From Halomonas sp. (GTDB lineage: Bacteria > Pseudomonadota > Gammaproteobacteria > Pseudomonadales > Halomonadaceae): DNA of 64,000 nucleotides. Made by a program: the position numbers and the translations under genes. Below, piece by piece: positions 1-64,000 of the stretch. Numbering within the stretch: the first letter of the stretch is position 1; each line of letters begins with the position of its first letter. Below the pieces are notes generated by a model, which saw only the letters and a program-made list of their open reading frames with translations, was not told the origin of the DNA and searched no databases. The stretch covers positions 90,043 to 154,042 of the forward strand of contig NZ_DRFS01000012.1 of assembly GCF_011050415.1 (NCBI RefSeq). The letters run 5' to 3'.

Positions 1-98
1 AAAGCATGAAGTTGCGGAGTGGGAGGAGTTTTAACGCCTCATTCTACTTCTGACATATTGCAAGGCCCAAGGCTGCTAAATAGCTTTTTGGCAATAAA

Positions 99-132
99 AA
101 ACCCCGCATCCGAAGATGCGGGGTTTATTTTT
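99..132 (-). terminator. Rho-independent terminator downstream of katG
   Basis: Perfect stem AACCCCGCATC-cgaa-GATGCGGGGTT flanked by A/T runs, just past the katG stop on the minus strand. Confidence 0.85.
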
Positions 133-152
133 TGTACTAAAGCTCGCAGTGT

Positions 153-2318
<2,166 letters not shown>

Positions 2319-2528
2319 TTATTGCCTTTGTCTTGGCTGCTTTTGTCTTGGTTGCTACCAAGCCAACTAACGGTGAGCGTCCTTACGATAATGGTGTCAC
2401 TCTGCAGGTTGCACAGAAGAAAGGACGCTTCACTTACTTGGTACTGTTTTAGAACACATTTATCATAGGTACAATTTGCTTTTTGCGACCGCTCCAATAG
2501 TTTTTAACCATCGCCTCCTTTTATCCCT

Positions 2529-3545
2529 TTATTGAGTAAACTCTTCGGTGTCGATATCCACTTGCTGTGTTTCGCTATAACGCCCCCCAGCCACTTGGTC
2601 TGGTGTCATCATGGCATTCAACTGAGACAGCGTAGTGACATCAAGGTTAAGCATTTCTGCCGCTAAATTTTCGCGCATGTGCTTAACAGAGCGCGTACCA
2701 GGGATAGGAATAATGTCTTCGCCTTGAGCTTTCAGCCACGCCAGCGCAAGCTGGCCAGGCGACACACTTAAAGCTTGCGCCAGTACGTTTAACTGCTCAA
2801 ATAGTTTCAGATTATGAGGGTAATTTTCAGCACTAAAGCGCGGCATGTTCCGGCGCATATCACTCTCTTCAAGACGCTCAGGGTCTTGAAGGGTGCCGGT
2901 TAAAAATCCCCGCCCCAGGGGACTGAAGGCGACAAGAGCCACGCTCATTTCACGGCACGCTTCAAGCAGGGCGATTTCTGGATTACGCGTCCAGAGTGAG
3001 TATTCCGATTGCACCGCTGCAATCGGGTATTCAGCCACCGCCCGGCGCAGCGTGGCCGCAGAGATTTCAGAGAGACCCACACCACCAATCTTGCCCTCTT
3101 CCACCAAGCGCCCAAGCGCCCCCACGCTCTCTTCAATAGGCACTTTGCGATCCAGGCGATGCAGATAGTAAATATCTAAATGGTCGGTACGCAGGCGGTC
3201 AAGGCTCGCCTCACACTGTTTGCGCAGGGTTTCCGGACGACCATCGATAACCCGCGTGCCTAATTCAGGGTCAATGGCCATGCCGCATTTACTGGCAAGA
3301 ACAAGCTGGTGCCGTTTGCCTTCGAGTGCTTTGCCAACCACCCGCTCATTGGCCGTAGCGCCATACAGTGTGGCGGTATCAAAGTGGCGATAGCCAATAT
3401 CAAAGGCTTCATCCAGGGCGCGCAGAGCGACTTGTTCCGGCACGGGGCTGCCGTAGCCATGGGAGAGGTTCATGCAGCCGAGACCAATGATCGGGGATTT
3501 AACTGAAGTGAGGCGCTGAAAAAAACTCGTCATAGAAGTTCTCAT
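2529..3545 (-). CDS. Aldo/keto reductase
   Basis: Typical AKR motifs (GLGCMNLSHGYG, FDTATLYG, DIYYLHRLD, PIPGTRS). Confidence 0.92.
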   Translation of the reverse strand: MRTSMTSFFQRLTSVKSPIIGLGCMNLSHGYGSPVPEQVALRALDEAFDIGYRHFDTATLYGATANERVVGKALEGKRHQLVLASKCGMAIDPELGTRVIDGRPETLRKQCEASLDRLRTDHLDIYYLHRLDRKVPIEESVGALGRLVEEGKIGGVGLSEISAATLRRAVAEYPIAAVQSEYSLWTRNPEIALLEACREMSVALVAFSPLGRGFLTGTLQDPERLEESDMRRNMPRFSAENYPHNLKLFEQLNVLAQALSVSPGQLALAWLKAQGEDIIPIPGTRSVKHMRENLAAEMLNLDVTTLSQLNAMMTPDQVAGGRYSETQQVDIDTEEFTQ

Positions 3546-3560
3546 CTTTTAGGTACAGTT

Positions 3561-5333
3561 TTATAACGTTTCACCGCCAAACTGCAACGCTGCTAAATGA
3601 CGATAGAGCGCGCTGGTGGTGATCAACTCGGCGTGGGTGCCCGCCGCGACTAGCTTCCCTCCATCCAGCACCAGCAGCCGATCAGCGGCAATCACGGTGG
3701 CCAGCCGGTGGGCAATCACGATGCTGGTGCGACCCACCATCAAACGATCCAGCGCCTGTTGCACAAGCCGCTCGCTCTCGGCATCCAGGGCGCTGGTGGC
3801 TTCATCCAGCAGCAGCACGGCGGGGTCTTTCAGCAGCGCCCGGGCAATGGCGAGCCGCTGGCGCTGACCGCCGGAAAGCTGCACGCCCCCAGGCCCAAGA
3901 GGGGTATCAAAGCCTTGGGGAAGTGCTTCGATAAAACCAAGCGCGCTGGCATCTTGCGCGGCAGTGCGCAGCCGTTCGCTACTCGCTAGCGGGTCGCCGT
4001 AGCGCAGGTTTTCGGCCACCGAGCCGCTAAAAAGCACCGGCTCCTGGGACACCAAGCCCATGGTTCCCCGCAGGCTGGCAAGTTCCAGGCTGCGGATATC
4101 CAAGCCATCCAGGGTGATGCGCCCCTGGCTAGGGTCATAAAAGCGCAGCAGCAGTGCCAGCAACGTGCTTTTACCTGCCCCTGAAGGCCCCACCACAGCT
4201 ACCCGTTCGCCGGGTTGAATATGCAGATCAAACCCTTCAAGAGCTGGGATTTCCCTACCCGGATAGGTGAAGCTAACGCTCTCAAGGTTAATCTCGCCCC
4301 GCGTAGGCGTGGCTATAGGTTGCGGGCTCAAAGGCGACTGGATGGCGGGCTGGGTATCGAGCAGTTCCAGTAACCGTTCTGCGGCCCCCGCCGCGCGCTG
4401 TACATCGCCAGCCACTTCGGCCAGTGTCGCAATAGCGCCCGCTGCCAATACGGCGTAGAAAATAAAGGCCGAAAGTTCACCGGCGCTCATCGTGCCGGCT
4501 AATACCGCCTGACCGCCCTGCCAAAGCATGATGCCAACCGCGGTGAACACCACAAGCATCGCCACGCCAGTTAGCCACGCACGCTGCTGAGTGCGCTCCA
4601 CGGCGCTGTCAAAGGCTTGCTCGACGCGCTGGCCGTAGTGAGCTTTATCCACCGCCTCGTGAGTAAATGCCAGGAGTGTCTGAATACCGCTCAGCGCCTC
4701 TTCGGCATAGCGGCCAAGCTCCGCCACGCGGTCCTGACTGGTGCGGGAAAGCCGCCGCACCCGGCGTCCATACCAGACAATCGGCAACAGGGTGGCCGGG
4801 ATACCAATCAGCACCATCGCCGAGAGCCACGGCTGGGTGATCAGCATTAACACCACCGCCCCCACCAGCATGACCAAATTGCGCAGCGCCAGCGATACTG
4901 AGGAGCCAAACAGGCTCTGCAGTACGCTGGTGTCCGCGGTTAGTCGGGAGGCGATTTCCCCAGCCGCGCGGCCATCGCTGGCGCTTTCAAAAAAGCTCGG
5001 CTCCAGCGTGAGTAAGTGGTCAAACACCCGTTGGCGCAGGTCAGCGGCCAGACGTTCGCCAATCCAGGTTACTTGGTAGTAGCGCAATGCAGAGGCCATC
5101 GCCAGCACCGTCACTACCGCCAGCATCAAACCCAGCATTTGCGCCAACGCCCGCTCATCTGCCGCTAAAAAGCCGCGATCAATCACCAACCGCAGCCCAT
5201 TGCCCAGCAGCAGTACGCTGCCCGAGGCCATCAGCAGCGCTAAACCCGCTAACGCCAAGCGAATTTTGTAAGGCCGAAGCAGGCCCAGTAAACGCAGCAG
5301 CACACGGGGGTTAGGGCGTTGATTCATGGTCAT
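3561..5333 (-). CDS. ABC transporter, fused permease/ATP-binding exporter
   Basis: N-terminal TM domain; Walker A GPSGAGKST, signature LSGGQRQRLAIARAL, Walker B VLLLDEATSALD. Confidence 0.95.
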   Translation of the reverse strand: MTMNQRPNPRVLLRLLGLLRPYKIRLALAGLALLMASGSVLLLGNGLRLVIDRGFLAADERALAQMLGLMLAVVTVLAMASALRYYQVTWIGERLAADLRQRVFDHLLTLEPSFFESASDGRAAGEIASRLTADTSVLQSLFGSSVSLALRNLVMLVGAVVLMLITQPWLSAMVLIGIPATLLPIVWYGRRVRRLSRTSQDRVAELGRYAEEALSGIQTLLAFTHEAVDKAHYGQRVEQAFDSAVERTQQRAWLTGVAMLVVFTAVGIMLWQGGQAVLAGTMSAGELSAFIFYAVLAAGAIATLAEVAGDVQRAAGAAERLLELLDTQPAIQSPLSPQPIATPTRGEINLESVSFTYPGREIPALEGFDLHIQPGERVAVVGPSGAGKSTLLALLLRFYDPSQGRITLDGLDIRSLELASLRGTMGLVSQEPVLFSGSVAENLRYGDPLASSERLRTAAQDASALGFIEALPQGFDTPLGPGGVQLSGGQRQRLAIARALLKDPAVLLLDEATSALDAESERLVQQALDRLMVGRTSIVIAHRLATVIAADRLLVLDGGKLVAAGTHAELITTSALYRHLAALQFGGETL

Positions 5334-5390
5334 AAGTGCTCAGCAATATAAACAGGTGATCGACCATAGCAGGAGTCGGTTTGCAAAGCA

Positions 5391-5418
5391 TGAAAAAGCC
5401 CGCGATCACTCGCGGGCT
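5391..5418 (-). terminator. Rho-independent terminator of the pnt operon
   Basis: AGCCCGCG-atcact-CGCGGGCT followed by a T run on the minus strand, just past the pntB stop. Confidence 0.8.
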
Positions 5419-5443
5419 GTAAGGTTAATGGCTGCTGTAGGGG

Positions 5444-6886
5444 TTACTCAATCAAGGGCAGCAGCGTGGTTAGGCTATCCCGGGCATCGCCGTAGAACAT
5501 CCGGGTGTTGTCTTTAAAGAACAGCGGGTTTTCGATACCCGAATAGCCGGTGCCCTGGCCCCGTTTGCTAACAAACACTTGCTTGGCCTCCCACACTTTT
5601 AACACCGGCATACCGGCGATGGGGCTATTGGGATCCTCTTCAGCGGCGGGGTTAACGATATCGTTGGAGCCAATCACAATCACCACGTCGGTGGTGGGGA
5701 AGTCGTCGTTGATTTCATCCATCTCCAACACGATGTCGTAAGGCACTTTGGCTTCCGCCAGCAGCACGTTCATATGCCCTGGCAGGCGTCCGGCGACCGG
5801 GTGAATCGCAAAGCGCACGGTTTTACCCGCGGCGCGCAGCTTGCGTACCAGGTCACTCACCGCACCTTGCGCTTGGGCCACCGCCATGCCGTAGCCCGGC
5901 ACGATAATCACGCTATCGGCATCGTTTAAGGCGCTGGCCACACCACCGGCATCAATGGCCACCTGCTCGCCTTCGATTTCCGCTGCGGGCCCAGTACTTC
6001 CGCCAAAGCCGCCCAGAATCACATTGATAAAGTTGCGGTTCATCGCCTTACACATAATGTAAGAGAGAATCGCCCCCGATGAGCCCACCAGCGCGCCGGT
6101 CACAATCAACAGGTCGTTGGAGAGGGTGAAACCGATGGCTGCCGCCGCCCAGCCGGAGTAACTGTTGAGCATGGAAACCACCACCGGCATATCCGCACCG
6201 CCGATACCCATAATCAGGTGGTAGCCGATAAAGAAGGCAAGTGCCGCCAGCAGAATCAGCGTCCAGAAGCCTGCGCCATTGAGGTACAAAATCGCTAACA
6301 GCAGTGAAAGTGCCGCCGCCCCGGCATTAAGCTTATGCCCACCGGGTAGCTGGCGCGGTTTGCCATCCACCTTGCCCGCTAGCTTGCCAAAGGCGACCAC
6401 CGAGCCGGTGAAGGTCACCGCACCGATGAAAATGGCGAATACAACTTCTATCTGCAGAAAGGTCAGCTCATCAGGCGCTTTGGTGGCGACCAATGCAGCA
6501 AACGCCGAAAACTCCTGCATAACGCCATCCGCGGCACGCGCTGCCATCACCCGGCGGCGCTCTAAGTCTGCACTCCAAGCCACAAACACCGCTGCTAAGC
6601 CGACAAAGCTATGCAAGGCTGCCACGAGTTGCGGCATTTCGGTCATCTCGACCTTGCCCGCCACATAAACCCCGATGCCAGCACCGATCACCATCATCGG
6701 GATCAACCACCAGTAGCCGCCAATTCCCGGCCCTAAGGAGGTGAAAAACACCGCCACTGCCATGCCGATAATGCCGTACCACACGGCGCGTTTGGCTTTT
6801 TCTTGGTTGCTTAGCCCGCCCAGCGACAGAATAAACAGCACGCTCGCCGCGATTGCTGCGGCAGATACGAATCCTTGTCCTAACAT
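5444..6886 (-). CDS. pntB: NAD(P) transhydrogenase subunit beta
   Basis: 480 aa with PntB C-terminal NADP domain ([25 protein letters not shown]). Confidence 0.96.
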
Positions 6887-6902
6887 ATCGTCTCTCCGCC
6901 GC

Positions 6903-8474
6903 TTAAGATTTTTGGAACATGGCCAGCATCCGGCGTGTCACCAGGAAGCCACCCACGATATTAATGGTCGCAATCAGCACCGAGATCGCCGCCAGTACGC
7001 CTACCACAGCGCTGCCGGAGCCAATTTGCAAAATGGCCCCCAAAATAATGATGCCGGAAATCGCATTGGTCACCGCCATTAGCGGCGTATGCAGCGAGTG
7101 GCTGACGTTCCAAATCACCTGGAAGCCGATAAAACAGGCCAGTACAAAGACAATAAAGTGCTGCATAAACGACACCGGGGCCACTTGGCCCAACAGCAGC
7201 ATCAGCGCGCCACCGACGGCCAACAGCCCCACTTGGCGCTTGGTTTGCGCTTTAAAGCTGGCTAGCTCAGCGGCTTTTTTCTCCTCTGGCGTGGGGGCTT
7301 TCTCTCTCTTCTTCGGCTTAGCGGCGGCTATCGCTTTTACTTTGGGCGGTGGCGGCGGGAAGGTGATCTCCCCCTGGTGGGTCACCGTGGCACCGCGGAT
7401 CACATCGTCATCCATGTTGTGATTGATCACGCCCGCTTTCTCAGGCGTTAGATCGGTCAGCATATGGCGAATATTGGTGGCGTAGAGCAGCGATGCCTGG
7501 GTGGCCATGCGCGAGGGGAAATCTGTGTAGCCGATCACGACCACGCCGTTATCGGACACTACCCGCTCATCGGGCTTGGTCAGATCGCAGTTGCCGCCCT
7601 TCTCGGCGGCCAAATCGATAATCACCGAGCCGGGCTTCATGGCCGCGACCATATCGTCCAGCCACAGTTTGGGCGCGGGACGGCCAGGGATCAGCGCGGT
7701 GGTAATGACGATATCCACATCAGGGGCCTGTTCGCGGAAGCACTCAAGCTGTTTCTCGCGAAACTCAGGGCTTGAAGGCGAGGCATAGCCGCCGCTTTCA
7801 GCGCCATCCTGGCTCTCGTCAAAATCGAGAAACAGGAACTCGGCACCCATGGACTCGATCTGCTCGGAGACCTCGGGGCGCACATCAAAGGCGCGCACCA
7901 CGGCGCCTAGGCTGGTGGCAGTACCGATCGCCGCCAGGCCCGCCACGCCAGCGCCAATCACCAGCACCTTGGCAGGTGGTACTTTACCCGCCGCGGTGAC
8001 CTGGCCGGTAAAGAAACGACCAAAGTTGTTGCCTGCTTCGATCACCGCCCGGTAGCCAGCGATATTGGCCATGGAAGAGAGTGCATCCATCTTCTGGGCG
8101 CGGGAGATGCGTGGCACCATATCCATGGCGATCACGCTGGCGCCCTTGGCCTTGCACGTCTCCAGCAGCGCTTCATTTTGCGCGGGCCAGAAGAAGGCGA
8201 TCAGCGTTTGGCCTTCCCGCAACCGTTCGGCCTCTTCCTCCGAAGGCTCGCGGACTTTAATCACCACCTCAGCGTCGCGCCATAGCGCGTCAGCACTCTC
8301 GACAACGGTAACGCCCGCCTCACGGTAAGTGTCGTCATTAAAGCCCGCGGCAAGGCCAGCGCCTGTTTCAACCAGGCACTCGTGGCCCAGCTTTTGAATC
8401 TGCTTTGCGCTCTCTGGGGTTAGCGCGACACGTGCTTCCCCCCGAGCACTCTCCTTCGGAGCGCCTATTTTCAC
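6903..8474 (-). CDS. pntA: NAD(P) transhydrogenase subunit alpha (single-chain form)
   Basis: 523 aa; [38 protein letters not shown]-terminal TM segment. Confidence 0.96.
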
Positions 8475-8690
8475 ACCTGTTCCCCTTATTCAGACCGCCG
8501 CCAGCGCCAATGAAAATACTCAGCGCTATCCTTAAATGTGCAATACACATCGCCATTTAGCAGTCTAGGATCTAACGGCATGCCTGCCTGATACTATTCA
8601 ACCTTTGATTCAACTCGGTTGTTTAACTACATTGACTAAGGTCGTAACCTTTTATCTACCAGCTATCTACCAGCAAAGGAGAGTTGCCCC

Positions 8691-8762
8691 ATGTGGAAAA
8701 AACCGACGTATCAAGATGTGCGCCTAGGCTTTGAAGTCACGCTGTATATCTCAACTCGCTAA
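8691..8762 (+). CDS. pqqA: PQQ precursor peptide PqqA
   Basis: Translated by hand: MWKKPTYQDVRLGFEVTLYISTR*, 23 aa with the conserved E-X3-Y cross-link pair (EVTLY); GGAGAG upstream; followed by pqqB. Not in the supplied ORF track. Confidence 0.96.
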   Translation: MWKKPTYQDVRLGFEVTLYISTR

Positions 8763-8784
8763 GCCAGTGCCCTTACCCCACCTG

Positions 8785-8808
8785 CCTCTACCCGAGCTTG
8801 GGTAGAGG
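8785..8808 (+). promoter_or_regulatory. Stem-loop between pqqA and pqqB (putative partial terminator or processing site)
   Basis: Perfect 9-bp inverted repeat CCTCTACCC-gagctt-GGGTAGAGG followed by TTTC. Confidence 0.65.
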
Positions 8809-8842
8809 TTTCAATGCCGATAAATACTTTTAAGGACAGCCG

Positions 8843-9766
8843 ATGCATGTGTTAGTACTCGGCGCGGCAGCAGGCGGTGGATTTCCACAATGGAACTGCA
8901 ACTGTCCGAATTGCTACCACGCTCGCCAAGGCAGTAAAGATCATCCGCCATGTACACAGTCATCCATTGCGTTAAGCGTCGATGGCAAGCAGTGGTTGCT
9001 ATGTAACGCTTCACCCGATATTCGCGCCCAGCTAAACGCCAATTCAGAACTATGGCCAAGTAAGCTACGGGGCAGTGGGATAAGCGGCGTGCTGCTGGTA
9101 GATGCTCAAATTGATCACGTCACTGGGCTACTCTCGCTAAGAGAAGGCTGCCCTCTGGATGTATGGTGTACTCCCAATGTACATCGAGACCTCTCCACCG
9201 GCTTTCCGCTTTTCCCCATGCTGGATCACTGGGGTGGGTTACGCTGGCAGCCAATAGGCTTGGAAGGTGATCACGATGTCGACGAGTTTACGATCCCCTT
9301 TCTGCCGGATATCGCACTCACCGCTTTTGCGCTGCACAGCAACGCGCCGCCCTACTCACCACGGCGCGGTTCGCCCTCCTGTGGCGATAATTTAGGGTTG
9401 TATATCGTCGATCGTCGCAGCGGAAAGTCGCTCTGCTACGCCCCTGGGCTTGGTAACCCTACCCCACTGGCCATGCGCTTTTTAAACTCGGCCGATGTAG
9501 TGATGGTGGACGGCACCCTGTGGGAAGACGATGAGATGCAAGCGCTGGGCGTTGGCACCTCTACCGGTCAACAGATGGGCCACCTGGCGCTTAATGGCAG
9601 CGGTGGAATGCTCGAACTGCTTGATGAACTCCCCAGCACGACACGGCGTATGTTGATTCACATCAACAACACCAACCCGATTTTGGATCGCTCCAGCGAA
9701 CAGGCCAAAACGCTAAAGGCCGCTGGTATTGAAACCGCTTATGACGGTATGAAGTTTACGCTTTAG
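8843..9766 (+). CDS. pqqB: PQQ biosynthesis protein PqqB
   Basis: [24 protein letters not shown] is the PqqB N-terminus. Confidence 0.97.
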
Positions 9767-9804
9767 ACGTACCGCTCATGATAATGACAATCTGGAGGTC
9801 GATC

Positions 9805-10593
9805 ATGACGCCATCTTCGATAACGCCCGGCACGCCTGCCTCCCCGCTAAGCCAGGAGGCGTTCCGTGAAGCCCTGCTGAGCAAAGGGCAGTATTACCAT
9901 CTCCACCACCCCTTCCAGCAGGCGATGGCCGAGGGTGAACTCACCCAAGAACAGCTGCAGGGCTGGGTGGCAAACCGTTTTTATTACCAGCTAATGATTC
10001 CCCAAAAAGACGCCGCGCTACTCGCCAACTGCCCCGATGCGGCCACCCGCAGGCGCTGGGTGCAAAGACTGCTTGATCACGATGGCCATGAGGGGGAGGA
10101 AGGCGGCATAGAGGCCTGGTTAGCCCTGGGTGAAGCGGTGGGTCTTTCCCGTGAGGCGCTGCTTTCCCAGCAGCACGTGCTGCCGGGCGTGCGCTTTGCG
10201 GTGGATGCCTACCGCCACTTTGTGGCCAGTGCGCCCTGGCAAGAGGCGGCGATCTCTTCGCTGACGGAACTGTTTGCCCCCCAGGCCCACCAAAACCGTC
10301 TGGATACTTGGCCCAAACACTACCCATGGATTGACGAGCAGGGTTACCGCTACTTCCGCAAGCGACTAAGCGAGGCTCGCCGGGATGTGGACCACGGATT
10401 GGAAATCGCCCTGAGCGTTTGCACCTCCGCGGCACTTCAGCAGCGGGCGCTGGAGATCCTGCAGTTCAAGCTCGATGTGCTGTGGAGCATGCTGGACGCC
10501 ATGACCCTGGCCTATCAGCTTGGCCGCCCGCCCTACCACACGGTCACCCAGGAGGCGGTCTACCATCGAGGGCTAGAGCGCTCTACTTATTAA
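9805..10593 (+). CDS. pqqC: Pyrroloquinoline-quinone synthase PqqC
   Basis: [27 protein letters not shown] motif; ATG at 9805 preceded by CTGGAGG is preferred over 9778. Confidence 0.96.
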
Positions 10594-10606
10594 GGGGAGA
10601 TTCACT

Positions 10607-10909
10607 ATGTCGCAGCAAGTTACCTCTTCACACCAGGACGTTTACCAATTGCGACGCGGCTGGCGGCTACAATGGGAAGCCGCTCAAGAGTGCCACGTGA
10701 TTCTATACCCTGAAGGCATGGTAAAACTTAGCGCGACCGCAGGAGAGATTCTTCAGCAGGTAGATGGGCAACAAAGCGTTGGCGACATTATCGCCACGCT
10801 ACAGCAGCGCTACCCTGATGCGGACACCTTAGCTGACGATGTTGTGCAGTTTCTTGATGAAGCTCGTACCAACGGCTGGCTGGCCGTTAAGGAAGCCCAG
10901 CATGGTTAG
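10607..10909 (+). CDS. pqqD: PQQ peptide chaperone PqqD
   Basis: 100 aa; [24 protein letters not shown]. Confidence 0.94.
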
Positions 10910-12077
10910 TCACCCCGCAGTTAACCAAAACGTTCACACCACCTCCCCGCCCTTATGGTTGTTGGCGGAGCTTACCTACCGCTGCCCGCTACAGTGCGCC
11001 TACTGCTCGAACCCGCTGGCGTTTACCCGTCACCAAAACGAGCTGGATACCGAGGCATGGTTCGATGTACTGCGCCAAGCACGCGCCATGGGGGCCGTGC
11101 AGCTTGGCTTTTCCGGCGGCGAGCCGCTGATTCGCAAGGATTTAGAAGCGCTGGTGAGTGAAGCACGACAGCTGGGATTTTATACCAACCTGATCACCTC
11201 TGGCGTTGGGCTCACCCCCCAGCGCGTGGATGCCCTGGCAGAGGCAGGCCTTGATCATATTCAAATCAGCCTTCAGGCCGCCGATCCTGAACTCGCTCAA
11301 GTGCTGGCAGGCTCCACTAAAGCGCATGCCAATAAGCTGGCCATGGCCAAAGCGGTCAAGGCGGCAGGCTACCCCATGGTGCTGAATGTCGTGCTGCACC
11401 GGCACAATATTGACCAGATTGGCGACCTGATTGCGCTCTGCGACGAGCTAGGTGCCGATGCGGTGGAATTGGCCAACTGCCAGTATTACGGCTGGGCATT
11501 TTTGAACCGTCAGGCGCTGATGCCGACACGTGAGCAACTGGTACACGCCGAGGCGGAAACCAACCGCTGGCGGGAAGCCCTGGCGGCACGGGGGCGTGAC
11601 ATGTCGCTACTGTTTGTAGTGCCGGACTATTTTGAGCAGACACCCAAAGCCTGCATGGGCGGCTGGGGCAGCATATTTATGACCGTTGCGCCGGACGGCG
11701 CCGTGCTTCCTTGCCATAGCGCTCGGGACCTACCCATGGCATTTCCCAATGCCCAGGAAACACCGCTAAAAGACATTTGGTACCAAAGCGATGCCTTCAA
11801 CCGCTTTCGCGGCACCCAGTGGATGCCAACGCTCTGCCAGCAGTGTGACAACCGCGATAAGGACTACGGCGGCTGCCGTTGTCAGGCCTATTTGCTGACG
11901 GGTGACATGAACGCCACTGACCCGGTGTGCCAATATTCGCCGGATCATGGGCTGATCCAGAACCTGCTGGCCGAAAATGCCCAAAATCCCCACGACCAGG
12001 ATGCTCTCATCCCCCGCAACGCCCGCCAGTCAAAGCGTTTACAGGCGGCCACAGCAGAGTTGATCCACCGGCAATGA
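10902..12077 (+). CDS. pqqE: PqqA peptide cyclase, radical SAM protein
   Basis: [11 protein letters not shown] radical SAM motif; ATG at 10902 overlaps the pqqD stop, so it is more likely than the 10839 ORF start. Confidence 0.96.
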
Positions 12078-13846
12078 AGCTAACCCTTGCCGAGGCGGCG
12101 GCGCCCACCGACACCCTCGCCGAGCTGCAGTGTGACGCTCAAACCGTTTACTGGCTGGCCCGCTGCCCCAACGCAGGGGTGATGCAGCTGTGGCAGTGGC
12201 TTGCCAATGGCAGCGCATCGCCTCACTGCCTTGTAGAAGAAGCAGTTGGCAGCCGGGTGAATGAGTACGGCGGCGGCAGCTATATACCGCTTCTAGGCGG
12301 CGTTGCCTGGGTACGCCAGCACGACCAGGCACTCATGTACCAACCGCAAGGCGGCACTGATCAGTGCTGGCAGCAGCACTCGCAGACCGCCTACGGCGGG
12401 CTATGTGCCGATCCTAAGCGTGGGCGAGTTATCGCCGTCGAAGAGGATATTCACGGTCAGCGCTTGGTAGCAATCTCGCCACAGGGGCGTCAGGTCATCA
12501 AAGAAGGTGCCGATTTTTACGGCGCCCCCGTGATAAGCGATGACGGTAGCTATCTGGCCTGGGTCAGTTGGTCGCTGCCGCATATGCCCTGGCAACGCAG
12601 CCAGCTCAACGTCGCCACGTTGACGTCACTCGGTCAGCTTGAAAATAGCCAGCAGTGGGATTTTGGCGCGGCGGTTAGCCAGCCCCAGTTTGCCCCCCAT
12701 AACGCGCTTATCTGCATGAGCGATCACCCAGGCTGGTGGCAACCCTGGCAGGTGAACTTGACGACCCCACGCTGTCTTAGCAGCACACCGGTTGACCATA
12801 TCACCACGCCGTGGCAACTGGGCGAACGCCAGCACGCTTGGCAAGACGGAAGGCAGCTCTACTGCCAGCTGCACCAGGGCGCGGCGCAGCTTTACCGCTG
12901 CACCGGCGGGCAGAAGGAAGCCCTCCTAGACGAACCCGGTCGCGTGGCGAGCATCGCCGTGGCAGAGCATGGCGACTACGCCATCGTACAAAGCGCCTCC
13001 ACCGGCGCCCGGCTAATACGCCTTGGCGAGAACCGCTCACGCCGCTGCCTCGCGGGGCAGCCGCCGTTGGCACTGACGACGGCCACCGCTCAGTGGTTGG
13101 AAGCACCAGTGGGCCACGCGAGTGAGACCGTTCACGGTTTTTTCTACCCAACGCGTAGCGATGACGACGCACCACTCATTGTGCGCGTCCACGGTGGGCC
13201 AACCGCCGCCACCTACCCCGTTTACGACCCGCTGGTAGCCTACTGGCAGCAGCAAGGCTTTCACGTGCTTGATATCAATCCCCGTGGTAGCGGCAACTTC
13301 GGTCGCAGTTACCGGGAGTGTTTGGCTGGCCAGTGGGGCATCAGCGATACCGAGGACGTGGTTGCCCTGGTGCATGCTGCCAGCCAGCGCTACCACATTG
13401 ACCAACAGCGCTGCTTTATTCGCGGCCAAAGCGCCGGAGGGTTTACCGCACTCAATGCCCTGGCGGCCTCTCGGCTGTTTGCCGCCGCCACCAGTCTCTA
13501 CGGCGTCACCGACGCACTCACCTTAGCGTCAAAAACCCACCGCTTTGAATCCGGCTACCTGGGCTGGCTGATTGGCGATGATACCCAGCTCGCCCAGCGC
13601 AGCCCAGCCTATCAGGTCACTCGCTGCACCCGCCCTCTACAGGCACTGTTTATCCAGGGAGGCAAAGATGCCGTCGTGGTGCCGGAGCAGACCCATGCCA
13701 TGGCGCGGCATATTGAGCACCATGGGGGCGAGGCGCAAACGCTACTGTTTGATAATGAAAGCCACGGCATACGCCACCCTCACGCCCGCCAAACCATGCT
13801 GGCCCGCGAACTGGCGTTTTATCAACAGCGCTTTTGTGGTGCTTAG
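12074..13846 (+). CDS. S9 prolyl-oligopeptidase family peptidase (PqqM/PqqG-like)
   Basis: ATG overlaps the pqqE stop (ATGA); C-terminal [11 protein letters not shown] nucleophile region and ESHGIRHP. Confidence 0.88.
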
Positions 13847-16024
13847 GTGTCCAAGGCGATGATTAAACAGGGCTTTCCCCAAACTCACTGTACGCTTGCC
13901 AACGGTATGCACGGCAGCGTGGCCCACGCCACCCATTTAACCCGTGCCCACGTTAGCATCGCCATTGCAGCGGGCTATTTAGATGAGCCCCCAAATTTGC
14001 CGGGGTTAGCTCACCTGCTGGAACACGTAGTGACCACTGCGCCGCTGGCAGCCTCCCCCAACAGCAGTCTGCTCACCTGGTTTGCCCAGCACCAGGGCAG
14101 TTTGAACGCGCAAACCGATGATCACGTTACCGATATCCACTTTACGGCTCCCCTTGAGTTGCTTGAACAGGCGGGATTAATGGCGGCGGCCCAGCTTGCC
14201 ACGCCGAATATACCCCAGCAGGTGATACACAACGAAGTCGCTGCCATTGACGCGGAATGGCAGGCACGCCAATCAAGTTCCACTATGCGCGAGCTGGCGG
14301 CCTTCGCCGCGCTGGCCGACCCGCAGCATATCGGCGCGGGCTGCCGACACGGCAATGCTCAAACCCTGGCGCAAGATTTGGCCAGGCTGCATAACGCACT
14401 AGCGGTCTTTCACCAGCGCCATTACCACGCTGGTCGCGTCAGCATTGCGCTCATAAGCCCCTGGGGCATCGGCCCCATGATTGATCTTATTCAGCGCATG
14501 GCGGCGCTGTTTAAACCGCCTATTGACGGTGATGGAACACGGATGATTGCACCTCGTTGGGGGCGCTTACACAGCGTCGACGGGCCAGCAATCACCTCTG
14601 ACGTAGCGAGTGGTATGACGTTGCTTTGGCCGCTGCCACCTACCCTCTCGGGCAGCCAGTTTTTAGCCCTGACTCAATTAGCCAGTGCCGTTAACCAGGG
14701 TCTGTTGATTGAGCAGCTTCCCCCTTCGCTAAACGACTACTGCGCCACCGCTGCTCCCAGTGGTGCCACGGATACCTTTCATCTCCAGCTCAGCGGGCAC
14801 CTTGACGCCGCTCAGCGGGAAGCGCTGGCCGTGGCACTGAGCGAGCGCCTGAACAGCCTGCTGGCCGCCCTGCCGAGCCAGGATGAGTCACTATGGCAGC
14901 CGCCAACTAACACCGAACAGCTGGCGCCAGCCTGGTTTACCCACGCTCGTCATCAGGCGCTGGCGCGAAGGTTCTCCGGAACATCGTCGACACCCCCCTT
15001 CTCCTCCAGCAGCGTCCGCTTTCTAGTGCCCGACGTATCGACACAGAGCAAGGGTTGTGTGACAGAGGCACGCCAGATCGACGCCACAAGCATCCAGCGT
15101 TGGTGCGGCCACTACGGCGTCAGCGATGATTTTCCATCACTTGCCGATACCGCCTGGGCCGCCTGTTTTATCCCCAAGGCAATGATGACCCTTGCCCCGC
15201 TGGCCGAAAAACGGCTTGCCCGCCAGGGCATTGTCGTCCAGCAGAGGCAGTTGGCCCAAGGCAGTTGGGTGATGACCTTGGGCGCTGATGCGGTGGCAGC
15301 CATGGGCACGCTATTAGAATCCGCCAGCTTAACAGCCAAGACACCCGCTCACGGGTTGCTGGCCCAGCAGCTATTACAGCGCTTGATGCCGTTTCCCGAC
15401 ACCCCTGCGCTATGGGTTTCCCACTCGAACGGGGCTGAGGCCTTTGGTCAAGCGCTGAGGTTATTGGTCAGCCAGCCGATAGCCGCTTCAGGAGACAAAT
15501 GCCCTTCCCTCGGCACTATCAGCGAGACCGCCAACGCCAGCACCGCGATCATGCGTACGCTGCGCCTGCCGGGCACGCCCGCTCAGCGCTGGTTATTAGC
15601 CCTTGCCGAACAGTACCACAGCGCCGCTTTTTTTCAGCAAGCAAGGTATGAACATCAACTGGGCTATGTGGCCGCGGTGCGTCGGGGTGACGGAGCGCCC
15701 TGCTCCCTTGGCTATGTGGTGCAAACCGCTGACAACGCAGAGGGCGTTGCAGCCACGCTGACGAACATCACTGATCGCTTATGGCAAACCTTTGATGAAC
15801 ATCTGCCGTCAATGCCCGTGCCCCCCGAAACGCCCCTCGCCGCGCTGATAACCCAGTGGCAAAGTTTACTGGCGGGTACCACACAGCCGCTGCACCGGCT
15901 GCCATGGGATCAGCTCGCACTCAGTGAACAGCTATGCGCAGTGGGCGACCAGGGCCGCTGGCAAACGCACTGGCTGGATAGTACAGGGCGCTACTGGGTT
16001 AGCGACTGTTCATATAAACCCTAG
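13847..16024 (+). CDS. pqqF: M16 (insulinase-like) peptidase, PqqF-like
   Basis: HLLEHVV zinc motif (HxxEH), GTG start directly after the S9 gene, position in the pqq operon. Confidence 0.85.
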   Translation: MSKAMIKQGFPQTHCTLANGMHGSVAHATHLTRAHVSIAIAAGYLDEPPNLPGLAHLLEHVVTTAPLAASPNSSLLTWFAQHQGSLNAQTDDHVTDIHFTAPLELLEQAGLMAAAQLATPNIPQQVIHNEVAAIDAEWQARQSSSTMRELAAFAALADPQHIGAGCRHGNAQTLAQDLARLHNALAVFHQRHYHAGRVSIALISPWGIGPMIDLIQRMAALFKPPIDGDGTRMIAPRWGRLHSVDGPAITSDVASGMTLLWPLPPTLSGSQFLALTQLASAVNQGLLIEQLPPSLNDYCATAAPSGATDTFHLQLSGHLDAAQREALAVALSERLNSLLAALPSQDESLWQPPTNTEQLAPAWFTHARHQALARRFSGTSSTPPFSSSSVRFLVPDVSTQSKGCVTEARQIDATSIQRWCGHYGVSDDFPSLADTAWAACFIPKAMMTLAPLAEKRLARQGIVVQQRQLAQGSWVMTLGADAVAAMGTLLESASLTAKTPAHGLLAQQLLQRLMPFPDTPALWVSHSNGAEAFGQALRLLVSQPIAASGDKCPSLGTISETANASTAIMRTLRLPGTPAQRWLLALAEQYHSAAFFQQARYEHQLGYVAAVRRGDGAPCSLGYVVQTADNAEGVAATLTNITDRLWQTFDEHLPSMPVPPETPLAALITQWQSLLAGTTQPLHRLPWDQLALSEQLCAVGDQGRWQTHWLDSTGRYWVSDCSYKP

Positions 16025-16938
16025 TTTTTTGCGGCAAAGGCGACAAGCTCATTGTAAAGCCAGACGCTGGCTGGCTCATTGGCATATAGCCCGTGCTGCA
16101 TCAGGGTCATTTTTAATACCGGCAGCTCTTTCGGTGGCTCCACCAGTCGCACCGGCAGCATGGTGACAAAACGCTCTGCCATCTGTCGTGGCAGGGTCAT
16201 GATCGCATCCGTCAGCGCCACCACTCTTGCCGCGGCAATATAGTTAAGGTTTTTGGAGATCACTCGGCGGTTTAATCCGTGCTGTACCAAGCAGCTATCA
16301 ATATTGCTGGGGCGCAGGCCGCTGATGTCGGCCAGTTCTACATGAAGCTCCCGGGAAAACTGCTCAATATCCAACGCACTCCCTACGTGGTCATTATGGT
16401 TAGCCGCTAGACAAACCAGCTCCTCATCCATCCAAGGCACTTGAATAACGCCGCTAGGCAAGGTGTCTTGGCTATCCAGGCCGACCACCATATCCACCTG
16501 GCGCTGCTCTAGCCCCTCGCTCAGTACATCAGGAGTAATGAGTTCAATGGAGAAGCTAATGCCCGGCGCATAGGCCAGTAACTGGCTAAGAAAGGGCGGG
16601 TACATGACTTCTTCAAAATAGTCCGTAGTGGCCAGGGTAAAGCGCCGCGTGCTGTTGGCGGGTGAGAACCGAGGAGGTGGGGCAAGCCCCTGACGCAGCA
16701 TCGCTAAGGACTGCTGCACCACCGGCAGCAGAGCCAGCGCCCGCGGGGTTGGCTGCATACCGTTTTCAGTGCGAACCAATAACGGATCATCCAGTGATTC
16801 CCGTAGCCGTTTAAGCGCATGACTTAACGCTGGCTGGCTCAAATGCAGCTTTTCTGCCGCGCGAGTGACGTGACGCTCGCGCATCAGCATTTCAAATACC
16901 AGCAATAAATTGAGGTCAAAATGGCGTAGTGAGCGCAT
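16021..16938 (-). CDS. LysR-family transcriptional regulator
   Basis: N-terminal HTH (FEMLMRERHVTRAAEKLHLSQPALSHALKRLRE); divergent from the agmatinase gene. Confidence 0.93.
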   Translation of the reverse strand: MRSLRHFDLNLLLVFEMLMRERHVTRAAEKLHLSQPALSHALKRLRESLDDPLLVRTENGMQPTPRALALLPVVQQSLAMLRQGLAPPPRFSPANSTRRFTLATTDYFEEVMYPPFLSQLLAYAPGISFSIELITPDVLSEGLEQRQVDMVVGLDSQDTLPSGVIQVPWMDEELVCLAANHNDHVGSALDIEQFSRELHVELADISGLRPSNIDSCLVQHGLNRRVISKNLNYIAAARVVALTDAIMTLPRQMAERFVTMLPVRLVEPPKELPVLKMTLMQHGLYANEPASVWLYNELVAFAAKN

Positions 16939-16964
16939 GGTTTCTCATCATTCACATAACGAAT

Positions 16965-16991
16965 AATTAAATTCTAAACATTCATTTAATT
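16965..16991. promoter_or_regulatory. Inverted repeat in the lysR/agmatinase intergenic region (putative LysR operator)
   Basis: AATTAAAT-N11-ATTTAATT. Confidence 0.4.
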
Positions 16992-17078
16992 TATCACCAG
17001 AAATTGCTTATTGTCTGCCGCTCATTCGCCCGCAAGCGACGACCAGCGAAAATCCAGCACTTAAGGAGAAACACACCG

Positions 17079-18005
17079 GTGACCCACCCACTAACTCAAA
17101 CCATGCCCAGCCTTTATGGCGATGTGATTTCTACCTTTATGGGCGTAGCAAAAGCATCGGATCCTAAGGAAACCGACGCCGACGTGGTAGTGAGTGGTGT
17201 TCCCTTTGACCTTGCATGTTCTGGCCGGGCGGGCACCCGTATGGGGCCAAACGCTATTCGCCAAAGCACCGCTAATTTGATCTGGGAAGGTAAGCGCTGG
17301 CCCTGGGACTTCGCTTTAGAGGAGCGCCTGAAGGTGTGCGATGCGGGCAACGTTGACTACGCCTACGGTGAACCGGAGAGCTTGGTCGATAACCTGGAAA
17401 CTCACGCTCACCGCTGGTTAAAAGCGGGTAAAAAGATGCTCACCCTGGGCGGTGATCACTATATTACGCTGCCGCTGCTGCGCGCCCATGCCCGTGAGCA
17501 CGGCCCGTTGGCGCTGATCCATTTCGATGCCCACACCGACACCTACGAGCAGGGCACCCGCTTTGACCACGGCACCATTTTTCACCACGCCCTTAAAGAG
17601 GGCCTGGTAGTGCCGGAGCACTCGCTGCAAATTGGTATTCGTACCAGCTACGACCGTCACAACCACCCTTACGAGGTGCTGGATGCGGACTGGGTAAATG
17701 ATAACGGCCCCGCTGCCGTGCTGGAGCGCATTCGCGCCAAAGTCGGCTATCACCCGGCTTACGTGAGCCTGGATATCGATGGCCTCGACCCCGCTTATGC
17801 GCCGGGCACCGGCACCCCGGTCTGCGGCGGCATGACCACCGACCTGATGCTGAAAGTCATCCGTGGCATGGTGGGCATGGAACTGGTTGGCATGGATGTG
17901 GTGGAAGTAAACCCCGCCTATGACCACGGTGACATTACCTCACTCGCCGCCGCAACGTTAGGGCTAGAGTTTTTGTATACCCTGGCGGCGTCTAAAAAGG
18001 CATAG
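17079..18005 (+). CDS. speB: Agmatinase/ureohydrolase family protein
   Basis: GGDHYITLPLL, HFDAHTDTY and SLDIDGLDPAYAPGTGTP motifs; GTG at 17079 with AAGGAG upstream. Agmatinase versus guanidinobutyrase cannot be settled by eye. Confidence 0.88.
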   Translation: MTHPLTQTMPSLYGDVISTFMGVAKASDPKETDADVVVSGVPFDLACSGRAGTRMGPNAIRQSTANLIWEGKRWPWDFALEERLKVCDAGNVDYAYGEPESLVDNLETHAHRWLKAGKKMLTLGGDHYITLPLLRAHAREHGPLALIHFDAHTDTYEQGTRFDHGTIFHHALKEGLVVPEHSLQIGIRTSYDRHNHPYEVLDADWVNDNGPAAVLERIRAKVGYHPAYVSLDIDGLDPAYAPGTGTPVCGGMTTDLMLKVIRGMVGMELVGMDVVEVNPAYDHGDITSLAAATLGLEFLYTLAASKKA

Positions 18006-18017
18006 TCAGCTTAAAAC

Positions 18018-18040
18018 GGGTAGGCCAATGCGGCCTACCC
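18018..18040 (-). terminator. Stem-loop between convergent speB and folE2
   Basis: GGGTAGGCC-aatgc-GGCCTACCC. Confidence 0.55.
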
Positions 18041-18045
18041 AACCA

Positions 18046-18936
18046 TTACCAATTCCACTCGCTGCGCGCCACGGCGTCGTGGGCGTGGAGGCTTTCTGCA
18101 TGCACAACCTTAAGCTGGAAGCCTGATACATACGACATTTTCCGCAGGGTTTTATCGAGGCGTCTTGCCGCATCTTCACAGAACATCAGGTTCTGGCCGT
18201 TGGCGAGGGCAAAGGCCTGCTCATCGATGCGTTTTACGGCGGTTTGCAGCGCCGTACCGAGGGTTTGTTCGATACGATCAATCGAACGCTCAATGGGGAG
18301 CTCAGCGTGATCGTCCTCAGCCAAGCGTAACGTGCACTCTACAAAGCTGCGCTGACTATGGGGCGTCGCCAGGATGCCCTCTTCGCTTCCCAACCACGCA
18401 GCCACTGCCGATTTGGTTAACGGAATTTCCGAAAAATCCTCTTCAAAGGCCTGTTGAATCAACTGCCGCGCCAGCGCCGCCGAGCAAGGACAGGTCGATG
18501 AATAGCCTACCGTCAGCCCTAGCTCAGCCTGAAAACCAATGGGGGTTAATTGGCAGCGCAGTGAAAAGGGGTAGCTTTTCCACCCAGCCAGAGGGCTAAT
18601 CAACGCTTCCCGCTTAAGCGGCAGCTCGCCTTCGAGGGTCAAATACGCATGCTGGGAAAGGCCCTCTTGACTGGCGATAAAGGTTTTCAACACCTCTTTA
18701 ACCGCTGGGAGCGTCAGCGGCGCTTGCTCTAACGGCTGCAGCGCCAGGTAGAGACGCGACATATGAATACCCCGCGCCTCTGGATCCTCAAGGCTTACCC
18801 CTGCCGCCACTTTGGCGTTTACACCGCTCGTCCCTAGCCGAATAGGCAGCGCGATGCCCTCCATTCCCACCCACGTCAATGTGCTTGTTAAGCGGGTTGT
18901 TTGGCTTGCGACATCGGGTAGGGTCAAAACGGTCAT
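18046..18936 (-). CDS. folE2: GTP cyclohydrolase FolE2 (type IB)
   Basis: GYSSTCPCSAALARQLI and MSRLYLAL motifs; 4-bp overlap with the upstream COG0523 gene. Confidence 0.94.
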   Translation of the reverse strand: MTVLTLPDVASQTTRLTSTLTWVGMEGIALPIRLGTSGVNAKVAAGVSLEDPEARGIHMSRLYLALQPLEQAPLTLPAVKEVLKTFIASQEGLSQHAYLTLEGELPLKREALISPLAGWKSYPFSLRCQLTPIGFQAELGLTVGYSSTCPCSAALARQLIQQAFEEDFSEIPLTKSAVAAWLGSEEGILATPHSQRSFVECTLRLAEDDHAELPIERSIDRIEQTLGTALQTAVKRIDEQAFALANGQNLMFCEDAARRLDKTLRKMSYVSGFQLKVVHAESLHAHDAVARSEWNW

Positions 18937-20024
18937 TGGGTTACCTCTTGGGAGGAGTGGAAAAAGTTGTACAGCTCAGCCACGGTGTCGGGCGCTACGT
19001 TTTGGGTAATAAACACAAAGCGTGATACCCGATCGCTCACACTGTTGGCCGGCAATGGCGCGGGCGGATGGAAAATGTGCTGCACGCCATGTAGCGCTAG
19101 CGGCGTATCTCGATCAGTGAGATGCACAATAGCTTTAATGCGCAGCATTTTGTCGCCCATTAACGACATCAAAATGTCCAGCCAGCCCTCCAGGGCATCA
19201 GGCTCAATAAGCTCGTTCACACTAAAACAGAAGGCATTAATGTTAGCACCGTGATGAGAAAGCGCATCGGGCTGATGAGGGCTCAATGGCGACTTTTTCA
19301 GCGGAGCGGCAAAAGCAGACGGCTGACTATCGGCCTTGTGCAAGGCGTAGCTATCAGCTTTGAGCCACCGCTCCACCTGGAAACCCTTGGTGTCGCCACC
19401 ATGCAACCCCGCCCCCACCAGCAGATCCGCCGAGAGTTCGCCGTTAATCACCTGCCATTGCTCTGCCGCCGGGTTCAGCTTGGCCAGTTGGTTGGCCAGA
19501 CGGGAAACATCCACTTCGCTCGCCAGGTCAGTTTTGGTGATTAATAGCTTGTCGGCAACGGCAACCTGATGTTGTGACTCCTGATGGGCATCCAGGGTCG
19601 CCAAGCCATTCGCCGCATCGACGCAGCACACCACGCTGTCCAGCTTAAAGCGATGCGCCAGCCAGTGATCGGTCATCAGCAGGTGCAGCAGCGAGGTGGG
19701 TGCGGCCAGCCCTGTGGTCTCAATCACCACCCGGGAGGGCAGCGCTTTCCCTTGCGCTTCCAAGTCTTCCATGGCTTGTTGCAGGGTACGGCTAAGATCG
19801 CCACGCAGCGTGCAGCATAAGCAGCCGCTGCTCATTTCGATCACTGCCTGCTCATCGCTGTGAGTAATCAGTTGGTGGTCCAAGCCGATGGCACCAAACT
19901 CATTGATCACCACCAGGGTGTTGTGCATGGAGGTTTGGTGAACCCAACGGTTCAGAAGCGTGGTTTTGCCGCTGCCCAGGAAGCCAGTCAGCAGATTGAC
20001 CGGTACTAACGCCTGCTGCTGCAT
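18933..20024 (-). CDS. COG0523 (CobW/ZigA-like) GTPase, putative zinc metallochaperone
   Basis: LLTGFLGSGKTTLLN Walker A and GCLCC (CxCC) motif; C-terminal CobW domain. Confidence 0.93.
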   Translation of the reverse strand: MQQQALVPVNLLTGFLGSGKTTLLNRWVHQTSMHNTLVVINEFGAIGLDHQLITHSDEQAVIEMSSGCLCCTLRGDLSRTLQQAMEDLEAQGKALPSRVVIETTGLAAPTSLLHLLMTDHWLAHRFKLDSVVCCVDAANGLATLDAHQESQHQVAVADKLLITKTDLASEVDVSRLANQLAKLNPAAEQWQVINGELSADLLVGAGLHGGDTKGFQVERWLKADSYALHKADSQPSAFAAPLKKSPLSPHQPDALSHHGANINAFCFSVNELIEPDALEGWLDILMSLMGDKMLRIKAIVHLTDRDTPLALHGVQHIFHPPAPLPANSVSDRVSRFVFITQNVAPDTVAELYNFFHSSQEVTQ

Positions 20025-20030
20025 AACACC

Positions 20031-20501
20031 TTACTCCCAGCGTGCTTTGCGATAATGGTGTTCCTGTTGCTCCTGACGCTCTTTCGCCTCAATGCATAGC
20101 TTCGCGGTGGGTCTAAACATTAGCCGTGCCAGGCCAATGGGTTCGCCGGTCTCTTCGCAATAGCCGTATTCGCCGCTTTCAATGCGTTTTAAGGCTGCCT
20201 CAATATTTTTGAGCAAGCGGCTCTCACGATCCGCTTGGCGTAAGGCCAGGCGAAGCTCCTCCTCAAAAGAGGCCTGGTCCGATTCATCGCTGTCACGCTC
20301 ACGAGAGGCGATGACGTCTTTCATCTCCTTTAAGTGCGTTTCAATCTCGGCACGCTCGGCCAGCAGTCTCTGGCGGAAAAACCTTAGCTGCTCGTCATTC
20401 ATATAGACACTGGCGGGCATGGCCAATATCTTGGCTTCCCAGGCTTTCTCAGCTGATTCGCTCTGTTCTTGCATACTCATACTTGTCTCTTGAAGGCTCA
20501 T
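20031..20501 (-). CDS. dksA2: DksA2-type RNA polymerase-binding transcription factor
   Basis: 156 aa DksA fold; C-terminal metal site is C-X2-T-X17-C-X2-A rather than four cysteines. Confidence 0.9.
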   Translation of the reverse strand: MSLQETSMSMQEQSESAEKAWEAKILAMPASVYMNDEQLRFFRQRLLAERAEIETHLKEMKDVIASRERDSDESDQASFEEELRLALRQADRESRLLKNIEAALKRIESGEYGYCEETGEPIGLARLMFRPTAKLCIEAKERQEQQEHHYRKARWE

Positions 20502-20561
20502 ACTTGTCTCTTAAATGCCCATACAGCACGCTCGCATACCACTGCTACACTGCTGAAATAA

Positions 20562-20578
20562 ACGTTATAACATAGCAT
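20562..20578. promoter_or_regulatory. Putative Zur operator upstream of dksA2
   Basis: ACGTTATAACATAGCAT, 14/17 to ATGTTATAATATAACAT by eye. Confidence 0.55.
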
Positions 20579-20614
20579 AAAAAACGATCGTCGATCATCG
20601 CCGCTAACCGGTGG

Positions 20615-20815
20615 TTAAACGTTCCAAGCATCCTGATCAATCACCTCGCAGGCATCGACCAGGCGACTATTGAGCCTACCGGCCAGGGTCTGTTTCGCAA
20701 GCCCTGAGCCAATAGCGTGCGCTACCTCGGCGACGCTTACCGGGTGGTCAAAGTGGCGCTTGGCGCCATCCGGCAGGGTGATGGTTACTGCCTGTTCTAG
20801 GGTGGGCATGGTCAT
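20615..20815 (-). pseudogene. TGS-domain fragment of a second threonyl-tRNA synthetase (ThrRS2 remnant)
   Basis: 66 aa: [55 protein letters not shown], a ThrRS N-terminus ending within the TGS region. Confidence 0.75.
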
Positions 20816-20874
20816 GGCGTGAAACTCTTTGCAAGCACAAGGGTGGGAACAAGCAAGGCGCTGGTATAACGTGG

Positions 20875-22329
20875 TTAGCCACTCACTGGCTCATCGGCGA
20901 ACTGCCACTGGGTGCCCTGTGGGGTGTCGTGGAGCACCACGCCGGCCGCTTCCAGGGTCTGGCGCAGGGCATCGGCCTGGGCGAAATCGCGCTGCTGGCG
21001 GGCTTGATGGCGTTCTGCTACCAGCACTTCCACCCTGCTGGCGGGCAGCCGTGGTGGCGAGGCTTGATCCGGCAACTCCCGCAGGGCGTTTAAGGCGCTT
21101 GCTGCCGGTTGCTGTAATAAGCCGACCAAAGCGGCGGAGGCACGCAGCCGTTGGGCGGCTAACCGGGCATCCTCTTCATTGGCGGCATCGCCAATGGCGC
21201 TTGATAGCTCGTGCAGACGGCTAATAACACGGGGCACATTGAGGTCATCCCGCAGCGCTTCCAGCACCTCGGCATCCGGCGCTACGCTGTTTTTTTCGCC
21301 CTGCTCCCGTGCAATCTGCTCCCCTTCAGCCAGCTCATCCCCAGTGACAGCGGCTAGGCGGCGGTACCAGCGCGCCAGGGTTTGTCGCGCCTGGGCCAAT
21401 CGCCGGGGGTTCCAGTCCAGCGGGTGGCGGTAGTGGGTCGCCAGCAGCGCAAAGCGGATCGCTTCGCCGGGTGCCTGGCTGAGCAGATCGCGCACTAGCA
21501 GCACGTTGCCGAGGGACTTGGACATTTTCTGCCCCTCGACGGTGATGAAGCTGTTGTGCACCCAGGTATGGCAGTACAGGGCGTCGTGGGCACAGGTGCC
21601 CTGGGCAACTTCGTTCTCGTGGTGGGGGAAAATCAGATCCTGGCCACCGCCGTGAATATCGATGGTATGCCCCAGGTGTTGGCCGATCATCGCTGTGCAC
21701 TCCACGTGCCAGCCGGGGCGCCCACGCCCCCAGGGGCTCTGCCAGCCGGGCATTGCTGGCGTTGAGGGTTTCCACAGCACGAAGTCGAGGGGGTTACGCT
21801 TGTAGGGGGCGACTTCAACCCGGGCGCCGGCCAGCATGTCTTCAGGACGGCGGCCCGATAGCGCCCCATACTCAGGGTAAGAGGCCACATCAAATAACAC
21901 ATGGCCCTGGGCCTCATAGGCATGGCCGCGGGTGATTAACGTTTCAATAAGAGCGACAATATCGGGGATATGCGCGGTCACCCGAGGCTCTATATCCGGT
22001 GGCAGTATTTCCAGCGCCTGCATATCCTGGTGGTAGGCCTCAATATAGCGTTCGGTGATCGCACCAATCGGTACGCCAGCTTCTAATGCGGCGGCATTAA
22101 TCTTGTCATCCACATCGGTAAAGTTGCGTGCGTAGACCACCTCTGGGTAGTCGTGGCGCAGCAGGCGGGCAAGGACATCAAAAACCACCGCTGGGCGGGC
22201 ATTGCCAATATGCGCAAAGTTGTAAACCGTAGGCCCGCAGACATACAGGGTCACCCGGTCGGGGCGTTCGGTGCGAAGCGGCTCTTTAGCGCGCGTCAGC
22301 GTGTTATAGAGGCGAATTGGCGCTGTCAT
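20875..22329 (-). CDS. cysS: Cysteinyl-tRNA synthetase (probable zinc-starvation paralogue)
   Basis: [50 protein letters not shown]. Confidence 0.93.
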
Positions 22330-22356
22330 ATTGTCTCCACAATCAACAATAGCTTT

Positions 22357-22380
22357 ATTGTTACATTATAACATAACAAT
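22357..22380. promoter_or_regulatory. Putative Zur operator upstream of cysS2
   Basis: ATTGTTACATTATAACATAACAAT; minus strand contains ATGTTATAATGTAACAAT, 16/18 to ATGTTATAATATAACATT. Confidence 0.7.
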
Positions 22381-22503
22381 ATCTAGCTAGATTCTATCTC
22401 TAGAGCCGACTGTCATGGAGTTTCAGCAGTACGCAAATCTATTTAAGAGGATTTGAAATCTTAAGAGGATATGAAACCTGATGCTTTCAAAGAATATATT
22501 GCC

Positions 22504-23187
22504 TTACTCAGATTCGTCAGTACGCTGGGGCGTAACCAACAAACCTAGCCGAATGGCTTCATGCACTAAGCCTGCGGTATGCCTAACACCAAGGCGGCGC
22601 ATGATATCAGCGCGGTGGGTCTCGATCGTCTTGATACTAACATTAAGCTGGTCAGCGATGGCTTTACTGCGAAAGCCTTTTGCCACCAGTGTTAATACTT
22701 CACTCTGGCGAAGAGTTAAGGGGTTTTCATGGATGATTGCAGCTCCAACTATAGAAGTAGCATCAACAAACTGCTCAGGCTCCATAGCCGTGAGAACGAA
22801 ACGTTCCCCCAGCGCTGCCTTACGAATGGCCATTTCCAGTTCGTTAACGTCCGCATTCTTATGCAGAAGCCCGCAGGCTCCCTCTTCAAAAAGGCGGCGA
22901 ATAAAACTATCGCTAGAGTATGTAGAAAGAACAATGACGCGAATATCAGGACAAATATCGGTAAGCTGACCTAACGACTCCAGCCCTTTTAAAGAGATAA
23001 CCGCTGCGTCAATAATTGCCACATCAACGTCTAAGCGTGCAGCATCTTTCATAAGCTGTTGCTCAGTTTCCACTTCAGCAACCACCGACATACTGTCGAA
23101 GGTTTCGATAAGGGCACTGATCGCGGAGCGTACTAAGCGATGTTCATCGGCCAGTAAAATCCGGATGGTATCTTCTGAACGTTTCAT
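22504..23187 (-). CDS. NarL/FixJ-family response regulator
   Basis: REC domain plus LuxR HTH (LTLRQSEVLTLVAKGFRSKAIADQLNVSIKTIETHRADIMRRLGV). Confidence 0.94.
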   Translation of the reverse strand: MKRSEDTIRILLADEHRLVRSAISALIETFDSMSVVAEVETEQQLMKDAARLDVDVAIIDAAVISLKGLESLGQLTDICPDIRVIVLSTYSSDSFIRRLFEEGACGLLHKNADVNELEMAIRKAALGERFVLTAMEPEQFVDATSIVGAAIIHENPLTLRQSEVLTLVAKGFRSKAIADQLNVSIKTIETHRADIMRRLGVRHTAGLVHEAIRLGLLVTPQRTDESE

Positions 23188-23408
23188 GGAAATAGGGCAC
23201 AGACCTTGAAAGGTAAAACCTGACGTAAAACCCTCTCGCTAGCGCGGGTTCAATCACTATGAATGGGACTATTGTTTGGTTTTACTCCATTCCTAGATGC
23301 AAAAGCCTGGAAGAAACGAATAATTGAAATTTGGCTGCACCTGCTCAACCCCGCACGGTAACGCACTGACTAACAAATCAGTATAAGCAAAAACCCTGAT
23401 TATAGTTC

Positions 23409-23957
23409 TTATTGCAGTATCCCAACATGCTGGGCTTTACCGATGATCTCCTCAATTGAAAGTCGGTCCTGTACGACATAGAAAGGCCTGCTGCCGCCCT
23501 TAAAAATTTCCTCCATTGCCAACACTTCAGACAGTCGATGAAGTATGGTTGGGCATAAAAACACCTTTCCTTTCACCGCAGCATGGAGCGCTATTTCTAG
23601 TTCAACGACGCCCGCCTCGCGTAATAGAAAGCCGCTAGCCCCCACCTGAAGAGCGCGTCTTACCTCGGCAAGACTTGGGTTCACAGAAAGAAAAACAACG
23701 CGCGCATTGGCACCACTGCTGCGTAACTCCTGAGCTGCCTTAAAGCCTGCCTGGCTGGGAGACTGCGCATCAATCAACACCACATCAACAGATAAGTGTT
23801 GTGTCAGCTCGGCTAACTTACAGGAACTGTAAAGGCTTGCCACCACCTCAATATCGCTAAAACGCTCAATGACCCGACAAAGTCCTTCACGAATAAAGCC
23901 GCTATCATTAATGATTACGACTCTAATAGATGACTCAGAATTGCCTTGTGGATTCAT
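23409..23957 (-). CDS. Response-regulator receiver protein without a recognisable HTH
   Basis: REC domain (VVIINDSGFIREGL, VDVVLIDAQSP); C-terminus lacks the LuxR HTH. Confidence 0.8.
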   Translation of the reverse strand: MNPQGNSESSIRVVIINDSGFIREGLCRVIERFSDIEVVASLYSSCKLAELTQHLSVDVVLIDAQSPSQAGFKAAQELRSSGANARVVFLSVNPSLAEVRRALQVGASGFLLREAGVVELEIALHAAVKGKVFLCPTILHRLSEVLAMEEIFKGGSRPFYVVQDRLSIEEIIGKAQHVGILQ

Positions 23958-24201
23958 TAGCGCACCTCCACCTATGCCTACCTATCTCGCGGCGCGCCCT
24001 GCCCATTAGAACGTTCCATGTTACTTCAGCTTACAAATTAGTATTTTATTTTACGTTGTAAGCAATCTTTACCGCTAGTCAATTCAGCTTTATTTAAATA
24101 AAAATCAGCAAATACCAGATATACCTATAAACCCTTAGATATATTTGAAAAATACCAGTAAGAATGATTAAATCAAACCATAATCGAGTTGATAGTCAGG
24201 A

Positions 24202-24610
24202 GTGAGGGTGCCAACGGATGACACCCACGCCCGCTATATGCGTCTTTTAGGCGAAGACACTCGGCTTGCCGAATTACGTTCACTTAACATCCTAGACACC
24301 CCTCCAGAAGAATATCTCGACCGATATACCCGCCTGATATCCCAAGTTTTCAATTGCCCTATAGCGCTAATTTCTTTGGCTGATAAAAACCGTCAATGGT
24401 TTAAATCTTCGGTAGGCATGGATGATTTTGGAACTGGCTACTCTTCACTGAATTACCTAAAGCGCCTACCTTTCGATGTACTTAAAATTGACAAAAACTT
24501 TATCGACGGACGATCTAACGGAAGAATTCATGCTTCTCCGCGCCGATAAATCCCTCTACTTAGGTAAGCACCATGGCCGAGATCAGGTGGTGATTGAAGG
24601 AGAGCCTTAA
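24202..24610 (+). pseudogene. Composite remnant of GAF, EAL and GGDEF segments
   Basis: GAF N-terminus ([34 protein letters not shown]) joined in frame to EAL motif ([29 protein letters not shown]); another frame then encodes a GGDEF C-terminus ([25 protein letters not shown]). Confidence 0.8.
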
Positions 24611-24695
24611 AACTCGCGTGACATTAGCATCAGTGTTAACAAAGCTAGCTAATGGACGGCTGTCGCGCTTTCTTGATGCTTCATTAATAAACCAC

Positions 24696-26078
24696 CTAAC
24701 ACTCAATGGCATTAACAGCTAATCCACCTTTGGATGTCTCTTTGTACTTATCCAACATATCTCGACCTGTATCGCGCATGGTGCGAATCACTTTATCCAG
24801 CGATATAAAGTGAGTGCCATCGCCACGCAGTGCCATTTGAGCGGCATTGATGGCCTTTACCGTTGCAATGGCATTGCGCTCAATACAGGGGACTTGAACC
24901 AACCCACCAACAGGGTCGCAGGTTAATCCTAAATTGTGCTCCAGCCCGATTTCTGCCGCATGCTCAACTTGTTCGGGCGTTCCACCCATTACATCAGCCA
25001 AGCCAGCTGCCGCCATGGCACAGGCTGAGCCGACCTCCCCTTGGCAGCCCACTTCGGCTCCAGAGATCGAGGCATTTTTCTTGCAGAGGATGCCAATGGC
25101 GCCTGCCGCCAGCAAAAAATCCACCACGTTTTTCTCACAGGCATTGGGCTGAAACTTCATGTAGTAGTGTAATACCGCCGGAATAATGCCCGCGGCGCCG
25201 TTGGTGGGTGCCGTTACCATGCGCCCGCCTGCAGCATTCTCTTCGTTAACGGCGAGGGCAAAAATATTCACCCACTCCATCGCGGAGAACGTCGAGGCTA
25301 TCAGGCAGTCGTTCTGCTCGGCCGCTTGAAGACGCTGGTGAAGCAGCTTGGCCCGGCGTTTAACTTTCAACCCGCCCGGCAATATCCCTTCATGGGTTAA
25401 TCCATTGTCGATGCATTCACACATCACTTGCCAGATACGCCACAGCTCGTCTCTGATCTCCTCCTCTGTGCGCCAGACTTTCTCATTCTCCAGCATCAGT
25501 CGGCTAACGCTTAGCTGCTCTTTTTTACACAGCGCCAAGAGCTGGTCAGCGGTATCGAAGTTGTAAGGCAGGGTAACGCCACCCAAATCGTCTAGCGGCA
25601 TATCCACCTGGGCTTGTTCAACGACAAAACCGCCGCCCACCGAGTAGTAGGTATTTTCATACACCAAGTCGCCCTGGTGCGTGAAAGCAGCGAGCCTCAT
25701 GGCATTAGGGTGGTGGGGCAAGCTCTCTTCATGAAAATAGAGGTCACTCTCCCAAACAAACTTCACCTCTTTTTGTCGGCCAAGCGCTAATGACTGACTC
25801 TCTTTAAGCGCCTGAATGGCGGGCTCAATAATCGAGGGATCTATTGTGCTAGGGCGTTCACCCATCAATCCCATAATAATCGCGTTATCGGTGGCATGGC
25901 CGATACCGGTAGCCGATAGCGAACCATATAGATGGACTTCAAGATGCCCCACTTCATTGAGCTGCCCGTTTTCACGTAGGGTGGTAACATACTTAAAAGC
26001 CGCCTGCATGGGCCCAACGGTATGGGAGCTGGAGGGGCCTACTCCAATCTTAAAAAGGTCGAAAACACTGATAGGCAT
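24696..26078 (-). CDS. sdaA: L-serine ammonia-lyase
   Basis: [25 protein letters not shown]-terminus and conserved iron-sulfur region. Confidence 0.96.
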
Positions 26079-26351
26079 TGGAGCACCTCTTGACGTTTAA
26101 ACAGGGGACAATCAGGCGGTGCCTGAACGTTTTTATAATCTATTAAGTGTCTGATACAAGAATAAATAAAATTAAGTCATCTTCTATTGATGATATTTTT
26201 TATATTTATTAGACAGTCATTTTAAGTACGGTTTATCACGCTTAATAAAGGACCACTTGGCGCACTGGCAAAAGCCTGATTGCAGCCATGGCAGCCCAAT
26301 TATATAAGCGCGCTATAACCATTATTTAATAACCGCACTATTAAAAATGCG

Positions 26352-27218
26352 TTAGTTACCAAACACCACCGTGCGCCCTGAATAGAAAAACACGCGGCGT
26401 TCCAAGTGATAGCTAATCGCTCTAGCCAACGTTAAGCACTCGATATCACGCCCCTTGGCAACCAGATCCTCTGGGTAGTGGGTATGATCCACAGGCTCCA
26501 CTCCCTGGGCAATAATCGGCCCTTCATCAAGGTCGTTATTAATATAGTGCGCCGTCGCGCCGACCAACTTAACCCCTTTCTCATACGCCTGATGATAGGG
26601 CTTGGCGCCTTTAAAACCGGGCAGCAGCGAGTGGTGGATATTGATGGCCCGGCCTGCTAACAGCTCACACATGGAGGGTGAAAGCACCTGCATATACCTT
26701 GCCAGCACCACCAGTTCAGCGTCGGTATCCGCGATGATTTCGCGTATCTGCTCCTCCTGCTGCAGTTTCGTCTCGGGCGTGATCGGCAGGTAGTGGTAGG
26801 GCAAATCGTGCCATGCTGCCAACGGCTCCAGATCAGGATGATTGGAAATCACCGCTTTGATATCCAGCGGAAGCTGCCCTGTTCGATAACGGTAGAGCAG
26901 ATCATTCAAGCAGTGGTCGGCCTTGGAGACCATGATCACGGTGCCGGTGCGTTTCCCAGGTGCCGTCAACTCGAACTGCATATCGAATTCGTTGGCTCGT
27001 GCTGCAAAACCGGCCTCAAAGCGCTCTTCATGGAACTCATCTTGCTCTGGGCGAAACTCAGCGCGAATAAAAAAGCGCCCGCCCAGCCGATCATCGAAAG
27101 AGTTGAGTTCAGTGATATAGCACTGCTGCTCTTTTAAAAAGCGTGTGACGACGTCCACCGTTCCCAAACGGCTAGGGCATTGGGCGGCAAGGATCCAGGT
27201 ATCACTCATTCGGCTCAT
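26352..27218 (-). CDS. purU: Formyltetrahydrofolate deformylase
   Basis: N-terminal ACT domain plus formyltransferase domain (NIHHSLLPGFKGAKPYHQAYEKGVKLVGATAHY). Confidence 0.95.
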   Translation of the reverse strand: MSRMSDTWILAAQCPSRLGTVDVVTRFLKEQQCYITELNSFDDRLGGRFFIRAEFRPEQDEFHEERFEAGFAARANEFDMQFELTAPGKRTGTVIMVSKADHCLNDLLYRYRTGQLPLDIKAVISNHPDLEPLAAWHDLPYHYLPITPETKLQQEEQIREIIADTDAELVVLARYMQVLSPSMCELLAGRAINIHHSLLPGFKGAKPYHQAYEKGVKLVGATAHYINNDLDEGPIIAQGVEPVDHTHYPEDLVAKGRDIECLTLARAISYHLERRVFFYSGRTVVFGN

Positions 27219-27290
27219 AGTGCATCTCTACTTAGCGGCAGATCGTCTCGGAAGATCGTAGCAGCCGAAACAGTGTTCCGGCCTGCCAAC

Positions 27291-27923
27291 TTATTGTTCT
27301 ACGTTAACGCCGTACTCTGACCCGGCATCCAGTAACCAGCGGTAGCAGTAGTCGGCAAAACTGCGCCGCACCACTAGCTCCCAGCGCTCTTCACTAGGGC
27401 GACGAAGGATAGTGGTCGCCTTGGCGAAGACCGTCGTGACGCCCTTCCCCACCGGGAAGTTGCTGGGGTGAACATCGTAGATCACCGTTTTCATCAACAG
27501 CTCTAGGGCCGCCTCACCGGAAACCTCCAATAGCGTCTGCCCACCGCTAACGTCGCTGATGGCGTAATGGGCGTCCCCCAAATACTCACGCAGCTTCGTC
27601 TCCAGCGGAAACTCTTCCCCACCGGGCACGATCACCAGCCACTCGTCCGGGGAGAGCCACTGAATGGAGCGCTCGCCGCTGGCATCGTGCACCAGCGCTT
27701 GGGGTTTGCCAGGCAGGCTGATCCCCAGCACCTCGCGCACCGCCTCATCAAGCACGATGGCACCACCACGCAGGATCAGGTGCCCAAGCATGGCCCGCTC
27801 GCGTAGCTTAAGCCGGTAACCACTGCCCCGAGGCGCGCCACTGTGACGATAGCTATAAGCTAATGGGGACTCTACCGGGATCGCGGTATCAGTACGGGTG
27901 TCGAAAGTAGCCGCGTTAGACAT
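27291..27923 (-). CDS. soxG: Sarcosine oxidase subunit gamma
   Basis: Position after soxA and SoxG-like sequence; ATG at 27923 preferred to 27977. Confidence 0.9.
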   Translation of the reverse strand: MSNAATFDTRTDTAIPVESPLAYSYRHSGAPRGSGYRLKLRERAMLGHLILRGGAIVLDEAVREVLGISLPGKPQALVHDASGERSIQWLSPDEWLVIVPGGEEFPLETKLREYLGDAHYAISDVSGGQTLLEVSGEAALELLMKTVIYDVHPSNFPVGKGVTTVFAKATTILRRPSEERWELVVRRSFADYCYRWLLDAGSEYGVNVEQ

Positions 27924-30900
27924 GCTGGCGCTCTCCCTTGGGGTCGTAGAAAACAGTGCTGACGATTTCAGCTTCATGGGTCTGGCCGTCTGCCATGGGC
28001 AGGTAAACCGTTTCGCCCAACTTCTGATGGCCCCCCTTAACCACCGCTAGCGCAAACCCTGCATCCAGAATAGGGCTGTAGTAGCTGGAGGTAACATGCC
28101 CCACCATGGGCATAGGAATCGCATGCTTGGGATCAAGCACGATCTGAGCGCCCTCTTCGAGGATCACCTTCGGATCCTTGGGCCGGAGACCCACCAACTG
28201 CTTGCGGTTCTCGCGTTTGGTATCACTGCGCGTCAGGGCGCGCTTGCCAATCCATGAAAAAGGTTTGTCGTAGCCTACGCACCACTGCATCCCTAAGTCT
28301 TCCGGGGTGACGGAGCCATCGGTCTCCTGGCCCACGATGATAAAGCCCTTTTCAGCCCGCAGAACGTGCATGGTTTCGGTGCCATAGGGCGTCAAGCCAT
28401 ACTTCTCGCCATGCTTAAACAGGGTCTGCCACACATGCATGGCGTAGTTGGCTTGCACGTTGATCTCAAAGGTCAGCTCGCCGGTAAAGGAGATGCGAAA
28501 GACCCGTGCAGGCACCCCCGCCACTTTCCCGGAGCGCCAGTCCATGAACTTGAAGCTATCGCGGTCAAGATCGATATCACTGATCTCGGCGAGCAGCTTG
28601 CGCGCTTCCGGGCCAGTGATGGTCATGGTGGCCCAGTGGTCGGTCACCGATGAGAAGTAGACATCCAGCTCCGGCCACTCGGTCTGATGCCACAGCTCCA
28701 GCCATTCCAGGATAGCCGCTGCGCCACCGGTAGTGGTGGTCATCAAAAAGTGGTTTTCAGCCAGGCAGCTGGTCACACCGTCGTCGGTGACCATGCCATC
28801 GTCTTTACACATCAGGCCGTAACGGCATTTACCAACCGCCAACTTTTCCCACTTATTGGTGTAAATCCGCGCCAGGAATTCCCGCGCATCCGGCCCTTGA
28901 ATATCGATCTTGCCAAGCGTCGAGGCATCGAGGATACCGACCTTCTCGCGCACCGCCAGGCACTCGCGAGCAACCGCCTCGTGCATCGTCTCGGTCTTGC
29001 CACTCATCTTCTGCGGATAGTACCAGGGGCGCTTCCACTGACCGACGTCCTCGAACTCGGCGCCGCGCTCGACGTGCCACTGATGAAGCGCGGTGTAGCG
29101 TTCGGGGTCGAACAAGTCACGACAGTGGCGACCGACAATGGCACCGAAGGTGACCGGGGTATAGTTGGGACGGAACACCGTGGTGCCCACCTCGGGAATA
29201 GAGCGATTCAAGCAACGGGCGGCAATCGCCATGCCGTTGATATTGCCCAACTTACCTTGATCCGTACCGAACCCCATGGCGGTATAGCGCTTGATGTGTT
29301 CGATGGACTCAAAGCCTTCCCGGGTCGCCAGTTCAATACCTGCGGCGGTAACGTCGTTCTGTAGGTCAACAAACTGTTTAGGCCCGCGCAGGGTGGGCTT
29401 CTCATGGGGCACTTGAAACAGTGCTACCGCTGGCCCCTGCTGAAGCCGTTCGGCGCTCGGTATATTAACGGTCTGGGCGGTATACCCCATGGTGGCAACC
29501 GCTTTGATGCCTGCCTCGACCCCCTCGGCGATGACATCACCCAAGGCATAGGTGCCATTGACTCCACCGCACGCCTGAACGCCCTTCACCAGCCCCGGCA
29601 CAAAGCCAATAATATCGTCACGCCAGGTAGGCCGCGCACCGGTGTGGGAAGCCAGGTGAATCACCGGGCTATAGCCACCCGAACTGGCGATGGTGTCACA
29701 AGCCAGTTCCTGAACCGGGCCGCTCACTTTGAAAGCGTCAATATCGATCTTGGCAACCCGTGCCCCGGTGACCCGATTACTGCCCTTCGCCTCTATCACG
29801 GCACTGCCGGTGATGATCTTGATCCCCTGGGCTCGGGCAGCATCGATCCAGTCACCCTTTGGTGCCTCACGAGCATCGACGATCGCCACTACCTCGCAGC
29901 CAGCCTCCTTCCAGTCTAAGGCGGCGCGGTAGCCGTAGTCGTTGCTGGTGGAGAGCACCAGTTGGCGCCCCGGCACCACGCCGTAGCGACGAATGTAGGT
30001 AGACACAGCGCCCGCCAACAGATTACCCGGCACGTCGTTACCCGCATAAACCAGCGGCCGCTCGTGGGCGCCGGTGGCCAGGATCACCTGGCCGACGCGT
30101 ACCCGATGCATTCGGGAGCGCACCGGGCGGTGGCCATTGACGACGGGGGCCGTTTCGCCCAGGTGCTCGGTGCGCCGCTCGTGCAGCGTTACAAAATTGT
30201 GGTCGTGGTATCCATTAACGGTAGTACGGGGCAATAAAGAGACGTTCTCACATCCGGCTAACTCTTCCAGCACCTGAGCAGCCCACTGGTCGGCGGGTTT
30301 GCCATTCAGAGTTTCGCGGCTCTCCAACAGTGAGCCACCCATCTCTTCTTGCTCATCGGCAACCATCACCCGTGCACCGCTGCGGGCAGCCGCCAATGCT
30401 GCCGACAAGCCTGCTGCGCCAGCGCCAACGACCAGCACATCACAGTGCTGATTGAAATGATCGTAGCTATCCGGATCGTCTTCCATAGGGCTGCGGCCCA
30501 GACCCGCCGCCTTACGAATGTACTTCTCGTAGGTTAGCCACATCGACGCCGGTGCCATAAACGTCTTGTAGTAGAAGCCCGGCGGCATAAACTGCCCACC
30601 CAGCTTGCCCACCAACCCCATCAGGTCGCGCTGTACATTGGGCCAACCATTGGTGCTTCGTGCGGTCAGGTCGTTAAACAGCGCCTGCTGAGTGGCGCGC
30701 ACGTTAGGCACCTGGGCCGCTTCGCTGCTGCCCAACTGAACGATAGCATTGGGCTCTTCGGCGCCAGCAGCCACGATGCCTCTAGGGCGCGAATATTTGA
30801 AACTACGATTAACGATATCCACGCCGTTAGCCAGTAGTGCCGAAGCCAGAGTGTCTCCTGGGTGGCCTTGATAGGGCTGGCCATTGAAGGTAAAACTCAG

Positions 30901-30966
30901 CGTGCGGGTGCGGTCGATACGGCCGCCTGTGGCAAGCCGGAACACTTGCTGTTTGGACTGACTCAT
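27916..30966 (-). CDS. soxA: Sarcosine oxidase subunit alpha
   Basis: 1016 aa; NAD-binding GAGAAGLSAALAAARSG plus C-terminal aminomethyltransferase-like domain. Confidence 0.96.
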   Translation of the reverse strand: MSQSKQQVFRLATGGRIDRTRTLSFTFNGQPYQGHPGDTLASALLANGVDIVNRSFKYSRPRGIVAAGAEEPNAIVQLGSSEAAQVPNVRATQQALFNDLTARSTNGWPNVQRDLMGLVGKLGGQFMPPGFYYKTFMAPASMWLTYEKYIRKAAGLGRSPMEDDPDSYDHFNQHCDVLVVGAGAAGLSAALAAARSGARVMVADEQEEMGGSLLESRETLNGKPADQWAAQVLEELAGCENVSLLPRTTVNGYHDHNFVTLHERRTEHLGETAPVVNGHRPVRSRMHRVRVGQVILATGAHERPLVYAGNDVPGNLLAGAVSTYIRRYGVVPGRQLVLSTSNDYGYRAALDWKEAGCEVVAIVDAREAPKGDWIDAARAQGIKIITGSAVIEAKGSNRVTGARVAKIDIDAFKVSGPVQELACDTIASSGGYSPVIHLASHTGARPTWRDDIIGFVPGLVKGVQACGGVNGTYALGDVIAEGVEAGIKAVATMGYTAQTVNIPSAERLQQGPAVALFQVPHEKPTLRGPKQFVDLQNDVTAAGIELATREGFESIEHIKRYTAMGFGTDQGKLGNINGMAIAARCLNRSIPEVGTTVFRPNYTPVTFGAIVGRHCRDLFDPERYTALHQWHVERGAEFEDVGQWKRPWYYPQKMSGKTETMHEAVARECLAVREKVGILDASTLGKIDIQGPDAREFLARIYTNKWEKLAVGKCRYGLMCKDDGMVTDDGVTSCLAENHFLMTTTTGGAAAILEWLELWHQTEWPELDVYFSSVTDHWATMTITGPEARKLLAEISDIDLDRDSFKFMDWRSGKVAGVPARVFRISFTGELTFEINVQANYAMHVWQTLFKHGEKYGLTPYGTETMHVLRAEKGFIIVGQETDGSVTPEDLGMQWCVGYDKPFSWIGKRALTRSDTKRENRKQLVGLRPKDPKVILEEGAQIVLDPKHAIPMPMVGHVTSSYYSPILDAGFALAVVKGGHQKLGETVYLPMADGQTHEAEIVSTVFYDPKGERQHV

Positions 30967-31304
30967 GCCCGCACTCCTTCTTGGTGGCTAACAGCGGCAG
31001 CTTCGCGGGACTGCGTTTGGTTAGCAGCAGTAATCGACGGCTGCTCACCCATCTTGTAGGTCTCGAGAATTTCGTAGCTAACCGTGTGACGCGTTATGTT
31101 GAAAAACTTGCGGCACCCAACCGCATGCACCCACATCTCATGATGCACACCCCGAGGATTATCGCGGAAAAACAGATAGTCACCCCACTCCTCGTCACTA
31201 CACTCCTCAGGATTTTTAGGCCGCTCGATATGCGCCTGGCCCTTGGGGTGAAACTCCTCTTCCTCACGGTGCTCACCGCAGTAAGGGCAGTAGATATAGA
31301 ACAT
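30963..31304 (-). CDS. soxD: Sarcosine oxidase subunit delta
   Basis: MFYIYCPYCGEHREEEEFHPKGQAHI; ATG at 31304 preferred. Confidence 0.95.
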   Translation of the reverse strand: MFYIYCPYCGEHREEEEFHPKGQAHIERPKNPEECSDEEWGDYLFFRDNPRGVHHEMWVHAVGCRKFFNITRHTVSYEILETYKMGEQPSITAANQTQSREAAAVSHQEGVRA

Positions 31305-31326
31305 TTGGAGACTCCTCGTACAAACC

Positions 31327-32577
31327 CTAGTGGGCCACGCCGGCGGCGCCGTGCTCATCAATCAGCGCACCGCTATGGAAGCGGAACATGGAGAACGGTT
31401 CGGCAATGGGGTGCATCTCGCCCTTGGCCAGACTGGCAGCGAACACATGCCCCGAGCCTGGGGTGGCTTTAAAGCCACCGGTGCCCCAGCCACAGTTGAA
31501 GTACAGACCCTTCACCGGTGTTTTGGAGATGATTGGACAGGCATCCGGGCAGGTATCGACGATACCGCCCCACTGACGATTCATACGCACCCGAGAGAAG
31601 ATCGGGAACATCTCGACGATCGCCTGGAGAGTGTGCTCAACGGTGGGGTAGCTGCCGCGCTGTCCATAGCCGTTATAACCATCAATGCCCGCGCCAATCA
31701 CCAGATCGCCCTTATCGGACTGGCTGACATAGCCATGCACGTGGTTGGACATCACCACGGTATCGAGAATTGGTTTGATCGGCTCGGAAACCAGGGCCTG
31801 CAGCGGATGGGACTCCAGCGGCAAATTAAAGCCACCCATCTTGGCCAGCACGCTGGAATTACCGGCGGCCACGCAGCCCACGGTTTTGGCTTCGATGTCG
31901 CCACGGTTGGTGTGTACCCCATAGATCTGTCCGTCACGGATCTTGAAGCCAGTGACTTCGGTCTGCTGCAGAATATCCACGCCGTGGGCATCGGCACCGC
32001 GGGCGTAGCCCCAGGCCACCGCGTCGTGGCGCGCTACGCCCGCACGCGGCTGCCACGACGCCCCCATCACCGGGTAACGAGCGCTCTTGGAGCAGTCCAT
32101 AATCGGCACCAACTCCTGCACACCCTTGGCGTCCAATACCTCACCGTCAATGCCATTCAGACGATTGGCATTCACCCGGCGCTGGATATCGCGCATATCC
32201 TGCAGGGTATGCCCTAGGTTGAGCACCCCTCGTTGGGAGAACATGACGTTGTAGTTAAGATCCTGGGAGAGCCCTTCCCACAGCTTCATGGCGTGTTCGT
32301 AAAGGGCTGCTGCTTCGTCCCATAAGTAGTTTGAACGCACAATAGTGGTATTACGGGCGGTATTACCCCCGCCCAGCCAGCCTTTCTCAATCACCGCCAC
32401 GTTCTTGACGCCGAACTCTTTCGCCAAGTAGTAGGCCGTGGCCAAGCCGTGACCGCCACCACCGACGATAATCACGTCGTACTGCTTTTTAGGCGTGGGG
32501 TTGCGCCACTGGCGCTCCCAGTTCTCGTGGTGGCTCAGCGCGTGCTTGACCAGGCCGAAGCCGGAATAGCGTTGCAT
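31327..32577 (-). CDS. soxB: Sarcosine oxidase subunit beta
   Basis: 416 aa; [42 protein letters not shown]. Confidence 0.96.
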
Positions 32578-32589
32578 AGGGCGCTCCTC

Positions 32590-33903
32590 TTAAGCTATGG
32601 ACTCGACGGCTTCGACGGCTGACTCAGCATAAACAGGGTGCTGGGCACACACATCAGTCACTTTGGCTTGCACCTCGGCTTCAATGGCAGTCGTGTCTTT
32701 GCCTGCCGCCAGCACGTCTAAAATGTCGCAAATCCAGCCAGCCAGATCGCTACACTCCTGGGCATCAAAGCCGCGCGTGGTGACCGCCGGGGTGCCAATA
32801 CGCAGGCCGGAAGTCACAAAGGGGCTTTGGGGATCATTGGGCACCGTATTCTTATTAACGGTGATATGCGCACGGCCAAGGGCGGCATCCGCATCCTTAC
32901 CCGTAATGCCCTGGCGGATCAGCGAAACCAGAAAGAGGTGGTCGTCGGTACCGCCAGACACCACGTCATAGCCGCGCTCCATAAACACCTTGGCCATCGA
33001 CTGTGCGTTCACAATTACCTGCTGCTGGTAGCGCACAAATTCCTGGTTCATGGCCTCCTTAAACGCCACCGCCTTAGCGGCGATCACATGCATCAATGGG
33101 CCGCCCTGCTGCCCCGGGAAGACCGCCCCATTGAGCTTCTTGTAGAGCGCCTCGTCGCCATGGGCGGAGAGAATCAAACCACCCCGTGGGCCGCGCAGCG
33201 TTTTATGGGTCGTCGTGGTGACCACATGGGCGAAGGGAAGAGGGCTGGGATAGAGGCCCGCTGCCACCAGGCCAGCGACGTGGGCCATATCAACCATCAA
33301 CCAGGCACCGACCTCATCGGCGATGGTACGAAAACGCCGCCAGTCCACCACCCGCGAGTAGGCGGAGAAGCCTGCGATGATCATCTTCGGCTGGTGCTCA
33401 CGGGCCAAGCGTTCAACTTCTTCGTAGTCGATCTCGCCGGTTTCAGGCTTAAGGCCATACTGTATAGCGTTGTAGTGTTTGCCCGAAAAATTGGGAGCAG
33501 CACCGTGAGTTAAGTGGCCACCATGGGCAAGGCTCATACCCAGCACCGTATCGCCCGGCGAGACCAGCGCCATAAATACAGCGGCATTGGCCTGGGCACC
33601 GGAGTGCGGCTGCACATTGGCGTAGTTGGCACTAAACAGGTTGCAGGCGCGCTCAATGGCCAAGGCTTCAACCTTGTCAACGAACTCACAGCCACCGTAG
33701 TAACGGCGACCTGGATAACCTTCTGCATACTTATTGGTTAGCTGCGTACCTTGCGCTTCCATAACAAGTTTGCTGGTGTAGTTTTCGGAGGCGATCAACT
33801 CAATATGCGCTTCTTGGCGAACTGTTTCTTCAGCAATTGCTTCAGCAAGCAGACTGTCGTAATTGGCCAAACGGGCATTGGGGGAAAAATTATTCTGAAG
33901 CAT
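32590..33903 (-). CDS. glyA: Serine hydroxymethyltransferase
   Basis: [13 protein letters not shown] lysine motif [15 protein letters not shown]; first in a likely glyA-soxBDAG-purU operon. Confidence 0.96.
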
Positions 33904-34224
33904 TACCGCCTCCTCATTCGTCACTTTGTTATTAAGTGCTCGACATACTCTTTAATGCTGATAAACCAAGGTCGCTTTCAACCAAAGTTACGATCAACGC
34001 GTTGTTACCGCGATACTATCGTTGGGCTCTGGGTCCAAGATGCTTGCCGACGTCACCACGCGATGCATTTGCGACATCGGCAACATTTAGCCGACGGGTT
34101 CATAGGAGGTACCGAAAAAGCAGCAGCAATAGCGCCGTTTCAGCAGACAAGGCCAATTGAGCACTCATAATTATTAGCCGTCAGAGGTGCGTAAAATGAA
34201 TGTTTATTTATTATCAATAAAACC

Positions 34225-34262
34225 AAAACGCCCTTTACGGCAGTAGCCATAAAGGGCGTTTT
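34225..34262. terminator. Terminator downstream of gbcB
   Basis: Long stem AAAACGCCCTTTA...TAAAGGGCGTTTT. Confidence 0.8.
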
Positions 34263-34291
34263 ACTGGCTGTATTAAAAGCAGTTTTTAAGC

Positions 34292-35398
34292 CTAGAAATC
34301 AACGATGAGATCCCCCTTGGGACGACTACAGCAAGACAGAATATAGCCTTCTTCAACATCCTCCTCGGTAATACCGCCGTTATGCTCCATCTCCACCTCA
34401 CCCGATTTGAGTTCTACACGGCAAGTACCGCAAATACCCATACCACAGGCTTTGGGAATATGCAGACCAAGCTTCGCAGCCGCCGCATGAACTGTTTCGC
34501 CTGGCTGGATGCGGACACTTTTTCCTGAAGAGGCAAATTCGATACTAAACAAGTCGCTGGTATCGACATTTTCGGCTTCGACCTCTGCCTGTTCAGCCAG
34601 CTCAAGGACATCTTCCCGTACCTCAACCGGCGTAGCGCCAAAGGACTCCTCATGATAGTGCTCCATATTGAAGTTATTGCTACGCAAAATATTTTTGACG
34701 GCGTTCATGTAGGGGGTGGGGCCGCAGCAAAAAATCTCCCTCTCCATAAAGTCTGGAACGATGAGTTCGAACAGCGGCTGGGTAAGGTAGCCGCGGTAGC
34801 CGGCCCAGGCCTCACCAATATCCTCCTTGCTCTCGCAAATGATATGCAGCTTGAACTCAGGAATGCGCGAAAACATATGCACCAGTTCACGGTGATAAAT
34901 GACATCGCGGGGAGCTCGTGCGCTATGCACAAACTCAACGTCCACAGCGGCATTGGTATCAAAAAACCAGCGCGTCATAGACATCAGTGGCGTAATGCCC
35001 ACGCCACCAGAAAGCAGCAGCACTTTGTCGGCTGGATAATCGATGGAGTTAAAATTGCCTACCGGCCCGTGCACCACTAGCTCGTCACCCACCTTTAAAT
35101 TGGCGTGCAACCAATTGGATACCTTGCCCCCCGGTACTTGTTTAACGGTGATGGAAAAGCTGTAAGGGATAGAAGGTGAACTGGAAATCGTATAGGAGCG
35201 CATGATCGGCTGATGATCAATCTCAAGCTCCAGTGTCACAAACTGACCGGGCTTAAAGAAGAACATCACAGGCTGCTCGGCCATAAAACAGAAGGTACGT
35301 ACATCCTGGGTTTCTTGGATCACCTTAACGCAACGTACCTGATGGCGGCCATTGGTCCAGGTTTGGGTCGTGACCGGATTGAAGAAATTAGTTGTCAT
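34292..35398 (-). CDS. gbcB: Glycine betaine demethylase reductase subunit
   Basis: FAD/NAD reductase plus C-terminal 2Fe-2S ferredoxin (CGMGICGTCRVEL); divergent from gbcA. Confidence 0.93.
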   Translation of the reverse strand: MTTNFFNPVTTQTWTNGRHQVRCVKVIQETQDVRTFCFMAEQPVMFFFKPGQFVTLELEIDHQPIMRSYTISSSPSIPYSFSITVKQVPGGKVSNWLHANLKVGDELVVHGPVGNFNSIDYPADKVLLLSGGVGITPLMSMTRWFFDTNAAVDVEFVHSARAPRDVIYHRELVHMFSRIPEFKLHIICESKEDIGEAWAGYRGYLTQPLFELIVPDFMEREIFCCGPTPYMNAVKNILRSNNFNMEHYHEESFGATPVEVREDVLELAEQAEVEAENVDTSDLFSIEFASSGKSVRIQPGETVHAAAAKLGLHIPKACGMGICGTCRVELKSGEVEMEHNGGITEEDVEEGYILSCCSRPKGDLIVDF

Positions 35399-35738
35399 TA
35401 TCGCCTCTGCCTGACCAGCCTTCCTCGCTATGCATCACCGAGTCGTATTTGCTATACGACCAGTACCGTTGAGCTGCATTTTGGGGACGCGCCTGCTAAC
35501 CGACTTACCTGACAGCGACGCGTACTTACCTCGTGCCACTCTTTATCGTTTAGAAAGCTCTTTTTTAGTCGTCGCTACGTCACCTTATGTCGCGGGCAGA
35601 TAATTGGCAGGGGTTAGCCTGCAACACAATCTGTCACTGATTGAAGCCACATTTGAATAAAACGCCAGGTTACGCACCAGAACAACAAGACAAGCAATCT
35701 TGACTAACGGCTGACGCGCGGCCCTTGAGAGGGAAGCG

Positions 35739-37046
35739 GTGGTTTACGAGGATACTGGTATGCAAAAAAGTGTTTCTTATATGATGGATGACCCGCTCAC
35801 CGCTGCTCGTGAAGTAACGGCTCAGATGCTGCAAACAAGGGCGCGTACCTTTTCGCTTCCCCAGCCGTTTTATAACGATGCCCGGCTGTTCGCTCTCGAT
35901 ATGCAGGAGGTTTTCGAGAAAGAGTGGCTATTCGCGGGAATGACCTGCGAAATCCCCACCAAGGGTAATTTCATCACGCTGGATATTGGTGATAATCCCA
36001 TTGTCATCGTACGCGGTGGTGAAGGCACGATTCATGCGTTTCATAACGTTTGCCGCCACCGCGGCTCGCGCCTTTGCACCAAGGATAAGGGCAAGGTGGC
36101 AAAACTTGTTTGTCCCTATCACCAGTGGACCTACGAGCTTGATGGTCGGCTGCTATTTGCTGGTAGCGATATGGGCAGCGACTTCAACCTCGATCAATTT
36201 GGGCTGAAACCGATCAATGTTCGCACCGCCGGTGGCTTTATGTTTATCAACCTGAGCGACGAGCCGCCCGAGATTGATGACTTTCTGGAAACACTTGAGC
36301 ACTATCTTGAGCCGTACCAGATGGATAACGTCAAGGTCGCCGTAGAGTCCAGCATCATCGAACAAGCCAACTGGAAACTGGTGATCGAAAACAACCGTGA
36401 GTGCTATCACTGCAACGGTGCGCACCCGGAGTTGCTTAACTCATTGCAAGAGTTTGACGACACCGACGACCCCCGTGCGACACCTGCTTATAAGGAGCTA
36501 GTGGCGCGCAAACAAGCCGATTGGGATAAGGAACAGGTTCCCTACCAGTTAAAGCGGCTTGGACAGCGTAACCGCCTGACCCGCACGCCACTGCTAGACG
36601 GCATTGTCTCCATGACAATGGACGGTAAACCCGGCTGCAATAAGCTGATGGGTCGCTTAACAAGCCCTGATATGGGCTCACTACGCATCCTGCATCTGCC
36701 CAACTCATGGAACCACTTCATGGGTGACCACGCGGTGGTGTTCCGGGTACTTCCCCTTGGCCCGCAACAAACCGTGGTAACCACCAAGTGGCTGGTGCAC
36801 AAGGATGCCGTGGAAGGCGTTGACTACGACCCTGAGCAGCTTCGCCGCGTATGGGATGCGACCAACGACCAGGATCGCCAACTGGCCGAAGAGAATCAGC
36901 GCGGGATTAACTCCAGGGCTTACCAACCCGGCCCTTACTCTGAAACCTATGAGTTCGGTGTAATCGATTTTATCGACTGGTACGCCGCGCGGATGCTTGA
37001 GAATTTAGGCTACGACGCACCTACGCTGCATTTAGCCCAAGGGTGA
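35739..37046 (+). CDS. gbcA: Glycine betaine demethylase Rieske oxygenase subunit
   Basis: Rieske motif CRHRGSRLC..CPYHQWTYELDG; ENNRECYHCNGAHPEL iron site. Confidence 0.95.
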   Translation: MVYEDTGMQKSVSYMMDDPLTAAREVTAQMLQTRARTFSLPQPFYNDARLFALDMQEVFEKEWLFAGMTCEIPTKGNFITLDIGDNPIVIVRGGEGTIHAFHNVCRHRGSRLCTKDKGKVAKLVCPYHQWTYELDGRLLFAGSDMGSDFNLDQFGLKPINVRTAGGFMFINLSDEPPEIDDFLETLEHYLEPYQMDNVKVAVESSIIEQANWKLVIENNRECYHCNGAHPELLNSLQEFDDTDDPRATPAYKELVARKQADWDKEQVPYQLKRLGQRNRLTRTPLLDGIVSMTMDGKPGCNKLMGRLTSPDMGSLRILHLPNSWNHFMGDHAVVFRVLPLGPQQTVVTTKWLVHKDAVEGVDYDPEQLRRVWDATNDQDRQLAEENQRGINSRAYQPGPYSETYEFGVIDFIDWYAARMLENLGYDAPTLHLAQG

Positions 37047-37098
37047 GTATTGCAACTTAAAAGCAGCATCCGAGGGCTCAGCCATAGGAACTGGCAAC

Positions 37099-37127
37099 GT
37101 GTACACATAACAGACAGCTGTGTACAC
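37099..37127. promoter_or_regulatory. Two palindromic octamers GTGTACAC-N13-GTGTACAC upstream of tetR
   Basis: Octamers at 37099-37106 and 37120-37127, 21 bp apart start to start. Confidence 0.7.
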
Positions 37128-37157
37128 TTTGCCATAAAATTCATAGGGACGAGCCTG

Positions 37158-37793
37158 ATGCCATCCACCGATACACCCGCTACCAAGGGCTCCCAAGACG
37201 TCTGGCTCGATGCGGCATTTGAGATGCTGCTCGAATCGGGCGTCGATAGCGTGCGTATTCTTCCCCTGGCCAAGCGGCTAAAGCTTTCTCGCACCAGCTT
37301 CTACTGGTTTTTCAAGGATCGTGAAGCGCTGTTGGAGGCACTGATCGCACGCTGGCGTGAAAAAAACACCCTGGGATTGGTGCAGCAGACCGAAGCCTAT
37401 GCCGAGAATATCATCGAGGCGATGCTCAATGTCTTCGACTGCTGGCTGAACTCCCAATTGTTCGACTCCCAACTAGAGTTCGCCATGCGCAGTTGGGCGC
37501 TACAATCAGCAGCGGTGGTGAGTGAAATCGAGGCTGCCGATGCCACCCGTATCGAAGCACTGGCGCGGATGTTCGAGCGATACGGCTATGATCCGCTGGC
37601 GGCCAACGTGCGTGGCCGCACTATCTACCTAACCCAGATTGGCTATATCTCGATGAACACCCAGGAAACACTCGAAGTGCGCATGCAGCGCATCCCGGCC
37701 TATGTCGAGATATTCACCGGCCAGCCGCCTGATTCAAGGGAGCTGCAACGCTTCCATGCTCATCATGAATATTCTCCAGCCGGAACCGACTAG
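37158..37793 (+). CDS. TetR-family transcriptional regulator
   Basis: N-terminal HTH (DAAFEMLLESGVDSVRILPLAKRLKLSRTSFYWFFKDREALLEAL). Confidence 0.9.
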   Translation: MPSTDTPATKGSQDVWLDAAFEMLLESGVDSVRILPLAKRLKLSRTSFYWFFKDREALLEALIARWREKNTLGLVQQTEAYAENIIEAMLNVFDCWLNSQLFDSQLEFAMRSWALQSAAVVSEIEAADATRIEALARMFERYGYDPLAANVRGRTIYLTQIGYISMNTQETLEVRMQRIPAYVEIFTGQPPDSRELQRFHAHHEYSPAGTD

Positions 37794-37867
37794 CCCACAG
37801 CAAGCCTGATCGTTGATCGCCACCCATCGCACCGCCGTGATGGCGGTAATATATGCTCGCATCAAAA

Positions 37868-37919
37868 ATGTACATTGATGAACATTATATTGACAACAGT
37901 GAACATAGACGCCTAGATT
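37868..37919 (+). promoter_or_regulatory. Putative promoter/operator of the StcD-like gene
   Basis: RTGWACAY octamers at 37868, 37878 and 37899; TTGACA (37890-37895), 18-bp spacer, TAGATT (37914-37919). Confidence 0.6.
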
Positions 37920-37951
37920 TATCAAATACACAATAAAATGGCGTCCTGTCC

Positions 37952-39988
37952 ATGCTTAATGATCCGCTGCTGCAGCCCTTTCAGCTTAAACATTTGATCC
38001 TGAAAAACAGGCTGATGATGACATCCCACGAGCCTGCTTACCCTGAAGATGGGATGCCCAAGGCGCTCTATCGGGCTTACCACGTCGAACGCGCCAGGGC
38101 TGGTCTAGGCCTAACCATGACCGCCGGATCGGCGGCGGTGTCCAAGGATAGCCCACCCGTATTCAACAACATCATGGCCTACAAGGATGAAGTGGTGCCG
38201 TGGATGAAAGAGCTCACCGACGCCTGCCATGAGCACGGCACCGCGGTGATGATCCAACTGACCCACCTGGGCCGGCGCACCCGTTGGGACAAGGGCGACT
38301 GGCTGCCAGCAGTATCGCCATCTCATCGTCGCGAGGCCTCCCACCGCGCCTTTCCCAAGCAGGTCGAGGATTGGGATATTGAACGCCTGATCCGCGACTA
38401 CGCCGACGCCGCCGAGCGCATGCAAGCAGCTGGCCTGGATGGCATCGAGCTGCAGGCCTACGGCCATCTGATGGATCAGTTCTGGTCGCCGCTGACCAAC
38501 ACCCTCGAGGCGCCCTACGGTGGCGATCTCGACAACCGACTGCGCTTCACCTTCGATGTGCTGCGCGCCATTCGCCAGCGGGTTGGTGAGGCATTCATCG
38601 TCGGCGTGCGCTACACCGGCGACGAGATGCTGCCGGGTGGGCTGACTGCCGAAGAAGGCATGACGATCTCTCACCGTCTCAAGGACAGCGGCTTGGTCGA
38701 CTTCCTCAACGTGGTGCGTGGGCATATCGACACCGACGCGGGCCTCACCGATGTGATCCCCATCCAGGGCATGCCCAGCGCCCCGCACCTGGATTTCGCC
38801 GGCGAAATACGCCGCCAGGTCGACTTCCCCACTTTCCATGGCGCCAAGATTCAGGACGTGGCCACCGCCCGCCATGCCATCGCCTCGGGCAAGGTCGACA
38901 TGATTGGCATGACCCGCGCGCATATGGCCGACCCGCATATCGTGCGCAAGATTATCGAAGGTCGCGAAGAGGAGATTCGCCCCTGCGTCGGTGCCAACTA
39001 CTGCCTCGATCGCATCTATCAGGGCGGCGCCGCCTACTGCATTCACAACGCCGCCACTGGGCGCGAAACCAGCATGCCCCACAATATTCCCAAAGCGGTA
39101 CAGCGACGGCGGGTGGTGATCATCGGTGCAGGCCCGGCAGGGCTGGAAGCCGCCCGAGTCGCCGGCGAGCGGGGCCATCAGGTGGTAGTGATGGAGGCCG
39201 CCAGCGATGCCGGCGGGCAGGTGCGACTCACCGCCCAGAGTGAGCGACGTCGCGAGATGCTGGGCATCATCGACTGGCGCTTGGCACAGTGCGAAGCGCT
39301 GGGGGTCGAGATCCGCTACAACGTCTGGGCCGAAGCGGAGGAGGTACTCGCCGAAAAGCCCGATGTGGTGATCGTGGCCACCGGCGGCTACCCCATGGAA
39401 GACCAGCCTGCGGTGGGCTGCGAGCTGGTGGTCAACAGCTGGGACATCCTCTCCGGCCACGTGGCAGCAGGCAAGCGGGTGCTGCTATTCGACGATGCCG
39501 GCGACCATGCCGCCATGCAGGCAGCGGAAATCATCGCCGCCAGCGGCGCCGAGCTCGAGATAATGACCCCGGATCGCACCTTTTCGGCGGAGATCATGGC
39601 CATGAACCTGGTACCCTACATGCGTGCCCTGCAGCGCCCCAACGTCACCTTCACCCCTACCTACCGGCTGAAGTCCGTGGCACGCGATGGTGGCGAGCTA
39701 CTGGCCAAGATCACCAGCGACTACATGGACCTTGAGCACGAACGGCGCATCGATCAGGTGGTGGTCAACTACGGCATCACGCCAATGGCCGACATCTATT
39801 TCGAACTCAAACCGCACTCCAGCAACGGCGGAGAGGTGAACTACGATGACCTGATTGTGGGCGCCCCCCAGGGCGCGATTCGCAACCCGGATGGCCACTT
39901 CCAGCTGTTCCGGATCGGCGATGCCGTCGAGTCCCGCAACACCCACGCAGCCATCTACGACGCGCTCAGGTTGGTTAAGGACCTTTAA
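37952..39988 (+). CDS. FMN/FAD old-yellow-enzyme-family N-demethylase, StcD/HpbA-like
   Basis: OYE-like TIM barrel plus 4Fe-4S region (CVGANYCLDRIYQGGAAYCIHNAATGRE) and FAD domain (IIGAGPAGLEAARVAGERGH); paralogue of dgcA at 54062. Confidence 0.85.
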   Translation: MLNDPLLQPFQLKHLILKNRLMMTSHEPAYPEDGMPKALYRAYHVERARAGLGLTMTAGSAAVSKDSPPVFNNIMAYKDEVVPWMKELTDACHEHGTAVMIQLTHLGRRTRWDKGDWLPAVSPSHRREASHRAFPKQVEDWDIERLIRDYADAAERMQAAGLDGIELQAYGHLMDQFWSPLTNTLEAPYGGDLDNRLRFTFDVLRAIRQRVGEAFIVGVRYTGDEMLPGGLTAEEGMTISHRLKDSGLVDFLNVVRGHIDTDAGLTDVIPIQGMPSAPHLDFAGEIRRQVDFPTFHGAKIQDVATARHAIASGKVDMIGMTRAHMADPHIVRKIIEGREEEIRPCVGANYCLDRIYQGGAAYCIHNAATGRETSMPHNIPKAVQRRRVVIIGAGPAGLEAARVAGERGHQVVVMEAASDAGGQVRLTAQSERRREMLGIIDWRLAQCEALGVEIRYNVWAEAEEVLAEKPDVVIVATGGYPMEDQPAVGCELVVNSWDILSGHVAAGKRVLLFDDAGDHAAMQAAEIIAASGAELEIMTPDRTFSAEIMAMNLVPYMRALQRPNVTFTPTYRLKSVARDGGELLAKITSDYMDLEHERRIDQVVVNYGITPMADIYFELKPHSSNGGEVNYDDLIVGAPQGAIRNPDGHFQLFRIGDAVESRNTHAAIYDALRLVKDL

Positions 39989-42876
39989 TACAAAATCCTG
40001 TCTTCCACCTCCATTGCTCCGCCATCGGATGGCTCTTTTCCAGCAGACGCAAGACGACAAGCGGCATACTTGAACTCAGGGATTTTACCGTAAGGATCCA
40101 GCGCCGGGTTGGTTAACAGGTTCGCCGCTGCTTCCCCGTAACAGAACGGCACGAACACCATCCCCTCTGGCATCCCCGGATCCACCCTCGCTTTAAGGGT
40201 GATGGAGCCTCGCCGGGTGGCGATCGTCAGGTCATCGCCCGGCACCATGCCAAGCCGGATAAGCTCAGCGGGCGCCAGGCTCGCTACAGCTTCCGGCTCC
40301 AACTCATCGAGCACTTTGGCACGGCGGGTCATGGAGCCGGTATGCCAGTGCTCTAACTGACGCCCGGTAGTCAGCACCGTTGGGTAGTCGTTATCGACCG
40401 GCTCATCCGGTGGCAGTGGGCGCGTGGGCGCGAACTTCGCCCGGCCACTAACGGTGGGGAAAGCATCGCTGAAGACCACATCTTGCCCCGGTGCGTCCTC
40501 CGCTGGGCAGGGGTAGGTCACCGACTGCTCGCGCTCCAGACGCTCCCAGGAAATATGGTCGAGAGAGGCCATGCCTTGCTTCATCTCGGCGAAGACATCC
40601 CGCGGATGCTGGTAATTCCAGCCCAGACCAAAGCGGTTGGCTATCTCCTGAATGATCCACCAGTCCGGCTTGGCCTGGCCCGGCAGCGGCAGCGCCGCAC
40701 GCCCCATCTGCACCTGGCGATTGGTGTTGGTAACGGTGCCGTCCTTCTCGGGCCAGGCGGAGGCAGGCAGAATGACATCGGCGAACTGGGCGGTCTCAGT
40801 GACAAACAGATCCTGCACCACCAGATGCTCCAGCTTGGCCAGAGCGGCCCGGGCGTGGGCCAGATCCGGGTCCGACATCGCCGGGTTTTCGCCCTGGATA
40901 TACATGCCGCGAATGGTGCCTGCGGTGATAGCATCCATGATTTCCACCACGGTAAGACCGGGCGTGGGATCAAGCTTGCTGTTCCACAACTCTTCGAAGG
41001 CACTGCGTACCTGGGCATCGCTGACCGGCTGGTAGTCCGGCAGCACCATCGGGATCAGCCCAGCATCAGAAGCACCCTGAACATTGTTCTGGCCGCGCAG
41101 CGGATGCAGGCCGGTACCGGGGCGCCCGGTCTGGCCGCAGGCCAGAGCCAGCGAGATCAGACAGCGGGCGTTGTCGGTGCCGTGGGTGTGCTGGGAAATG
41201 CCCATGCCCCAGAAAATCATCGCCCGCTCGGCGGTGGCATAGAGCCTCGCCACTTCACGGATGGTCTCGGGCTCAACACCGCACAGGCCGCTCATCGCTT
41301 CGGGGGTCATATCCACCGTGTGTAATTTAAGGGCCTCAAAGCCCTCGGTATGCTCGGCAATATAGGCCGTGTCATAAAGTTCTTCGCTGATGATCACATT
41401 GAGGATGGCATTAAACAGGGCCACATCGGCGCCCGGTGAAAAGCGCACGCTCAGGTGGGCATAGGCATCCAGCGCCTGACCACGCGGATCGAGAATCAAG
41501 ATCTTGGTACCGCGCTTGGCGGCCTGTTTAAAGAAGGTGGCGGCCACCGGATGGTTTACTGCGGGGTTGCAGCCGGTAAGAATCACCACATCGGCCTGAC
41601 TGGCCTGCATAAATGAGGCGGTGACCGAACCTGAGCCAATGCACTCCATCAGCGCCGCTACCGAGCTTGCATGGCACAGGCGGGTGCAGTGATCCACATG
41701 GTTGGAGCCGAAGCCGGTACGCACCAGCTTCTGGAACAACCACGCCTCTTCATTGGAGCACTTGGCACTGCCAAACCCCGCCAGGGCGTCAGGGCCATGG
41801 GTCGCTTTAAGGTCGACAAGCCCACTGGCGGCAATCTCCAGGGCTTCATCCCAGCTCGCCTCCCGGAAATGGGTCAGGGGCTGGGCAGGGTCGAAGTCCG
41901 GATCGATCCCCTTGGCGACACCGTCGCGACGAATCAGCGGGGCGGTGATCCGGGAGGGGTGGCGCGGATAGTCGTAGCCGAAGCGACCTTTGACACACAG
42001 TCGGTTCTCGTTAGAGGGGCCATCGCGACCCTCCACATAGAGGATCTCGTCGTTCTTGATGTGGTAGGTGAGCTGACAGCCCACCCCGCAGTAGGGGCAT
42101 ACCGAGTCGACCTTACGGTCGGCCACGGCAGAATCGCCGCACCCCACTTCATTAACCAGAGTAGCGGGCATTAGAGCGCCGGTGGGGCAGGCCTGAACGC
42201 ACTCGCCACAGGCCACGCAGGTGCTAGCCCCCATGGGGTCGTCGAAATCAAACACGATCTTGGACGCCGCACCGCGATGCGCCAGGCCGATCACGTCGTT
42301 GACCTGCACTTCGCGACACGCCCGCACGCATATGTTGCATTCGATGCAGGCGTCAAGATTCACACCCATGGCAGAGTGGCTGTTGTCTTGATTCAGGCTA
42401 TTCGCTCGAGGCGCCACATGGTGCACAGTGGGCGTCTCGCGATCGCTGCGCTTGGGCAGCTTGCGCCGAACTTCAGTGGCATCGATGGCCAACTGGTCGG
42501 CCATGGCCCAGAAGTGACTTGAGCGGTCGGGACTCTCTTCTCGCTCTGGCTGGTCGACCAGCAACATCTCCATGACCATCTTGCGGGCCGTATGTGCTCG
42601 TTCGGAGTTGGCGCTCTTGACCACCATACCGGGGGCTGCCTGACGCAAACAGCTGGCGGCCAGGGTACGCTCGCCCTCGATTTCCACCATACAGGCGCGG
42701 CAGTTGCCATCGGCCCGGTAACCGCTGGTGTCCTTGAAACAGAGGTGGGGAATGATCTCACCGGCCCGCTTGGCCACCTGCCAGAGACTTTCACCGGGGG
42801 TTGCATTTACCTCTACGCCATCCAGCGTCAGGGTAAAGCTTGCGCCTGGGTTTTGTTCACTCATGCTCATGTTCAT
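39985..42876 (-). CDS. NAD-dependent formate dehydrogenase alpha subunit, molybdopterin (Mo/W)
   Basis: 2Fe-2S N-terminus, two 4Fe-4S motifs, CPYCGVGCQLTYH, active-site cysteine in HCTRLCHASSV. Confidence 0.94.
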   Translation of the reverse strand: MNMSMSEQNPGASFTLTLDGVEVNATPGESLWQVAKRAGEIIPHLCFKDTSGYRADGNCRACMVEIEGERTLAASCLRQAAPGMVVKSANSERAHTARKMVMEMLLVDQPEREESPDRSSHFWAMADQLAIDATEVRRKLPKRSDRETPTVHHVAPRANSLNQDNSHSAMGVNLDACIECNICVRACREVQVNDVIGLAHRGAASKIVFDFDDPMGASTCVACGECVQACPTGALMPATLVNEVGCGDSAVADRKVDSVCPYCGVGCQLTYHIKNDEILYVEGRDGPSNENRLCVKGRFGYDYPRHPSRITAPLIRRDGVAKGIDPDFDPAQPLTHFREASWDEALEIAASGLVDLKATHGPDALAGFGSAKCSNEEAWLFQKLVRTGFGSNHVDHCTRLCHASSVAALMECIGSGSVTASFMQASQADVVILTGCNPAVNHPVAATFFKQAAKRGTKILILDPRGQALDAYAHLSVRFSPGADVALFNAILNVIISEELYDTAYIAEHTEGFEALKLHTVDMTPEAMSGLCGVEPETIREVARLYATAERAMIFWGMGISQHTHGTDNARCLISLALACGQTGRPGTGLHPLRGQNNVQGASDAGLIPMVLPDYQPVSDAQVRSAFEELWNSKLDPTPGLTVVEIMDAITAGTIRGMYIQGENPAMSDPDLAHARAALAKLEHLVVQDLFVTETAQFADVILPASAWPEKDGTVTNTNRQVQMGRAALPLPGQAKPDWWIIQEIANRFGLGWNYQHPRDVFAEMKQGMASLDHISWERLEREQSVTYPCPAEDAPGQDVVFSDAFPTVSGRAKFAPTRPLPPDEPVDNDYPTVLTTGRQLEHWHTGSMTRRAKVLDELEPEAVASLAPAELIRLGMVPGDDLTIATRRGSITLKARVDPGMPEGMVFVPFCYGEAAANLLTNPALDPYGKIPEFKYAACRLASAGKEPSDGGAMEVEDRILY

Positions 42877-42880
42877 CCCC

Positions 42881-44599
42881 CTACCCCTTGACGATTACGT
42901 TCTGGGCGGCAAGTTCGCCGCGGAAATCCTTGAGCAAGCCCAATACGGGGTTAGGCGCCGCCTGACCGAGCCCACAAATCGAGGCGTCTATCATCACCTG
43001 GGAGAGCTGGGTCATCAGTTCGGCGTCCCATTCGTTCCGCTCGAGCAGCGTGAGCATTTTTTCCGTACCCACCCGGCAGGGCGTGCATTGACCACAGGAC
43101 TCATCGGCAAAGAAGGCCAGCAGATTGGTAGCGACCCCCTGCAGATTGTCCTGATCGGAGAGGACGATCACAGCGGCCGAACCAATAAAACAGCCGTGCT
43201 CCTGGAGAGTGTCGAAATCGAGGGGGATATCGGCCTTGGTAGCGGGCAGAATGCCACCCGAGGCGCCACCGGGCAAATAGGCCCCCAGGCGGTGGCCATC
43301 GGCCATGCCGCCGCAATACTCGGCAATCAATTCGTTGAGGGTGATCCCTGCTGGCGCCAGATAGACGCCAGGGCGTTTGACCCGACCCGAGACCGAGAAG
43401 CTGCGCAACCCCACGCGGCCATAGCGGCCCTGGCTGGAGAAAGCCTCAGCGCCGCGCTGCCAGATCATGGGGATCCAGTAGACGGTTTCAACATTGTTGA
43501 CCAGCGTTGGGCGGTCAAAGAGCCCTTTCTGAGCTACAAACGGTGGGCGATGGCGGGGTTTGCCTGGTTTGCCTTCCAGCGACTCGATCATTGCCGACTC
43601 TTCGCCGCAGATATAAGCGCCTGCGCCACGGCGCAGCACGATATATCCCGGCGCGACCAGGCCAGCCGCTTCAAGTTCGCCAATGGCCTCGCGCAGTACG
43701 CCGTGTAACGCAGGATACTCATCGCGCAAATAGATATACAGCGCCTCGGCGTCTATCGCCCAGGCACTGACCAATGCACCTTCAAGAAATTGGTGCGGCG
43801 AACGCTCCAGGTAGTAGCGATCTTTAAAGGTACCCGGTTCGCCCTCGTCGGCGTTGATCGCGCAGTAGCGTGGGCCAGCTTCCTGACGCACGAACGTCCA
43901 TTTCTTGAAGGTGGGAAAGCCCGCGCCGCCCAGGCCACGCAGATTAGCCTGCTGCATCGCCTCAATGAGCGCTTCTACCGTGACATCGCCGCTATGGCAG
44001 GCTTGCAGCAGTGCCAGGCCACCCTCGCTACGATAGTCGTCAAGTCGCTGCCAGTTCACGGCGGCGGGGTGAAAGTCTCCCTCCTCGATCACCGATGCAA
44101 TACGCGCCTGGGTGGCGAGCAGCACATGATGATGCCCCACCTCCACTACCGGCGCCATATCACAGCGCCCCATGCAGGGGGCACGCAGCACCCGCACCTG
44201 CTCGATATCCATATTCGCTTCCAGCTGTGCCTTAAGCGCCTCAGCACCGGCCAATTGGCAGGTTAGGGAGTCACAGACGCGAATGGTCACCGCGGGCGGC
44301 GGCAACTGGTCATCATGAACGACATCGAAGTGAGCATAGAAAGTGGCGGTCTCGTAGACTGCCGCCATGGGCAGGTTCATATAAGCCGCCAGGGCACGCA
44401 GATCCGCCAGCAGCAGATGCCCGCGGTTATCGTGAATGGCATGCAGATGTTCAATTAGTAGGTCGCGACGGCGCAGCGTGGCGTCCTGGCGTTCGTCACC
44501 CAGCAGCTCACGCAACTCCTCAAGAAGACGGGGGTCGAGTTCACGGCCGCGGGGCTTGCCGCGGAAGCGGCGCTTGGGAATTACGGTCTGGACGGTCAT
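42881..44599 (-). CDS. Formate dehydrogenase beta subunit (NuoE-NuoF fusion)
   Basis: 572 aa; NuoE cysteines (CDSLTCQLAG, APCMGRCD) then NuoF domain (RGRGGAGFPTFKKW-like, ESCGQCTPCRVG). Confidence 0.93.
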   Translation of the reverse strand: MTVQTVIPKRRFRGKPRGRELDPRLLEELRELLGDERQDATLRRRDLLIEHLHAIHDNRGHLLLADLRALAAYMNLPMAAVYETATFYAHFDVVHDDQLPPPAVTIRVCDSLTCQLAGAEALKAQLEANMDIEQVRVLRAPCMGRCDMAPVVEVGHHHVLLATQARIASVIEEGDFHPAAVNWQRLDDYRSEGGLALLQACHSGDVTVEALIEAMQQANLRGLGGAGFPTFKKWTFVRQEAGPRYCAINADEGEPGTFKDRYYLERSPHQFLEGALVSAWAIDAEALYIYLRDEYPALHGVLREAIGELEAAGLVAPGYIVLRRGAGAYICGEESAMIESLEGKPGKPRHRPPFVAQKGLFDRPTLVNNVETVYWIPMIWQRGAEAFSSQGRYGRVGLRSFSVSGRVKRPGVYLAPAGITLNELIAEYCGGMADGHRLGAYLPGGASGGILPATKADIPLDFDTLQEHGCFIGSAAVIVLSDQDNLQGVATNLLAFFADESCGQCTPCRVGTEKMLTLLERNEWDAELMTQLSQVMIDASICGLGQAAPNPVLGLLKDFRGELAAQNVIVKG

Positions 44600-44644
44600 G
44601 GGTTACTCATTATTATCTTGATCAGCGTTATGCCGAATGAACAA

Positions 44645-44670
44645 AGACGGCACCCCGCGGGGCGCCGTCT
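44645..44670 (-). terminator. Stem-loop downstream of the formaldehyde dehydrogenase gene
   Basis: AGACGGCaCCCCGCGGGGcGCCGTCT. Confidence 0.7.
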
Positions 44671-44777
44671 AGGGTCGAGCAGTCCATTTACGAGCTAGCT
44701 ATTTACAAACTATCTATTTATTCCGCTTATCTCGCAAGGCCTCGCCATCAGGCAGGTAGGCGTTTTAAGTAGCGACG

Positions 44778-45971
44778 TTAAGCAGCAACGCTGCCATGGG
44801 GGTCAATGACAAATTTCTTAGCCGCACCGCCATCGAAGTCGGCGTAGCCCTGGGGTGCCTGATCCAGGGTAATCATTTGAACATTGACTGCATCGGCGAT
44901 TTTAACCTTACCAAACAAAATCGCCTGCATTAGTGGGCGGTGGTACTTCATCACAGGGCACTGACCGGTGTGGAAGCTATGGGATTTGGCCCAGCCGAGG
45001 CCGAATCGCATGCTTAAAGCTCCCTGCTTGGCAGCTTCGTCAGCAGCACCTGGATCTTCCGTTACGTACAGCCCCGGAATGCCTATTTGCCCACCGGCAC
45101 GCGTCAGCGACATCGCCGAATTGAGCACCGTTGCAGGCGCTTCTTTACCATGGTTACAGCCACAGGCGTGAGCTTCGAAGCCGACGCAGTCGACAAAGGC
45201 ATCGACTTCACGCTCGCCGAGAATAACCTCAATCTTATCGGCCATATCGCCGTCCTGGGTCAAGTCGATGGTCTCGCAGCCAAAGCTGCGGGCCTGGGCC
45301 AAACGCTCTTCGACCATATCGCCAACGATCACGCAGGCGGCGCCTAGCAGTTGAGCAGACACTGCTGCCGCCAATCCAACCGGGCCAGCACCGGCAATAT
45401 AGACAGTACTGCCGGGGCCGACACCGGCAGTTACGCAGCCGTGAAAGCCAGTGGGGAAAATATCGGAAAGTAGGGTCAGATCCTTGATCTTCTCCATGGC
45501 CTGATCAGTATCTGGGAACTTCAGCAGGTTAAAGTCCGCATAAGGAACCATCACATATTCGGTCTGACCACCGACCCAGCCGCCCATATCCACATAGCCA
45601 TAGGCGGCGCCAGGACGGGCTGGATTGACGTTAAGGCAGATGCCGGTACGGCCTTCTTTACAATTACGGCAGCGACCACAAGCAATATTGAACGGCACCG
45701 AGACCAGATCACCCTGCTGGATAAATTCGACGTCGCGGCCGCACTCAACTACCAAACCGGTGATTTCGTGGCCGAGTACCAGGCCGGACGGTGCAGTAGT
45801 ACGGCCCCGCACCATATGCTGGTCGCTGCCACAAATATTAGTGGTGACTACCTTGAGAATCACGCCGTGATCGCACTTGCGATTACCGATGGCGAGTTCA
45901 GGATAAGCGATGGACTCGACGGCGACCTCGCCCGGCCCCTTGTAGACTACTCCGCGGTTGGCTGCGTTCAT
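44778..45971 (-). CDS. fdhA: Glutathione-independent formaldehyde dehydrogenase, zinc-dependent MDR family
   Basis: MNAANRGVVYKGPGEVAVESI, ICGSDQHMVRGRT; ATG at 45971 preferred over 46067. Confidence 0.93.
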   Translation of the reverse strand: MNAANRGVVYKGPGEVAVESIAYPELAIGNRKCDHGVILKVVTTNICGSDQHMVRGRTTAPSGLVLGHEITGLVVECGRDVEFIQQGDLVSVPFNIACGRCRNCKEGRTGICLNVNPARPGAAYGYVDMGGWVGGQTEYVMVPYADFNLLKFPDTDQAMEKIKDLTLLSDIFPTGFHGCVTAGVGPGSTVYIAGAGPVGLAAAVSAQLLGAACVIVGDMVEERLAQARSFGCETIDLTQDGDMADKIEVILGEREVDAFVDCVGFEAHACGCNHGKEAPATVLNSAMSLTRAGGQIGIPGLYVTEDPGAADEAAKQGALSMRFGLGWAKSHSFHTGQCPVMKYHRPLMQAILFGKVKIADAVNVQMITLDQAPQGYADFDGGAAKKFVIDPHGSVAA

Positions 45972-46215
45972 GGCTGGCTCCTGTGACTTATTGTTGTGGT
46001 CTGCATGGTTGATTGCACTACCCCACCCTAGCCCCTCCCCGCCATAAGACTTACCCCAAAAAGGCATTCACGTATCTATTCAAGACAGCCTAGTCAAGAC
46101 GAATAGATGGAGGTCGCTTTCAAGATACTCCTCCTCCAAAACAGGGCCAACAATCCATAGCGTCGGCAATGGTGACGCATATCCGACACCTAACAAGAGC
46201 CTCCAAGGAAACCTT

Positions 46216-47796
46216 ATGAATAACGACGACGACCCGGTTCTGTCGCCCGGACAGGACAATACTCAGATCATGGGGTTGGACTTTCATAACCCCGTCTTTC
46301 CGCTTTCCGCTCTAGCCATCCTGCTGTTTATTATCTATGCGCTGGTCTATCCAGATGCTGCTAATACTCACCTGGGGCTTGCCAAGAACTGGTCAATTGA
46401 ATATTTCGACTGGCTATTTATGATTGCTGGCAATGTTTTTGTGGTGTTTTGTCTCGTTCTGATCTGCTTGCCACTCGGGCGGATTCGTCTCGGCGGCAAA
46501 GATGCGAAGCCGGAATATACCCGCACCTCCTGGTTCGCCATGCTGTTTGCGGCGGGCATGGGTATCGGTTTGATGTTCTGGAGCGTTGCCGAACCGGTGG
46601 CCTACTACACTGACTGGTATGGGACGCCCCTGAATGCACCCGCAGGCACGCCGGAGGGCGCCAGCGCTGCCATGGGGGCGACCATGTTCCACTGGGGACT
46701 TCACCCCTGGGCGATCTACGGCGTGGTGGCACTCTCGCTGGCATTTTTTTCCTATAACAAGGGCCTGCCGCTGACGCTTCGCTCCGCCTTCTACCCCATC
46801 CTGGGCGAGCGAACCCGGGGCTGGGCCGGTCATATCATCGATATTCTTGCCGTGCTGGCCACCATATTTGGTCTGGCCACCTCGCTTGGTTTTGGCGCTA
46901 CCCAGGCGGCTGGCGGCCTCGCTTATTTATTCGACATCCCTAATACCATTGGCACCCAGCTGGCGATCATTGTGGTGGTCACGGTAGTTGCGCTGTTCTC
47001 GGTCTGGCGGGGTATCGACGGGGGCGTCAAGCTGTTCTCGAACATCAATATGGTCATCGCGGCGGCGCTGCTGCTTTTCGTTATCGTAGCAGGGCCGACC
47101 CTGATGATTCTGACGGGGATTGGCACCACGGCGCTGGACTACGCCAGCCACCTGCTCCCGCTGTCGAACTGGATTGGCCGTGATGATGACATCTGGTATC
47201 ACGGCTGGACCATCTTTTACTGGGCGTGGTGGATCTCCTGGTCACCATTCGTGGGTATGTTTATTGCCCGCGTATCCCGGGGGCGCACGGTACGTGAGTT
47301 TCTGATCGCCGTACTATTGGTACCCACGCTGGTCACGCTGGTATGGATGAGCGCCTTTGGCGGCACGGCGCTTTACCAGGCTGCCAATAGTGTGGGCGAG
47401 CTGGCTAACGGTATTAGCGACGTCTCACTTGCCATGTTCCATATGCTGGAGCAGTTGCCCTTGACCAGCATCACGTCAACGCTGGCGATTATTCTGGTGC
47501 TAGTGTTCTTCATTACCTCATCCGACTCCGGCTCGCTGGTGATCGATAACATCACCGCCGGCGGCAAGACCGATGCGCCCAAGGGTCAGCGGGTATTCTG
47601 GGCAACGCTTGAAGGGGTGATTGCTGGCGTGCTGCTGTACGGTGGGGGAAGCACGGCACTTAACGCGCTTCAGGCCGGCGCGGTGGCCACGGGGCTGCCC
47701 TTTACGCTGGTACTCTTGCTGATGTGTTTCAGTCTTTATAAGGGACTTCACCAGGAGTGGCAGCAGATCAACGCGATGCCCAAAATAGCTAGTTAA
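46216..47796 (+). CDS. BCCT-family betaine/carnitine/choline transporter
   Basis: WSVAEPVAYYTDW, WAWWISWSPFVGMFIARVSRGRTVREF. Confidence 0.95.
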   Translation: MNNDDDPVLSPGQDNTQIMGLDFHNPVFPLSALAILLFIIYALVYPDAANTHLGLAKNWSIEYFDWLFMIAGNVFVVFCLVLICLPLGRIRLGGKDAKPEYTRTSWFAMLFAAGMGIGLMFWSVAEPVAYYTDWYGTPLNAPAGTPEGASAAMGATMFHWGLHPWAIYGVVALSLAFFSYNKGLPLTLRSAFYPILGERTRGWAGHIIDILAVLATIFGLATSLGFGATQAAGGLAYLFDIPNTIGTQLAIIVVVTVVALFSVWRGIDGGVKLFSNINMVIAAALLLFVIVAGPTLMILTGIGTTALDYASHLLPLSNWIGRDDDIWYHGWTIFYWAWWISWSPFVGMFIARVSRGRTVREFLIAVLLVPTLVTLVWMSAFGGTALYQAANSVGELANGISDVSLAMFHMLEQLPLTSITSTLAIILVLVFFITSSDSGSLVIDNITAGGKTDAPKGQRVFWATLEGVIAGVLLYGGGSTALNALQAGAVATGLPFTLVLLLMCFSLYKGLHQEWQQINAMPKIAS

Positions 47797-47814
47797 TCAG
47801 CTTTCTCTACACAC

Positions 47815-47841
47815 CGCTCGCCTACTCGGCGAGCGTTTTTC
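47815..47841 (+). terminator. Rho-independent terminator of the BCCT gene
   Basis: CGCTCGCC-tactc-GGCGAGCG-TTTTTC. Confidence 0.88.
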
Positions 47842-48006
47842 TTTTTGCCAGCCAGGATCACCACGCCGCCCCCCACGACCTCGACGCTGATTGGCGGCGG
47901 TGTGGTTATCCTGGTACTGGTACTGCATGCCTGGCTAGGATTGCGCCTTGAAAGGCAGCGTCTGCAGCTTTACCCAGGCTTTATCGTCAAATAGCCAATA
48001 AACAGA

Positions 48007-48028
48007 AAGCCCGCATGGAAGCGGGCTT
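48007..48028 (-). terminator. Terminator stem-loop downstream of betC
   Basis: AAGCCCGC-atggaa-GCGGGCTT. Confidence 0.7.
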
Positions 48029-48099
48029 AAACGGTGATTAGAGACGTGATGGGGTTTGCGTAAGTAGCTGTCGAGCTGTTATCGCTGCTTACTCTCCAT

Positions 48100-49614
48100 T
48101 TACTCTCCACGGGGAAAGCGTTGATTCTCTTCGACTACGTTGAGATCCATATGGTTGCGCATGTAGCGCTCCGAAGCCACCTGCAACGGCTGGTAATCCC
48201 AAGGATAGTAGGCACCATTGCGCAGCGCTTCGTAGACGATCAGTCGGCGCGCCTGGCTCTCGCGCACGTTGGCATCGAAGCGTGCCATGTCCCAGCGCTC
48301 CCGGCAGTGCTGCTGAAACTCAAGGAGTAGTGCTGCATGCGCTGGATCCTCGGCCAGATTGTTAAGCTCGTGCGGGTCCTCTGCGAGATTAAACAGCTGC
48401 GGTGGATCGAGCTCGCAGTGGTTAAACTTATAGCGCCCCTGACGGATAGTCACCAGCGGCGCATAGCTGCCCTCGGCGGCGTACTCCATGTAAACCGGAG
48501 TCTCGCGGCTGCCCCCCTGCATAAGCGGCAGTAGCGACTCACCGTCGCTCCAAGGTTCGATCGCGCTAAGGTCGATACCCACCAGGTCGGCCAGCGTGGC
48601 ATTAACATCCATCGCCGACACGGGATCATCAACCCGGCGCGGTTCGATCCCCGGTGCACTGATCATCAAAGGCACCCTTGATGAACCCTCGTAGGGACTC
48701 ATTTTAAACCACAGTCCGCGCTCGCCCAGCATATCGCCATGATCAGAAACGAATAGAATAATCGTATTGTCCAGCATACGGGTGCGCTCAAGCACATCGA
48801 GGATGCCGCCCACTTTGTCATCGATATAGGAAAGGTTGGCGAAATAGCCCTGGCGTGCGCGGCGGATATTCTCGGGCTGAATAGCGAACTTGGTATAATC
48901 GTTTGCGTTGAAGATGCGCTGCGAGTGCGCATCCTGCTGGTGGTAAGCAATCTCGCTCACTGCCGGCTCAAGGTGATCGCAGTCGTTGTAGAGATCCCAG
49001 TATTTACGCCGTGCCACGTAAGGATCGTGTGGATGAGTAAAGCTCACGCACAACGCCCAGGGTCGATCATCGTGACCGCGCGCAAGGTCATAGAGTTTCT
49101 GTTCAGCGTGGAAGGCGACTTCGTCGTCATACTCCATCTGATTACTGATTTCAGCCACACCAGCACCGGTGATCGAGCCAAGGTTGTGGTACCACCAATC
49201 AATGCGCTCACCGGGTTTACGGTAGTCAGGCGTCCAGCCAAAGTCAGCCGGATAGACATCGGTGGTCAGGCGCGACTCAAAGCCGTGCAACTGGTCCGGG
49301 CCGACGTAATGCATTTTGCCTGATAGGCAGGTGTGGTAACCGGCGCGGCGTAGATGGTGTGCCCACGTCGGAATACTTGAGGGGAACTCGGCGGCATTGT
49401 CGTAGACACCGGTGCGCGAAGGAAGCTGACCCGACATAAATGCGGCACGACCAGGTGCGCACAGATAGCTTGGGGTATAGGCATTGCGAAAGCGCACCGA
49501 ACGTTTGGCCAATGCTTTCAGGTGTGGCATGTGCAGAAAGTCTGCGGGCCCGTCGTCAAACAGCGTACCGTTAACCTGATCGGCCATTAGCACCAAAATA
49601 TTGGGTTTAGTCAT
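48100..49614 (-). CDS. betC: Choline-sulfatase
   Basis: Sulfatase C-x-P-x-R motif (LCAPGRAAFMSG); SKGTW-equivalent CLSGKMHYVG; C-terminal choline-sulfatase region. Confidence 0.92.
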   Translation of the reverse strand: MTKPNILVLMADQVNGTLFDDGPADFLHMPHLKALAKRSVRFRNAYTPSYLCAPGRAAFMSGQLPSRTGVYDNAAEFPSSIPTWAHHLRRAGYHTCLSGKMHYVGPDQLHGFESRLTTDVYPADFGWTPDYRKPGERIDWWYHNLGSITGAGVAEISNQMEYDDEVAFHAEQKLYDLARGHDDRPWALCVSFTHPHDPYVARRKYWDLYNDCDHLEPAVSEIAYHQQDAHSQRIFNANDYTKFAIQPENIRRARQGYFANLSYIDDKVGGILDVLERTRMLDNTIILFVSDHGDMLGERGLWFKMSPYEGSSRVPLMISAPGIEPRRVDDPVSAMDVNATLADLVGIDLSAIEPWSDGESLLPLMQGGSRETPVYMEYAAEGSYAPLVTIRQGRYKFNHCELDPPQLFNLAEDPHELNNLAEDPAHAALLLEFQQHCRERWDMARFDANVRESQARRLIVYEALRNGAYYPWDYQPLQVASERYMRNHMDLNVVEENQRFPRGE

Positions 49615-49701
49615 TGCCGTCCCAGTGTTATTGAATTTAGATAAAGACTCAGCATGCATTTATTGATGAAGGGAAAACGAGCTAACTTAGCTGGCTTGAT
49701 A

Positions 49702-50511
49702 TCAGCCCAGCACATCTTCTCCTTTGAGTAGTGTAAAAATCGCCTCGGCGCCCTGCTCGGGTGTCACATCGCTAAGCAGTTGACCACCGCCACTATCGGC
49801 CTTGGCGGCCGCGGCCTTAAAACGGTCCCGCGCTGAAGCTGATTTGACGATTTTGAGCCGTTTAGGTCGTTTACGCGCGGGTTGTTCACTCCACTGCGCT
49901 TGTAGTTCATCAATCGCGCTGGCACACGTACGAGTAGCAAACTCACCGCGCCGGGCCGGACCAAATGCGTTCTGGCGTGCAACTGGCGCACTACTATCCA
50001 CCGTCGCAATGGCTGGTAGACGTATCCGCAGGCGGCGGCGCTTACCACGTGGCAAAGCCTGCAACACCGTAGCGATGCCTCCTTCAATGCTTTCCACCTG
50101 GGCGAGCCCACTGATAACCGGCCAGCCCAGTATTTCAGCCAGCATATAGGGTACCAGCCCTGAACCCTCTCCTGTCTCGGCGCGAGTTCCCGTTAGCACC
50201 AGATGTGGGGCAGCGTCACGCAGCCAGGCGGCTAATGCTGGGAGGACATCCGCCCCCAACGATTGTTTGATCAGGCTAATCTCTCCAAGCCCCATGCCCA
50301 GGTAGCTACGTAGGGCCTCTTCGCTAGGAGCACCATTGTCGCCAGCGTGAATGAGTTGAACGTTGGCATTACCTAAGGACAACGCCATTTCCACCGCACG
50401 GGCATCATGGTCAGCGCGCCGAGCACGTGCGGTCAACGGATGGCGCCCCACAGATACCAGGACGGCAACGCTGAGCTCCATTTTACTCAATGGATTGGCG
50501 TTATGCGGCAT
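49702..50511 (-). CDS. etfB: Electron transfer flavoprotein beta subunit, dimethylglycine-linked
   Basis: EtfB-like with ADHDARAVEMAL and GTRAETGEGSGLVPYMLAE; ATG at 50511, overlapping the etfA end. Confidence 0.88.
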   Translation of the reverse strand: MPHNANPLSKMELSVAVLVSVGRHPLTARARRADHDARAVEMALSLGNANVQLIHAGDNGAPSEEALRSYLGMGLGEISLIKQSLGADVLPALAAWLRDAAPHLVLTGTRAETGEGSGLVPYMLAEILGWPVISGLAQVESIEGGIATVLQALPRGKRRRLRIRLPAIATVDSSAPVARQNAFGPARRGEFATRTCASAIDELQAQWSEQPARKRPKRLKIVKSASARDRFKAAAAKADSGGGQLLSDVTPEQGAEAIFTLLKGEDVLG

Positions 50512-51817
50512 TGCGCTTCTCCTGCTGCTGTTCCCGATATTGCTCGATCCGTGCCACCAGCGCGGCGAGGATATTACCGGCATCGCCAATCACTGCGAGA
50601 TCAGCCCGCTTGACCATATCGCAGCCAGGATCAAGATTGATCGCCACCACCTTGTCGCAGCGCTGAATACCCTGCAGGTGCTGAATGGCACCTGAAATAC
50701 CTACTGCCATATACACCCGGGCGGTCACCCAGGTACCCGTCGCCCCGACCTGACGATCACGGGCCATAAAGCCGTCGTCCACCGCGACACGCGACGCCCC
50801 TTCGGTAGCACCGAGCACTTTCGCGGCGTGGTGGAAGGCGTCCCACTGTTTAACGCCGTTGCCGCCGGAGAGGATAAACTCGGCCTCGGCCAGCGCTACC
50901 CCAGCGGGATCCACCGCCACCTGTCCCAGGTCTTCTATACGCGACAGTGTGGCAGGAATTGATGCCGACAGGGTCAGCTGTTCGGCTGCGTGACGCGTCT
51001 CATCCACCGGCTCGGCGCACTCGGCCAACGCCAGCGCAACCCGCGGCAGCGGGCGTTGAATATCCAGGCTACCGCCGCCACCACGAGCGGTACAGCGCCA
51101 GCCCATCGGCGCCTTATTGTCAGCCTCAATCTGCCATACGCCCGTGGCAGCTCGCTCGCCCAAGCGCACGGCCAGACGCCGCCCCAGATCAGCCCCGCCA
51201 AGGGGTGAGTCAGGCAGCAACCAGCAGCGCGGCGTCATCTCCCGCTCGACGGCGCTCAAAGCCGCCAGGCGCGCTTCAGGAGCAAACCCCGCGTAAAACT
51301 CATCATCAAAATGCACGACGCGATCAATGCCAGCTTCGCCCAGCGCTTGCTCCTTAAGCTCGCCGCCCCCCTCGCCCTTATACTCACCAAACAGGATCGC
51401 CACCACGGCGCCAGGACGTTCGACGTCGGCATCTGCCACACGCCGGGCCAGCCCCAGCAGATCCTTGTCATGAGAGGAGAGACGCCCGCCAGTCATATCG
51501 GGCACCACGGCCACCAGGAAAGCAGGTTGATCAATCACTACCGTGCGACGGCTATCGCGAGCCGCCGTGGTTGTCGCAGTGGGCTGCCCGCCTTGCTGGA
51601 GGCCACTGCGGTCAATTCGCTTGATGCCATTGGGGCCAATAAAGCCAATGGCGCGAGGGTTCCTGCGCACCACGCCGTTAGGTCCCAGCCATTCGCTGAT
51701 GGCAACAGCGCCGCCCCCGTTTCCACCAAGGGCGGCGATCACTCTGGCGTGCTCGGGGTGCAGGCGGTTGCGGGCAATCCACTCGCGACGCGGGTCGCGA
51801 CGAATAGTCTCACTCAT
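50501..51817 (-). CDS. etfA: Electron transfer flavoprotein alpha subunit
   Basis: C-terminal FAD domain (QVGATGTWVTARVYMAVGISGAIQHLQGIQ; INLDPGCDMVKRADLAVIGD). Confidence 0.93.
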   Translation of the reverse strand: MSETIRRDPRREWIARNRLHPEHARVIAALGGNGGGAVAISEWLGPNGVVRRNPRAIGFIGPNGIKRIDRSGLQQGGQPTATTTAARDSRRTVVIDQPAFLVAVVPDMTGGRLSSHDKDLLGLARRVADADVERPGAVVAILFGEYKGEGGGELKEQALGEAGIDRVVHFDDEFYAGFAPEARLAALSAVEREMTPRCWLLPDSPLGGADLGRRLAVRLGERAATGVWQIEADNKAPMGWRCTARGGGGSLDIQRPLPRVALALAECAEPVDETRHAAEQLTLSASIPATLSRIEDLGQVAVDPAGVALAEAEFILSGGNGVKQWDAFHHAAKVLGATEGASRVAVDDGFMARDRQVGATGTWVTARVYMAVGISGAIQHLQGIQRCDKVVAINLDPGCDMVKRADLAVIGDAGNILAALVARIEQYREQQQEKRNAA

Positions 51818-53856
51818 ACGATCACCTCCTCAGCAGTCGTTGTTGCAGCGGGCCTGCGGGATTCGCCAGATGCATTACCCACGGGGCACTCTACCAGAGC
51901 ATCCGCCACCAGCTCGGCGATATCGCGCACCTTGGCGCTGGCATCCACCACGCCTTCCAGCATGGCAGTGCACTGCGGACAGCCAACCGCGACCAGCTCG
52001 GCGCCGCTTTCCTTAACGTCATTCATGCGCATATCGGGAATTCTGCGCTCGCCGGGAATATCGGTAATCGGTGCCCCACCGCCACCACCGCAGCAGCGTG
52101 AGCGGAAACCGGAGCGCTCCATCTCCTTGACCTCTATGCCCAGCGCCTTCAGCACTCGCCGCGGTGCCTCGTATTCGCCGTTGTAGCGGCCCAGGTAACA
52201 GGGGTCGTGATAGGTGACGCTGCCGCCTTTCCAAGGGGCAAAGGTCAGCCGACCGGCGTCATACAGTTCGGCAATAAAGGTGCTGTGGTGGCGCACCTTG
52301 TAGTTGGCATTGAAATCGGGGCCGCCCTGCCCTTCTTGAAGAAAGTCGCCGTACTCATTGCTCAGCACATGAAAGCTGTGGGGGTCGCAGGTAACAATCT
52401 GCAGAAAACGATACTTGGCCAGGGTAGCAATATTGCGCTTCGCCAGAGACTGGAACGTCGCTTCATCGCCCAGGCGCCGCGCCACATCGCCACTGTCTCG
52501 CTCTTCATTCCCTAACACAGCAAAGTCTACCTCGGCGGCTCGCAGCACTTTAACTAGCGCCCGCAGAGTGCGCTGGTTACGCATATCAAAGGCGCCATCC
52601 CCCAGCCATAGCAACACGTCGACCTGCTTAAGATCTGCCATGAGCGGTAGGTTAAGATCCGCCGCCCAGTTGAGCCGCGAGCCAGGATCGAAACCACCGG
52701 GGTTGTCGGTGGCGATCAGATTGTCGAGCACTTCGGCGCCTTTGTTGGGCGTTTTACCGCGCTCAAGCGTCAGGTGGCGGCGCATATCGACAATCGCATC
52801 CACGTGCTCGATCATCATCGGGCACTCTTCGACACAGGCGCGGCAGGTGGTACAGGACCATAGGGTCTCGGCGTCGACCAAGGTTTTCCCTTCCAGAGCC
52901 ACAATAGGCCCATGGGGCGAGCCAGCGTGTTCACCTACTGGCTTACCGGGGTAGGGTGAACCGGCATAAGCAGCATCACTGCCCCCGGCCATGCCCACTA
53001 CCATATCCTGGATTAGCTTCTTGGGGTTGAGCGGCTGACCGGCGGCAAAGGCCGGGCACACCGCCTCGCAGCGGCCGCACTGCACACAGGCATCAAAGCC
53101 CAGCAGCTGGTTCCAGGTAAAGTCAGCGGGCTTTTCCACGCCCAGGGGAGCCGTCTCATCCTCCAGATTCAGTGCCTTGAGGCCCGTTGAGCGGCCAGTG
53201 CCGCCTTTTTTCGTTGAGAAGCGCTCGGCGCGGCGATGGAAAGCCAGATGCAAGGCACCGGCGAAGGCGTGCTTCATGGGCCCGCCCCAGGTCATGCCAA
53301 AAAACATTTCCCCCAGGCCCCAGGCCACAACCCCCGCCAGCACCAGCGCCAGGAGCCAGCCACCACTGCCTTCAAGCAAACCTTCGGGCAGCAGACCCAC
53401 CGTGGGCAGGGTGATCAGGAAAACGCCTAGCGAAAACGCCATCAAACTCTTCGGCAGGCGCATCCATGGGCCCTTGGAGAGCCTAGCGGGCGGATTAATG
53501 CGGCGGCGCGCCACGAAGAGGCTGCCGACAAACATGGAGGCGCTAGCCAGTAGCAACAATCCGCCTAACAATGGGTTAGCGATACCAAGGCCATGCACCA
53601 AAATCATCAGCATGGCGGCTGCCACGAAGCCACCGGCGGTGGCCACGTGGGTGTTGGAGATCATTTTGTCACGCCCCACTACATGGTGCAGATCCACCAA
53701 ATAGCGGCGCGGCAGTGCCACCAGCCCCTTCAGCAGGTTAACCCGCGAGGGCCGCCCCTGGCGCCACAGGCGTATACGGCGTACAGCGCCGATTACCGCC
53801 AGGGCCAAAGCGGTGAAAATCAGTATCGGCAAGAGCGTTTCGAGCATAGTGCTCAC
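51814..53856 (-). CDS. dgcB: DgcB-type membrane Fe-S protein of dimethylglycine demethylation
   Basis: N-terminal TM segment, two CxxCxxCxxxCP ferredoxin motifs, C-terminal CCG domain (CCGGGGGA). Confidence 0.9.
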   Translation of the reverse strand: MSTMLETLLPILIFTALALAVIGAVRRIRLWRQGRPSRVNLLKGLVALPRRYLVDLHHVVGRDKMISNTHVATAGGFVAAAMLMILVHGLGIANPLLGGLLLLASASMFVGSLFVARRRINPPARLSKGPWMRLPKSLMAFSLGVFLITLPTVGLLPEGLLEGSGGWLLALVLAGVVAWGLGEMFFGMTWGGPMKHAFAGALHLAFHRRAERFSTKKGGTGRSTGLKALNLEDETAPLGVEKPADFTWNQLLGFDACVQCGRCEAVCPAFAAGQPLNPKKLIQDMVVGMAGGSDAAYAGSPYPGKPVGEHAGSPHGPIVALEGKTLVDAETLWSCTTCRACVEECPMMIEHVDAIVDMRRHLTLERGKTPNKGAEVLDNLIATDNPGGFDPGSRLNWAADLNLPLMADLKQVDVLLWLGDGAFDMRNQRTLRALVKVLRAAEVDFAVLGNEERDSGDVARRLGDEATFQSLAKRNIATLAKYRFLQIVTCDPHSFHVLSNEYGDFLQEGQGGPDFNANYKVRHHSTFIAELYDAGRLTFAPWKGGSVTYHDPCYLGRYNGEYEAPRRVLKALGIEVKEMERSGFRSRCCGGGGGAPITDIPGERRIPDMRMNDVKESGAELVAVGCPQCTAMLEGVVDASAKVRDIAELVADALVECPVGNASGESRRPAATTTAEEVIV

Positions 53857-53887
53857 CTCATCTTTGTTGCTATTGGCTTTGGCGGCG

Positions 53888-54047
53888 GCGCTGCTCCGGG
53901 GGAAGACCTACGCGAGGGCGCTGTAACCCCTCCTTGGGCGCTACTTTTGCCATCTGACCGCCATGGATGGCGGAAATGCCGTAAACGTATGGAACTGTTT
54001 TACGGCCCTGTCAAAAGACCCTCGCTACGGTCTCCCCCCGGCGCCCC
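53888..54047. repeat. Imperfect long hairpin repeat, copy A (between dgcA and dgcB)
   Basis: Arms CTCCGGGGGAAGACCTACGCGAGGG / CCCTCGCTACGGTCTCCCCCCGGCGCC; internal CGCTGTAACCCCTCCTTGGGCGCTACTTTTGCCATC; nested GCCGTAAAC...GTTTTACGGC hairpin. Confidence 0.75.
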
Positions 54048-54061
54048 GGCTCTCGCTCAGG

Positions 54062-56134
54062 TCAAAAGTCCTTGCAGATTCGCAAAGCATCGTAGATGGC
54101 CGCATGGGTGTTGCGCGGTGCCGTGCAGTCGCCCAGACGGAAGAGCAGGAAGCCATCTCCTTCTTCGTTCAGGCTCGGCTGAGGCTGAATGGCGTAGAGC
54201 GCCTCCAGATCCACCTGCCCTTTATTGCGGGACTGCTCTTTGAGGGCGTAGTAAAGCGCCTCATCAGGGCGTACGCCGTTCTCGACCACGACCTGATCCA
54301 CCACACGCTCTTCCAAAGCACCGGTGTACTCATTTTCAAGCACCGCCACTAGGCCATCGCCCTCGCGGTAAACCTTATGCAGCATCAGGTCGGAGGACAT
54401 GATCACCTCCTTCTCGTAGAGGCTGCGGTAGTAGGTGGGGAAGGTGGTGCCGCCCACCGCCGCGCCGGGCTTGATATCGTCGGTGACGATCTCTACCTTG
54501 GCGCCCTTGTCGGCGAGAAAATCCGCCGCCGAGACGCCGGAGAATTCGCAGATGGCGTCATAAATCAACACGTTTTTACCTGGCGCCACTTTGCCTGAGA
54601 GAATATCCCAGGTGCTGACCACCAGGCTCTCCTCGGTATTCTCCGAGTAGCCCCACTCGGGGTGCTGGCTAAGGAAGGGCTGGCCACCGGTAGCAAGCAC
54701 CACGATATCCGGGCGCAGATCGAGCAGCGTTTCCTCATCGGCGCGAGTACCCAGACGCAGATCGACTTTAAGACGCGCCAGCTCCAGCTGGTACCAGCGG
54801 GTGATACCGGCGATCTGATCACGCTGGGGCGCTTGGGCGGCAATCGTGATCTGTCCGCCCAAGGCGTCAGCAGCCTCAAACAGAGTGACATCGTGACCGC
54901 GCTCGGCGGCTACCCGCGCTGCCTCCATACCGCCGGGGCCACCGCCTACTACGACGACTTTGCGTTTGGCGCCTTCGGTCTTCTCGATGATATGCGGCAG
55001 CCCCATGTACTCCCGTGACGTCGCGGCGTTTTGAATACACAGCACGTCCAGACCCTGGTACTGGCGGTCGATGCAGTAGTTAGCGCCCACGCACTGCTTG
55101 ATCTGATCGATCTGGCCCATCTTGATCTTGGCGATCAGGTGAGGGTCGGCAATATGTGCCCGGGTCATGCCCACCAAGTCTACGTAGCCCCCTTCGAGGA
55201 TACGCTGGGCCTGATTGGGATCCTTAATGTTCTGGGCGTGGATCACCGGTACGTTCACCACTTCCTTGATCCCCGCCGCCAAGTGTAGGAAAGGCTCCGG
55301 CGGGTAAGACATATTAGGGATAACGTTGGCGAGGGTGTTGTGAGTGTCGCAGCCAGAACCGATAACGCCGAAGAAATCCACCATGCCGGTGGCATCGTAG
55401 TAGGCGGCGATCTGCTTCATATCATCGTGAGAAAGACCATCCGGGTGGAACTCGTCACCGCAAATGCGCATGCCGACGCAGAAGTCGTCGCCCACTTCAG
55501 CACGTACGGCTTTAAGCACTTCCATACCGAAGCGCATACGGTTCTCGAAGCTGCCGCCCCACTCGTCCTCACGCTTGTTGACCCGTGGGCTCCAGAACTG
55601 ATCGATCAAATGCTGGTGCACGGCAGAGAGCTCAACACCGTCGAGGCCCCCTTCCTTTGCCCGGCGAGCGGCCTGGGCAAAGTCGCCGACAATACGCCAG
55701 ATCTCTTCTTCCTCAATGGTCTTACAGGTCGAGCGGTGCACCGGCTCACGGATACCGGAGGGTGATACCAGGGTCGACCAGTCGAAACCGTCCCAGCGGG
55801 AGCGGCGCCCCATATGGGTAATCTGGATCATGATCTTGCCGCCATGCTTATGCACGGCATCGGCCAAATTCTGAAAGTGTGGAATAATGCGATCAGTAGA
55901 CAGGTTTACTGAGCTCCACCAGCCCTGAGGGCTATCGATGGAAACCACCGAAGAGCCACCACAGATACATAGCCCACAGCCGCCCTTAGACTTCTCTTCG
56001 TAATACCTAACGTAGCGCTCAGTGGTCATGCCTCCGTCAGTGGCATGCACCTCAGCGTGAGCGGTACTGACCACACGATTGCGGATGGTCAATTTGCCAA
56101 TCTGTATCGGCTCGAAAATTGCGTCGAATGCCAT
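54062..56134 (-). CDS. dgcA: Dimethylglycine demethylase subunit DgcA
   Basis: 690 aa OYE-like + 4Fe-4S (CVGANYCIDRQYQGLDVLCIQNAATSRE) + FAD domain; next to dgcB/etf and gbdR. Confidence 0.92.
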   Translation of the reverse strand: MAFDAIFEPIQIGKLTIRNRVVSTAHAEVHATDGGMTTERYVRYYEEKSKGGCGLCICGGSSVVSIDSPQGWWSSVNLSTDRIIPHFQNLADAVHKHGGKIMIQITHMGRRSRWDGFDWSTLVSPSGIREPVHRSTCKTIEEEEIWRIVGDFAQAARRAKEGGLDGVELSAVHQHLIDQFWSPRVNKREDEWGGSFENRMRFGMEVLKAVRAEVGDDFCVGMRICGDEFHPDGLSHDDMKQIAAYYDATGMVDFFGVIGSGCDTHNTLANVIPNMSYPPEPFLHLAAGIKEVVNVPVIHAQNIKDPNQAQRILEGGYVDLVGMTRAHIADPHLIAKIKMGQIDQIKQCVGANYCIDRQYQGLDVLCIQNAATSREYMGLPHIIEKTEGAKRKVVVVGGGPGGMEAARVAAERGHDVTLFEAADALGGQITIAAQAPQRDQIAGITRWYQLELARLKVDLRLGTRADEETLLDLRPDIVVLATGGQPFLSQHPEWGYSENTEESLVVSTWDILSGKVAPGKNVLIYDAICEFSGVSAADFLADKGAKVEIVTDDIKPGAAVGGTTFPTYYRSLYEKEVIMSSDLMLHKVYREGDGLVAVLENEYTGALEERVVDQVVVENGVRPDEALYYALKEQSRNKGQVDLEALYAIQPQPSLNEEGDGFLLFRLGDCTAPRNTHAAIYDALRICKDF

Positions 56135-56157
56135 GTTTGTCTCTCCTCGACCCCAGG

Positions 56158-56703
56158 TTAGCGGGCAGTGTCGGTCATCGGCTGGACAGTAAAGATGCCT
56201 ACATCACAGCCGTGTTCGGCGGCACTTTGCGTCTGCTCAGCAACGGTACGCAGTGAACTTCCGCGTGCAGCGAGGATTTGGTCCATGGCACCGGCAAACC
56301 AGCCGGTGAACATGTATTCAACCTTACGGCCTACCTTGCCCAACTGGTAAACGAAGGCGCTGTGCTCTAGCCGTACTCTTGCTGTACCGGCATCAAGATC
56401 GATCTGCTCCGTAATAAAGAGCCCCCAGCCACGCTGGGAGAGGCGCAACATATAGTGTTCAAAAACGTCCACGCCCTCGAGCCCATGGCATTCGGCCTCT
56501 TTCTCGCACCAGTGCCAGGCGCTCTTGTAGCCAGCGTGGTAGAGAATTTCAGCGTACTTCTCGACACCTAGCGCCTCCTCTACCGCCACATGGTTGTTAA
56601 TAAAGAAGTGTCGCGGCACATAGAGCATAGGCAGGGCATCGCTCGTCCAGACGCCGGTTTCGCTATCCACTTCGATGGGCAGTGCGGGGGCCAGTTTGGT
56701 CAC
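56158..56703 (-). CDS. Conserved DUF5943-like protein of the dgc locus
   Basis: 181 aa; sequence type and position match the small gene preceding dgcA in Pseudomonas; resembles V4R-type domains. Confidence 0.75.
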   Translation of the reverse strand: MTKLAPALPIEVDSETGVWTSDALPMLYVPRHFFINNHVAVEEALGVEKYAEILYHAGYKSAWHWCEKEAECHGLEGVDVFEHYMLRLSQRGWGLFITEQIDLDAGTARVRLEHSAFVYQLGKVGRKVEYMFTGWFAGAMDQILAARGSSLRTVAEQTQSAAEHGCDVGIFTVQPMTDTAR

Positions 56704-56745
56704 GGTTGTATTCCTCGGATCGTTGTTATGTCAGGTTGTCGACGG

Positions 56746-56853
56746 GGCTACCCCGGGAGCATGCCTACGAGGAGGCGCTATGAATCCATCCTTGGACGCT
56801 ACCGACGCCATCCCTGGCGTCGGACCTCCTCTACGGCATGCTCCCGGCGCCCC
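56746..56853. repeat. Long hairpin repeat, copy B (between the dipeptidase and DUF5943-like genes)
   Basis: Outer stem CCGGGAGCATGCCTACGAGGAGG / CCTCCTCTACGGCATGCTCCCGG and perfect inner stem CCGACGCCA-tccc-TGGCGTCGG. Confidence 0.85.
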
Positions 56854-56882
56854 TCACTTCGGAGACAGCCGCCTGCTCTTAG

Positions 56883-57860
<978 letters not shown>

Positions 57861-58034
57861 AGCTAAGCTCCAACATTGGTTAATGTAGCGAGCATAGCGC
57901 TGACGTTGGATTGGACTGCTCTTGGAAACGACGGTGGAAATTCCAAAAGCGTCATTGTTTCGTGAATACGACCATTACTCATGCTCCTGCAAACTTCGCA
58001 GTGGGGTGAGATTTAACTAGTCAGTTGTGATCAT

Positions 58035-58062
58035 AAAAAACGCTCCCCGAAGCTGGGAAGCG
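58035..58062 (-). terminator. Terminator downstream of gbdR
   Basis: Minus strand CGCTTCCC-agctt-CGGGGAGCG-TTTTTT. Confidence 0.7.
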
Positions 58063-58088
58063 CGTTTCAATTAGTGCGTTTAGCGGTA

Positions 58089-59249
58089 TTAGTTTAATAG
58101 CTGCACGCTGGCAAACGTAGGCTCCCCCTGAGCACAGGCAAGCGCTTGTTGGGCACTTGAAGGAGGTTCGTTTTTATATGGCTCGCCCCCCCATCGCTTG
58201 ATTAACGATGGCGCATTACTGCCGCTCCCCTGGCGGTCCAATCCACCCAGGCGCTCATTTCTTGGTGGTACTCCAAAGTATTCGCGGTAACACTTAGAAA
58301 AGTGGGGCGTAGAGACAAAGCCGCATACCGATGCAATTTCGATGATCGAAAGCGGCGTTTGCTTGAGCAATTGTCGAGCGCGGACTAAGCGTAATTTGAG
58401 GTAGTAGCGCGATGGGGAACAAAGCAGGTAGCGTTGAAATAGCCGCTCTAGCTGACGGCGGGAAACGCTGACATAACTCGCTAGTTCGTCGAGTTCAATT
58501 GGCTCTTCAATGTTAGCTTCCATTAAAGCGACGATTTCCAACAGCTTCGGTTGGGTAGTGCCCAGTACATGTTTCAGAGGCACTCGCTGCTGGTCTTGCT
58601 CGTTGCGCACACGCTCGTAGATAAACATCTCGGAGATGCCTGCCGAAAGCTCACGTCCATGGTCGTGGGCAATCAGATTAAGCATCATATCCAGCGGTGC
58701 AGTGCCGCCAGAGGCGGTGAATCGATCACGATCAATAGAGAACAGGTGCGGCGTCAGAATGACGTTGGGGAAAGCTTCCTGCATGGAGGCCAGGCACTCC
58801 CAGTGCACGCTGGTTTGATAGTGATCAAGCAACCCTGCCTGCCCTAGCGCCCAACTGCCCGTACATACTGAACCTAATCGTTTCAATTGGCGCGACTGCG
58901 ACTGCAGCCAGCGTATGTGCTCGCGGGTAACGCTGTGTTGCGGTCCTACCCCACCGCAAACAACTACCCATTCAAGCGATAACGGGGTATGCATAGAGGC
59001 ATCAGGCGTCACCTGCAGTCCATCACTCGCGCGTACGGGCAGGCCGTCTTGGGTCAGGGTATACCAACGATACAACTCGCGGCCGGCCAGCTGATTAGCC
59101 ATCCGCAAAGGGTCTATGGCTGATGCCAGCGAAATCAGGGTGAAATTATCTAACAGTAGAAAGCCAAGGGTTTGCGGTTCGCCCGCACGATTGGTATTTG
59201 CTGCCGTCTCTTTAACTTGATTTGATGTCATGGTCCTACCCTCCGTCAC
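58089..59249 (-). CDS. gbdR: GlxA/AraC-family regulator GbdR (glycine betaine/dimethylglycine-responsive)
   Basis: DJ-1/PfpI-like N-terminus, C-terminal AraC HTH (ISVSRRQLERLFQRYLLCSPSRYYLKLRLVRARQLL-type); adjacent to the dgc genes. Confidence 0.9.
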   Translation of the reverse strand: MTEGRTMTSNQVKETAANTNRAGEPQTLGFLLLDNFTLISLASAIDPLRMANQLAGRELYRWYTLTQDGLPVRASDGLQVTPDASMHTPLSLEWVVVCGGVGPQHSVTREHIRWLQSQSRQLKRLGSVCTGSWALGQAGLLDHYQTSVHWECLASMQEAFPNVILTPHLFSIDRDRFTASGGTAPLDMMLNLIAHDHGRELSAGISEMFIYERVRNEQDQQRVPLKHVLGTTQPKLLEIVALMEANIEEPIELDELASYVSVSRRQLERLFQRYLLCSPSRYYLKLRLVRARQLLKQTPLSIIEIASVCGFVSTPHFSKCYREYFGVPPRNERLGGLDRQGSGSNAPSLIKRWGGEPYKNEPPSSAQQALACAQGEPTFASVQLLN

Positions 59250-59645
59250 CTTTTAAATCATCAATTTTTTTCTTATTAGAATGTTAGGTGTCGCTGGCGT
59301 CTTTTGGTTTCCTATTACAGAAGTGAATACTCACTTGCACAGGGGCATAGCTCTTTGGTCGTATATTGACACGAATAGGGCGGATAGCGACAAAATCATC
59401 GCGCAAATTTGACCGCCAGTCGCAAATGAAACAGTGAAGGTCGCTCCCAAAGTTTTTATAGATTTCGAGTCAGTTCCTTAGTGAGATACCGAGGGCTATA
59501 GCAATAAATCGTCATTGGCATCACGCCCTTTCCCGAGCTTGAGCTGTCTTTTATTAACCAAAACGCTAATTGCCACTATATGACAGTCGACCGTTACTAT
59601 GTCTTATGGTTGACCCTCACAGCACAACAACAAAGGTAGTTAAAA

Positions 59646-60632
59646 ATGAAAATAGAGCGTCCATTTCCGCTCCATCTCCTGCCACCATTGGCTGCCGCTA
59701 CTTTATTAGTAAGTTTTTCAATGCAGGCAGCAGCCAATGAGTCGGTCAGTATTGGCGTTGCTCCTACGGCTTCGGGCTGGTACTTCGGTTACTCAGAACT
59801 TTCCCGGCTGATTAGCAACGACTCCCCTTTAGAGATCTCAGTACGCGAAACGGGGGGGTCCCAAGAAAATACCATTCGCTTGGGGAGAGGCGAGATCGAT
59901 TTTGCGCTGGTAGATGCGCCTGGCGCCTACGAGGCTTACCACGGCGAAGGTCGGTACGAGGGCAACGCACTTGAAGATATCAGAATGGTACTGTGGGTTG
60001 CCCCTTCCACCATGCACTGGGCAGTGCGCCAGGACAGCGGTATAGAAACATTTGAAGACTTGGACGGCCAACGCTTTAACCCCAGCAGCATTGGGGGCGG
60101 CGGCGAGTACATCACCGAATTAGTATTCGACACACTCGAGATCACCCCCGATTATCAGCGCATGAGCATGTCGGATGCTTCAGATGCGGTGGTGGATGGC
60201 CGGATTATCGGGTTTAGCTATAACGGTATCCCGCCTATTCCTGCTTTTACCGAGGTTCACTCCGCACGCCCCTTACGCGTACTCTCAATGAGTGAAGAGC
60301 AAGTAGCGACCGCCACGGAAGCGCTGCCCTTTCTATCTGCCGCGACGATCCCCGCAGGCACTTATCGCGATATGCCGGAAGCCACCACGCTGGGCACCTA
60401 TATCGGCGTTGCAAGTAGTACTGACCTATCCGAGGATACTGTTTACGAGTTTACACGCGCCTATTGGGAAAATGTCGAACGTCTGGGACAGACATTTGCG
60501 CCGGCTCAGGGCGTAACGCCTGAGATTTCGGTTGAAAACACCGCCTCTCCGCTTCACGCAGGCGCTGTACGCTATTACCAGGAAATTGGCTTGGACGTGC
60601 CAAGCGAACTACTGCCTCCTGAAATGCAATAG
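59646..60632 (+). CDS. TAXI-family TRAP-type solute receptor, secreted
   Basis: Signal peptide then SIGVAPTASGWYFGYSELSRLI...VRETGGSQENTIRLGRGEIDFALVDAPGAYEAYHG. Confidence 0.88.
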   Translation: MKIERPFPLHLLPPLAAATLLVSFSMQAAANESVSIGVAPTASGWYFGYSELSRLISNDSPLEISVRETGGSQENTIRLGRGEIDFALVDAPGAYEAYHGEGRYEGNALEDIRMVLWVAPSTMHWAVRQDSGIETFEDLDGQRFNPSSIGGGGEYITELVFDTLEITPDYQRMSMSDASDAVVDGRIIGFSYNGIPPIPAFTEVHSARPLRVLSMSEEQVATATEALPFLSAATIPAGTYRDMPEATTLGTYIGVASSTDLSEDTVYEFTRAYWENVERLGQTFAPAQGVTPEISVENTASPLHAGAVRYYQEIGLDVPSELLPPEMQ

Positions 60633-60930
60633 TGCTGACGCCCCGCCTCTTAGTTTATTTGGACTTTGAGGGGGGTATGCTTGTTCAAGATTGTTAGTCC
60701 CTCCCCATAATGCAGATTTTTTCGATGCAGTTACTAACTGACATGAAAGTTATTGTCGATTGCCCGACATGATTGTTACTATATGTAATATTTTTTTATA
60801 ATTTGTAGGAACAAAAAAACAACATGTGCCGCCGTTGCCAATATCTTCTTCCTTATCCAAGGTGCCGAGGAGTAACTGCGCTGACTGACTCCCTAAAGAG
60901 GCCGCTGATTTACACAGGGAGAACGACCCT

Positions 60931-62145
60931 TTGCCGTCACTAATAAAGCAACACCGTGTGCACTGGTTGACGGGACAGTTTCATGAACCTAGCAGAGAAG
61001 CAATGTATCGCAGGACAATCAGGCCAAGAGTACGGTTTGAAGCCTGCCTTTCATTGACCTTAGTGGCATTAATCTTTGGCATGTTTGGTATTTCGGACTA
61101 CTACTATCTTGGCATATCCAGAGAATTTTATACGTTGGTCGCCATACGTCTTGTGGTAGCTAGCTCTTGTCTGTACCTGGCACTCATTATCAGGCGCTGG
61201 GGCAACTATTCCCGTAACATTTGGTTGCATGCATTGCCGCTGTGGATACTGGCGACAGGAATAATATTGATTGTTCCCTTACGCCCGGAGACTTTCGCCA
61301 CTCAATTAATAGCAGTCGTAGTGGCCATCATCGCTTTTTACCTTCTGATCCCGAACCTCCTCACAGTTGCGACCCCCGCCAGTATCTATTTGAGTATTGG
61401 GTTTGTCGCGGCCGCCGTCATTTTTGCGGAGATTTCGTCAGTGATGACGCTTCGTATAGCACTACTACTGGTTATGACCAACCTAGTGGGATTTTTTGCT
61501 TTACGCCGTTTAGAGTCCCTGCAGCGTAAGCAATTTGCCCATCTTCACGAAGAACGTGATCAAAATCGCCTGTTACTCAAAGAGATAGCTCACCGCCAAT
61601 CACTGGAAGCACAGCTGCGTATGCTCGCAGAGCAAGATGCTCTAACGGGCTTGGATAGCCGAAGTCATTTCATGAAACGGGCTCAGGCCCTGCTTAAGCG
61701 CTCACAACTAGATAAGGCGCCGTTTACCCTTTTCATGATCGATGTAGATCATTTCAAATCTATCAACGATACCTGGGGTCATAGTCATGGCGACTGGGTA
61801 CTAACTAAGATTGCGGGAGCCTGCATACAATCCCTCCGCCCCCAGGATGTGATTGGGCGTTTCGGAGGCAAGGAGTTTTTAGTTGCCCTCCCAGACACCA
61901 GCCTCGACGATGCCCAAAGGGTGGCAGAGCGCCTGCAGCAGAAAGTCACCGAGCTGCCGTTGAAGGAAGAAATGAGCGAACTGCGACTGAGTGTGACGAT
62001 AGGTATCGCTATAGCTCACGCCGAAGAGAGCAACCTTGAACCCCTAATCAAACGAGCGGATCAAGCGCTTTACGTTGGCAAACGTAACGGACGGAATCAG
62101 GTAGTGATGTCTGGCATAGGGCTGCCGGAAGGCTTTTCCAGTTAA
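60931..62145 (+). CDS. Membrane GGDEF-domain protein with GGKEF active-site motif
   Basis: Several N-terminal TM helices; C-terminal DALTGLDSRSHF, FMIDVDHFKSINDTWGHSHGD, IGRFGGKEFLVALP. Listed start is TTG. Confidence 0.9.
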   Translation: MPSLIKQHRVHWLTGQFHEPSREAMYRRTIRPRVRFEACLSLTLVALIFGMFGISDYYYLGISREFYTLVAIRLVVASSCLYLALIIRRWGNYSRNIWLHALPLWILATGIILIVPLRPETFATQLIAVVVAIIAFYLLIPNLLTVATPASIYLSIGFVAAAVIFAEISSVMTLRIALLLVMTNLVGFFALRRLESLQRKQFAHLHEERDQNRLLLKEIAHRQSLEAQLRMLAEQDALTGLDSRSHFMKRAQALLKRSQLDKAPFTLFMIDVDHFKSINDTWGHSHGDWVLTKIAGACIQSLRPQDVIGRFGGKEFLVALPDTSLDDAQRVAERLQQKVTELPLKEEMSELRLSVTIGIAIAHAEESNLEPLIKRADQALYVGKRNGRNQVVMSGIGLPEGFSS

Positions 62146-62165
62146 GAAAATCAGACATTTCCCTG

Positions 62166-63830
62166 TCAGCGTCCCTCTCTATCCTTTAGCCACTGGTCAA
62201 ACACCTCTGGCAGTAGTGGTTTAGCGATGAAATAGCCCTGCACCTCGTCGCAGCCCAGCTGGGCAAGGCGATGGTAGGCGGCCTCACTTTCTACCCCTTC
62301 GGCCACCACCCGGTAGCCTAGGTTATGGGCCATTGAGATCATCGAATTGACCAACGTTTCGGTGCGCGCATCCTGATCAAAATCGGTGATGAAGCGGCGA
62401 TCAATTTTAACTGTATGGGCAGGAATTTCATGCAGATAGGAGAGACTGCTATAGCCGGTACCGAAATCATCAATGGCAATTCGCAAGCCCGCCGCGATAA
62501 GTATTTTGAGTTGGTCAGCGGCCCCCTGCCCCTGGCTAACCAAGGCGCTTTCAGTCAGCTCTACCTCAATGGCAGCGCTTGGTAATGCCATCCGCGCCAT
62601 TTCATCCAATAAGTGTGCGGCAAAGTCTTCTTCTTCAAGATTAGTTGCCGACACATTAACCGACACCTGAAGTTTTTTACCCTCTTGATACCAAGCTGTC
62701 GCCTGACGAACTGCGCGGCGTAACACCCACTGCGTGAGCGGTTTAACCATCGGTGTGTTTTCTATTAGTGGAATAAACTCGCCCGGTGAAACCTCGCCCA
62801 ACGTTGGGTGATGCCAGCGCAACAGCGCTTCCACGCCAGAGCACTCCGCACTATCAAGAGATATACGTGGCTGAAAAACCAAATAAAGCTGATCGTCGCT
62901 TTCCAACGCTTTTTCAATATCTCTCAGCAGAATAAAACGCCGTTGGTAATGGGCATCAATATCCGATGAATAGAGCCCCGCCCCCTTTTCAGCTAGGCGA
63001 GCATCAAGGCCCGCAGCAAAGGCACTTCGCAACACATCCCCAGCCGCTAACGCACCAAGATAAAATGGCGCAATACCTATAGTGGGATGCACTAAAACAG
63101 GAACTTCACGGGAAGTTACTAATGCCAGCAAAGCTTGACGCAATCGCAATGCCTCATGTAGCAAGACTGCATCGCTTGCGTGCTCCACGAGATGCACAAA
63201 CTGACATCCACCAAGATAATAAAGCTTCACCTCCGGGCTGATAGCCTGTTGCAAGCAGCGAGCGGCAATCCGCGCTAGTTCATCAAGGAAGCTGGGGCCC
63301 ATGGTACGATGAAGCACACTCAACTCACGCGCGTCGACCACCTCGGTGAACATCGCAGCTTTTGGGCCATTGGGGGTATCTCGCTCCATATCCTGCAGGT
63401 CTTCGGCAAACTGGTTACGGTTGGAAAGGCCCGTTAATGGGTCAATTCGCCCGAAAGCGTGCTGCAGCTCAATCTGTGCCATGACCATGGCTGCCAAGTC
63501 ACGAAGCGTCGCCTGCTCCTGCTCTGTCACTTCACGTGGTTCAGTGCCCAGTACACACATCGCTCCCAGCGTATGGCCTTCCCGCGTCACTAGCGGTGCG
63601 CCCGCGTAAAAGCGGATGCCCGACTTCGCTAAGTAGCTATTTCGATAGCAATCAGATGTGAGAAGGTCCGGAATAACAAGCGTTTGCGAGGTAGCACAAA
63701 CATCCGCACAGGGAGCCGCTTCACGGGGAATCTCCCAATGATCGACTCCTACCCTGGATTTAAACCACTGGCGGTTTTCATCGGTAAGCGACACAGCAGA
63801 AATTGGCAAGTCAAAAAGTTGACTGGCCAT
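62166..63830 (-). CDS. GAF-GGDEF-EAL protein with degenerate GGDEF (GGCQF), N-terminally truncated
   Basis: GAF (SLTDENRQWFKSRVGVD), DPLTGLSNRNQF, LGGCQFVHLV, EAL domain ([25 protein letters not shown]). Confidence 0.9.
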   Translation of the reverse strand: MASQLFDLPISAVSLTDENRQWFKSRVGVDHWEIPREAAPCADVCATSQTLVIPDLLTSDCYRNSYLAKSGIRFYAGAPLVTREGHTLGAMCVLGTEPREVTEQEQATLRDLAAMVMAQIELQHAFGRIDPLTGLSNRNQFAEDLQDMERDTPNGPKAAMFTEVVDARELSVLHRTMGPSFLDELARIAARCLQQAISPEVKLYYLGGCQFVHLVEHASDAVLLHEALRLRQALLALVTSREVPVLVHPTIGIAPFYLGALAAGDVLRSAFAAGLDARLAEKGAGLYSSDIDAHYQRRFILLRDIEKALESDDQLYLVFQPRISLDSAECSGVEALLRWHHPTLGEVSPGEFIPLIENTPMVKPLTQWVLRRAVRQATAWYQEGKKLQVSVNVSATNLEEEDFAAHLLDEMARMALPSAAIEVELTESALVSQGQGAADQLKILIAAGLRIAIDDFGTGYSSLSYLHEIPAHTVKIDRRFITDFDQDARTETLVNSMISMAHNLGYRVVAEGVESEAAYHRLAQLGCDEVQGYFIAKPLLPEVFDQWLKDREGR

Positions 63831-63870
63831 TCGCGTAATCCGATCAAAGCTCTCACTAGCCCGGATTTCT

Positions 63871-64000
63871 CACAGGGTATAAAAGAAAGCGGCTGAAAGT
63901 GCTATGATTTCAAGAACCTAACCAATCCATCAAGCACCAACAGCCGCTTCCAAAATGGTACCTGAAAAGCTGACCTTCTCGCCACTCTCACGCCGCCAAA
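63871..64000 (+). mobile_element. Left end of a probable insertion sequence (IS1380-like transposase start), truncated by the window
   Basis: Interrupts the GAF reading frame; ORF at 63955 encodes MVPEKLTFSPLSRRQ..., resembling IS1380-family transposase N-termini from memory. Confidence 0.45.

Follow-up and report, generated by a model that had tools for sequence, protein, structure and literature searches.

A predicted TetR operator array at the promoter of an stcD-like N-demethylase gene in Halomonas sp. and its relatives

Background

The promoter of an stcD-like gene in Halomonas sp. is overlaid by several near-identical octamers, which also occur upstream of a neighbouring tetR gene, and this raises the question of which protein reads the repeats, with what effect on transcription, and in response to which compound. 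The locus was analysed within a stretch of 64,000 nucleotides (hereafter the window), in the 4.7-Mb genome to which it belongs, and in related genomes. In the reading that we favour, with a probability of roughly 0.85, a dedicated TetR repressor would bind its own promoter and that of stcD, occlude RNA polymerase, and be released by an N-methylated proline. The locus would provide a candidate pair of specific operator and regulator for the use of proline betaine and N-methylproline, a trait linked in halophiles with osmoprotection and in Sinorhizobium with the colonisation of legume roots. The operator definition is clean and extends to S. meliloti, and the pair would constitute a ready-made biosensor if the ligand were confirmed.

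Results and discussion

Hexamer arrays at the stcD and tetR promoters

Three octamers were read directly over the stcD promoter (ATGTACAT, 37868-37875; ATGAACAT, 37878-37885; GTGAACAT, 37899-37906), the last two separated by 13 bp (37886-37898), and an identical octamer-N13-octamer arrangement, GTGTACAC-N13-GTGTACAC, was found upstream of tetR (Table 1), in agreement with the first-pass annotation. The pattern RTGWACAY-N13-RTGWACAY was matched three times in the window (one palindromic site being counted twice), compared to 0.01 matches in dinucleotide shuffles. The pair as annotated is therefore exact and far above chance, but its gap is not empty: it contains GACA at an equal position in both promoters (CAGACA at 37111 and TTGACA at 37890). 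The core common to the two promoters reads TGWACA-N5-nnGACA-N4-TGWACA (TGTACA-cataa-CAGACA-gctg-TGTACA for tetR and TGAACA-ttata-TTGACA-acag-TGAACA for stcD), and stcD has one extra hexamer 5' of the core relative to tetR, giving a symmetric array with steps of 10, 11 and 10 bp. The natural unit has 16 bp and is a pseudo-palindrome, TGTACA-N4-TGTCAA (or TGAACA), made of hexamers 10 bp apart, rather than two octamers at a distance of 21 bp.

Table 1. Predicted regulatory features and genes of the tetR-stcD locus (window coordinates)
Feature	Position	Strand	Basis
TetR operator (predicted) at tetR promoter, TGTACA-N5-CAGACA-N4-TGTACA within the octamer-N13-octamer pair	37099..37127	+	
16-bp unit, TGTACA-N4-TGTCTG; proposed footprint of one TetR dimer	37111..37126	-	
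Possible tetR -10, TAAAAT, 18 bp past CAGACA; weak, unconserved in relatives	37135..37140	+	
tetR, TetR-family regulator, 211 aa, ATG start	37158..37793	+	
stcD operator array (predicted): TGTACA 37869, TGAACA 37879, TTGACA 37890, TGAACA 37900	37868..37906	+	sequence, conservation
16-bp unit A, TGTACA-N4-TGAACA	37869..37884	+	matrix
16-bp unit B, TGTTCA-N4-TGTCAA	37890..37905	-	top matrix match in 64-kb window, 17.2 bits
Predicted sigma-70 promoter of stcD: TTGACA, 18 bp, TAGATT	37890..37919	+	promoter prediction, conservation
stcD/hpbA-like gene, 678 aa, predicted N-methylproline demethylase, OYE/FMN + NAD(FAD) oxidoreductase	37952..39988	+	

The interleaving of TTGACA (37890-37895) and TAGATT (37914-37919) with the octamers was likewise borne out: the predicted -35 of stcD belongs to unit B, the third octamer sits in the -35/-10 spacer, and the outermost hexamer (37869) lies 5' of the -35. 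Among 16 close stcD orthologues, which include that of the window and whose alignment columns are non-independent, the 24 columns of the four hexamers were 99% conserved, relative to 71% for the other intergenic columns. The stcD -10 was followed by a conserved leader, which reads TTTRTYAAATACACAAYAAAATGG (window 37914-37945) among close relatives; many other Halomonadaceae have TTGTCAAgNACACAACAAgA at that place. This leader contains a TGTCAA about 20 bp past the last hexamer, perhaps an extra half-site or an mRNA feature.

The tetR promoter repeats the stcD geometry in this genome (CAGACA-18-TAAAAT), and its CAGACA may double as a -35 element. In 42 tetR upstream regions, the GACA and hexamer columns held 1.2-2.0 bits each, compared to mostly ≤0.6 bits outside them. 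The list of open reading frames starts tetR at a TTG (37050-37793). The ATG at 37158 was preferred, because orthologues begin there and because a frame from the TTG would take in the operator. The product carries a TetR_N domain (Pfam PF00440, E 1.9e-10), and its structure model (pLDDT 91) was all-helical, with TetR-family structures, including a QacR-DNA complex, as fold matches at about 12-21% identity. The structure search with this model returned generic TetR relatives only and no clue to the ligand, and there was no close solved relative, the best sequence match (8e-8) extending over the helix-turn-helix. The recognition-helix region R45-W50 was invariant in 39 TetRs sharing the site.

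Conservation beyond halomonads

All 90 stcD upstream regions inspected (from Halomonadaceae, Rhizobiales, Paracoccus and Pseudomonas, and including Sinorhizobium meliloti stcD and Paracoccus hpbA) carried the elements, which numbered 210 compared to 16±4 in shuffles; kinship of the sequences makes such counts overstate independence. Element spacings at stcD were 31, 21, 10, 52 and 53 bp, and 151 of 157 pairwise distances (non-independent events) fell at most 1 bp from a multiple of 10.5, so that the predicted elements are nearly always at whole-helical-turn spacing (10, 21, 31, 52). Outside the halomonads, where the relatives are mostly alphaproteobacterial, GTC stood at exactly +11 in 80 of about 84 TGTACA elements, from which the unit TGTACA-N4-TGTCAA was derived. 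A matrix trained solely on these non-halomonad stcD promoters and then run over the window ranked 37905(-), 37126(-) and 37884(-) first to third and 37869(+) fifth, the tetR site thus being the second-best match; the sole intruder among the top five was a coding-sequence match at 8951. By this comparison the TetR and its putative site are conserved from salt-loving to root-nodule bacteria.

In S. meliloti AK57 pSymA (L161 6807-8842), the operator was kept at a tetR-proC-ABC transporter locus, and the stcD of this strain aligned in three pieces and looks broken; in S. meliloti RRI128 the stcD of the locus was intact and encoded 678 aa. In one relative (G073, L070), stcD, gbcA, glyA and soxA all aligned in pieces, which suggests sequencing errors and not true pseudogenes.

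Specificity within the genome and the genus

Perfect matches to RTGWACAY-N13-RTGWACAY occurred at two places only in the 4.7-Mb genome, the tetR and stcD promoters. Elsewhere in the genome, N13 pairs with one mismatch were rare and those with two were numerous; of these pairs, the single one examined in full, on contig C4, had no array. Lone octamers at other places in the window, such as 8950 and 9177, also had no array, and the two that were read lay in coding sequence. Two further exact matches to the 16-bp unit in the genome (contigs C8 and C20; one in a coding frame, one beside an unrelated gene) lacked a second unit and a relevant gene, and their number was about that expected by chance. 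The pattern TGTACA-N4-TGWMAA had no match in the Halomonas sp. genome, since TGAACA falls outside it.

Scanning 82 genus genomes with the core pattern gave 32 occurrences: one was stray, and the other 31 lay at the promoter of tetR or of stcD in genomes that have the TetR. The reversed core pattern, used as a control, gave 0 matches. At ≥75% identity, 22 of the 82 genomes had tetR, and exactly these 22 had stcD; they are related by descent. The elements also followed stcD when its surroundings changed. In stcD-tetR operons (gap 21-56 bp) they stood before stcD, with none between the genes; an intervening gene of about 0.8-1 kb between tetR and stcD left the array with stcD; and in four TetR genomes without stcD within 8 kb, stcD was located elsewhere with the full array present. 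A second TetR type, with stcD divergent from tetR, was found in five genus members. Genome G101 has a type-1 TetR, and its type-2 stcD, on another contig, keeps the operator; a type-2 TetR was not found in that genome. On contig 33 of G101 (L048 1000-1300, reverse complement), where the type-2 stcD keeps this operator, only an apparent remnant of the tetR start was seen. As far as these arrangements indicate, the site tracks the promoter and not the gene boundary. Comparison between genomes also shows that the sites exist, that they are conserved and regularly spaced, and that they go with this TetR. The predicted TetR operators and the predicted small regulon of the first-pass annotation, comprising tetR and the N-demethylase gene, were strongly supported by the co-occurrence, by the near-perfect agreement of site and TetR presence in the genus scan, and by the array kept at unlinked stcD genes.

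The StcD enzyme and its candidate ligand

StcD of the window was 72% identical to both S. meliloti StcD and Paracoccus HpbA, the latter annotated as an N-methyl-L-proline N-demethylase; S. meliloti StcD has been described as an N-methylproline demethylase with a role in stachydrine catabolism (PMC12239276). In the second-type loci read in detail, tetR was followed by proC in four of four, with putP next in two of these, and proC often adjoins stcD in Rhizobiales. Because of the 72% identity and these proC and putP neighbours, the evidence points to StcD as a predicted N-methylproline demethylase that would convert N-methylproline to proline. GbcA, a glycine-betaine enzyme, was the sole Rieske oxygenase relative above 30% in the genome (GbcA/Stc2-type), and no dedicated stachydrine demethylase was found there besides it. 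The ends of two contigs of the genome, C8 and C32 (bases 77-706), gave near-equal 30% matches to GbcA, possibly from one repeated or split Rieske-oxygenase gene. The first step of proline betaine use would need an Stc2-type oxygenase, so either GbcA performs it or N-methylproline is imported directly. With only one GbcA/Stc2-type oxygenase, N-methylproline is the safer guess for the inducer, and proline betaine would be a plausible one in view of the StcD/HpbA orthologue and of proC and putP in relatives.

With the operators unchanged, the enzyme and inducer could instead concern another N-methylated compound, such as dimethylglycine (DMG), sarcosine, N-methyl-hydroxyproline or another N-methyl amino acid. 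This is compatible with the single Rieske oxygenase and with the genus-wide tendency of tetR-stcD to lie next to gbcAB and sarcosine oxidase genes, but we consider it unlikely, as the proC and putP neighbours suggest proline and StcD was only 43% identical to DgcA (54.1-56.1 kb of the window). DMG is an unlikely inducer for the further reason that the window encodes a separate DgcA/DgcB pair (51.8-56.1 kb; DgcA 54062-56134, DgcB 51814-53856, with electron-transfer genes) and that the upstream regions of dgcA paralogues in relatives carried no array. stcD has no dgcB beside it and did not classify as dgcA, whether by that neighbour or by orthology.

Proposed mechanism

Returning to the favoured reading of a local repressor released by an N-methylated proline, we infer its binding, dimer arrangement, repression and ligand as follows. 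The TetR encoded between gbcA and stcD would bind TGTACA-type hexamer arrays along one face of the DNA, most likely with one dimer per 16-bp unit (TGTACA-N4-TGTCAA or TGTACA-N4-TGAACA), an arrangement deduced from spacing alone. The stcD promoter would offer two facing units, and the tetR promoter one unit and one lone TGTACA hexamer. QacR, a member of the same family, binds as cooperative paired dimers. The overlap of the site with the predicted -35 and with the spacer that separates it from the -10 makes promoter occlusion the natural mechanism: TetR on the -35 and spacer hexamers would exclude RNA polymerase, most likely through one or two dimers, until N-methylproline, or possibly its precursor proline betaine, released it.

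Repression is the usual mode of the TetR family, and a few members activate. At stcD the outermost hexamer, upstream of the -35, is in a position open to activators, so that the bound TetR might be an activator or a mixed regulator; the overlap of the core elements with the -35 and spacer, and the presence of the same core at the presumably autoregulated tetR promoter, make this quite improbable. Ownership of the octamers by another regulator of the island, with the neighbouring TetR incidental, has a still smaller chance. The AraC-type GbdR, which controls glycine-betaine catabolism in Pseudomonas, is encoded in the same window (58.1-59.2 kb), but we rejected it as owner of the sites, as these were confined to TetR-bearing genomes of the genus, the one stray aside, with dgcA paralogues common in genomes without the TetR; tetR's own promoter carries a site; and the gbcA, gbcB and dgcA promoters of the window have no array. 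That an AT-rich word recurred by chance and was picked out post hoc, for which the mild enrichment of the lone RTGWACAY in the window (22 vs 9.7 expected) might speak, is contradicted by the two genomic places, the shuffles, the genus scan and the cross-family conservation, and has a probability next to nil.

Comparison with known systems

No description of a TetR regulator or operator of stcD/hpbA was found in the literature searched, which did not extend to the earlier primary papers on proline betaine and stachydrine; the TetR/operator circuit of stcD is apparently undescribed so far, while the kind of circuit, a local repressor, is well known. The S. meliloti stcD and Paracoccus hpbA loci resemble the present one in their orthologous demethylases and in a TetR-family gene (66% and 52% identity to the TetR of the window, respectively), and have the same TGTACA/TGAACA-TTGACA elements, there placed in a shared intergenic region. 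They differ in that tetR is divergent from stcD, while here the two genes follow each other in tandem next to gbcA, each with its own promoter, and in element spacing (about 52, compared to 10/21/31 here). The Halomonas sp. genome also has no dedicated Stc2 oxygenase. A cross-family regulon is a tentative extension, which we would put below even odds: one 'StcR'-like TetR subfamily, sensing N-methylproline or proline betaine, would control stcD/hpbA in rhizobia, among them S. meliloti, as well as in halophiles, via helically phased TGTACA arrays, and in Halomonas-like hosts GbcA would carry out the first demethylation of proline betaine, leaving only the second step under TetR control.

DgcA/DgcB under GbdR offers a second parallel, as a homologous flavoenzyme in the same island, but dgcA is without an operator array and its regulator belongs to another family. 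With TetR and QacR as local autoregulated repressors, the present system shares, here at the level of sequence, the TetR_N domain and fold and, at two adjacent promoters, paired sites of pseudo-palindromic form; unlike them, it has arrays of several elements in helical phase, whose length varies.
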